The notes under the pieces were generated by a model. That model was not told the origin of the DNA. It did no database searches and was given only the letters and a program-made list of their open reading frames with translations. From assembly GCF_048128805.1 (NCBI RefSeq), contig NC_136010.1:16500480-16564479 (forward strand): DNA of 64,000 bases, written 5' to 3'. Below, in pieces: positions 1 to 64,000 of the stretch. This stretch comes from Centroberyx gerrardi. Lineage: Eukaryota; Chordata; Actinopteri; Beryciformes; Berycidae. The translations under genes were made by a program, and so were the position numbers. How positions within the stretch are numbered: the first letter of the stretch is position 1; each line of letters opens with the position of its first letter.

Positions 1-32
1 AATGACCACAGACCAGGGAGACATGGTGGGGT

Positions 33-88
33 GAGAGAGAGAGAGAGAGAGGACAGCTGATGGGAGGGAGAGAGAGAGAGAGAGAGGG
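33..88. repeat. (GA)n microsatellite, two blocks
   Basis: Two blocks of GA dinucleotides (about 33-52 and 69-88) are separated by a short GA-rich spacer. Simple repeat, no coding content. Confidence 0.9.
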
Positions 89-2009
89 CATGAGAGATGG
101 ACTAATGAAAGGAGGAGAGAGATTCAAAGAAAGAGGTTGAGGCTGTGAGGGACAGACGTAGAACAGCTGAGTGAGTGCGAGAGGCGAAAGAGCGAGGCAG
201 GGGGAGGGTGCAGTGTGCGGGGGGAGCCTCCCCCTTTTCATTGACGTTTAGGGGAATGTGCTGATGAGTGGAGAGTAAATCAGTCAGATGGAGGTTCCTG
301 GTGCTCTGAGCCTGACAGACCCGGTCTAGCTGCCTGTTTAGCAGCTTCCCAGTCACCAAGATCACCCTGCCTTGCTGTGGAGAGCAGGAGCTATCTGTCA
401 TCAGCGCTCGGACGCACCCTGATGCATGTGAGCCAACCCGGAGGCAGATGTGTGGAGGTAGGTGGGCTCTGTTCCGGAGGTGTGTGTGTTGATCTCTCTG
501 GCTGTGTAGTGCAGGTTAATATAGGAGCTGCAGGGGAGACGGCAGCTGTTTACATTGTCAGGCACTGCATGTGAGCGGTGCTGCGGTGTGCATGTGTGCA
601 TAAGAGATGGCTGGAGAAATATGTATGGAAAGTATGCAACAGAGAGCTGCAGCTAATGAGGGGACTGTTGATGCTCGTACACCGGGGTGCCGGCGCCGCT
701 GCTCTGTAGTCTGATGTCATACTCACGCTGATGCATAGGGCCGGGAGGGAGAGAGAGAAGAGAGGGAGAAGGAAGAGTAAGGGTTGTTTGTATTTAATTG
801 TGTCTCTTATTTCTGTCCAATAGAGTCTACATGCTTACTTATCAAACTGTACGTTTAAGTGAAGGTGTGTGTCTTTAGCCATGTGTAAACAGCAGAACCA
901 TGACAGGTCGTTTGGCCCTTTAGCCCTCTGCCTCAGCTCTTCTCTGATGTGTGTGTCTCTGAACTGACCAGCTCCCCGTCTCCAATCCCAGCTTCTCTCT
1001 GACTCACAGCACATTCCTGGTGATTCATCCTGCTCATGTGAAGCATCCTGTTAGCATCTTTTCAGTTAAACCTATAGCAGGGCCTCTGATGACTGCACAT
1101 GCGTTTGCCCCCGATTGTTTCTGAGAGGCAGGCGGTGGAGCTTCTAACAGGCCTCTGCCTGTGTACTCCGTCCACCCAGAACTGCGGACCTGCTCTCATT
1201 AGGCCTGTTTACAGAATGGATGGCTTAGCAAGGCCATCATTAGAGCCCATTAGATGCACAGAGCGTGAGGGGGTCTCTCCCTCATCAGTCATACTGTACG
1301 TGAGAATAGCGGCTAGAGAAATGCAGAGCTGCACTGTGCAGAATGCATACACACTGCTTTGGTTTTGGTTTTTTTTACTTCCCGTTTCTGTGTCCCACCA
1401 TACCGCCACATCTTCTTTCTCTATCAGTCAAGTTACATGTGTTGTCGTCTCGTCCTGGTGTGGGATGCTGAGCTTTCTGGTACAGCAAATAAAAGGCAGA
1501 ATTCCCTGTGGGATCATTATAGTCACAGCGCAGCAACTACGAATCCCAATTGCTTCCTATTAGACAGAATTCCTCGGAGTGTCGTCATTAAATGCAATGT
1601 AATAAGACAAAGATGTTGAAATGGCTGTTCTGGATATGCTGCTTAGTGTTCTGTATCATCTCTGCATAGGAAACAGGTTAAACAAGGATCTCAAAGCTGC
1701 ATAGAAAAACATGAAGCTGAGGAACAAGCATCTTAACCTTATGCTGCACAGATCAATGTTTATGCACTTGGACAGGAGGTTCAGAGGCCATTAAAGTGGG
1801 ACTGTCACATTCACAGTGGCCTTCCTGTTTAACTCGAGGCAGTAATGACAGATCTCTACCACTCAGCTCCAGATACACACATCTACAGATTATGCGTGGA
1901 AAGGATCATCATCAGGGTTGGTGTGGGGAAGTCATTGTGGCGCTGACTCACCATGTCCCTCCTCCTGAAACTACTCCCCCCTGCTGTCACTGCAACATTC
2001 ATGTAGTGT

Positions 2010-2052
2010 ACTGTACAATTACCTGGTTAAATAAAGGTTTAAATAAAGCAAT
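2010..2052 (+). repeat. Possible retroposon 3' tail relic
   Basis: The phrase around 2018-2045, in which TACCTGGTTAAATAAAGG is followed by a second TTTAAATAAA, resembles the 3' tail seen on many teleost LINE- and SINE-derived repeats. The rest of the element cannot be recognised upstream, so this is at best a short relic. The call rests on phrase-level recognition only. Confidence 0.35.
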
Positions 2053-5000
2053 TCATCTTATTGACATGGGGGCCATTTTGAACACTCAGGGTGGGGAACT
2101 CTACCGGAAGACTGGCATGAAAGTAGTGTTACTTCAGACAGACCTAACAGTTATCAAATCATTTAATAATTTTAGGGACAACAACTACAATGACTGCATT
2201 AATTTAGCAGGGAAGTTACCAGCTAGTTAGCTGCTAACTCGCTACCAAGGCTAGATTCTAGCTAGCTATAATGGGCCAAATATTTTACCTTAAAATGTGA
2301 ACCAATGTGATCTTTAGATAGGATAATGTTTGAGTGTAAATTCAACATAAATTCAAAATGGCCGCTGTGGGAATAAGGTCTATTGGTCTGTATGAGCCCA
2401 CAATCTAAGGTAGACCAGATCTAGACTAGTGTCAGACTGCCCTTTCCCATAGATAAAATATCAATTTTCCACAAAATTATTCTCTCCACCCAACTCAGCT
2501 CTGTCATTAAAAGTATGAAATGAGATGAAAAAAACTTGTTGACAAGAACAAGAAAGTTAAGGCCAAGTAAACTCCTGGGATTTCAGTGTGTATTGTAGAT
2601 ACAGCATGAGGAAACAGACTCCACCACAAGAGAAAACATTCTCAAATGGCCCATGTTGATCTGTATGTCAGTCATAGATTACCATTTGGGTGTGTAGTAT
2701 GGTGTACAATGTGAGAAGTACTCTTTACGGATAAAACCTCCTGTCTTTGATAGACACCTGAGGCTGTTAGGAAGTTCAGTCGATTAAAATGACAGAATTA
2801 GGCTGGTATTAGTTCAACAAAAAGCTCCCTAAACCAGAAAGTTAAACACAGTCTCTACTGCACCCTTGGAAACCTTGAGTTCCCAGGCAGTTTGAGGGAT
2901 CCCAGAGAATGGGAGGTGGAGAAAAACATCCTCAATCCTCTGATATTTCCACATCCTAATCCAAGCCCCTCCATTTTGGAACCCTGTATCATGGAAAACC
3001 TCAAATAGCTTTAGTGAAAACCCCAAAGTCTGGGTATTTCATGATGTAGACGCCTCTATTACACGCTTTCATGATCTGGTCAATTTTGTTCTTTATGCAT
3101 TTCACACTGAAGCCATTTTAATCATTTTGGTTAAAGCTTGACATTTATTTATGGTTTGTGATACGATGACACCAACTGAATGACAGTTCTAGGTGGCTGC
3201 GGGGTCAGGCTCAGTCCACTATCCTTGGAAGGACCAGTGTGTTATTCCGCGGCTCAGAGAGCTGGGACGGGGGCCTCTAATGAGTTATTCAGGGGCTACA
3301 GATCGATGGGCCCTGCAGCCCGCAGAGAACTGGGTTGTGCATCCAGTCAATAAAGCAGTGAGCTTTATGGAGCGTAGATCAAACCTCCGAGGATACAGCC
3401 AAGGTAGCGGACAGATTTACTCTACATTAGGAATCCGTTTCTCTGGAATGACAGGTATTCTTCTTTCTTATTCTGAGAGCCCTCTAATTGGAATTGGTGT
3501 GTTGCAAGCTTTGTGTTGATGTTGATGTATGATAAGGGCGGCTGGTGCTTCTCGAGCCTTCGCCTGAAGGAATCGTGCCGTTATTGAGTTCCAATATGTG
3601 TTGGATGGGATCCAATAGGCTTTGATTGTGCGTGAATTAAATGGAAGGCAAACAACGTTAGCCGTTGTCAGGTAGTTTGTCATAGAAATGGTGAATTAAT
3701 ACATGTGCCCTGTATAACCCTCTTTTCTTGTAAATGTCTTGGCACTGTCTCAAGTGGAGGTTATGAAAGGCATTGAGGGAATTGAAACAATAAACATGGT
3801 GCTGTGTAATCCATTTGTTGTATACCCTACCTCCTCCAGGGGTTGTTATCATGAATTTGACTCGCTTGATATTCTCAGAATGTCTCTATCGCGCCGTAAA
3901 CCCAGGCCTCATGTCCTGCCTTGCCTGCTCGAATGGGTTTTATGTTGATGTATAAGATCTGCTGACTTGCATCCATCCAGGTCTTGTGGAAATGAAGTAT
4001 GAATGGAACTTGCACACTCAGGATATCTTGTTCCACTGGAATGTGTCGACATGAATCCATTTCTCAGCACTCTCGTGACCTGCAGAAAAGTTTCCTGAGC
4101 TGTTCATTTTCTCAGAGCAAAGGAAACTCGAACAAAGATGATGACTTTATCTCCATGCTTTTGTTCTTTGACTGATCGTTTCTCAGTTGTCTGTTTTGCT
4201 TAGAAGAATGATTTATTGACCAGTCACCAGATGTGTTGTTTTAAAACAGTTTGTAGACAATGTTTTTGGCTCTTATATTGTTCATTGCCAATAACAACCC
4301 AAAACCTTGACATACAAGTCTTGGAAAGACATAGGCAAGAGATGGGAATCATGAATAATTTGTTTTCTAATTTCTCCTGTCATTGTTAAGATGCTCTCAA
4401 GCATGGCTTTCAATTAATATTTAAATACCACTGATCAAGTTGCAGCTGGGAAGATCTCATTACATGTTAACTGATACTCAGTTTTCTCAAGTGCATTCTT
4501 TTGATGGCAGGGTTGGGACTCGGTTGTTTTCTGCTTAGATGTGCAGAGTTTTGGAAAAAGAGCAACAGTCAGGATTTCCTTTGACAAATGTTTGAGGGCC
4601 TGACGCAGCAGTTTCCCCCAGTTACTGACTGTTTTTATTGGTCAAACATCATGTTTATTATACAGATGAAAAAATGCCCCAAAATAGCTGTTAAAAAGTG
4701 AAAATGAATGTTTAGCAGCAAATACATTTAAGTTTGCCTCTCAGTGCTATAAGCAATGTTTCTAATTCTTCTACCCAAAGAAATAAGCATGAAATGAGGT
4801 GCATCTTCACAGTCAGTGCCAAAAGACACAGCAGTAGGTGGTCCTCTCTGGCATGACTTGTATTTCCATGTCCAAATTCATGGCTTTATTATCCCATATG
4901 ATGTGTATATTGTATCTCCAGGTAATGTTGTCACTCAGCAGTAATTGCACACCAGATCATGATCATCTAGAGCTCATGGCTGCATTCACACTGCCACATC

Positions 5001-6148
5001 TGTATTCAATCTTCCAGTTTCAGGCACTTTCTCCTGAAATAACATTGTGTTTCCTGAATTATTATACCACTGTCAGCCAAATGAGGGCCATTAAAATGAA
5101 ATACATTTTGTCCTTTCACTTCCAAGTGGAGCAGGAACTGTAAGAACTGTAACTTTGGAATTCTTTATAATGCTGATATTGCACAGTGATGGTATTACAG
5201 TATTATGGCTGTTGTTTGCGGGCCCCCAACAAGAAAACAACATATATTATTTGGCACTGTCTTTGACATATTGACACATCTCGTGGTCTTCACTACAGGG
5301 TAGCCCCTGTTATTCAGTGACTGTTTTCCCTAATCAAAGATGGAAAAAGTGTGATGGAGCAGACATGAGAAAGGCTGCCTTTATACCCAGTGCCAACACA
5401 AACAATGAGCTGTGCCAGTGCAGACGGCCGAGCCGGGAGGTGCTCCTTGGGGCTCAATGGCCTCAGTGTCTCTGCCCTGGGCTTGGGATGCCACCGAGGC
5501 TCAGTGGGCTTTGCCAGGGAAGGGCAGCATAGCACAGCGAGTGACTGGAGCCCTGAAGGGCTGAAGGAAAACAAAGCGAGGCAAACTTAACTCTGCTAAA
5601 GCGATTAGACAGCTGTGTGTGGAGAGGTGAGTAAGGATGGAATGTCAGCCATTGCAGTCTGAGTATTGTAAGAATGTAAAGGTCTCGATCTTTCTTTCCT
5701 CCCTTGATCTCTTCAAACTGCAATCTCTTTCTCTTTGAACCTATGTGCACAGCATGTTATGTAGCACAGCATAGTGCTGTTATAGAGCGTAGCACGCATC
5801 CGCAGTTGATCCTGAATCAAGAATTTGATTGCATACATCATGTCAAAACCTTTGCCGCAATGAACATCTCTCTGTCTTTGTCTACTAGAAACTTATTTAT
5901 ACAACATCAATTCTAAACCATAACACCATTTCATGCTAGAGTGCTAATGAAATCTATTCAGTGATTTAAATGATTGAGCAACACAACATGTTCAAGATCA
6001 TCAGCTTTTTATCTGATCACTGATGCGGATGGCAATTAATGGAATTTGATTGAAACAGCAATTACTATCATTGTAAGCCTTCCAGTCAATTTACCCAATT
6101 CAATAATGTAATTTAGCTCATGGCTCTGACTTGATTGCGTTGCCAAGC

Positions 6149-6179
6149 ATACACACATGCACGCACACGTGCGCACACA

Positions 6180-6222
<43 letters not shown>

Positions 6223-6226
6223 ACAG
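6149..6226. repeat. (CA)n microsatellite
   Basis: An imperfect CA dinucleotide tract with ACGC and ATAC interruptions. It generates spurious cysteine/valine and histidine/threonine repeat frames on the two strands. Confidence 0.95.
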
Positions 6227-7730
6227 AGCAATAATTATTTGAAGAATATGTCTGGTTTATACCAAAGGATAGGCATGTTTTTCCTGTCAGAGGTTACCAT
6301 TGGAAGGATACTTGAAATCAATCTTAGAGTCAGACGAAGTAAGGAGAGCAGAGGGAGGTGGTGTTATAAGTGTTTGGCTGGTGTAATTCATATCGGGAGT
6401 CTGTGTGATGATGGATTAGCCACCATGGTGCTATTAGACTAGGAAGCAGATGGTGTCTCTTTGCTTTAGGCAGGTTATGGGGCTTCAGAATGATTGGATA
6501 CTGAGGGAGAACTCTGAATGTGCTGTAGTAGTTTTGTACTCTCAAATTGCATACTTGCGCGTTCTGTTAATTTTCAAGGTAATCTGTGCTATTGAGAACG
6601 AGGAAGAGCGACACAAGGCGCGTTGAAACTCTGCTCTGCTGTGCCATATTCCCCAGTTCAGACACATATGGAAACCACAGGACTTTCCCTGCGTGACTTG
6701 AGACAGGTGTGACTCTGCCACTGCCTCAAATAGAATGTGGCACAAACCCCCTCTCCCCCCATCGTCTCCCCACCAAAGAAAGCAGGTCACTCTGAGTCTT
6801 TTTACATCCTAGAGTCTTTGAATAACTCACCCCAACCCCCCTATCACTACCACTAACCTCCCTGCCTCCAACCATGACAAGCATGTCTGACCTCCTTGTC
6901 CTCCCGAATGACATCACAACTACGTCTCTGTGCAAGGGAGCATGTAATGTCATGTATAGCCAGTGGGTGGCACTGTCACTCTGAGAGCGCACGGTGGACT
7001 GGGTCTCATGTAATGGCTCTTTGGATCCGTTTTGTTGGTTTGGCTGCAATGTCACACTCCTGTGACCATCATGGGTATTTATACTTATACCCACTGTGGC
7101 CTTTGCCACATTTACGGGGCTACTGTGAGCACTAACCACTGGAGTCGCTGCCCTAGTTCAGCCTCCTCACCTTGGGAAAATGTGTGTGTGTGTGCACCAT
7201 TTCCAACTGACCTCAAAATTCCCCAAAGTCATTGAAAAACGCTGCACACTGTTTTATCACAAAGCGAGAGATAATGAGATGAAATCGGCTGTCCAAACTG
7301 CGGGGGGGTAAGGTCTCTTGTGTTAATGTGTATTCCTCTGCTGCAGCTCTGTCTTGTTCTTCACAGTATTGTTCGTCTCTCTGACAGTGTTTACCGGAGT
7401 GTGTCACCTCACATGGGTCTATTTTTAGCATAGGAGCATTGTGCTGTCGTGTGTTTCTGCGCTGGGGCGGGGCTATGGTGAAAGGCTCCAGTGAAATATG
7501 GTATCTGGTAATGGACTGAAAGGAAAACATTGTACATGGACAAACAAGGCTCCATTCTAATAACAGAACAGTATACATGACCTCTGTGTGCCTTTTATGA
7601 ATCAAATTAATGAGAGCGTGCAAGAGAGCATAAGCATACAATCAGGAGAACTGCAGCTTTGAAGTACTATGTTTGCCGGGGTTCCATGAAATGTATTCTG
7701 TTTTTATCACTGTGTACATATATAGGGATA

Positions 7731-7779
7731 CACAGACACACACACACACACACATACACACACACACACACACACACAG
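7731..7779. repeat. (CA)n microsatellite
   Basis: A CA dinucleotide tract with one ATAC interruption. It lies a short way upstream of a degraded interspersed repeat. Confidence 0.95.
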
Positions 7780-7844
7780 ACTTCATGGAGGTAGAGATTT
7801 GTATAGTAGAGGTTTGGTAGGTAGCTATTATAAGGGAGCCACTT

Positions 7845-8155
7845 TATTCATTCATTCATTTTCTCTACCCACTCAATCCTTTTAAGGGTGGCAGGCCTAT
7901 CCCAGCACACACTGGACAGAAGGCAGGGAAACACACAAACAAAGATAGACAGACAGTCACATTCATACCTATGGGCAATTTAGAGTCCAATCCACCTGAC
8001 TTGGTTGTCCTTTGTGAGAGCGGCCTGAGGAAACCCACGCAAAGACAGGTGGAACATGCAAATTCAATACAGAAAGGGCTGGGGAGGGAACCGGGTCCTT
8101 CTTGATGTGTGGCAACAGTGCTAGCAACCACTGAGCCACCATGCAACCCAGGTGC
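7845..8155 (+). repeat. Degraded dispersed teleost repeat
   Basis: This stretch reads like a common fish interspersed repeat. It starts with a CATT-rich run, then runs through GGCCTATCCCAGC, a CATTCATACCTATGGGCAA phrase near 7959, a CATGCAAATTC phrase near 8057, and ends with a GCTAGCAACCACTGAGCCACC phrase near 8120. Many substitutions relative to the usual wording suggest an old copy. I do not assign a family name. The open frame on the opposite strand here is a shadow of the repeat. Confidence 0.6.
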
Positions 8156-9390
8156 TGCCATAATACTTGTTACTTGTGTGGGAGTAAGTAAGTAAGGGTG
8201 TAATTGGGCTGCTAGCACTCAGTGTAAACATTTAGTTGCTTTAAAATACTGTTTTGATGCAGCAAAACTCCTGAAGAGGACAAACAACAAGCCATCAGCC
8301 GTCGGTTTCCATGTGGCTAGACAAACAGATTGTTCCTATCCGAACTGGAATGAGCTCAGACATTACTAAGTGATGTATGAACAGGTTTAAGAAAAGCCCC
8401 TCAGACATCACTTGCCACTGATGATCTTTGATCATTCCCATAGGATCCCACAGGCAACACATCTGCTCCAGCTTTGTTGCCAGGATCTGATGAGCAGAGG
8501 CAGCATATCCTTTAATTACTGTCATTTCAGCTCTATTTATACATCTGCTGCCAACTCCTTATTATGCACAGGAATTCTTTGTTCCTGAGAACTTACTGGG
8601 AAAAAGTGTGTTCCTGTTTTTTTCCCTCTTATATGAGTTCCTCTGTCTTGACTAAGCTATCCCGGGCCACTACATCTCGTTTAGTACGCTGCTGTATCAA
8701 ACGATGACATCAGCCCGTTCTAATTGCTTCCAGACTGGGCAAGGGCTGAATTTTCATTTTATTTTCCATTTCTAGTGCAGCTCTCAGCGGCTCGGCTTCC
8801 AGCAAAAGCAGATAATGAGAAATGGTGCATGATGTCATGTAGACAGAGCACACAGCCCAGCTCTTTTATATACAACACCAAAATCTTGTGACCAAGTTTC
8901 CGGGAAGCTATCACTACGGATGGGGAAAAAACTTTCCTCTGTGGTTTCCTTCACTGTCTGCTCCTCTGCTCTGTCTTCATTCATTCTTTTTGCCACGGGG
9001 GAGTCCGTGTATTCACTGTAGGTACCATTCCTGTGGGTCTGGAAATGTGAATACACCTGATAAAGGCATTTTGTATGAAGCTGACCTGCGGATGCCTCTT
9101 TGGCCTTGTCCCAGGTTTAATGTATCTAACTCGCCTCGCGCTGAACAGGAGGGAAGGAAAGAAGAAAAGAAGGAGGTCACTGCGACCCTGCGATGATGAA
9201 GTAGGAGCTGAAACGCAGAGAGGCCATATGTATTGAGTTGAAGAAATGGCGTTTTATGAGCAGAGAGTGGGCCTCTGCTTGGAATTCCCAATGACATCAT
9301 TCCAGAGCAGAGAGCTGTGCCGGCACTCAGGAGCAGGCAGGGGGAGATGGACTGAGCCTAAACCAGACAGGGAGGCGGATAGTAACACTA

Positions 9391-9433
9391 GAAGAGAGAG
9401 AGAGACAGACAGAGAGAGAGAGAGAGAGAGGGA
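9391..9433. repeat. (GA)n microsatellite
   Basis: A GA tract with one GACAGAC interruption. It encodes an artificial Glu/Arg repeat in one frame. Confidence 0.9.
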
Positions 9434-11777
9434 GTATCACAGGCCTACTAAGTGTCCTGAAGTCTGTGCAAAGCCCATACAGCTTAGCCTTACCTGGAAT
9501 TCATCTAATTACTTACGATCATTTCTGCAGCGCACTCTCCTTAATGCTTAAAAGTTATGTCACCCCTGAGCCTCATACTGAGACAATCATGATAGGCTTG
9601 GGGTTTATGAGCCTCACATGCTTGCCTTCAAATGAGGCCATGATATTACTTCAAATCTCATTCCCAAACAAATAACCTCTAGTTAGACATCCCCGGCGGT
9701 CCCTCAGCAAAACAAAAGCAGTGCCCCGGGACCTGTCTAATATCATGGACTCATTTAAGAAGCTGCATATCTGCCTCTGTCCGTTCCTCTTGGGTTATCG
9801 GGTGTATCAAAATGACAAAATAATGACTCTGCCAATTTTATCGAGGGATATCTAAAATGAATTTTGTTCCCTATTCCATGCGAGTTTTGTTTACTGTCAC
9901 TCAGGAATAAATGGATTTCAGCAACAGTGGAAAGATTGTGTGACAGGTGAAGTCTGTAAGTTGAGTCAAGTGTCTGCAGCTCCGCATTGCATTAACAGCT
10001 GCAGTCACTGGAGTATGGGGCCAAGGTCTCAAACTGAAATAGCTCACTTGGCCAGTTTCTGTCTGTCTGCCTGTGTGTCTGCATGCAGTCACTCTGCCTG
10101 AGTCACGCATTGTAAGAGTGTCCGTGCATATCCTCTGCTGTGATCCATCACACATGTTAAGATATGCATATTTTTTTCCTGTTAGTAATTCTTTCCTTTG
10201 CTGTCTCCGTCTCGTTCTCCATCTTTCGTTTGAAGATGAAAACAGGCCGGAGGAGGCGATCATTTTAGGGTCTGGGCCTGTAATTAGAGGACATCAGCAC
10301 CTCCCTCCTGAGACGTGCGCCTTGGTGATTGGTGTCCCTGTAAACGGGATCCATCTGGGAACTATTCTCCTCTGCTTCCTGTGCCTGTTGTCATTAGATA
10401 GAAAATACCTTTGACTGGGGGGCAGTTTGCCTCCACCCCCCTCCTCTCAGAGGGGTGATTAGTCTCTGGCCCAACACTGTGAAGTCCACAGATGGGGCAC
10501 CATCAGTAAGGAGGTCTACTACAAGGTGAAGGTATCTACTGAGTGGAAGACTTGGTGACCTATGTGACATTTTATCCAGTATAACATCATCCTTGAATTT
10601 AAACAATAGAGTTTTAAAGGAAGTTGAAAATAGAAGTGCCAGAGGTGGAGAACGTCACATAAGGCATTATGATGCTCTAATGCAATTCCTATTTTTGCAA
10701 TTTCCTATTTTGGATTGCATTAGAGAAGAGTAGATGCAGCTGAAAGACAGAAAGAATCTTCCCTCTGTTTTTTTCTGTGTGCATCTTTAACAGTCGGTCC
10801 TGAGCCCTGAAAGGCTCTATTAATAGAGGTGCTTCTCTTGTGTTTGCCATCTCTACCCACTTACATCCCTCAGTGCAAAGCAAGGCTTGAAAAAAGGAAA
10901 AACTGACGATCACGTACTCTTAGACCCCGTTCCCTCCACTGCTCTCTGTTTCTCTCAGCCCGTCTGTCTGCTTTTACGTTGCCCCTTTACCTGTTCCTCA
11001 CTCTCGCAGCATCTTATGGATCCTCTCCTCCTCCCCCATTCAACCTACTTATCTACCTCTCCCTCACTCTATACTATACCTACGCACCTCAACCTGGATC
11101 GTCTCTCTGTCGCTCTCTCCCCCTCCCTCGCTCTCCCTGTGCCCTGAATGCCTCGCTTTATCTGTCACTCCCAACCCTCTCTGTCTCCCCCTATCTCTCC
11201 CCTCCCATGTTCTCTCATTCTCTGATAGCATGCCTGAAAAAACACTTTTTTTTTCTACTTCCCTCGGCCCCGGGGTCATTTGTGTATCCCTTGCTCGCGC
11301 GATCGGCGTTGTGCAGGAGGAATTTCATCCCCTTCCCTCTCTCCCTAGCTACAGAGCCACTGTGCTCTCACACCCCCTTCCCTGCACCCCGCCCCCTTCC
11401 ATATTGCTAAGGGCCTGGCAGAAACCCACACTCCCCTCTCTCCCAGCCTCCGCCCCCCTCATACTCCTACCAGCCCGGCGCGCCGAGGACAGAGAAGGAG
11501 AAAGAGGAAAAAAAGAAAGACCTCCATTTGTCTGTCAGAGATTACAGACTGCCACTTAGCAGTCACCCTGCCCGCCTACCATCCATAGGGAGCTTGCTTT
11601 CACAAGGCAAAACCATGGGAACGTTTACATGCAGTGGAGAGCTACAACCAGAGAGCTATAGCAGATGGGAGTTTGGAGATGTGTGTTTCTGTTAGAGAAA
11701 CCTTTTAGGCAGCAGTGGGGACCGGTAGGGAGGACTGGTAATGTTTGGACTACCTCGTCTTGTGAGTGCCGGCCAGC

Positions 11778-11842
11778 ATGTGGTGTTTGCAGTGTAACTC
11801 AGAGAAGACCCAGTCTCTGCTGGAGCTGGAGCTGGATGGCTG
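11778..11842 (+). CDS. iqsec1: iqsec1 first coding exon (MWCL isoform)
   Basis: This exon is too short for an ORF scan. It encodes 21 residues plus two bases of the next codon and ends at a GGTAAGAG donor. The peptide [20 protein letters not shown] agrees closely with the human isoform that starts [20 protein letters not shown]. Joining to the acceptor at 17480 completes a Cys codon and continues VEGDG, as in the human VEGE. Intron 1 is about 5.6 kb. CT-rich DNA upstream is a likely promoter, but no start site is visible. Confidence 0.93.
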
Positions 11843-11882
11843 GTAAGAGTAATAGGAGAGTGTAAATGTGAGAGAGTGTTTG

Positions 11883-11924
<42 letters not shown>

Positions 11925-14900
11925 TGTGTGTGCTTGTGTGTGTGTGTGTGTGCTTGTGTGTGTGTTTTGTCATTGGATAAGGTTACACCAGGCTGCTAAA
12001 GCTCATAAGGCTTTGTTTAATAAACAGTGGAGAGTCTTTGCATGTTTGTGAAAAGAGCTTGGATCACACGCTGAATTAAAATGCTTCTTTTGTGTTCAGC
12101 TGCATCCACACTATCCACATTACAGGAGCTATGACAGAAGTAATGCGAAGCTACAGTCAAGGAGATCATGAATTTTAAAGTGGGGTCTGCCATTTCAATT
12201 TTCACTCCCCTTATAATGGAAAACAGATCATGTCCCCTCTCGGCTATCATGATGCATTTAGTCTTACTGTACAGGCTCCATCTGTGAGTTGGATTGTCCC
12301 TCCTGCTTGGTTGAAGGGCATTCCTGCGGAGTGTCGTGTCCCTCCTGCTGCTGTGTGCTTTCTAATAGCTGGATCTTCAAGGGCAGGTGCTGAGTGTGGC
12401 ATGGCGGATTATTTATTAATTATTAATTATTGAGAGAGAATGACAGTCGGTCTGTTAGCCTGTTGCTATATGGGACTTGACAGGAGGGATGCCCTGATTC
12501 AGACAGAACGAGACCTGGCAGCTGACTGGGTCTAGCGCTGGGGAATGGTATTTCTATCTGATTACATGAGTAATAAGTAGGTTGATGACATGTCAAACCT
12601 ATCTATCTATGTCATCACTCTTTCAGAGGGGTCTGTCTTCTGCATCTATGCTGCTAATAAGGCTGTTATTTCCATTCATACTCCAGAAGTGTAAAAAAAA
12701 AAAAGAGATAAACTCATTCATTTATCCATCAAATCATTCAGGCATATAATTACCCTCAATAGACTGTGATTGAAGTTCTCGGGGAGTTCTCAGGGCAAAC
12801 TAAAGCAGTTTAATACCTCTGTGCCTACACATTTCTTTGTAATTTGTAACATAATAATCCTGACAGAGGTTTGAACTTTTACACGCAGATGGAAGCTATT
12901 CAACAGTGAGGCCTATAAGGCGATACACTCAGTTGTGACTGTGTTGGTTTCCGCTGGATGACTGTACACTGTGTCTCTGGCCGGGTCAGATGAGAGATAC
13001 CCAAGTCCTAACGCCATGGCCTTTGCTCAGCTGAAGTATATCGTTACAATTTAGAACATGAAGCTACAGTAGTTAGGAGCCATGACTCTTACGAGGCTCC
13101 TGTCGACTATATACTGTCTGCTGCAAACTCTCAGAGCGATGCTGTCAGCCTGCTGGCCAGTTTGCAGCTGTGTCACCCTGTAAATCCCAGCCTGCTCCTG
13201 GCTTTCTTTTGACAGCAATTAAAAGCATCCATTAGTATGGTTATTGGTGCTGAAATGACATATGATATACCTGAGTGTTTACAGACAAGTTTGCTTTTTA
13301 ATGCTGCACTTGTACTTCATTAACATGTTACTGTGTGGTCTCATAACCTTTGACCTGGAAAACATTCCCTCACATCTGTGTCGTGTGGACCGGTGTTTGC
13401 ATCTGTATTTATGAGCTCTCTGAGTCACTGTGAAGAGAGAGAAAACATCTGCTTTTGTTGTGCTAGGAGCACATGTGTTGTCAGCACAAGGGGCACTGTG
13501 GGGTGAGAGCTGTGGTATGGAGTGGCAGTTTGATTGAAAGGGTCCGTTCATTGTTGAAAGATGTTTGTATAAATATTTATCGCATAGCTCATTGCATGGG
13601 CTTTCGGAGTTCACAACTGAATGGGTAATTCAATTATGCTCTCTCATTCTGGAAGGAGCAAAAAACACAATTTGAAGTTGAGCAGCCTTTGCAGTTGATT
13701 GGAAAAACATGCAAGCACGTCGCGGTCTCGAGACTTCTCTGTCAGAGCGGGGAGGCACTGAGCCTTCGTTTGGGAGGTAGGCTAGTTCCTCACTGCGGCT
13801 CTGCTCCCTGCCTAGCTCCAGCCTGCACTTCATTAGCAATCCTCTATTCCCAGAACTCCTGTAGATGTGACTCCTCTTTTCCGGGATGGAGGAATGTTTC
13901 TCCCTCAGGTCCGACTGATGGAATGGGGTTGAGGCCTGGGCAGGGGCCTGGGCCTGTTTGCTCAGGATGTGTTGAGAGAGAGGGAAGTGGGGGGAGAAAG
14001 AGAAAGAGAGATGGTCGACCCCCCCAAACCCCCCAAACCCCCCAAACCCCCTGGATCCCATGGCTCAAAATCACTGCCAGCTGAGCTGACATGGTTATCC
14101 ATGCCTACATCAGAATTACGGGGGCTCTTGGTGGATAAAGAGCGAGACGGAGGGACAGACACCATCGAGTGGTGCTAATACAGTGAGATCATAACCCACC
14201 CCCACCCCTCCCACCCTTGTTTATTTCAATAGGGACACAAATAGCATCAGGTAGTGGTCCTGGGACAACCATCACTGCTTCATTCTTTGCCTCTCTACAT
14301 CTATTATGGATACAACATGTTGTTTTACATGTTAACATGGTTTTGTTGTTTATAGAAGCCTCTCCTATGGAGTAATGTCATGCAAGTCCCTGCTCTGCCC
14401 CTAGTTGACTGCATCTCTTTTTCCCCTCAACATCCATTACAGCCTAAAACGTCGGCTCTCTAAAATACTGCTCTCTCCTCCTTTTTTTTTTTTTTCCTTT
14501 TCCCGCCATCATGAACAACTGACCTGACTGAGTGGAGTAGACGATGACCTCAGAGGGAAAGTACAGCAGCACTTATTCTCTCACTCTTTTTCCCTCTCAC
14601 TTTGTTTCTCTTTCTGTCTCTCTGTCTTTCTTATACACACCCACAATCACACACAATCTGGAGGCTTGGGTGGGAGAAAATGAAGCAGAAGAACAAAATG
14701 GAAGGAAAGATGCTAGCTTTAGTCCCCTATGGGAAAAGCAAGTCCAGTTGGCGTAGTTTCTGACTTCCTGCCTTGAATGTTGTTGGGGGTGACGGGGCGA
14801 GGAACAAACCCCAGAGGACCACTCTAGGCGCTATAAAAAGCAGATCGCAGTTCGTTGCGTTTTCAGCCATTACTGAAACTCAATTTTTATTCCTGTAGTA

Positions 14901-17900
14901 ATATTGTCATACCAATTGCACTACCATGCCCCAAACACTCCCTTGATATCACTTTATCCAGGTCAATAACCAATCATCCAATGAAGAAATCATGAAAACG
15001 ACCTGTCAGGCGAGCAGAAGTGACCACCGTCTGCATTCTGGTGCCGTGACAGAACGCAAGGTGTGACTCTAACTCCGGGGACGGCAGCGTCACAGTTTGC
15101 CGTGACAGATGGTTGGGGAGATTCGTCCCAATGGCGATTATGCAAGGAAGTGTGATTTTCGCTCTGTCGTACTGGCTCTGTGTCGGTCTGGCAGTGTGTG
15201 CAGGCCCTCCTCGCGTAGCGCCGTAGCCGTCTGCCGGTCCGCACATCAGAACACTGTGTGTATCTAGAGCCCCGAGGGAGTCAGTTAGCATTCACTTACT
15301 GTCAAGTTATCCTGTGTCACGGTGGCCTTGGCTGACCCTGAGTGGGTCATGTCCACCCTGACAGAGAGGGAGGGGGGCTTAATGCGGTGCAGTTAACCTG
15401 TCGCCAGAATTCACTCTGCAGCACTAGTTTGTTGGGGTAAATATCTGTGCTACTTGAGGACATGATATTATCACAGTATGCATCCAAACACAGTCTCACT
15501 GCCATTAGCTGTTGGAATCAGACTAAATATTTTCTGGATGCTGTTGATCCTACCATTTACCAGGTGGTAGTTTGGCAGCCCTAGTAGGCCGACGTGTTTA
15601 AATATTTCACACTCCAATGTTTGGTGGAGAGGCGGTCGAGCATCTGCAGGGTTTACATAGCACCGTGTCTGTTTTGGAAAATAATTTATTCTCAGAAGCA
15701 TCAATTAAAGCTAGAGTGTGTGAAGCCATTCCAGAGATTCATGATCGCTATAGAGCCTTAGAGCCTTTTTATTACATAATAATACATTTTACGCTACATT
15801 TTTACTTTACGTTGCATTTTTGTCTGTTAGAAAGGTATCAGTGGACAGAGAAAAGAAAAAAAAATGGGAGAGGATCCACAAAAGTGAATGACCAAAACGA
15901 CCGGTACAGTGTGTATATTGTATGCACTGTGGCACACTAAGCCAGCAAATATTCCTGAGCTTTAAATTTTTACTAGGCTTTCAGTAAGTATCTGGTAGTA
16001 AACCTTGAGTGAGCATCTACTGTGAACAGTTCGATGGCCTGGTGTGCTGTGTTAGGTTGTCAATGTTTTACAATCAATAAAAAGAAAGACTGTACTGGTG
16101 TGGTCAGAAAACCCCCCCGAAAAAAAACGAATACATCTGATGTAATGTGAAGAAGCGACAGTATGTTCTTAGTCTTTATAATATCATGCGGCTTCTGTAC
16201 TTTTGACCATATTTGATCCCATCTGCACTTTTTCATTCAGCACAAACAGCAGGATTGGCTGCTGCCTGCCAGAAGGCTGTTTCTGTTGAATGTTGATTTC
16301 CAGCCGTCTAATGAAGGAAGTGGTTTGTGTACAGTGTATGGGTGTGTCGCCTCACAGTTCAAACACATTAGTCTGCCTGTGAAAAGTAAAAGTACTGTAC
16401 CACCGAAAAGAATGAATGTCAGTTATTGAGCAGGTGGGCACCACAAACACCCGTGCCTCGGTTATTTCTAAGGGACTGTTAAAGTTATATTTGCTCTGTC
16501 ATTCTCCTCTAAACTGGACTTTGTAACAGTCATTGGAACAGTGAGTCGTCTATTCGCCAAACATGATGCAACTGTCGTTGGTCACTGATTGGCCCTTAAG
16601 GTGGTGTAGACTTTGGTTTCCTGGAGGAGCCTGTGTACTCTGGACTTCACTAGACTGAAAGAATGGTGGACAAAATATGGAGGAAGAGTTGGCATTTTAT
16701 AGAAAATAGAAGGTCTTTCCGCACTAGGCAAACCTCTTCTAGTGATGCAGAATGTAAGAGTGAGTGAGTAGCCTCTCTTTTTTTCCATTGTTTTATGTGT
16801 ATTATAGGAAGTAATCCCCTGCGGACGATGGATGATGCTGTATAATTTATAGACACTGTCTGACGTGGCATTTTTATTCTCTGAATGTAGCAGAGCAAAA
16901 TCTATGGTGTACTTCTACAGTCATATTTCTAATAGTAATTATTACAGACCCACTTACTCACCAGCTTTTTAATCAGCATACAGTGTTGAATGAAATGTTG
17001 GTTGTATATCTTGAAAGTTGTGGGATCAGCACTTCTCAGAAATGGCTGGCTGCATTTATTTACACACACCTCTCTCTGTCCTCTCTCTAACCACTGACTC
17101 TGCAGTTCACTTCTCTAGTGCCATATGCTCATTTACATGTTCAGTAATGGACTACACTACTGTTTTTAAGAATTTCCTTTATAAAAGCTCCTGCTGAACA
17201 GAGTTATGCAGCATTCACCACTCGGTACATGATTCATAGTATTAGACTGACAGGCCACAAGTCCCTCAAATGTCCTTTTCGCTCTGACTGCACTTGGTAA
17301 GGAGGATCAGACAGTTGAAAATTACCTGATAAATTATGTCTGGATCACATTCTCACTCTCAGTCTGTCAGCAAATTGAATTGTCATTGACTATTTCCTAG
17401 CAGGGGGAAAATTAAATCTCTTTGTTCTCAGATTTTGATTATATCTGTTGGTAACCAAGCTTTTCTTCTGTCATTGCAGTGTGGAAGGGGACGGACGGCC
17501 CAATGAGAGCGGCCCTTCCCTGGACGGCGGAGCCAGCTATGGCCGGGGGCCAGTGACTCACGGCTCGGCCATCAGCCCGGACCGTTTTGACAGCCCGCTT
17601 TACGGCCACGGGGTCCAGCCTGGGCCTCAGAGGCCCCGTCGGCCCAAGCTCCAGCACTCACAGTCTATCCTCCGCAAGCAGGCTGAAGAGGAGGCCATCA
17701 AGCGCTCCCGTTCGCTCTCTGAGAGCTATGAGCTCTCTGCTGACCTCCAGGACAAGCAGGTACTCAAAACCTGCCTCCCGGAATAATACACTACTGTAGA
17801 GTCAACTTCAGTCTAATGGAGTTTCTCACTTTGCTTGTTCAGTTTCATTAGTTTATGCAGAGTTACACAGAATTTTGTCATGTGCAATTTTTCATCAGAT

Positions 17901-20900
17901 GAAAAAACCTGTCCTTGTGTTGTTGTTTTTTACCTCTAGCTTGTATCATTACACTCCTGAATGTCGCCTTTAGGTTGTTCTCATTTGTAGGTTTATTTTT
18001 CTGAAACCTAGCTGTGTGAGATTATTGTTGATGCAGATAATGCGGGTGGAAGCTTATTGTTAGAATGTCACAGAGCTACCGACCACTGGGAGAGCCGAGT
18101 TATCAGTGACATTCAGGAGGATTACATTCAATCCATTACAAACCACCTCAAGCTAAGAAACACAATGCAATATTTCATGAGTGGCACATCCCCTTAATTC
18201 ATTTACTCCCTCTTTTCTTCAGGTGGAGATGCTGGAGCGTAAATATGGGGGACGCTTCATAACCCGGCATGCGGCCCGCACCATCCAGACAGCCTTCCGC
18301 CAGTACCAGATGAACAAGAACTTTGAACGTCTCAGGAGCTCTATGTCTGAGAACCGTATGTCCAGACGCATCGTTCTGTCCAACATGAGGATGCAGCTCT
18401 CCTTCGAGGGCCCTGAGAAAGTCCATAGCTCCTACTTTGAAGGGAGGCAGGTGTCCATGACGGAGGATGGCTCCCCACTGTCCATGGTGCAGTCTGAATG
18501 CGGAGACATGGAGGTCCACCAACAGGCCAACTTGTCACCTCACCCAGCCACCCAGGGTGACCTGACGGATGCCATCACGGAGCTGGAGGACGCCTTTTCC
18601 AGACAGGTCAAGTCTCTGGCCGAGTCTATAGATGATGCACTGAACTGTCGCAGCCTTCAGGGGGACGAGGGACCTGATCCAGAGGCCATGGGCTGTCCTG
18701 AGGTGGAGAGGGAAGTGTCCTATCAGGTGAAGCCCCACCGTGGGGCAGCTGGACGCATGCATGATGAAATGCTGGCATCCTACAGTGACGTTACTCTGTT
18801 CATTGACGAGGAGGACATGTCCCCCTCCATCGCTCTGTCGAGGTCAGGCGACCAGCCCTCCAGCATGGAATCGGACTTGCGGCTGCGTTCGGTCAACTCG
18901 TCCCAGGACTACTGGCCTATGGACCCTAAAGACGAGGGCCGAGACACGGACACCAGCTGCCGCAGCACCCCCTCTCTGGAGTGCCAGGAGCAGCGTCTTA
19001 GAATGGACCACCTCCCTCTGTTGACCATAGAGCCCCCCAGCGACAGCTCCGCGGAGCTCAGCGACCGGTCTGAACGTAGCTCCATCAAACGGCCGCCTGT
19101 GTACGAGCCCCACGGCCACATCGTAACGTCGTCCCAGGCAAGCCCCAAACACATTTCCCACGGTCCCCCGCCACGAGCCCCGTCCCGGGACGACGAGGCA
19201 CCTTTACGCCACCGCCACCGGCAGCTGGAGAGCCATCTAGCCATCAACGGCTCAGCCAACCGGCAGAGCAAGTCAGAATCGGACTTCTCCGATGGGGACA
19301 ACGACAGCATCAATAGCACATCCAACTCAAACGACACCATCAACTGCAGCTCCGAGTCGTCGTCCAGAGACAGCCTTCGAGAGCAGACCCTCAGCAAGCA
19401 GACGTACCACAAAGAGACGCGCAACAGCTGGGACTCGCCCGTCTTCAGTAATGATGTTATCCGCAAGAGGCACTACCGCATTGGCCTGAACCTCTTCAAC
19501 AAGTAGGTACTCAGCTGTGATGGAGCAGGCGCTTGACCAGTGATTGGAGTGATTAGGTCCCAGTGAGTGGATGATATGGTAGAGAAGCCTCTTGGAAAAA
19601 CAGAGGTGGCCTACAATCATCACATTCACTCGCTAAGTGTTGCACAATAAACTGCAATCAATTTCATTCATACCAGTTACAAAGATTGGCAAGACCTCTG
19701 CATGAAAAAAAGGAATTAAGAACATAATTTGATTTGTGAGGAGTATTTGACTGCAGTATAATTACATTTCTGTGTTTCTGCTCGTTCTGCATACTAATAA
19801 TGTAAAGACTGATGCGTAAGGCTGAATTTTAATGTTGGCAGAGAAAATACTATGCCTTCTAGTTGAAAATTAACCATCTATTTCCTAAGGCGGGCATTTC
19901 CAGTCAATCAGGAAATCAAACATGCTGTGAGATTAGTTTGATACAAACTGTAGAAGGCACAACGACATATGCTTTCAGAGACGTGACATTTCAATGACAT
20001 GATGCCTTTTATTTGGTTAGATTGTGATTGTGTGTGTGTCTCTGTGCTTGTGCTCTGATAACTTTGAGGCAACTTTGAGGCAATGTAGATCAATCATCAA
20101 CTTTCACCAACAGTTATGACCAACCTTAATTTTTCAGTGTACATTTGTTCGCTATACCTTGTGACACATTTATTTTGTCCCAAATGCAAATCCTCATATC
20201 AAGGCACTGTTACTCATCTGCTTTGCCTCAACAAGTCTAAAGACTAAGCAGATTTTTCTCTCCAGCATGCTGCATCTATCACAATATCAGAGAATGAAAG
20301 AAAAGTTAACCCCCTGTCCATGTTTTTGATCTTTCAGGAAGCCAGAGAAGGGCATCCAGTACCTGACTGAGAGGGGATTTGTCCCCGACACACCGGTGGG
20401 TGTGGCTCACTTCCTGCTGCAGAGGAAGGGGCTGAGCAGGCAGATGATTGGAGAATTCCTTGGCAACAGACAGAAACAGTTCAACAGAGATGTCTTGGAG
20501 TAAGTATGATCTTTAATCAACCTGCCCCAACTTTTTCAAGCATGATTGCATAAAAGTTGTCAGAAGACAGATAAATACAATAAATAATACGTCATATATT
20601 TATTAAAATCCCTAACCCTAGTGTCCAAATTCCCATCCCCATACATACCAACATACTGAAGTAATTTGGAGCAGAGCAGTGAAATGAAAGGGAAAAAGTT
20701 CTGCTGTGTCTTTTTTTTTTATTGAGAGAGACAATATGTGCTGAAGTCTCGGGGCCATCACTGCAGAGAATTTAATAAGGGAAAAAGAGACGCAGAATGA
20801 GAGACACGGCACAAAAGCTCCCTCCAACCCAACTCATTAAGATCCCGCAGGTGATAAGGATGACTGGTTGTGTAAATACGACCAGAAATCCCTTGTTACG

Positions 20901-21102
20901 TCCTCTTTCACAAACACAGAGAGAGATATCCTCCGCGATATAATCTGGGCCAAACAAGATTCGCCCGGCTTAAAAGGGTCTTGCGTTCTTGTGAAAGATC
21001 AAAGAATTAGTGGCGAGCAGGAAAACTGGTGCGCTGTGGTATGTCTTGTTTTAATTTTCTAGGATGTGGTAGCGTCCTCTTGTTTCATTCTCTATCTTTT
21101 CC

Positions 21103-21148
<46 letters not shown>

Positions 21149-24100
21149 AGCTGTGTGGTGGATGAGATGGACTTCCAGGGCATGGAGCTGGACGAGGCCC
21201 TCAGGAAATTCCAGAACCACATCCGTGTCCAGGGGGAAGCCCAGAAGGTGGAGCGCCTCATTGAAGCCTACAGGTTAGAGCACACACACACTGACTGACA
21301 AGATGGCATTTAGACATAGAGGACGGGCCGTTTATTATGCTGAGCACTCTGGGGGGGGGGAAGAAACCCAGAGGCACTGATTAGCACAGCAAAGGGTTAT
21401 GACTCAGGGAAGATAGAGGAGAGGAAACACTGGATATGTCTGTCGTTGGTGCCCCAGATTTCTGTAACACCTGTGTGGAAAACAAATGAATCGCTATGAT
21501 CTTTAAAACGCACTGTAGATGCTGAATGTATTTTCAGAAAACTGAATATGCCACAAACACACACACACACATGAATAAATGCATGGTGTTCGCAATAGTG
21601 GAAGGATTTTATACAATCTTTTATAGATTTTTGAACGTGTTTGAAAACAAAGTCACTGCTGCTGGTGTTCCTCACAACTGTATTGTCTGGATGATTTATT
21701 GATGCATAAAGGGAGCCGGTGCTAGCATTACTTCTGCTTGAGTAAATGTAGCAGTTCCTCACGCAATGATGAAAAAACAGTGACTCAGTAGGTATGACAA
21801 GAGCCACTGACTACAGCTATGGCCAGATATCTATTGGACCAGGATTTCCCCACTATGAACGTGACTCATATAAGAGTAGTTGTGATCTGGGTTTAGTAAT
21901 ATGTGATTTTGTTCTCCCTTGTCATGTCTCTAGCCAGCGCTACTGCATCTGTAACCCCACAGTGGTGCGGCAGTTTAGGAACCCCGACACCATCTTCATC
22001 CTGGCCTTCGCCATCATCCTCCTCAACACTGACATGTACAGCCCCAACGTCAAGCCTGAGAGGAAGATGAAGCTGGAGGACTTTGTCAAGAATTTGCGAG
22101 GTAACGGAAGCTAAGACTGGGGCTCTGATTCAGGTTCTGCACACAGACTAAGGCAAAGAGAGCAGCACTAGTCTAGGATGTATTCTCTTATGTCTCAGTA
22201 AACATGGCTTTATACACATCTCTATACACAGGACTGATCAAAATATTGTCTGGAACAGAGTAAAGGGCATCGTTGCAACAAGGTCCATCGAATAGCACTA
22301 TTTACTGTGTATTAAATCAACAAAAAAAACATTAATTTCCCATGGAGATGAAAAGAGCACATTTTATCCCCATGGTGACACCAGGTTGTAGCCTGTGGAG
22401 GTGGTGACAGATATTTCTTTGTTAGTTTGGTCTACACAGAACTAGAGTGTCACAATTTAATTAGTTTGTTGATGTGTTAAAGTAATTGCAATATTGTGCA
22501 TATTTATTCATAGTTATAGAGCATCCCACACTCCAAAAAACCAATTTGCGTACATTTTGCAAGCTACATATTTTATGTATTGACATACCTGTACGCCACA
22601 TATATACAAATCTTTTAACCATACACATATACTGTATGTACAAATCATGAGGAAATATACATGTGTGAATAGTCAAATCATGTGTGAATTGTCATATTTT
22701 GAAAGTCAGCTACTGAAAGTGTGTGCGTATGTATTGTGTATTTTTCATTTGCATACTGTATACAGTAACCCAACTCTCCCCTGTGCGTCAGGTGTGGACG
22801 ACGGGGAGGATATCCCCAGGGAGACTCTGATTGGCATCTATGAGAGGATCCGTAAGCGGGAGCTGAAGACCAACGAGGACCACGTGTCCCAGGTGCAGAA
22901 GGTCGAGAAGCTGATTGTGGGAAAGAAACCAGTGAGTAACGTTCACCATCCATTCTACTAAGTTCACCAAAACGTGTTAATTATTTTTAATCAGTGTTCA
23001 CACAGCTGTCTGCTGAGAATCACTTACTGTTAGCGCTGGATATTACACGGTATAATGCCACCTTTTCTCCTGACTTTAGAGCCCAGTTTTACAGAGCATG
23101 AGTCTTTGTCCTGTGTTAAAAGAGCAGGAGGAAAGGGGAGATTTACTACTGCTAAGTCTTTTGTACAGCTGGGTACTGAGAGAAAAGGGAGGCATGTCTG
23201 AGCATAGACCTTCATGCTGGTGACTTTAATGCTCCCGGAGCCCTTGAGGGTGTCGCCCGACCCTGCAGTCTGATGAGGAATGAGCCCTCACTACCGACAC
23301 CGGTCTCCCCGCACATTATAGTCCCTACCCAATTATAGGGAGAGGAAAAAAGCTTTAGTGGCTGAAATGCTTGTCTCCCTAAATACTGCAATGCCACTCT
23401 TTAACTGACCAGCATAAGCTACACTGCATTACTCAGTTGATTCAATAATCATCAATACAATGGTTGGTTGATTTATGTGTGCTCATACTGGGCTGGAGCC
23501 AGCATTTTGTTCTGACTTTGCTCCAGCCCCTCAAGACCGGGGGAGTGCAGCGTTTCTACACTGTTCTGCAGGCAATGATGTCTCTTTCCTGCATGAAGGT
23601 TAAAAGTGTGATTAACCTGTGCAGCTCCAGGGAGATGCTTGTCTTGCATTTTAGACTTTGTTCTGCTTCCCCACCAGTGGGATGGAATATCTTCTGCTCC
23701 GCCAGTAATAATTGAATGTATTGAAAAATGATCCCTCATCACCATTTAGCAGCAAAATTAAAAGCCCAGGAGGACATTCAGTAAAACACATGAACATAAA
23801 AACCACATTGGAATTCCACTCCGTAATAATCGGGCCCAGTGGTGCTGCTCAAAGTGGGCTAATGTGGGAAAATCTGTTTTCTTTCCAACATCATTGCGGA
23901 CTCTGTCAAATCCAGTAGCGAAATAGAGCTTCCCTATGTTAGAAAACCCCCTAGGCATTATTAAGGTGTGTTACTGTGCATCTCCATAGCCCCTTTAACA
24001 TAGCTGCACTGTCGCCAAGGGCAAATCCATAATGGGCCCCTTGCTAAACAGGAGAGATTACATTTACATGTTATTGGACAGTGTAACACATTCTAGATAT

Positions 24101-27100
24101 ATAGCTGTATATAACACATCTTCTCTGTCCTCTCTTTTCAGATTGGATCACTGCATCATGGCCTCGGATGTGTAAGTAGGCTAAATATTCATAATTCATA
24201 CTATATTTGATCATTTTACATTCAGTTCATGGTGTGTACACAAATTCCTCTCTCTTGTCCCTGGATGCCTCACTTAATCCACATTGTGTAGGTACTTGTA
24301 GTGTTGGATTACCTGAAGAAGCAAGGACTTCTGCCCTCTAAAGGGTCACATCTATTACTGAGATGAGCAGACGGTGCTGTGCCTTGTAGACAGAGTCAAC
24401 AGATATAAATTCCTGGGTGGCAGTGAACTGCAGTGTTTACCGATTCTGTGCTGCGCAGGGTGTATATCACTGCTGGGCTGCATGCCGCACAGATGTCACT
24501 CAGACACAGACCACACTGTGGAGCATCTATTTGAATGGAGATTATTACTCAAGAAACCTTTAGAGTAGAGCTGTGTGCACAGATATCCCTATTAATAGTA
24601 CACAGTTATCCCTATTAATAGTACACAGTTATCCCTATTAATAGTACACAGTTATCCCTATTAATAGTACATAGTTACTAGGGATGGGACAATATATCGA
24701 AATTCAATATATCGCAACACAAAAATGTGACAATACATATTGTGGGGCAGATAAATGAATTATGATATTAGCTACATTTTATTCTGCTGTAATAATCACA
24801 AATGAGATGGCTTGCCCATCACAGTTTATCTGCACTTTGTAATGACATTTTGAAATTGTTGTTTATATTCTAGCAAGCCAATGTCATTGCTAGAAAGATT
24901 TGTGGCTCAGATCGTGAGATAAGTGTGTCGGCCCATCCCTAAAAGTTACACTTCTGACCCTTTTACATTTTCTTAATCTCAGGATTCTTGGGTGGTGGTT
25001 ATGAACAGTGCCGGAAAATGGATGACACATTTTAATGGGACGAACTAAATTTAAAATTCCACGGTAACATCCAAAATGTCAGTACACCGCCCCACAACAC
25101 TGAGAATGCTGCGAAGAATGCAAAACACTGGGGAGTGGTGAATTGGTCATCTTTTGGCTACACCCTCCTTAAAGTCTGGTCAGAGGGAGGGTCAGTTCTG
25201 TTCCTTATTACCCAGTGGACCGAGGCCGTAATGACCTCTAAGTGTCGGTGTGTGTGTTGTTGTTTTCCTGCCCTGTAGGTGCTGTCCCTGCCCCATCGCC
25301 GGCTGGTGTGTTACTGCCGCCTGTTTGAAGTGCCAGATCCCAACAAGCTCCAGAAGCTGGGCCTGCATCAGCGGGAGATCTTCCTGTTCAATGACCTCCT
25401 AGTGGTACAGTCCTCTCTTCTACTCCTCTCCTCTCCTCTCCTCACATTTATGTTTCCTCTCAAACTCTTTTTATCCAACCCTCACAATATTCTCTCTGTA
25501 TGATATCAGGTAACTAAGATTTTCCAGAAGAAGAAGAACTCGGTGACGTACAGCTTCAGACAGTCCTTCTCTCTGTATGGGATGCAAGTCATGCTGTTTG
25601 AGAATCAGTGTAAGTTTCTTTTCTCAGCCCATATCTCTTTAGTGTGTTAGCCCAGAGTGTTTACATCAAACTCCACAGGGTTTGATTTAGCACAGTAACA
25701 TATGCAGCAGAAATAGGAAGTCAAGCCAATGGACTGTGACATTGTTTACACTCTCCGGACTTCAGACAGACTCCTCCACGGTGTTTTAACTTGGTTTTGA
25801 TCAATGCCCCGTGTGTAAATGTCTCTCCCTCTCTGTTTGCCGTTTGCCCAGATTACCCAAATGGAATCAGACTTACATCAGCGATACCAGGTGCGGACAT
25901 CAAAGTCCTCATCAACTTTAACGCGCCTAACCCCCAGGACCGCAAGAAGTTCACAGACGACCTGCGGGAGTCAATTGCCGAGGTCCAGGAAATGGAGAAA
26001 TACAGAATAGAGTGTGAGCTGACTTTTTTTTCCCCTCCCATCCCCCTCTCTCTCTCCCTCTGTCTACCTCGGGCCGTGTAAAGTAGAAACGGGGCATGGT
26101 CCTCATTACTCAACTGCAGTTTATGAGGGAGAATGTTTACAGAGTTCACAGGATGGCTACCAGAGGGAGAGCAGTTTTTTTTCCTGGACAGTCAAAAAGG
26201 CCTTTCAGTAATGACAAATGAGAACAGGATGTCGGAAATGCATGCAGATTGATAGTTTACATATTCATGTGTTTGAGGCGGTGCTGGCTGCGATGAGACG
26301 TCAGTATAAGCAAACCGCCGCCGCTTACCTCGCTCCTTGCGTGCGTTTCCCTCCGCAGCCGAGCTGGAGAAGCAGAAGGGGGTGGTGAGGCCCAGCATGT
26401 CGCAGAGCTCCGGTCTGAAGAAGGAGGCTGGCAACGGGAGTATGAACCGCGCCAGCCTGGATGACACCTACGCGATGGGAGAGGGCCTGAAGAGGAGCGC
26501 CCTCAGCAGCTCCCTCCGAGACCTCTCCGAAGCAGGTACAGCCAAAGCTCGCTTGTCTTCACCAGCTGGTCCTATCACGGAAAAAAAGCGCTCTCCTTCT
26601 GTCATCCACTCTCTGTGATGATATCAAGGGGATAGAAATAGCAAAATGTTGTTTCACGGCACCATACATTGATTTTAGAGCTCTCCCCCCCATAAATCCA
26701 CAACCTCTCACACTCACTGATTAGATTGTTTTGGTCTGGGCAATGTGTCCTTAAGCGTTTTAACTTCTTTTGTATTCATTATAGTGTGTTTTAGAGAGAC
26801 TTAAGGTGTGCTCCACTGTTTTTCCAATTCAAAGACTGAATACAGACCTATTTGTGAACAGATTAATTGTTAAGAAAAACAATAAGATTGATTTCTCCAG
26901 ATCTGTCTTTCCACCGTTGAATGAAATTGACGGGCAGTTCTCACCCCTGATCATTTGGATGAGTTTAGTGATGAACATCGTTCATTTATGTTTTTCTTGT
27001 CACATTATTTACTTAGCACTTTTGCATTCCTCATGCAGTTCTTATGTTTTTTCCCCGAAAGCATTCCATGATAAGCTTGTTATATGTTTTATCAATTCAA

Positions 27101-30100
27101 AAATCACTCAGTCATTTTTCTCTCATGTATATTTGTGAATCAAATAAAAACAAATACAGCGCTGATGTGTACCATTCTCAAGCAGCAACAAGTCAAGACT
27201 TAGCTTCGATCTTGGTGTTAACAGTCATTTCACATCCATGAATATCAGCGTCTAACACAGCGCCTCTGTCTCCGAAGCAATACACTTTGAATACATCTCA
27301 TTCATTCCAGATAACAGCTATGCGAAGTTATCGGTTGATTAACTTGATAACGTAATGAAATCCAGTTAGGGGTGCTGTCTCACTGTTGGTAATATGATAT
27401 GCTTTGTTCTAATGATCATATCCTCACTACCTCAATGGGTAAATGATAGCTCAGTCAGTGAAGAAGTCGATAGCGCTCATGATGCCTCCGCCCTCCTGTC
27501 TCCTGTGTTTTTATACAACTTTCTCTACGCAGGATGTGGCATGATAGTGGGATCATTCTTGTGAACAATGTTTTTTCTTTTTTTTTTCCTTTCCCGCCAT
27601 ACTCCATTTCATGCGTACTTACTGTTATTCCCATACACATCAGGTATTTTCCTGTTTATGTGTGATTATCGGTCATGTATCATTGGCTGAGTGTGCCTAA
27701 CAATGGCAAAAGTGCTGTGTTTGCCCTCAGCCCTGTATTTGCCTGTACATCCCATGTGCAACAGCCATTGTATTGCTTTTGATGTGTCTCCTCCTTTGTG
27801 ACTGTCACTGAGACTGGCTTTTAGCCACCCTTGACCCTTATGACAATCTGCATCTTGTGACAACATTAAGAACAAGTTGTCACATTTTATCAGCTCTGGG
27901 AAATACTCACCCAGATTTAGATATTAACGACGAGTGTTCAGTAGTTCACCCGCAATCTTCAGGTGAAATTGCACTGTGGACATTTCCTTGGTCTCTCAGA
28001 CTTGATGCTAGGGGAGTCTATATTCATTGAGATTTATGAAAATGTATTCAAATTTTGATTTTAGTATTACCTGAGTGAGCCTCCAGTTAGAGGTACATGT
28101 ATCAGATTGTGAATAATGTTTTACAAGACAAATGGCTCACTTATCTACGCAGCTTTAGGTTTCAATCTGAGTGAACCCTGAGTTAAAAATGAAAACCATG
28201 ACTTCACCATAAAGATAGCCACAATACCCACCACCTGTCCCCCACCACTCTCCCAGACCCCCTGAACCCCTTACCCCCTCCCCGCCCACATTTGGACCTT
28301 ACTCACAGTCACAATCTACTGCACCGCCCCCTATGGGACTGGTGGGCTGCCTAAACCTCTGTAGTTGATCCAGGAGTGCTGTCCATCTCTAATCTGTGGT
28401 ATTGCATGTCTCGGGCAGGCAAGCGGGGGCGTCGCAGCAGTGCAGGATCACTAGACAGCAATATGGAAGTAAGTTGGAAGCAGCTGGTATCCAAGCTACT
28501 CTCTATGTGATGATGTGCACTGTCAAAACACACCATTTATTTTTGGTCTTGCACCTTCTTTGCTTCATAGACTCAGTTCATTCGTTTGGATCATTTATTT
28601 TTCTTCCTGGGATGCCTTATAACCTGCCTGCCTCGGTTAGTGTGCATGCATGGGTTGCCTGCCTCTGATCCTGCCCCTGTTTGGAAGCCAGAGATCTCCT
28701 GTTTTGGTCATGTTATGTGGCCAATATACCCTTTATCTTGAAACAAGCATGACTCTACTAATCCCCCCCCTCTGATCCCTTCCCCTTGTCGCCTGTCTCT
28801 GTCATAGTTTACTGTCCTTCATTCAATCACGTCCAAGCAGTCAGACTTTTCTTTTGGTTCTTCTTCTCCTCTAAGGCAGGGTGCTAGTTCTGTTTCTCTC
28901 AGCCAGTAGGGATCTGTGTATTTCCTGCAGCCCCTCTCCCTGTCCAGGTGACCAGGTCTGTCTCTTTCTTCCTATCCACAGCCTCTACTTAAACCACGTC
29001 AGGTTCAGGGAGGAACATAGCCTTTATGGCCAGAGGTCTACTGATGGGCTTCATACAGACTTATAAAGATGTGGATTTCATTCATTCATCTTTCACTCAT
29101 TCCATGTCTCCATGAGTTCATGTGTTGGGCTGAAGTCTGGAACCCTGAAAATTTCATTCCACTTTCAAAGAAGTCATATGGTCTCTCTCCAGTCTTAGAT
29201 GAAGCATGTGCCAAAAGGAGCAGCTGTTAAACCTCACAGAATGATGAGAGTTCATCCTGGATAGTGGATAGTGTTGGACCCAGAAGAGGGGGAAGGTGTC
29301 CAGGCCTGTTGGGAAGCGTGCACACCAGAGCTTAATCCCTGCTGCCTTCTGCCTTCTAGTTGAATGCTAACCTGTGGATGAAGAGTTTGCCTGTCACATC
29401 CTCTGCATGTGGAATCTATGCCTCCATTGATTTTAACAAGTTGCATGTGTGACTCTTGGCAGGTTTGGGACATTGACTGCATTGAGGATGACATTGAGAT
29501 TGAAAATTCTTGTCTTTTCTGCTCTTGTTATTGTCATTATTTATGCCATTTACGGCTTTTATGTACAAAGTCCTGTTCCTGATTTAGTGTGTCAAAATAT
29601 TGTATTTTTCAAAGCCTGGACCAGTTAGCTCGAGCTCCTAAACCTTTTTGTTTTGGACATTTGATCATCAACAGAGCTTTTATGAATATAGGCTTCCTTC
29701 ATCATGAAGTGTTTGCCAAAGCTGAAACATTCATAGTCTTGCTGCTCCCCATCATGAAAAGAACATTTTTAGTTTGTCATTTGCATGCCCTATAACATTT
29801 TGCTACTTGTTGTTTATCTTAAATATGCAGACTGTGAATTCTTCCTGCTGGTGCCTTGTAGCTGTGGTTTAGTAGCTGTTGTGCAGTCTGTGGTGTGTAG
29901 TCTCTGATAGACATGCTGTCACCTTCTTCCCTCCTGCAGGGGTCCATCATTAGCAGTCCTCACACGCGCCGGAGAGCCACCACCCCACGTGAAGGCGCGC
30001 CCCGCGGCCATCCCTCCATCCCTAACTCGGCGTCAACCTCCATCCTCGGGTCGCTCTTCGGCAGCAAGCGAGGGAAGCCCCCGTCCCAGAGCCACCCTCC

Positions 30101-30476
30101 TCTCCCGCACGGTCACCCCACCCTCATATCCCACAAGCCCCACCCGTCCAACCTGCACCACACAGCACAGGCAGCACACACGGTGCAGGCCCCGCACCAC
30201 GGTCTCGGTCATGCCCAGTACTGCCAAGTCCAACAGAACCCGCCGCCTTACCACCACCACCACCACTACCACCCCCCTCCCCACACACAGTACCACCAGC
30301 ACCCGGCGTACGCCTCGCACCCTCACCAACACGCCCATTCGCAGCACAGCCATCACAGCCAGCATTCCCATCACGCCTCGCACCCCCAGCATGCTCCTCA
30401 CCACCACAGTCAGCAACCGGGTCCGGCGCCTGGCGGACCCAAACCCAAACACAGTGGCATCAGCACCGTAGTGTGA
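11778..30476 (+). CDS. iqsec1: IQSEC1 (BRAG2), ARF guanine-nucleotide exchange factor, 14 coding exons
   Basis: Exons: 11778-11842, 17480-17759, 18223-19502, 20338-20499, 21151-21273, 21934-22100, 22792-22931, 24142-24171, 25279-25404, 25510-25609, 25852-26013, 26359-26535, 28419-28468 and 29940-30476. All introns are GT-AG. The exons sum to 3399 nt, in frame, 1132 residues; I recall human IQSEC1 as about 1114. The start ([20 protein letters not shown]) matches a known IQSEC1 isoform start. Domains in order: IQ motif about 131-155 ([13 protein letters not shown]), Sec7 about 532-735 with the catalytic glutamate finger at E581 ([10 protein letters not shown]), PH about 740-880, then a Ser-rich linker and a His/Pro-rich tail ending STVV, a class I PDZ-type ligand. 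Known role of the family: activates ARF6 in endocytosis, integrin recycling and postsynaptic receptor traffic. The copy (iqsec1a or iqsec1b) is not assigned. Confidence 0.96.
11887..11965. repeat. (GT)n microsatellite in iqsec1 intron 1
   Basis: A GT tract with TGCT interruptions, starting about 45 bases after the first coding exon of iqsec1. Confidence 0.95.
11966..17479 (+). other. iqsec1 intron 1, non-coding
   Basis: About 5.5 kb without a recognisable exon. It contains the C-run array at 14019-14051, a T-run near 14481-14496 and AT-rich stretches. Open frames of up to about 140 residues near 13630-14080 lie over a simple GA- and C-rich region on both strands and are not credible genes. 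Confidence 0.7.
14019..14051 (-). repeat. C-run array; four-tract G-quadruplex motif on the minus strand
   Basis: Four runs of C (7, 6, 6 and 5 long) are each separated by AAA. On the minus strand this is four G-tracts with TTT loops, which meets the usual G-quadruplex pattern and resembles ciliate-type telomeric spacing. It lies in iqsec1 intron 1, next to a GA-rich stretch. Confidence 0.85.
18223..19502 (+). CDS. iqsec1: iqsec1 exon 3: IQ motif and serine-rich linker
   Basis: The largest exon (1280 nt, leaving two bases of a Lys codon). It begins [11 protein letters not shown], carries the IQ motif, then the conserved block [15 protein letters not shown], the segment [21 protein letters not shown] (a likely coiled coil) and the conserved Ser/Asn-rich stretch [16 protein letters not shown]. 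It ends at the first Sec7 residues, [11 protein letters not shown]. The open frame extends 42 bases upstream of the acceptor at 18222, so the first in-frame ATG there is intronic, not a real start. The donor is AA|GTAGGT, splitting the Lys codon. Confidence 0.95.
20338..22931 (+). CDS. iqsec1: iqsec1 exons 4-7: Sec7 catalytic domain
   Basis: Exons 20338-20499, 21151-21273, 21934-22100 and 22792-22931 encode the bulk of the Sec7 domain. Recognisable blocks are [20 protein letters not shown] (catalytic Glu), [65 protein letters not shown] and [13 protein letters not shown]. The second Sec7 motif (the [18 protein letters not shown] block) is intact, so the exchange domain looks functional. Exon 5 has a (TG)19 T4 AG acceptor, noted separately. 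Confidence 0.95.
21107..21150 (+). repeat. (TG)19 T4 AG tract at the 3' splice site of iqsec1 exon 5
   Basis: Nineteen uninterrupted TG dinucleotides (21107-21144) are followed by TTTT and AG, and the exon starts at 21151. The microsatellite takes the place of a normal polypyrimidine tract. Confidence 0.93.
24142..25404 (+). CDS. iqsec1: iqsec1 exons 8-9: 30-nt microexon and start of the PH domain
   Basis: Exon 8 (24142-24171) is a 30-nt microexon encoding [10 protein letters not shown], between a TTTTCAG acceptor and a GTAAGT donor. Exon 9 (25279-25404) continues [20 protein letters not shown] and ends LLV. The human protein has the near-identical IGSLHPGLGC at this junction. Both exons are phase 0, so skipping exon 8 would keep the frame and remove ten residues just before the PH domain. 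Confidence 0.93.
24584..24675. repeat. 23-bp tandem repeat, four copies
   Basis: Four head-to-tail copies of a 23-bp unit (TATCCCTATTAATAGTACACAGT). The first three are identical and the fourth has C-to-T in the last part. It lies in iqsec1 intron 8, directly against the hAT-type element. Confidence 0.93.
24671..24949. mobile_element. Short hAT-type element (MITE) with 8-bp target duplication
   Basis: The element body is 24679-24941 (263 bp). It has inverted ends TAGGGATGGG and CCCATCCCTA. It is flanked by ATAGTTAC (24671-24678) and AAAGTTAC (24942-24949), an 8-bp target-site duplication with one mismatch. An 8-bp duplication is the hallmark of the hAT superfamily. No transposase frame exists, so it is non-autonomous. 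The interior is AT-rich, with ATATATCG repeats next to the left end. Confidence 0.8.
25510..26535 (+). CDS. iqsec1: iqsec1 exons 10-12: PH domain and following helix
   Basis: Exons 25510-25609, 25852-26013 and 26359-26535 encode [19 protein letters not shown], the [10 protein letters not shown] segment, [20 protein letters not shown], and [18 protein letters not shown] up to SLRDLSEAG. The PH domain of this family binds phosphoinositides, and the C-terminal helix packs against Sec7. Codons split at each junction match the human protein: Y in QYY, S in IESE and G in EAGKRG. Confidence 0.94.
28419..28468 (+). CDS. iqsec1: iqsec1 exon 13 (50 nt)
   Basis: A small exon too short for an ORF scan, between a GGGCAG acceptor and a GTAAGT donor. 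It encodes [16 protein letters not shown], nearly identical to the human [16 protein letters not shown]. It contains an RRSS basophilic-kinase-like site. It is needed to keep the frame between exons 12 and 14. Confidence 0.92.
29940..30476 (+). CDS. iqsec1: iqsec1 terminal exon: His/Pro-rich tail with STVV end
   Basis: The last coding exon follows a CTCCTGCAG acceptor and encodes 178 residues, from [14 protein letters not shown] through [14 protein letters not shown] to a tail of His, Pro and Gln repeats, ending GISTVV and TGA at 30474-30476. The human protein has the same block order and, as I recall, ends GISTIV, so the PDZ-binding end is kept. A long alternative frame exists in this exon only because the CAC/ACC-rich composition lacks stops. 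Confidence 0.95.
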   Translation, partial: GSIISSPHTRRRATTPREGAPRGHPSIPNSASTSILGSLFGSKRGKPPSQSHPPLPHGHPTLISHKPHPSNLHHTAQAAHTVQAPHHGLGHAQYCQVQQNPPPYHHHHHYHPPPHTQYHQHPAYASHPHQHAHSQHSHHSQHSHHASHPQHAPHHHSQQPGPAPGGPKPKHSGISTVV

Positions 30477-32345
30477 CGTTCCTCACAAAGAGAGAGAGGG
30501 GAGAGAAGAGAAACGGTGAGGGAACTTAATGAAGGAGGGACAATTGCTTACACCAAAGGGACTGACAGCATAAGTCTATGGCCTGTCCACTGTGTTTTAC
30601 TGCTGCTGTGATGGAGACGAATCACAGGCAGTCACCTCTTTCCTCTCCAACTCCCAACTAATATGCAGGATGGAAATCGGACTCAAATCTTCCACCAGGG
30701 GCCTTCGCTAGCTTGCCTGATTACGGGCCTGGCTCCATCAGGGTTTCAGGTTGGCGTTCTGTACAGGAAGATGCTCTTTGTTTTCCACAAACTCGCACAC
30801 GACCCGGCCGTGACGGCTGAAGAGGAAATGGGTTTTCTCGCTCAGCCGCTCCCCATCGCTCCATTTCTCCAATAGCCTGTCTTCCCTTCGCATAATCAGG
30901 AGGAAAGACTACCTGAGAAAGTCATACGAGAACGTGGCTGACTGCTTTCTCTGTCACAATGATGGCATATTATCTTGTACACAAGCCTTTCTGAAGTTAA
31001 CTTTCAACACTGCTTTCTTGGGTTTGCAGATCCTACCATCATTTAAGAATGCTATTTGTTGTTGCCTCCTGTAGAACTCATATGTAGTGAAAAACCTAGA
31101 TATAATCATTTCACACTAACTTGATCAACAGACAGGTTAACAGCTGAGTAGACAGTCTCAGTCATAGTAGTTCTAGTGCTGTATTTACTGTAGATGACAG
31201 CTATATGTGTTGTCTCCTAGCTCTCATAAATAAATGTGCCAATTATTAATGCATAATCTATTTAGTCAAGACTTCATGTACAGTATATTGTGCGTAAAGT
31301 AATTTGTAAGATTATACTTACAGCAATTATTATTATCAATGAAAATGAATTTTATCAGTATTATACTGACTCTATGGTAACAGGATACGTACTTCTGAAA
31401 GGAGTGAACTCCCATTCAGTCCGGCCTATAATCTATTGTGGAATTTTTGCCTTTCAAACGGATCACAAAGAGCCTCTGGATTGCAGCTGTAGCATATGGG
31501 CCTCAAAATGCCGGGCTGTCATATCGAAAGCCTCAAAGTAGACGTTCCCTGGTCTACTCAGAGCGGACGTCCTGTCCACTCTCATTGATGTGCTTGGGGG
31601 TTGGTGGGTCCCTTTAATCTCAGTTTACTACTCATACTGTGGCTGCTCAAACTGTATAAAGTAATGAAGTTCAGCACTGAAAGGTGTGTGCTTTGTTTTG
31701 GGATACAAGTCACTTTTTGGACTTTTCAGACATTTTGAGTGTACTTGGAGGCTCAATTCACTTAACAGATGGACCCACAGAACACGTTGCATAGTCTGTT
31801 GCCTTTAACATATGCAACAGCTGCTTTCTTGACTCTTAAAATTAAAAACAGTAACACTTTTGAAATTTGCTTTTGCCTTGTTTAGGTTTTTTTTTTATTC
31901 ATCAACCACATTTGGTGAGTGAATAATCAGTTCTTACGTAGTGAAGTATTTTTTTTCATCTTTTTTAAATCATATGTGCAATATCTTTGTACTGATTTTG
32001 TACATTCAGAACAAGCAAGGTGTCCCTCCCGTTTGTGCATTTTCATGTTGTATCGTTATTTATTTATTTAGTTTTGACCCCTGTCAGTCTTTCTCAGTAA
32101 ATTAATGTGTGGCTGTCCTCATAGTCTTTTGAGAGGCACAGCCTTGGAGTTCAGTGGAATGTCTAATAAGTGATTTTGCATGTAATGTTATTGATGTGAG
32201 GCTATCCTCTGCACATTGTATAACAAATCAGTGTTACCATAGCAAGTTTAAGTGCAATCATGTTCAAAAGGCAGACTTGGACTGAGAGTGGAAGTCTGTT
32301 ATCATGTTGTCCAGGAAGAGATTCAGGTGAAAAAAATAAAATATC
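30477..32345 (+). other. iqsec1: iqsec1 3' untranslated region (extent inferred)
   Basis: Non-coding, AT-rich sequence follows the iqsec1 stop. Candidate poly(A) signals AATAAA are at 31229-31234, 32335-32340 and 33744-33749. Which is used cannot be told from sequence. No other exon was found up to the gp9 gene. Confidence 0.55.
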
Positions 32346-35228
32346 TTTTTTCATTTCAGAATATATAAATACTTACTTACAGAGTTCACAGTGGAAAGAG
32401 GAATGTGTATATATTTTAATAAAGGAATATGCTTCCCTTTGGGCTGAACAGAAATATTTTGCTGGATAAGCACATATGAAAGAACACTTTCATTTTTTTC
32501 AGGAAATGCAGTTATAATATACAGCAGAAATGCAAACTGAACAAAGGAACTGGGTATATGTAAAGAATAAGAACTTTCTACATTCTACAAATAAGAGTCT
32601 ATTATAGTGTGTAAATTAGTGACAGTAAACTGTTTGTCCCAATATTCAGGTTGTAAATGTATTTTAACATTCACAAAGAAAACCATTGCCATAAGTCAGG
32701 CTTACACTCACACATTTCTCCTCATGTGATACTCATATTGTTATTATAATAAGGAAGAAAGCTCAGAAGAGAAACATATCTTATGTGGGACATTAATGAT
32801 CAGTTGAATGTGTCTTTCTATTGATTTCATATTTCTGCTATGATTCTGAAATCTTGGGATGATGTAAAACCAAGGCATCTGTTTATTTTTGGTGTGTGTT
32901 GTAGTGCTTCAAATGTCCACAGTCATTTAGTGTGAGAAGAAACCCCAACAATGCACTGCATGGATCTGATGCATCATGTGTCCTATTCACTGTGAGCTGA
33001 CTGGAAAAAATCAGCCTGTAAAGTTTGACCTCTCCTTTTGGTTTTGATTCATTTGGAATTTCCTGATGTTGACTTGCTCTTGCTGTTCCATGTTACGCTG
33101 ATAGGTATAGAAGCTCAGCATGCATTTCATCAACATAGCCATTGTATAAAGAGCAAACATGAAGACCATTGCACTTCTGTTAGATTTCTGAGGGCTTTCA
33201 TCGTGTAAATAGGGGATTTGATGTGCAAACTGATGAATTTCTTGGAAGGAGGGTTTATCTTTATGAAGTTGTAAAGGGACCAAGAGGGGGGGGGAAGGAG
33301 CTGTACATAATGTGTATATGATCAGTACTCTATTCTGATATCTGCAGTTAAGATCAGGATGTATACACATCGCCTCATTAGAGGGATGAGAGGGGTGATT
33401 GTGAACATATCGATTGTCTCTGCCTCCAGCTATAGTGAACTGTCATTTGCTGTAGATATCAAAAACAGACTGTTAGAAAGTTCGCTGCCATTTACATCCA
33501 CAAAAGCTCTCTTTCACACATGCGACCTTCCCCCATACACACACGCACTCATACACGCAGACATGCACACATGCACATCCCACCATGCTGCAAGCTGTTC
33601 TGTCAGGCGAGAGACACATTTTAAAAAAAGGGAAAGACAAGAGTGGCCTCATTTCTATGTGCATTCTGTTTGTACAGTGAGTAGTGAGTCAGTAAGACCC
33701 CAGTTATTGTAAAACTTCAACTGTGACAATGTTGAGAACGCAAAATAAACAAATATATGACTTATGGTATGCATGTGTTGTTCTTTGCTATCCAACGTAT
33801 ACAATAATTTACCATTCAATATAAAACACTTCACTTTATGGGTTGCCCTGTCAACCATTGTCATACTTATATTATATTCTTTTGATTTAGATTTGTCTCA
33901 TGCATTTATTAGCTTCTTATCCTGGGTCTCTCATACTACCATCCCCTGCCTGCCTGGCTCTCACAATGCTTCCCACTAATTTCACCACATTTCCACTAGA
34001 GGGCATATATAAAATCGATATGAAAAGGGGAAGGAAAATTTGTGCCATTACACCACCTATGGGTAAAAAGTGAACCTGCTACATGGTAGCTCACTGGAAG
34101 AGTCAGAAATAGGATTTGTTCCATATAAACTTACATAGATGTGTAAAAACATTTCTTGGATCATAGATATTGTACAGGAACAGTAACAGGGCATCCTATT
34201 TTCCTCCTTCATCCTCATTGGAAAAGGGCATTTCAGCCTCAATACACGTCCATACGACTGTGTCCCTCCCTTTGGTCTAATTTCCCCCATAAACATTTTC
34301 TGTTCAGTCTTGAGCTCATTTGATATTTGGCTGTACCATATTTCTTATATATTTTTAAATTCCCATAAAGCTCTATCTCTCTAACAGCTGTGTTTTCAGT
34401 GAAGTGTCCCCTGTAGGTTCTGCACTACAGCATATATGTCAGTAACGCATACTGTGTAGAACCACTTTAAAAAAGCCTCTGCCACTGTTTTTAGTAGATA
34501 AACTCTTATCTTCTTTCCACAGATGGATTCCCCTCAGGTCAAATGGGCCAAAAACGCGCACTGTCATTGGTGGGTTCCTCACACTGACGTTGTTCTGTAT
34601 TGAGTGTACGATTATTCTGAGGGTTTAATAACATGTCAGTTACAAAATGGAGAGGGGTTCAAGTCGGGAGAGTTTTTGAGGTACTCTCAGAACTTAAAAG
34701 CAACATTGGACTAAACACCAGTGAGTTGGGCTTGGACAGAGGACATGCCTTAAGGATGACTGGGAGCACAAGGAATAACTTCCAAGTTGGCTTGACACTG
34801 AAAGGTTTGAATTCATTTAGATACTTTTAATGGTGTTTGACACTTTGTCAGTAGCTGACACAATCAATTGGCCATATCTCATCACATATCTTTATTACAG
34901 TTTATGGATGCACAGGAATATTTTAATGTTTTGTTCACCTCATAGATGGGTTCATTTTTGGCATGGAGTAAAACAGGATTCTGGAGATTGACCACTTTTG
35001 TTTGTGGCTGGATGCTAACCTTGCATTAAAATTAAATAGCTTTGAGCGCTATACAACGAATGATTTTAGAATACTGCAATATAAAGAACTGAGTGCTGCA
35101 CAGTAAGCATGTTCTAAAAAATCCTCACTGTCTCATAATAATGCTTTCCTGAATACTGTGCAAAATGTAAATTACAGGTGTTTTTGTCATTGATAAGACA
35201 GTTAATAATCTCTTCCTGATCCTGCAGG
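32346..35228. other. Intergenic region between iqsec1 and gp9
   Basis: AT-rich sequence with a CA-rich patch near 33530-33590 and no supported coding exon. A TTCTTTCCACAG acceptor-like string before an ATG at 34523 opens a frame of fewer than 30 codons and is not convincing. A TGATCCTGCAG acceptor at 35217-35227 lies directly before the gp9 ATG, so a non-coding gp9 exon probably lies in this interval, but I could not place it. Confidence 0.5.
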
Positions 35229-35975
35229 ATGCTCTCCGGTTCAGGCCTAGCAGTCTTCCTTCTGTTAGCCACATCAGGTGCACAGACTATCGCTCAGCCC
35301 TGCCTTTGTTCAGCCCTCCAGCCTGCTGGGCTCCAAGTCAACTGCAGCTCTCTGGGCCTGATGGAGGTGCCTCATCTCCCCTCAGACACTACAGAGCTCC
35401 ATCTACAGGACAACCAGTTCACTACAGTATCTCCGGGCCTGTTTGACAGACTGGCTGGTCTGAGGAAGGTCTCCCTCTCTGGGAACCCCTTCCACTGTGA
35501 CTGCAGGATCCAGTACCTGAGGAACTGGCTGCTGAGGAACAGGGCTGTTGTTTCTGGGGAGCCCACCTGTGCCAGTCCCAGCGCTGTGGCACAGACAGCC
35601 ATCACTGGACTCAGCGATGACTACTTCTACTCCTGTGGCCGGAAAAGCTGTGTTGGAGGAACTTATGACGCCCTGATGGGGATGATGCTGTGCGGCCTTA
35701 TTGTTCTGCTAATGTGGGGCCTGAGACTGGCGAAGAAGTCCACCTTCACTCTGGACATTTATGAGAGACATACAGGATTTGAGGCCGAGTCTTTGCGATC
35801 GCTGAAGCCCAAACACAGGAAGAGGCTGCAGAGGTCGCTGTCAGAGGTCAGTGGGAACTCCGATTCTCTCACCTGGACAGAGGATCTAGAAAGGCCGCTT
35901 CTCAACATGGAGTTATTGCCACAAATACTGGATGTCTTGCACAAAAAGCACAATATAAAGATAAAGGCCACTTGA
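35229..35975 (+). CDS. gp9: Platelet glycoprotein GP9-like, GPIb-IX-V family
   Basis: A single coding exon of 248 residues. Signal peptide about 1-23; LRR N-terminal cysteines C25, C27 and C39; one leucine-rich repeat (TELHLQDNQFTTVSPGLF); LRR C-terminal cap NPFHCDC...C114...C136; a further cysteine at C141; one membrane segment about 148-167; cytoplasmic tail about 168-248. The ALxxxGLxVxC opening and CASPS motif match GP9, and human GP9 lies near CNBP, so I call gp9. The DTTEL phrase, the extra juxtamembrane cysteine and the long basic tail resemble GP1BB. Human GP9 has about 177 residues with almost no tail. Role of the family: subunit of the thrombocyte/platelet von Willebrand factor receptor. 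The ATG sits one base after a CCTGCAG acceptor. Confidence 0.78.
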   Translation: MLSGSGLAVFLLLATSGAQTIAQPCLCSALQPAGLQVNCSSLGLMEVPHLPSDTTELHLQDNQFTTVSPGLFDRLAGLRKVSLSGNPFHCDCRIQYLRNWLLRNRAVVSGEPTCASPSAVAQTAITGLSDDYFYSCGRKSCVGGTYDALMGMMLCGLIVLLMWGLRLAKKSTFTLDIYERHTGFEAESLRSLKPKHRKRLQRSLSEVSGNSDSLTWTEDLERPLLNMELLPQILDVLHKKHNIKIKAT

Positions 35976-36166
35976 GAAATATTGTGCTCCATAGGATGGC
36001 TGTAGATTTCAACCACCTGGTGAATGTGTCCTCTGCAGGTTAACAGAAATGTGTGTTTACTACTGAGTGCCTTGAATAGACCTCTTCGACTGTTACAGTG
36101 GAATTAGATATCACTTTGTGATTTTTGTTAAATAATTCAAAAAATTCCATGTAATATGTTGTAACA

Positions 36167-36172
36167 AATAAA
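36167..36172 (+). terminator. gp9: Poly(A) signal for gp9
   Basis: AATAAA about 190 bases after the gp9 stop, the first such hexamer on this strand. Confidence 0.65.
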
Positions 36173-36240
36173 ACATAACAAAATAATCACACTACATGTG
36201 GTTAATAGAGGTGAAGACAGTAACAAGGCAAAACAATGGA

Positions 36241-36246
36241 TTTATT
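36241..36246 (-). terminator. hdhd5: Candidate poly(A) signal for hdhd5
   Basis: TTTATT on the plus strand reads AATAAA on the minus strand, about 1.0 kb beyond the hdhd5 stop. No nearer AATAAA was seen on that strand. The 3' UTR would span roughly 36225-37255. Confidence 0.5.
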
Positions 36247-37255
36247 TTTTGCAATGGAGTGTTTTTACGTAGAGTGCCAGAGTCGTGTTTCTTAACACTA
36301 CATCTAGGTTGTCAACTGGCATGTTCTTTTTCTTGAAATGCAACCTAATTTCATTCAGGTAACATTTACTTATTTAGGTATGAAATGCACCAGATGAAAT
36401 GCATGGTAAATCCTCCAATGAAAAAATATCTTATCTTATATTTATATCTACAATATAAATATAAATGTCTAGTTACAGTTTTTGCTTTAGGAATCAAAAT
36501 TCTAATGCATTAAACAGAAATTGTACTTAACACTAACAACAATGGGTAGATTCTCTATGGCAGGAAGATATGGTAACATTTAACAAGGAGGAAAAGCTTT
36601 GATCTGTGCAAATACTTGTCAAGGGTCTGATAAGACACAAAATGCAGACAGACAGCACTATTAAAGGACAATATTGCACTCTGAACAGCAAACAGGTGTT
36701 TTACAGTACAAACATTATTCTCATTATATTCATGCATAGATTTACCAGGATAAATGGGTAAACAATGAATAAAAATGCAATAATAAAAGCCACCTTGAGA
36801 ATAAAGGTAAAACGTTATCTGAATACACTTCATAAAAAACATTGATAACTTCTTGTAATAAATATAGGATGATTTCGGAATTTGTAATAATACTCTAAAA
36901 CATAATCTAGGAAAATACTTAATACTGTCAAATAAGGCAGTTATTAAATTTTAAATTTCTTAAAAACAGGTAATTGTGCAGTATATGATCATTTAAGGAC
37001 TATCACAAAAACAATATAAAAGAACAGTTGACAGTTAACAACAGTTAAAAGAGAGTTAATTCTCTCTAAAGTATGTTTTACCGTTTACGAGTTTTGAAGA
37101 TGACCCATGTTCCGTCAATGCCCTGACAGGTGGCTAAACAACGTCCACAGTGTTAGGCTCCTACAGATTAATGCATCAAGTGGTATTTCCCGGTTAACAC
37201 TCCACCCCCCCCCCCTCTGCTACGGCCTCCACACAAAACCTACCGTCTGAAAAAT

Positions 37256-41560
<4,305 letters not shown>

Positions 41561-41912
41561 CTCCTTTATTTATCACCGGGTGTAATAAAAAAAAAAAAAA
41601 GACAATGAAATAATGCTACGGCGCATGAAGGGAGCCGGCTTCGGCCGCGCTGGCTGTTCGGCTTCTAGGCTTGTTTTTCCTCAGATATTTTCTCGCCCAT
41701 AATTTGACTGGGCGAGAGCCGATGACGACATATGAGGAGTAGGAGGGTCTTGTGGTGCATCTTTGTTGGAGAGAGCCGGGGAGCTGCTGCATCTGCACTG
41801 CAACCGCTGCTGCCATTTTAAACATCGAGGTGGAGCTCGAGCCTGCAGTGGCTTGCAGCTCCACACAGCAGATGGTGACAGGCTGCGGCACAAGCACAAC
41901 CCCGACCAGCAT
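41561..41912 (-). other. hdhd5 leader/promoter region with a 98-codon upstream frame
   Basis: Upstream of the hdhd5 ATG the minus strand has a moderately GC-rich leader with an ATG-started frame of 98 codons (41912-41616), ending 53 bases before the hdhd5 start region. It contains AAAATGGCAGCAG, similar to the YY1-type element common in promoters of mitochondrial-protein genes. I do not recognise the encoded peptide, which is alanine-rich then basic. It may be an upstream ORF or chance. Confidence 0.4.
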
Positions 41913-42701
41913 CCCTACTGACTGTGAAATATTCTTTTATACCTTTTAATTCCATGCCATGTTATTTATTTAGAGACTAAATTCCCCAATTGTGTCCTGG
42001 GTTTAGTTTCAGAATCCTGACTCTAGGAAAGAAAACCAATTTGGGTTACCGATGCAAATGCGATAACCTGAGCTGACGCCCTTGCTGGGCTGTACATAAG
42101 TTGGCTAAATTTACACTGAAAGTGGAACCTGAAGGAAGTTGACAGAGAAATCTGAGCCATTAGGTTGGAGACTACAGAATTCCCTTTGCAGTTTCAGCCA
42201 ACACGTTCTGCGTGTTGGGTGAAACTGGCTTTTTTAAAACCTGGGTGGGGACCCAATTATCACAAAGACAATGGATCCACGATATTCTTAAGAAATCTGC
42301 TCAAACACTTAAGTTTTAATTGGATGAATTTAGTGTGGAATCACTGTGTAACTAGAGTAAAGCTAATATTGCCTTACCAACTCACTGCAACAAAAGGTAG
42401 GAACAAAATGGCTCAGGGAAAAAGGTTTGTGGACTAAGAAAGCAGGGTCAGTATTGTAAATTGTGTTGAACAGTTAACAGTTAAGAGGAGTTGGGCAAGC
42501 AGTAGTTATGTTCAACCTGTTTTTCCAGATGACCAACAGATCACTCAGAGGCCCAGACTCCTGAGGGGGTCGAGACTTGACAATCATCTGTAAAGGAAAT
42601 GCATCTCCAAACAGCAACTCCAAGCCATGAAAAATGTGTTGCATACTGTTAAAACTGAAATAAAATAAACAGATAGAAGTTCCTCCTCGTGCTCCTCCAG
42701 C

Positions 42702-42707
42702 TTTATT
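42702..42707 (-). terminator. cnbp: Poly(A) signal for cnbp
   Basis: TTTATT on the plus strand is AATAAA on the minus strand, about 0.85 kb beyond the cnbp stop. This would give a 3' UTR of roughly 42685-43556, a typical size for the gene. Confidence 0.65.
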
Positions 42708-43556
42708 GATAGTTTAAAATTACATTTCTATTTTCTAGGACTTCAGTTGCATTTTCCTTCCGACTTAAAAACTGAGTACAAGCAAATGGTATTTTTACAG
42801 TAGTCTAAGTGATATTGTACAAAAATAACATTTGATTTCTGTGAAAACATTTTCCATTCCCAAATAACTCCTAATTCTGCTGATCTGACAACTGTTCTTG
42901 ATGCTAATTTCCGCCAAGGTAAAAAAAAAAAAATTCCACAGCCATTTTAAAGGAAACATCTACCTTGGACTAGTAAGTGATATTTAAATTGTAAACAGAT
43001 TTCTATAAAAGAACTTGATTCTTTTTATACCTCCAAAATTTTATATCTTAGCAATATAACATGTAGTTTATGTTATCGCCCACTTAGCTGCTTGTAGGGC
43101 TCAGATGCATCATGTTGTGAACTGTTTCCATGTCAAACTCTCTTGGCGAACTCATCTGACCCCACTAAAACAAACCAAAATAACCATACATGGAAGTTCA
43201 GGTTTCCATTTACTCCTTTCTTCCTTCTCATCTTACTGAGACTCACTTCCACAAGCTCAGAGGTCCTATATATCCCATATGTTTAGTCCCATTCATTCAT
43301 CTCTGATCACCAGTGGCTTGGAAAGGGGGGTTCTTTAACAAAGCATTATACATAACACCGCTACCAAACTAAAACATTTTTTGTATTGAATGCAGAAAGA
43401 TATTTTTTTCACCCCTTTCATCGTATTACATGTCGAGAGGCTCACTGGCCTGGGACTAGCCTCTGTTAGCCAACCTTTGGCCAGTGAAGAGGATTCAGAG
43501 AAAATAATACAACCAACCATCAATCTGAAAAAAGGAGGGGCAACAAAGGGCACTGA

Positions 43557-44836
<1,280 letters not shown>

Positions 44837-44839
44837 TAT

Positions 44840-46438
44840 CTAAAATAAAAAATATATATTAGTACACAAAATTCACTATTAAATAACGTCTGTCTAGGAA
44901 CTTCTGTACAGAGGCAAAGTCAAAATCTTGACAAACTCAAAGCAATGATTACAATCCAAATTACCAATTTGACTGTGCACCAATGTTACAAATTCCAGTG
45001 TTTGGCAGTTACAATGATTCTGCCTTAAGAGTGCTGTCAAAATTCTGTTAGATTTATTGATTTTTGTATCACAGAGCACTACTGCACTAGTTTATCTAGC
45101 ATGATGGACTATCTAGGGATCTAATCTATGATTAAACAGTGGGTAAAATTATCAGCTGCTAAGTCTATCCTAATTGCCCATCAGACTAGGATAACTAACT
45201 ACTAAGCTAACTTACATGATTTCCTCAATGGAATCATGTTGTGATCACCATAGGCCAAACTTCTCCAAAGTGTTTGTTGACGGTGCTAAAGACATCAAGT
45301 CGGGAAGAATGTGAGTTAATGAGTAACCAACTTGCTCACAATTAGTACGTTAGCCAAAAGACTAGGCAAGACCCAGAGGAAACCCACAACGTTTCACTAC
45401 AGCCAAATGTCTGACTCAGCTGCACTCTGGTAGTTAATACCGTTATATAACGGGAGAATAACACTGAGTTTTGGTCACGTTCGCTAATAAGACAAAGCAA
45501 TGCGAATGAAAAAGCCGCTCTACAAGTTATGATGGCCATTAAAAACGCTCGACGGGCCCAGCCATGTCTTACATAACAGTGCTTCACATACTGGCAGACT
45601 AACTTAGCCACTTCAGTGGTTGCTGCCAGAGCCTTCGAGCTAGTAACCAGAGAAAAGTTATTAAGTTAAAATCAGTAAGGCCTCGATAGTTGGATGCAAT
45701 ATTACCAGCCGATGGATACTGCAGTAATAGCAATGAAACGCATGTCGTGGCTTGTCAGCTAACTTGGCAAGCTAGCTCCAGAGAGCACTCATTTCGCGTC
45801 GTGTAAAATCAGATGAAAATGCAAGCCGTACCTCTAACTAAAACTAAATTAACGTTAGTTTTTTTTAAATCATCATCGGGCTATTAATCTTCATTAAATC
45901 ACCCAAATAAAGTCATTTTGATGTGATTCTGCGCCTGCAAAACAGAGCCAAGTGCAAAAGGTTGCTACGCTAACATTGGGCCTTGTCACATTGATGTTGA
46001 TGTTACTGCGCACTCGCGAGACACTGCTGCTAGCTACCACATGCTAGCACACCGCCTCACCATCCCAGCAAGAAGCACGGCTCCGTCGACGACCATTCAT
46101 CCTTAACCAAATGTAAAGTGTCGATTGAACTCCGAAGCACGATGCACGTTTAATGCACGTAGTTTCTGGCGGATCATCAAAATAATTTATAATAAAGACG
46201 ACATTTCCCGCGCAGAGCGCACACATCAAAGTCGTTGTGACTGGCTAGCAGGCCAGGCCAAGACCCTGATGGCCCGTTATTCGTGATTCGTAAACGAACC
46301 CCTATTTATACAAAAAAAAAAATGACTAAACGCTCGATTTTTGACAGGCACAATCAGTTTGTCATAACATACTACACAATTTGATATATATGCGGTATCT
46401 ATTGATTCAATTAAATCTAATGTTAGCGTATTGCTTAC
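44840..46438 (-). other. cnbp: cnbp intron 1
   Basis: This interval lies between the non-coding first exon (donor 46439/46438) and the first coding exon (acceptor at 44840). In human CNBP, intron 1 holds the CCTG repeat expanded in myotonic dystrophy type 2. No CCTG/CAGG tandem tract is visible here. No other gene was recognised. Confidence 0.65.
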
Positions 46439-46500
46439 CTTGCTAGTTAGCTACGTGACTCTGTTTACGCCTCCTTCTTTGCGCTACATGCGGTGTGAAC
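46439..46500 (-). other. cnbp: cnbp non-coding first exon (5' limit uncertain)
   Basis: On the minus strand a clear donor, CAAG|GTAAGC, ends an exon at 46439, upstream of the acceptor of the first coding exon. The gene is known to start with a non-coding exon. The 5' end is a guess placed below the CCAAT-box cluster. Confidence 0.55.
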
Positions 46501-46550
46501 ACGAGTTCCTGAAATGTCATTCACAGTACCCAGTAAAAACTAGCGCAGTG

Positions 46551-46623
46551 ATTGGCCAAAGGCTCCGTCTACAACCAATCAAACACTAGATTGTCTGGAC
46601 ACCGCCTCTATGAATTAGCCAAT
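46551..46623. promoter_or_regulatory. cnbp: CCAAT-box cluster, cnbp promoter
   Basis: Three CCAAT boxes lie within 73 bases: ATTGG at 46551-46555 (CCAAT on the minus strand) and CCAAT at 46575-46579 and 46619-46623. They are just upstream of the inferred first exon of cnbp. No TATA box is seen. This fits an NF-Y-driven housekeeping promoter; binding is inference. Confidence 0.6.
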
Positions 46624-46639
46624 CACGGATACGAACTGG

Positions 46640-49600
46640 TCCTGTTGCCTAAATCGACCTCTTTTTCAGTAAGGCGGATGTTTTTCTTCTGAAACATAAG
46701 AATAGTAGCGTTGTCTTGAGCAGTGTTTTGAATTGCATAAGCAGCATCTAATGTATGATGATTAATAGCTGATAATAATAACAAGAATATTCGAATGTTA
46801 TTATTATTATATAAGTATTAATATTATTTTATTTGTATAGGTTTTGACTGAGTTCACAGTACTTTAACAATTAAACAAAAACTTAAATAAAAATACATTT
46901 AAACAAGAATACACCACAAGATAAAAAGATTTTTAAAAAAATAGAGGCTTATTGTTCATAGGTCTAATTTGGACCTATGCTTCACTTTTCACCAGAAACC
47001 TAAAAGGGTTTTAATGTGATCATTGTTGATTAGGCTAGCCTTAAGGTATTCAAAGCATTTGGGAGATTGCTTTAGATAAGTCTGTGTATAAAGCAAAATA
47101 GTATGACTGAACTAATTTCCCTACAGGCCTAAATTTCTGTGGGCAATATTAATAGCCTATTCATATGATATTGTGTTATGTGATGCCCTTACAGCAGGCT
47201 TGACCTATAACTTCAGCATCTTTAGTCCTTGCAAGAGTGCTCTGACTGCACAGTGACCCCTCTAATCTCACACATCACACATCAGCATTTTGTTTTATTT
47301 AATTGTCATTAAATCAAGGGCTCTAAGTGATAACAGTAAAATGTTGCCTTAAAAGCAGGCCTAGAAGCCTGCTGATTGAAGAATCAGTGCAATAGCCCCA
47401 AGGTTACTTAACTACAGCTAAAACTATCTAGGCATATGGAATGATTTAGATTAAAAAAAAAAAAAAACTGCAGTAGGCCTATGTGAAAAAAAAACAAAAA
47501 ACTAAAAAAGTCTGCATTTTTTGGCTACTTAGCCTACTAGTAAATTAGCTAAAATAAAAACATTATTATTATTTTCATTTTTGGTCATTCAGAATGGAAA
47601 GAATGGCCCTCTAATGAATAAATCCCACATCTATCAATATAATGATGCATACTATAAACTTTTTAATTTTTCAACATTTTGTGCACTTGGACACCTGAAA
47701 TGACAACTTCTGACACATTCTGCCCCAAACTTAAACTGAAACAAAATAAGATACACACCTAAATGAAGACTAGCATATCACATCCGAAAATCACTGAAAC
47801 TAAGCTGGAATTGGAATAATAAAATAAATAAATACATATAAATTGCTGTATGTCTTTTTAACTGATGATCTCATAAGCATATTACATCCCTGATACAGAC
47901 CCATCCTGTTTCACCCATCCTGATTGCATCATATTTTGAATACAAGACCAGTGAGAGAGACAACAATCCAGTGAACCATGGGGGCTACAGCATCTCAGCT
48001 AACTGGCCTGAGTGCTTGGTCAGATCAATAAGTGGGAAAGATGCAATCATCCTAGTCTTAAGGTGGCTTTGGTTGCAAAGCTCAGCGAAAGCAGTTGCCA
48101 TTTCATATGGCCGTTATTCAGCAGCTGATAACCTTTATAACAGGGCAGGAAAAAAAATACATATTAGCCTGTGCTGCATCTTTTTGATTTTATTTGGTTA
48201 TGTCCACCATAATATCCCATGCTGACTGAAATACAATGGTAGTGCTGCATGCCGAGTGGAGCACCTTAAAAAGGCTCCACAATGACAAAGCCCTGCCCTC
48301 ATTCTCATAGAAACAGTATTTGATGTTTCTGTCATTTGTTGGATGGAGATGGAATATCTATAAGAAAAGGCTCATTGGAAGAAATGTGGATTCAACTGTA
48401 AAGTAAGATAGATAAAGTGGAGATTGGTTGGAAGACATGGTCATATGACGTGTTGTTATGATCATTATCTGGCTGAGAATGTCTGCTGCTTTATGGAGTC
48501 AGTTTATGCTCAGCTCATCAAGGCAGACTGGCCGGGATGTTGATGAGGCCGTTTAACTCTCAAACAGTTAAATGGTGTCAAGTCTGGCTTGCTGATAGGA
48601 CCTATGAACCATCTGTGAGCAGAGAACCTCAGGGGACCCAGTCCAGTCCGGGATGCTACAGACATGGTGAACACATGGTGAGTGGCAGCAGGTTTGGTAG
48701 AGGGTAAGATTTCATGATGGTAGGCCTAGTGTTTCAGGGCCAGTTTGAAACAGAATAAGCTGCGTTCTTGACTAACAACAGCTTATTCTGTTTGTTGAGC
48801 ATGTTTTGATATTAGAAATCATTCTGAATCCAGTGTAAAAGAGGGACAAGAATGTTGCATCTCTGCCAGTTTTAGAAACCTTTGCCCATAACAAATCTAG
48901 GTAAAACTTTACACTTACTGTACATACCAGACTATCCATTGCAAGTCGACTCTTCATTGTATTTTAGTCCAAACATGTAAAATATAACAAATAGCATAAC
49001 TATCATGACTATCAGGCAGGGCTTCAGTGTGGTCAGCTACAATTTTGCATTTCCCTCAAGTCTCCAGATGATGGTGCACTTGGAGTGATTCATGGCCGAC
49101 TACTCCATACTTGGCCTAACATTTTTTTGTTCTCATAAGCTACTTTTACAACAAATATCTCAATTGATTTGTATTAAAAGCTATATTAATGTAACATAGG
49201 CATAATCATAGTTAAAAGTGTATCCAAGATAGCGTGTCAGCTCTTTGGCCTGCAATCTCAAAAGCGATGTTTGCACCCTATATGATCAATCTTAACCGGA
49301 ATTTAAGAGCCTAACTGGGATATTTCTCTTAACAGTTTAGAGTTCGGGTGTAGATTTCCTCATGAGCATAAACAGCAGTATCAGTGGAGTGGGAGGGCTC
49401 AACTTAGTGCTTTAGTTGCGCAGTGTGTATGGTTGCTTGCAACTCTTGTTATGACTGCAAGGTCCTGTTTCAATCACTGGCGTCAGACAGGCGCACGACA
49501 CCAACTCAAACCTTTTCACCTTCTCCTGTACATCGTAAATATTGATTGGAAAGCGAAGCATTACTGAACAACGTACTGGAGTTTTAATTTGCAAGAGCCT

Positions 49601-49640
49601 CATAAGACCTGGAGTATGTCCCTCGTCGTGTGACTTTGAG
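46640..49640. other. Intergenic region between cnbp and raf1 (divergent genes)
   Basis: AT-rich DNA with A-runs near 47452-47467 and 47491. No exon was supported on either strand. It contains the 15-bp inverted repeat at 48748-48793. Because cnbp and raf1 point away from each other, regulatory sequence for both probably lies here, but none could be identified beyond the CCAAT boxes. Confidence 0.6.
48748..48793. repeat. Perfect 15-bp inverted repeat (hairpin)
   Basis: Arms 48748-48762 (AAACAGAATAAGCTG) and 48779-48793 are exact reverse complements, with a 16-base loop. No gene is attached to it. Confidence 0.85.
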
Positions 49641-49910
49641 GGTCCGACGGATTTTTTTTTTTTTTTCGCATTTACCGCGGATAGAAGACTAAACTTTTTA
49701 TTATAAGGCGATTGATAAATAGACCCACCGATGACCTTCACATCTTACATCATTAGTGCAGTTACCGGATACATTGTTTGATACATTGTCGGGGTGTTTA
49801 CAAACGTCGACTTTTTCCCCTTTTCTTGAATGCGTTGCAAATATGATGATGTCACCGACGCCACTTTTTCCTGAAGTTATGGCGGAGCACAACTTTTCCA
49901 ACTTGTCTTG
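49640..49910 (+). other. raf1: raf1 non-coding first exon with upstream ORFs (5' limit uncertain)
   Basis: A consensus donor TTG|GTAAGTAAG ends an exon at 49910, and the first coding exon has an acceptor at 51871-51872 with no coding upstream of its ATG, so a 5' UTR exon is expected here. The 5' boundary is approximate. Inside it, three tandem ATGs (49843-49851) open a frame that passes through another ATG at 49879 and stops at the first base after the splice junction. Confidence 0.55.
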
Positions 49911-51103
49911 GTAAGTAAGGGTACAGGCTACAGGCTTCCAGCTCTGCTACTTTCTCAATTATGTTAGAAATGACGGCTACAATTGTTTAACCCTCTCTCT
50001 CTCCACGCTACACGACCCGATAATGCATCCTTTGAACAAGTGAAATTTGAATGGAGGGGGAATAGAGCCGTGCAATGAAGTTTAGCTGAAGTTCGCTTCT
50101 GAGGGCCTACAGGCTATTTCACAACTATACATTCAGCAACTTGACCGACTAGGCCTTATAATAGCACTTCCATTAATATTTGTGCAGCTCGTGCGTGCAT
50201 TTCAGCGGCATTCGTGGCTTACAAGTGATATTTTATACGGTTACGTTTGGTAAGGATTTGCATTCAATGGGAATTCAATTGAAGGCGTTCGAGAGCCAGT
50301 TGAGTGAGTGAGCCTCCACATAGTTCTCCCAAAATATGCCACTGACCTGCTGACATTGATCTCACCTACATTTATGACTTTGACGACTGCAAACAATATT
50401 GCCATAGAAGAGCTTATGTGAATGTAATGATTACAATGTAATGCTTACCACGGCTGAAATTACCATGGCTTAATTATTTGGAAATCAGGATGTGTTCTGT
50501 AGACTGATAGGAATGTAATCTAAGAGAAGGGAGCATAAGTATCCTGGACTTCACGCTCTTTGTGTTGATACCCATTCCTGGATGGATCACAGCACTTGTT
50601 TTGAACACAATTCTTGCGGCATGGTGGGCACAACAGACCCAGACTCGTTCAAGTCCCTGCTTTTCTGTTGTGACATGTGAGTCTTATGTGACTGTTAACC
50701 ACTAACTGCAGTAAATCATCTCTTCAGCTTCAACAGGTCTTTGTATAAGGCATATCACAGACAAGACAAGGAAGTGGGTGGCATGCGTGCACACAGGCAG
50801 ATAGAAAAGTATACACACTGAAAAAGAAAGTGAAGAACAAGAGTGAGTCTGTTTATATATATAGCCCTGCATTTGTATTGAAAACAAAGCAGAAGTGGGA
50901 GCATATTTGTTTGTGATGGGTAGGTACAACCTGAGTTGTAACAACTAAAGCTTTACTTTCGGCCGTTGCCTAGCTGACATATGAGGGTCACACCTTGTGC
51001 CTTGCTGCTGATGTTTTGCTCGTAGCACAAATGTATTATTTATTTTAACAACAGTGTTCAACTTGTTCATAAAGTAGCAATCCTGCTCTGCTACTCCACT
51101 GCC

Positions 51104-51157
51104 CCACTATTTCACCAGACCCCATGTATCCACACATGGGGTCTGGTGAAATAGTGG
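51104..51157. repeat. Perfect 24-bp inverted repeat (hairpin) in raf1 intron 1
   Basis: Arms 51104-51127 and 51134-51157 are exact reverse complements over 24 bases, with a 6-base loop (ATCCAC). It lies in the first raf1 intron. Confidence 0.92.
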
Positions 51158-51898
51158 CCCTGACCCTGATGTTACGAGCTACGTCTGCGTCTTTGAGGGC
51201 ACCCCCTAGTTGTCTGTCTGTCTGTCTGTGCAGATGAAAGAGTCTGTTGAAGGCATACTGTAAATAACATGGCTGACCTCTGTGGTGGCCTGAGATTCTC
51301 CTGGTCTGAGTGGATTAGTTTGTCCACGCTACTCTGCTCCTCCCCCTCTGTCAGTGGGAAGGGAAAATTGCTAGATGCCAGCTTTATGCCAAAAAGTTAC
51401 AGATGTAATGTACTACAGTTAAGCTAATTGTAATGTCTGTCCATGTAGGGTTGAGCCCAGAGTTTATGGACCACATAAGACCATTGAACTGGTCAGGAAA
51501 TGGCAGATGCTCTCTTTAGTCTGCTGTATCACTACTGCAGGGCTTGCTGCATCGGTATAACCTTCAAGTGGTGCTGATCATTATCATTCAACCCATGAAA
51601 CAATTGAGCAGCTTAAAAAGTGAAGACGATAGACAGAGGGGTAGATATATTTAATCACTCTTTTTCAAATTAAGTACATTCACATGCTATTTTACCCAGG
51701 ATTGCAAGATAGTCGTACAGGCCTTGACGCTGAGTCTGCACACCACCATCCTCACCAAGAAGAAAGAGAACTAATGTAATATTGATAAAGAGGTCGTTTG
51801 GCGATGTGAGCTTTCCAACATTCTGAGCACTAACACTGTGTGTGTGTATGTGTGCCTGTGTTTGTTTTCCAGACCATTGAGAGCACTTGGCTTTGCTA

Positions 51899-59407
<7,509 letters not shown>

Positions 59408-60510
59408 AGGCTCAGACGGCACCGCCCCTCCTCCTCTTCGTCTTCTTCTCCTCCTCCAAATATCTGAAATAGTCCACACACCCAATATGCCCAACTTCTC
59501 CACACACACATAAAGAAAGAGACCTACAGACGCAGATTCAGACACAAACACACTCACATACTCGCTAAATATCTTAATTGTGACGGGGGAGAAAGAGGAG
59601 AGAGGGGTAGAAGTGCATCTGAGAGTGACTGTGGATGACATTGATGGATGATGGATTGCAGATGGATCTACACCTGAAGAGGATGTCACACGATACCCAT
59701 TGGGCTGGTTCTTCGCATACCGCTGCAGCAGTGATCGAGTTCTGCAGAGGCTCCCTTGTGGCAATGCAGTTGGTGAAATTTGTAAATATATGCACGCACA
59801 TCTACCTAAAGACAGAGAAAAATAGACATTGAAGGAAGTCCAAGAGAAGGAGAGATGCGTGTCTCTCTTGACTTGGGCTCTGTGATGTGAAGCACACCCT
59901 TCTGTCTGGCTGCCCTGGTTTCTGATGAAGAGGACCTTCAACGCTTACCTGCCTTAAGAGGAAACAAAGCCTGAACTAAGATCCTGCACAACTTCACCTC
60001 CTCTGGTTATCAAAAACAAAGCAGTTGGATGTAGTCCATTTAGTTGCACAGTAGTATATGATTTTGCATTGTCTTAATCAGAATGGAGTAGATATGGGAA
60101 ATTGTTATTGTTGTCTTCAACTTCTTTTAATTGCCTTTTTTCGGGGGGTGGGCTGGGTTCATTCTGGAGGAATATAGCCTGTCAGACAGCAAGCATGAGT
60201 GATCGAGGAAAACTTTGAATTTGCACATTTTAGCAAAAGCAATGGCCATGTTTCGACAGTCCATATGGTTGATTCATGGCTTTGAGTGCTCTGATCTGTA
60301 GATACCCACACATTCTGATCAGTCCTTATCCTGGGTAGGTTATCATGAGCTGGATATTTGGCAGTTGTCTTAAATATTTAAAATGATTTGGAAACTAATT
60401 TGTATTTGTCTATCATGTCTCTTTCAGGAGGTTAAACGTTTTATTGTAAACTTGGTGAGAAAGTTGTTTATTCAATGTTTTAATAAAATTAAGTTAAATT
60501 CCTTTGCCAA
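59408..60510 (+). other. raf1: raf1 3' untranslated region
   Basis: About 1.1 kb from the stop to a poly(A) signal, AATAAA at 60482-60487. No coding sequence for the antisense neighbour mkrn2 was found on the minus strand. A 205-codon minus frame at 59324-59941 overlaps the last raf1 exon and a CTCCTC-rich stretch and looks like chance. Confidence 0.65.
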
Positions 60511-62339
60511 CGTAGGTTGTGTTGATCATCTTTGTTTGCTACTCTTGTCTCGTTACAGAAATGCAGTTAACAGTCAACATTTTTTGTGTCACTGATGTAA
60601 AACACTTGAATAATGGCAGCAGGAGGTTGGCAGTCCTATACAATGAAAGTCAGAGAAACTGAGTGTATGATTTAAGCCATCAGATTCTACTGCTTCTCTT
60701 CTTGTTCGCTGCCTCTCAGTAAAATCCCACACATGTGCAAGACTTTGTGGCAGGGTGTGATGTTTGCTGTAGCAGTAGCAACGTGGTGTAACCTCACAGG
60801 GGATCCAGTCCAGACACGCCACCAGGGGATTCCACCATTGGCTGATGCCACTGTGCACTGCACAGCCACTGGCAAGCTCAGTGGAACAACAATCAGTCAG
60901 CAAGGGAGGGACCTGTGGTGGAAAGAGAGAGGACAGTTATATTTTGTTTTAGTGTAAACATCCAAGGTCTAGTTCCTGCTGGGCAGGACTACTTGGCTTG
61001 GTCCACACTCTCAATCCAAATTCATCGTAAATTTATTCTGAGTATGGGTGTGTTTGTTGTTTTTTCATGTTTTGTGGCCCTTTAACTTTAGTCCAGGGCA
61101 AATAACATGATGTAAGCATTCTGAATTCTTTATCTCATTGGATCACATGTCTCAAAAAGTCCCATCGTAGGGGAAAGTGGCTGTGGTGTCATCAAAAGTG
61201 GTGCAACACAACAAGACTGAAGCCATCTGCTGACCGCCAGTCTTCTATTTTTGCAACAGTTTTGCTATATGTGTTTATCTGTTCTATTTCTGCATTCTGA
61301 CAAGCCACAGAGGCTGGCCTAAATAAAACCAGCACCTACAGCCCAAAGGTCCCACTCCCCTGGCCTGCAGAAAGCTCCATCTGGTGGATGCACCTCCATG
61401 ATGTTGGGTGTCAGCCTGCTGATCTTCACTTTTTAGTTGATAGTTACTGTAGTGGATGATGAAGGTGTGTGAGCACGCATACACAAGAGAGGGATGCTCT
61501 CCTCTTATGCTCCTGTTTCCCCCACACACACGCAAATCCCTTCAGACAATGCAGACTCAGTATTGCTTGAGTGAAAATATACATACATGCAAATAAATGC
61601 TGGACTAAAGCAGATAACAGGCTTCCAGAGAGGCAGGAACAGTCATGTTTTATGGTGACAGCGGTGTGTGTGTGTGTGTGTGTGTGTGGCTATAGACACT
61701 CGGCCACCCTTCATCCCTTGAGCTACTGTCAGTCACTATGCAAACTAGTGAGATCTAACAAACAAACATAACTTCCAAATGGATGCATTTGGTAGACACT
61801 CAGTACATTAGCGCACAAAAACATGTAACAGGAGCCCTTCTATCAAGTACATGGTCTCTGCAAAGATGGCCTCCAGCTGTATCCACCACTATGAAATACT
61901 ACCAAATGAAAAGCCCTCAATTCCTTAGTCATGTGAATGTTAGGATTTTGCCAGGTCACATCTGCACGCTGCAACAGAAGCCTACAGTATGTGGAAGCTC
62001 TATTGACTAGGAAAGCACATGTGTTATTCTCATTTCAAGGGCTGTATGAATACTGTGACCAAGTGAAGGGGCATTGTCATGTGCTTGAGAGGGGGATTGC
62101 ATAACTACAATGACACAGATATCTACTCTGCCTCATGGTCACCACCAGATGGCATAGTAGTGATCACTGCAGCAATGTTGCTGGCTTTTGTTTATTTTCT
62201 TTCATTTTATTTTTATTTTGTTATGTTATGTTATGTTATGTTATGTTATGTTATGCCTATGGTATTTTATGCTATGTTTGAAACAAAAGAAGAAACATGC
62301 GAAAGGTATATCTTAACTATAAATAATAATCAGGTGTGT
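60511..62339. other. Intergenic region downstream of raf1
   Basis: No supported exon. It includes a GT microsatellite at about 61663-61689 and, at 62221-62255, seven copies of the pentamer TTATG. Short frames near 60690-60960 and 61284-61535 resemble no family I know. Confidence 0.6.
62221..62255. repeat. (TTATG)7 pentanucleotide microsatellite
   Basis: Seven exact tandem copies of TTATG, close to the PPARG-like remnant. Confidence 0.95.
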
Positions 62340-62359
62340 TTGGTCAGAGATCCCCTCAT

Positions 62360-62566
62360 CTAATGCAGGCACATCTCTTTTTCAGCAGATGGATGAGGCC
62401 AACGTGGTGTGCCACCAGGGGGCGCAGGTCACTTATCTTCTGCAGCAGCTTAGCAAACAGCTGTGGGGGTCTGGGTGGAAGGTCTTCAGCTGGAGCTTCA
62501 GGGCCTGCAGCACCTTTTCCTGGAAGTCTTCAATGGGCTTCACATTCACCAGGCCAGGAAATTCTC
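62360..62566 (-). pseudogene. Remnant of the last exon of a PPARG-like nuclear receptor
   Basis: Read on the minus strand, the region encodes [20 protein letters not shown], then [11 protein letters not shown], and, after a one-base shift, [20 protein letters not shown] followed by VGLIHLLKK. A second disruption follows, then MCLH directly before a TAG. This order matches the C-terminal ligand-binding-domain exon of PPARG (human [50 protein letters not shown]). NVKPIED and QLFAKLLQK favour PPARG over PPARA or PPARD. The final activation helix (LLQEIYKDLY) is missing, there are at least two frame breaks, and conserved residues have changed, so it is read as a pseudogene relic. No other PPARG exon was identified in the window. 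Orientation is convergent with raf1, as in human. Confidence 0.85.
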
Positions 62567-62643
62567 AGAAGAATCTGAATCATATTTTAAGCATATGCAG
62601 TTATAACTGTGTGCAGTATGGTCAAATATTGAGACAATATTTA

Positions 62644-62661
62644 TCTTTAAGGAATATATAT
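62644..62661. repeat. (TA)n tract
   Basis: A short TA tract. A second one at 63109-63126 borders the other side of the LINE-like tail. Confidence 0.85.
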
Positions 62662-62754
62662 ATATATATATCAGCCCCCCCCCCACCGCCGCATGCTCCT
62701 CCCCTTCTTTTGTCTCTCTCTGTTTTCTCTTGTCATCATTGTTGCCCATGACTC

Positions 62755-63108
62755 TGTCAATGTTTTGCCCGGCACCTATTGCACGCTAAGCCGTCCCGGG
62801 GGGGGATCCCTATCTGCCTCAGCCCACCCAAGGTTTCTTCCAAATTTTTTCCTGGGAGTTTTTCCTTGTGTGCATTTAGGGTCTAAGGCTGGGGTGCCGG
62901 GTAGGTTAGGCTATATAGAATAGGTAGATTGTTTGTCTCGCTAAATCTGCTCCTACCTACCTTGTGTTTTTCATCATGCTGTCCTACAAAATTTTGTTTA
63001 CCACTGATTGTGTTTAGTTAGACCTAGCTAGACACACTCTCTGTAAAGCCCTCTGAGACATGCTTGTGATAAAGGGCTATATAAATAAATAAACTTGACT
63101 TGACTTGA
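62755..63108 (+). mobile_element. L2/V-SINE-like retroposon 3' end
   Basis: The sequence contains phrases typical of the 3' ends of teleost L2-type LINEs and the SINEs that share their tails. These include CCCAAGGTTTCTTCC near 62827, TTTTTTCCTGGGAGTTTTTCC near 62844, then TGTAAAGCCCTCTGAGACA and GGGCTATATAAATAAA near 63044-63090. It ends in three tandem TTGAC-type repeats (63093-63108). No reverse transcriptase frame is present, so this is a truncated copy or SINE. It is bordered by TA tracts on both sides. Confidence 0.7.
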
Positions 63109-63126
63109 CATATATATATATATATT

Positions 63127-63940
63127 TCAGAACAGAAATAACTTAATGTTTCTGCATCAAAAAGTAACATCTTGGTGAACAACCCACCCATACATATGTT
63201 GGCTACAAAGGAGGCTAAACTGGGATACAGAATTAAATGAGACAATGAGACAATTCGGCTGTTTTTTTCTTTGCCATTGAAGGACAATATCCTTCTACAC
63301 AATTACTGGAAGCATAGTGCATAGTGTCTGTGTTTTCTAATTAATCTTGAACAGGTTCTTAGCCTGACAAACGACTTGACCATGGACTGTGAACCTTATG
63401 AGTGGTGTGTGAGTAGACTAATATAACACTAAGATTATATAACAGTAATGGTCAAGAACGTTTCATATCAGTTCTATGATAGATTTGCCAAAGTCACAGC
63501 CGATTACCAGAAAAGATTAATCATACTTCTAAAATAGAACATGTGTCTGTTATGTAACTGCCAGTAATGACAAGCTACTCCACCTAGAAGTCTGTGGTGT
63601 GACTGTCAGCAATCAGATCACTGCAAAGTTCAGAGATCACTGAGCATCAAACTAAGCAACTACAAACCACAAATAGTAAACCCAACAATATTAATTTCAC
63701 TGCTGTCCATTCACATGTAGATGTTGGCCTTTTTATGCTTCTCATGATTGGGGTAAAAAAGGAAAACACATACAGTATACACACTGTACAAACAGTGTGC
63801 TTGAATCAAATACTGTAAATGCAGATTTCTATGCACAAATCTGCAGTTTTTTGGTTGAAAGGGATAGGCCTATTATCTTTTAAAATAGGTGCTGTCAGTA
63901 GTTTACATTGGTCTGATGTAAAAGTTAAAAGAAATATAGA
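63127..63940. other. Non-coding sequence at the right end
   Basis: AT-rich sequence without a supported exon. A minus-strand frame near 63160-63300 has a very weak resemblance to a PPAR ligand-binding segment, treated as unproven. Confidence 0.5.
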
Positions 63941-63980
63941 CAACAACAACAACAATAATAATAATAATAATAATAATAAT
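63941..63980. repeat. (AAC)n(AAT)n microsatellite
   Basis: Compound trinucleotide tract: about four AAC units followed by about nine AAT units. Confidence 0.93.
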
Positions 63981-64000
63981 ACATATTATTATGGTGGATA

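Follow-up and report, generated by a model that had tools for sequence, protein, structure and literature searches.

Loss of the second pparg gene of teleosts has been described in the main texts of three papers (PMC5438977, PMC8774674, and PMC11201486). As far as the pparg sections of these sources go, a single pparg was found in 9 of 10 teleosts, with the second locus devoid of pparg in most of the species examined (Wafer et al. 2017, PMC5438977), and both copies were kept in herring, sardine, pike, salmonids, channel catfish, cavefish, and piranha (Pascoa et al. 2022, PMC8774674), the last of which is listed both ways in the corresponding part of PMC11201486. In the main texts of the papers on PPARgB, loss means that the gene was not found at the locus; here, in contrast, a broken last exon is present. 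The strings "raf1" and "pseudogen" occur 0 times in the texts of PMC8774674 and PMC11201486 (figures and supplements excluded), and no pseudogene or remnant of pparg is described in the literature searched, which consisted of main texts with few subscription journals among them.

RESULTS

A broken pparg last exon near raf1

The window analyzed here is a stretch of 64,000 nucleotides (C14:16500480-16564479). Its features around the relic are as follows.

52319 to 59186, plus strand: raf1 (Ras-binding domain through a late kinase exon), in convergent orientation with the relic
62354 to 62376, minus strand: remains past the second deletion, with MCLH-like letters and helix 12 unreadable (weak alignment)
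62377 to 62463, minus strand: second part of the decayed exon, in a shifted frame (QLFAKLLQK...HLLKK), from translation and alignment to the C5 exon
62466 to 62558, minus strand: first part of the decayed pparg last exon (ends FHPDP), in frame until a 1-base deletion
62559 to 62565, minus strand: what was the intron/exon boundary, including an acceptor-like AG, placed by eye against the intact exon
62690 to 63110, plus strand: young interspersed repeat of 421 bases, CTTGA-rich at its tail and flanked by TA runs; it lies within what was the last intron, at about 130 bp from the exon

An earlier note on this DNA had described a minus-strand stretch at 62360 to 62566 that aligns with the C-terminal exon of PPARG. 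Comparison by blastn with the last exon of the intact pparg on contig C5 bore this out: minus-strand positions 62377 to 62558 are a broken last exon of pparg, with 79% DNA identity over 186 bp (E value of 3.6e-38) and 69% protein identity to the intact gene. In tblastn, the relic matches reached 45 and 43 bits against a maximum of 25 bits for 20 shuffled queries; with scores above the shuffle maximum and such a blastn E value, the match is not due to chance. The decayed exon does lie in the interval first described, but by eye the edge of homology is nearer 62563, beside the acceptor-like AG at 62565-62564.

When the two frames of the relic were joined into a 61-residue query and searched against PDB, the best 60 of 320 matched sequences were all PPARG (top score of 72 bits, E value of 2.3e-19). 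In its own genome, the best other place for the joined relic was the last exon of the intact pparg (C5:16259240-16259422; 69%, without stops), followed by ppara-like exons on C24 and C4 (52% each) and ppard-like exons on C14 (52%) and C5 (48%). The comparison of PPAR isotypes that the earlier note had called for therefore places the relic closest to PPARG. A complete ligand-binding domain (LBD) with helix 12 and a DNA-binding domain are absent; the broken last exon stands alone, and the relic is a fragment of the PPARG (NR1C3) lineage, not a PPARG receptor gene.

Alignment to the intact C5 exon recovered each of the lesions that had been claimed. The one-base frameshift after HPDP is a 1-base deletion inside a C run, the second break removed about 10 bases after LLKK, and two 1-base gaps of opposite sense around codon 12 may be an alignment artifact. 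In the ancestral frame, MCLH-like letters are followed by the early TAG at 62362-62360; the running frame of the first part stops at TAA (62435-62433), that of the second part stops at TGA (62358-62356, counted by hand), and stop codons occur in all three frames. Past LLKK, similarity to the intact exon is weak (P value of 0.013, 1,000 shuffles), and the activation helix (helix 12), reported as missing, is unreadable. These are disabling lesions, and the relic would not be expected to have a working product.

Divergence of the relic from the intact gene

The relic and C5 pparg were compared over 59 codons (two at the frameshift were masked) and differ at 17 residues. Polarized by outgroup sequences, 8 of the differences are derived in the relic and 3 in C5, 3 show both states, and 3 show neither. 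In place of the H and S of C5, the relic keeps Q18, shared with all 5 outgroup sequences, and A19, shared with 4 of the 5. The relic thus preserves residues no longer present in the C5 gene; it represents a separate lineage rather than a copy of that gene. Base differences at codon positions 1, 2, and 3 number 6, 4, and 9 on the relic side and 2, 1, and 4 on the C5 side, with 3, 2, and 7 unpolarized.

The dN/dS check proposed earlier was carried out on the aligned remnant and gave a value between constraint and neutrality (Ka of 0.19, Ks of 0.48, ratio of 0.40). The intact ppard pair has a ratio of 0.07 (Ka of 0.07, Ks of 0.93) and the intact ppara pair a ratio of 0.19 (Ka of 0.09, Ks of 0.48). 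The ratio of the relic fits a gene that was first constrained and freed later. Two calibrations put the share of time spent neutral at 0.64 (0.18 to 1.72) or 0.40 (0.11 to 0.98), which is too wide for a date and may be an overestimate if living gamma-b genes evolve fast; death at the duplication itself is less likely but not firmly rejected by the 59 codons (P value of 0.02 or 0.19, depending on the calibration). The main text of PMC11201486 gives gamma-a/gamma-b LBD identities of 56 to 67% within a fish; the relic exon is 71% identical to gamma-a, a figure for 59 last-exon codons that is not strictly comparable with those for the LBD.

One could suppose that the loss is very old and that the exon is readable at 79% identity because selection still maintains the remnant for another use, as an enhancer or as part of a noncoding transcript. 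This exon is indeed recognizable where the other exons and the flanks are not, and about 0.25 substitutions per site in total seems low for a pair in which one copy has been drifting since the duplication. However, differences between the relic and C5 peak at third codon positions (11, 7, and 20 at positions 1, 2, and 3), a pattern left by former selection at the protein level, and the exon has suffered internal deletions. We consider such re-use improbable. Retention of two ppard genes in this genome beside a pparg of euteleost form, together with the readability of the relic and the low total of substitutions, suggests that this second copy was lost late, long after the duplication.

Genomic place of the relic and paired neighbors

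Synapsin exons lie on the minus strand 6.0 kb upstream of the relic (C14:16568872-16570843) and on the plus strand upstream of the intact pparg (C5:16190865-16209164), so that the order and orientation of synapsin and pparg are identical on the two contigs; by place, the gene is named syn2. On C5, 50.3 kb separate the 3'-most synapsin match from the end of pparg, versus 6.0 kb on C14. Further synapsins occur on C8 and C24. A TIMP gene lies on the opposite strand within the C5 synapsin gene, and none was found on C14. There is a ppard gene on both C5 and C14. The gene at window positions 17439 to 30476, which we take to be iqsec1 (a profile search found its Sec7 exon), has a partner at C5:30984553 with 86% identity and is likely another ohnolog pair; the C5 member is 14.7 Mb from pparg, and other iqsec1 relatives lie at 19.2 Mb on C14 and on C4 and C24. 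Queries with CAND (TIP120), which matched C5 at 7.1 Mb and C24, and with Ribosomal_L10 gave no C5/C14 pair. The one-sided TIMP gene, the distance and further relatives of iqsec1, the extra synapsins, and these unpaired queries weigh against reading C5 and C14 as one doubled region. Elsewhere in the window, a single-frame leucine-rich-repeat open reading frame of 251 amino acids (35220 to 35975) has a membrane-spanning stretch by eye and two Pfam LRR matches, both below the cutoff; it is presumably glycoprotein-Ib-beta/IX-like.

On the other side of the relic, coordinates and strands confirmed that the exon is convergent to raf1, which was identified in PDB by a score of 354 bits to RAF1 versus 254 to B-raf. 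Human PPARG and RAF1 are likewise convergent. The relevant part of PMC3022923 mentions that MKRN2 and RAF1 overlap in antisense, and the map of the pparg locus in PMC5438977 includes raf1. In this genome, raf1 is on C14 only: the two other places at an E value of ≤1e-8, on C24 and C8, show 77 to 79% identity and are interpreted as araf and braf, and no second raf1 was found in the genome search at this threshold. The earlier note had proposed to look for an intact pparg beside the other raf1 copy. An intact pparg does exist, on C5, but it is not beside a raf1 because no other copy of raf1 was found. Of five raf1 exon queries run on 60 kb near the C5 pparg, two gave 23 to 24 bits (E values of 0.008 and 0.015, without a shuffle control), both inside the pparg gene. 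With raf1 found on C14 only and the intact pparg only on C5, it is C14 that retained raf1 and C5 that retained pparg. Flanking genes are thus conserved in order and orientation on the synapsin side, and the raf1 side is seen on C14 only.

This setting bears on the possibility that the relic arose recently, by segmental copying or retroposition, from C5 pparg or some other nuclear receptor gene and landed by raf1 by chance. A lone exon is what a small transposed fragment would leave, and a young repeat adjoins it. That repeat was scored at 40 places (its own included) out of 1,995 candidates, all 99 to 100% identical, and by its look belongs to a very young SINE-like family. Yet similarity stops, by eye, at the exon border beside the AG; blastn of the 5.8 kb that separate the relic from the synapsin gene found nothing in the 30 kb of C5 surrounding the intact pparg; the relic has outgroup residues that are missing from C5; it sits between a synapsin gene and raf1; and alpha and delta PPARs match it less well. 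We therefore regard a landed copy as very unlikely. A processed pseudogene, with exons fused without introns at a random place, was rejected, as the relic is a single exon by an acceptor-like AG in the ancestral place.

Remaining pparg exons and the intact gene on C5

A search of the genome (779 Mb, 278 contigs) for an intact pparg elsewhere, as had been proposed, found one on C5 only. Its reading frames place the first coding exon at about 16240976 (by eye) and the end of the gene at 16259479. Two stretches of its LBD match PPARG in PDB (208.8 bits), and the second frame of that LBD stretch had no PDB match; by eye, the LBD exon borders and the full C terminus are present. The LBD has four exons with the loop pieces VTAAHGG and GLAGAHPGPGCGVGGVMGVG, and the loop is close to the consensus given in the PPAR survey of Boukouvala and Krey (2024, PMC11201486) for 4-exon orders except Salmoni-, Esoci-, Gadi-, and Lampriformes. 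According to the same part of that survey, duplicated ppard genes occur in 9 of the 33 orders, with no neoteleost among them; compared with the surveyed neoteleosts, this genome combines the 4-exon loop with two ppard-like genes, both with intact last exons (C5:2300695 and C14:10622109).

Downstream of C5 pparg are a Rap1/terf2ip-like gene, IFFO-like reading frames (a Filament match of 16.7 bits, below the Pfam cutoff of 40), and an aldo/keto reductase (C5:16307031-16308239). The IFFO-like frames and the reductase resemble the iffo2b and akr7a3 that the locus section of PMC5438977 places at pparg in all euteleosts examined. A search beside C5 pparg did not find mrto4; the genome has a lone Ribosomal_L10 match, which is on C5 but at a distance of 8.9 Mb, and a single match suggests that this search was weak. 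A clupeiform, a candidate because that group retains both gamma genes, was rejected on the 4-exon LBD with its loop and on the IFFO-like and reductase neighbors. The fish is probably a euteleost, perhaps from a neoteleost branch outside the survey, although the lack of mrto4 and the two ppard genes speak against a euteleost placement.

Upstream pparg exons just beyond the window would have spoken for a living gene. We searched 110 kb of C14 (the window plus 46 kb) by tblastn with eight exon pieces of C5 pparg. The last exon was the single piece to match; each of the other seven scored below the best of its own 20 shuffles, in the window and in the 46 kb beyond. Genome-wide, the penultimate LBD exon gave five matches at an E value of ≤0.001 (10 candidates scored; a badly decayed piece could escape), namely, C5 pparg, ppara on C4 and C24, and ppard on C5 and C14, one for each living PPAR gene; among these, the isotype was checked against PDB only in the case of the exons of ppard on C14 and ppara on C24. 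Two further regions, on C4 and C83, turned out to be other nuclear receptors. The small contig C83 (47727-50379) repeats a nuclear receptor gene of C4:16148419-16151071 with equal bit scores and is probably an unmerged haplotype.

That the assembly has broken a working second pparg on paper is hardly credible: the first lesion falls in a C run and that deletion alone could be an artifact, but the deletion of about 10 bases, the unreadable helix 12, and the seven of eight exon pieces unmatched in 110 kb without N all speak against it.

DISCUSSION

We conclude with high confidence that the relic is a dead fragment of pparg, an unprocessed duplicate pseudogene in its ancestral place that stems most likely from the teleost genome duplication. 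This is the history that the earlier note had proposed, a pparg duplicate lost while raf1 was retained, and the intact gene on C5, the missing upstream exons, the paired neighbors, the convergent raf1, and the Ka/Ks ratio support it. The assignment to the teleost duplication is drawn from the paired neighbors and the literature rather than from a tree.

In the history we propose, C5 and C14 would descend from one doubled region, most likely through the teleost genome duplication, and each copy would have had a synapsin gene, then pparg and, past pparg, raf1 in tail-to-tail orientation. On C5, pparg (gamma-a, locus 1) would have survived, with raf1 not found there; on C14, raf1 would have survived and pparg (presumably gamma-b, locus 2) died. 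The upstream pparg exons of C14 may have been deleted or randomized; the stretch from synapsin to the pparg end is 6 kb there versus 50 kb on C5. The last exon would then have acquired its frameshifts and stops and lost helix 12, and the young repeat would have inserted beside the decayed exon.

A gamma-a of neoteleost type (4-exon LBD with the shared loop, IFFO-like and aldo/keto reductase neighbors downstream), a duplicated ppard, and a gamma-b exon that can still be read are together the basis for a more tentative reading, on which gamma-b remained functional deep into the neoteleost radiation and disappeared there late and repeatedly; we would not yet favor it. If it were true, the ending of delta and gamma duplicates outside Neoteleostei would reflect several late losses and not one early loss. 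The relic bears on whether a regulator of fat and immunity was lost in teleosts early and once or late and repeatedly, and its letters could help date the loss through related fishes. A remnant in place also shows which copy died, with pparg and raf1 kept on opposite chromosomes.

Among described systems, the site is like the teleost pparg locus 2 (PPARgB) as presented in the main texts of those papers, a second postduplication pparg locus with conserved neighbors. As in unprocessed duplicate pseudogenes that follow a genome duplication in general, there is decay in place, with conserved neighbors and an intact partner, and we see no difference in kind. The kind of event is known and is an ordinary outcome of genome doubling; the physical relic is a new instance of it.
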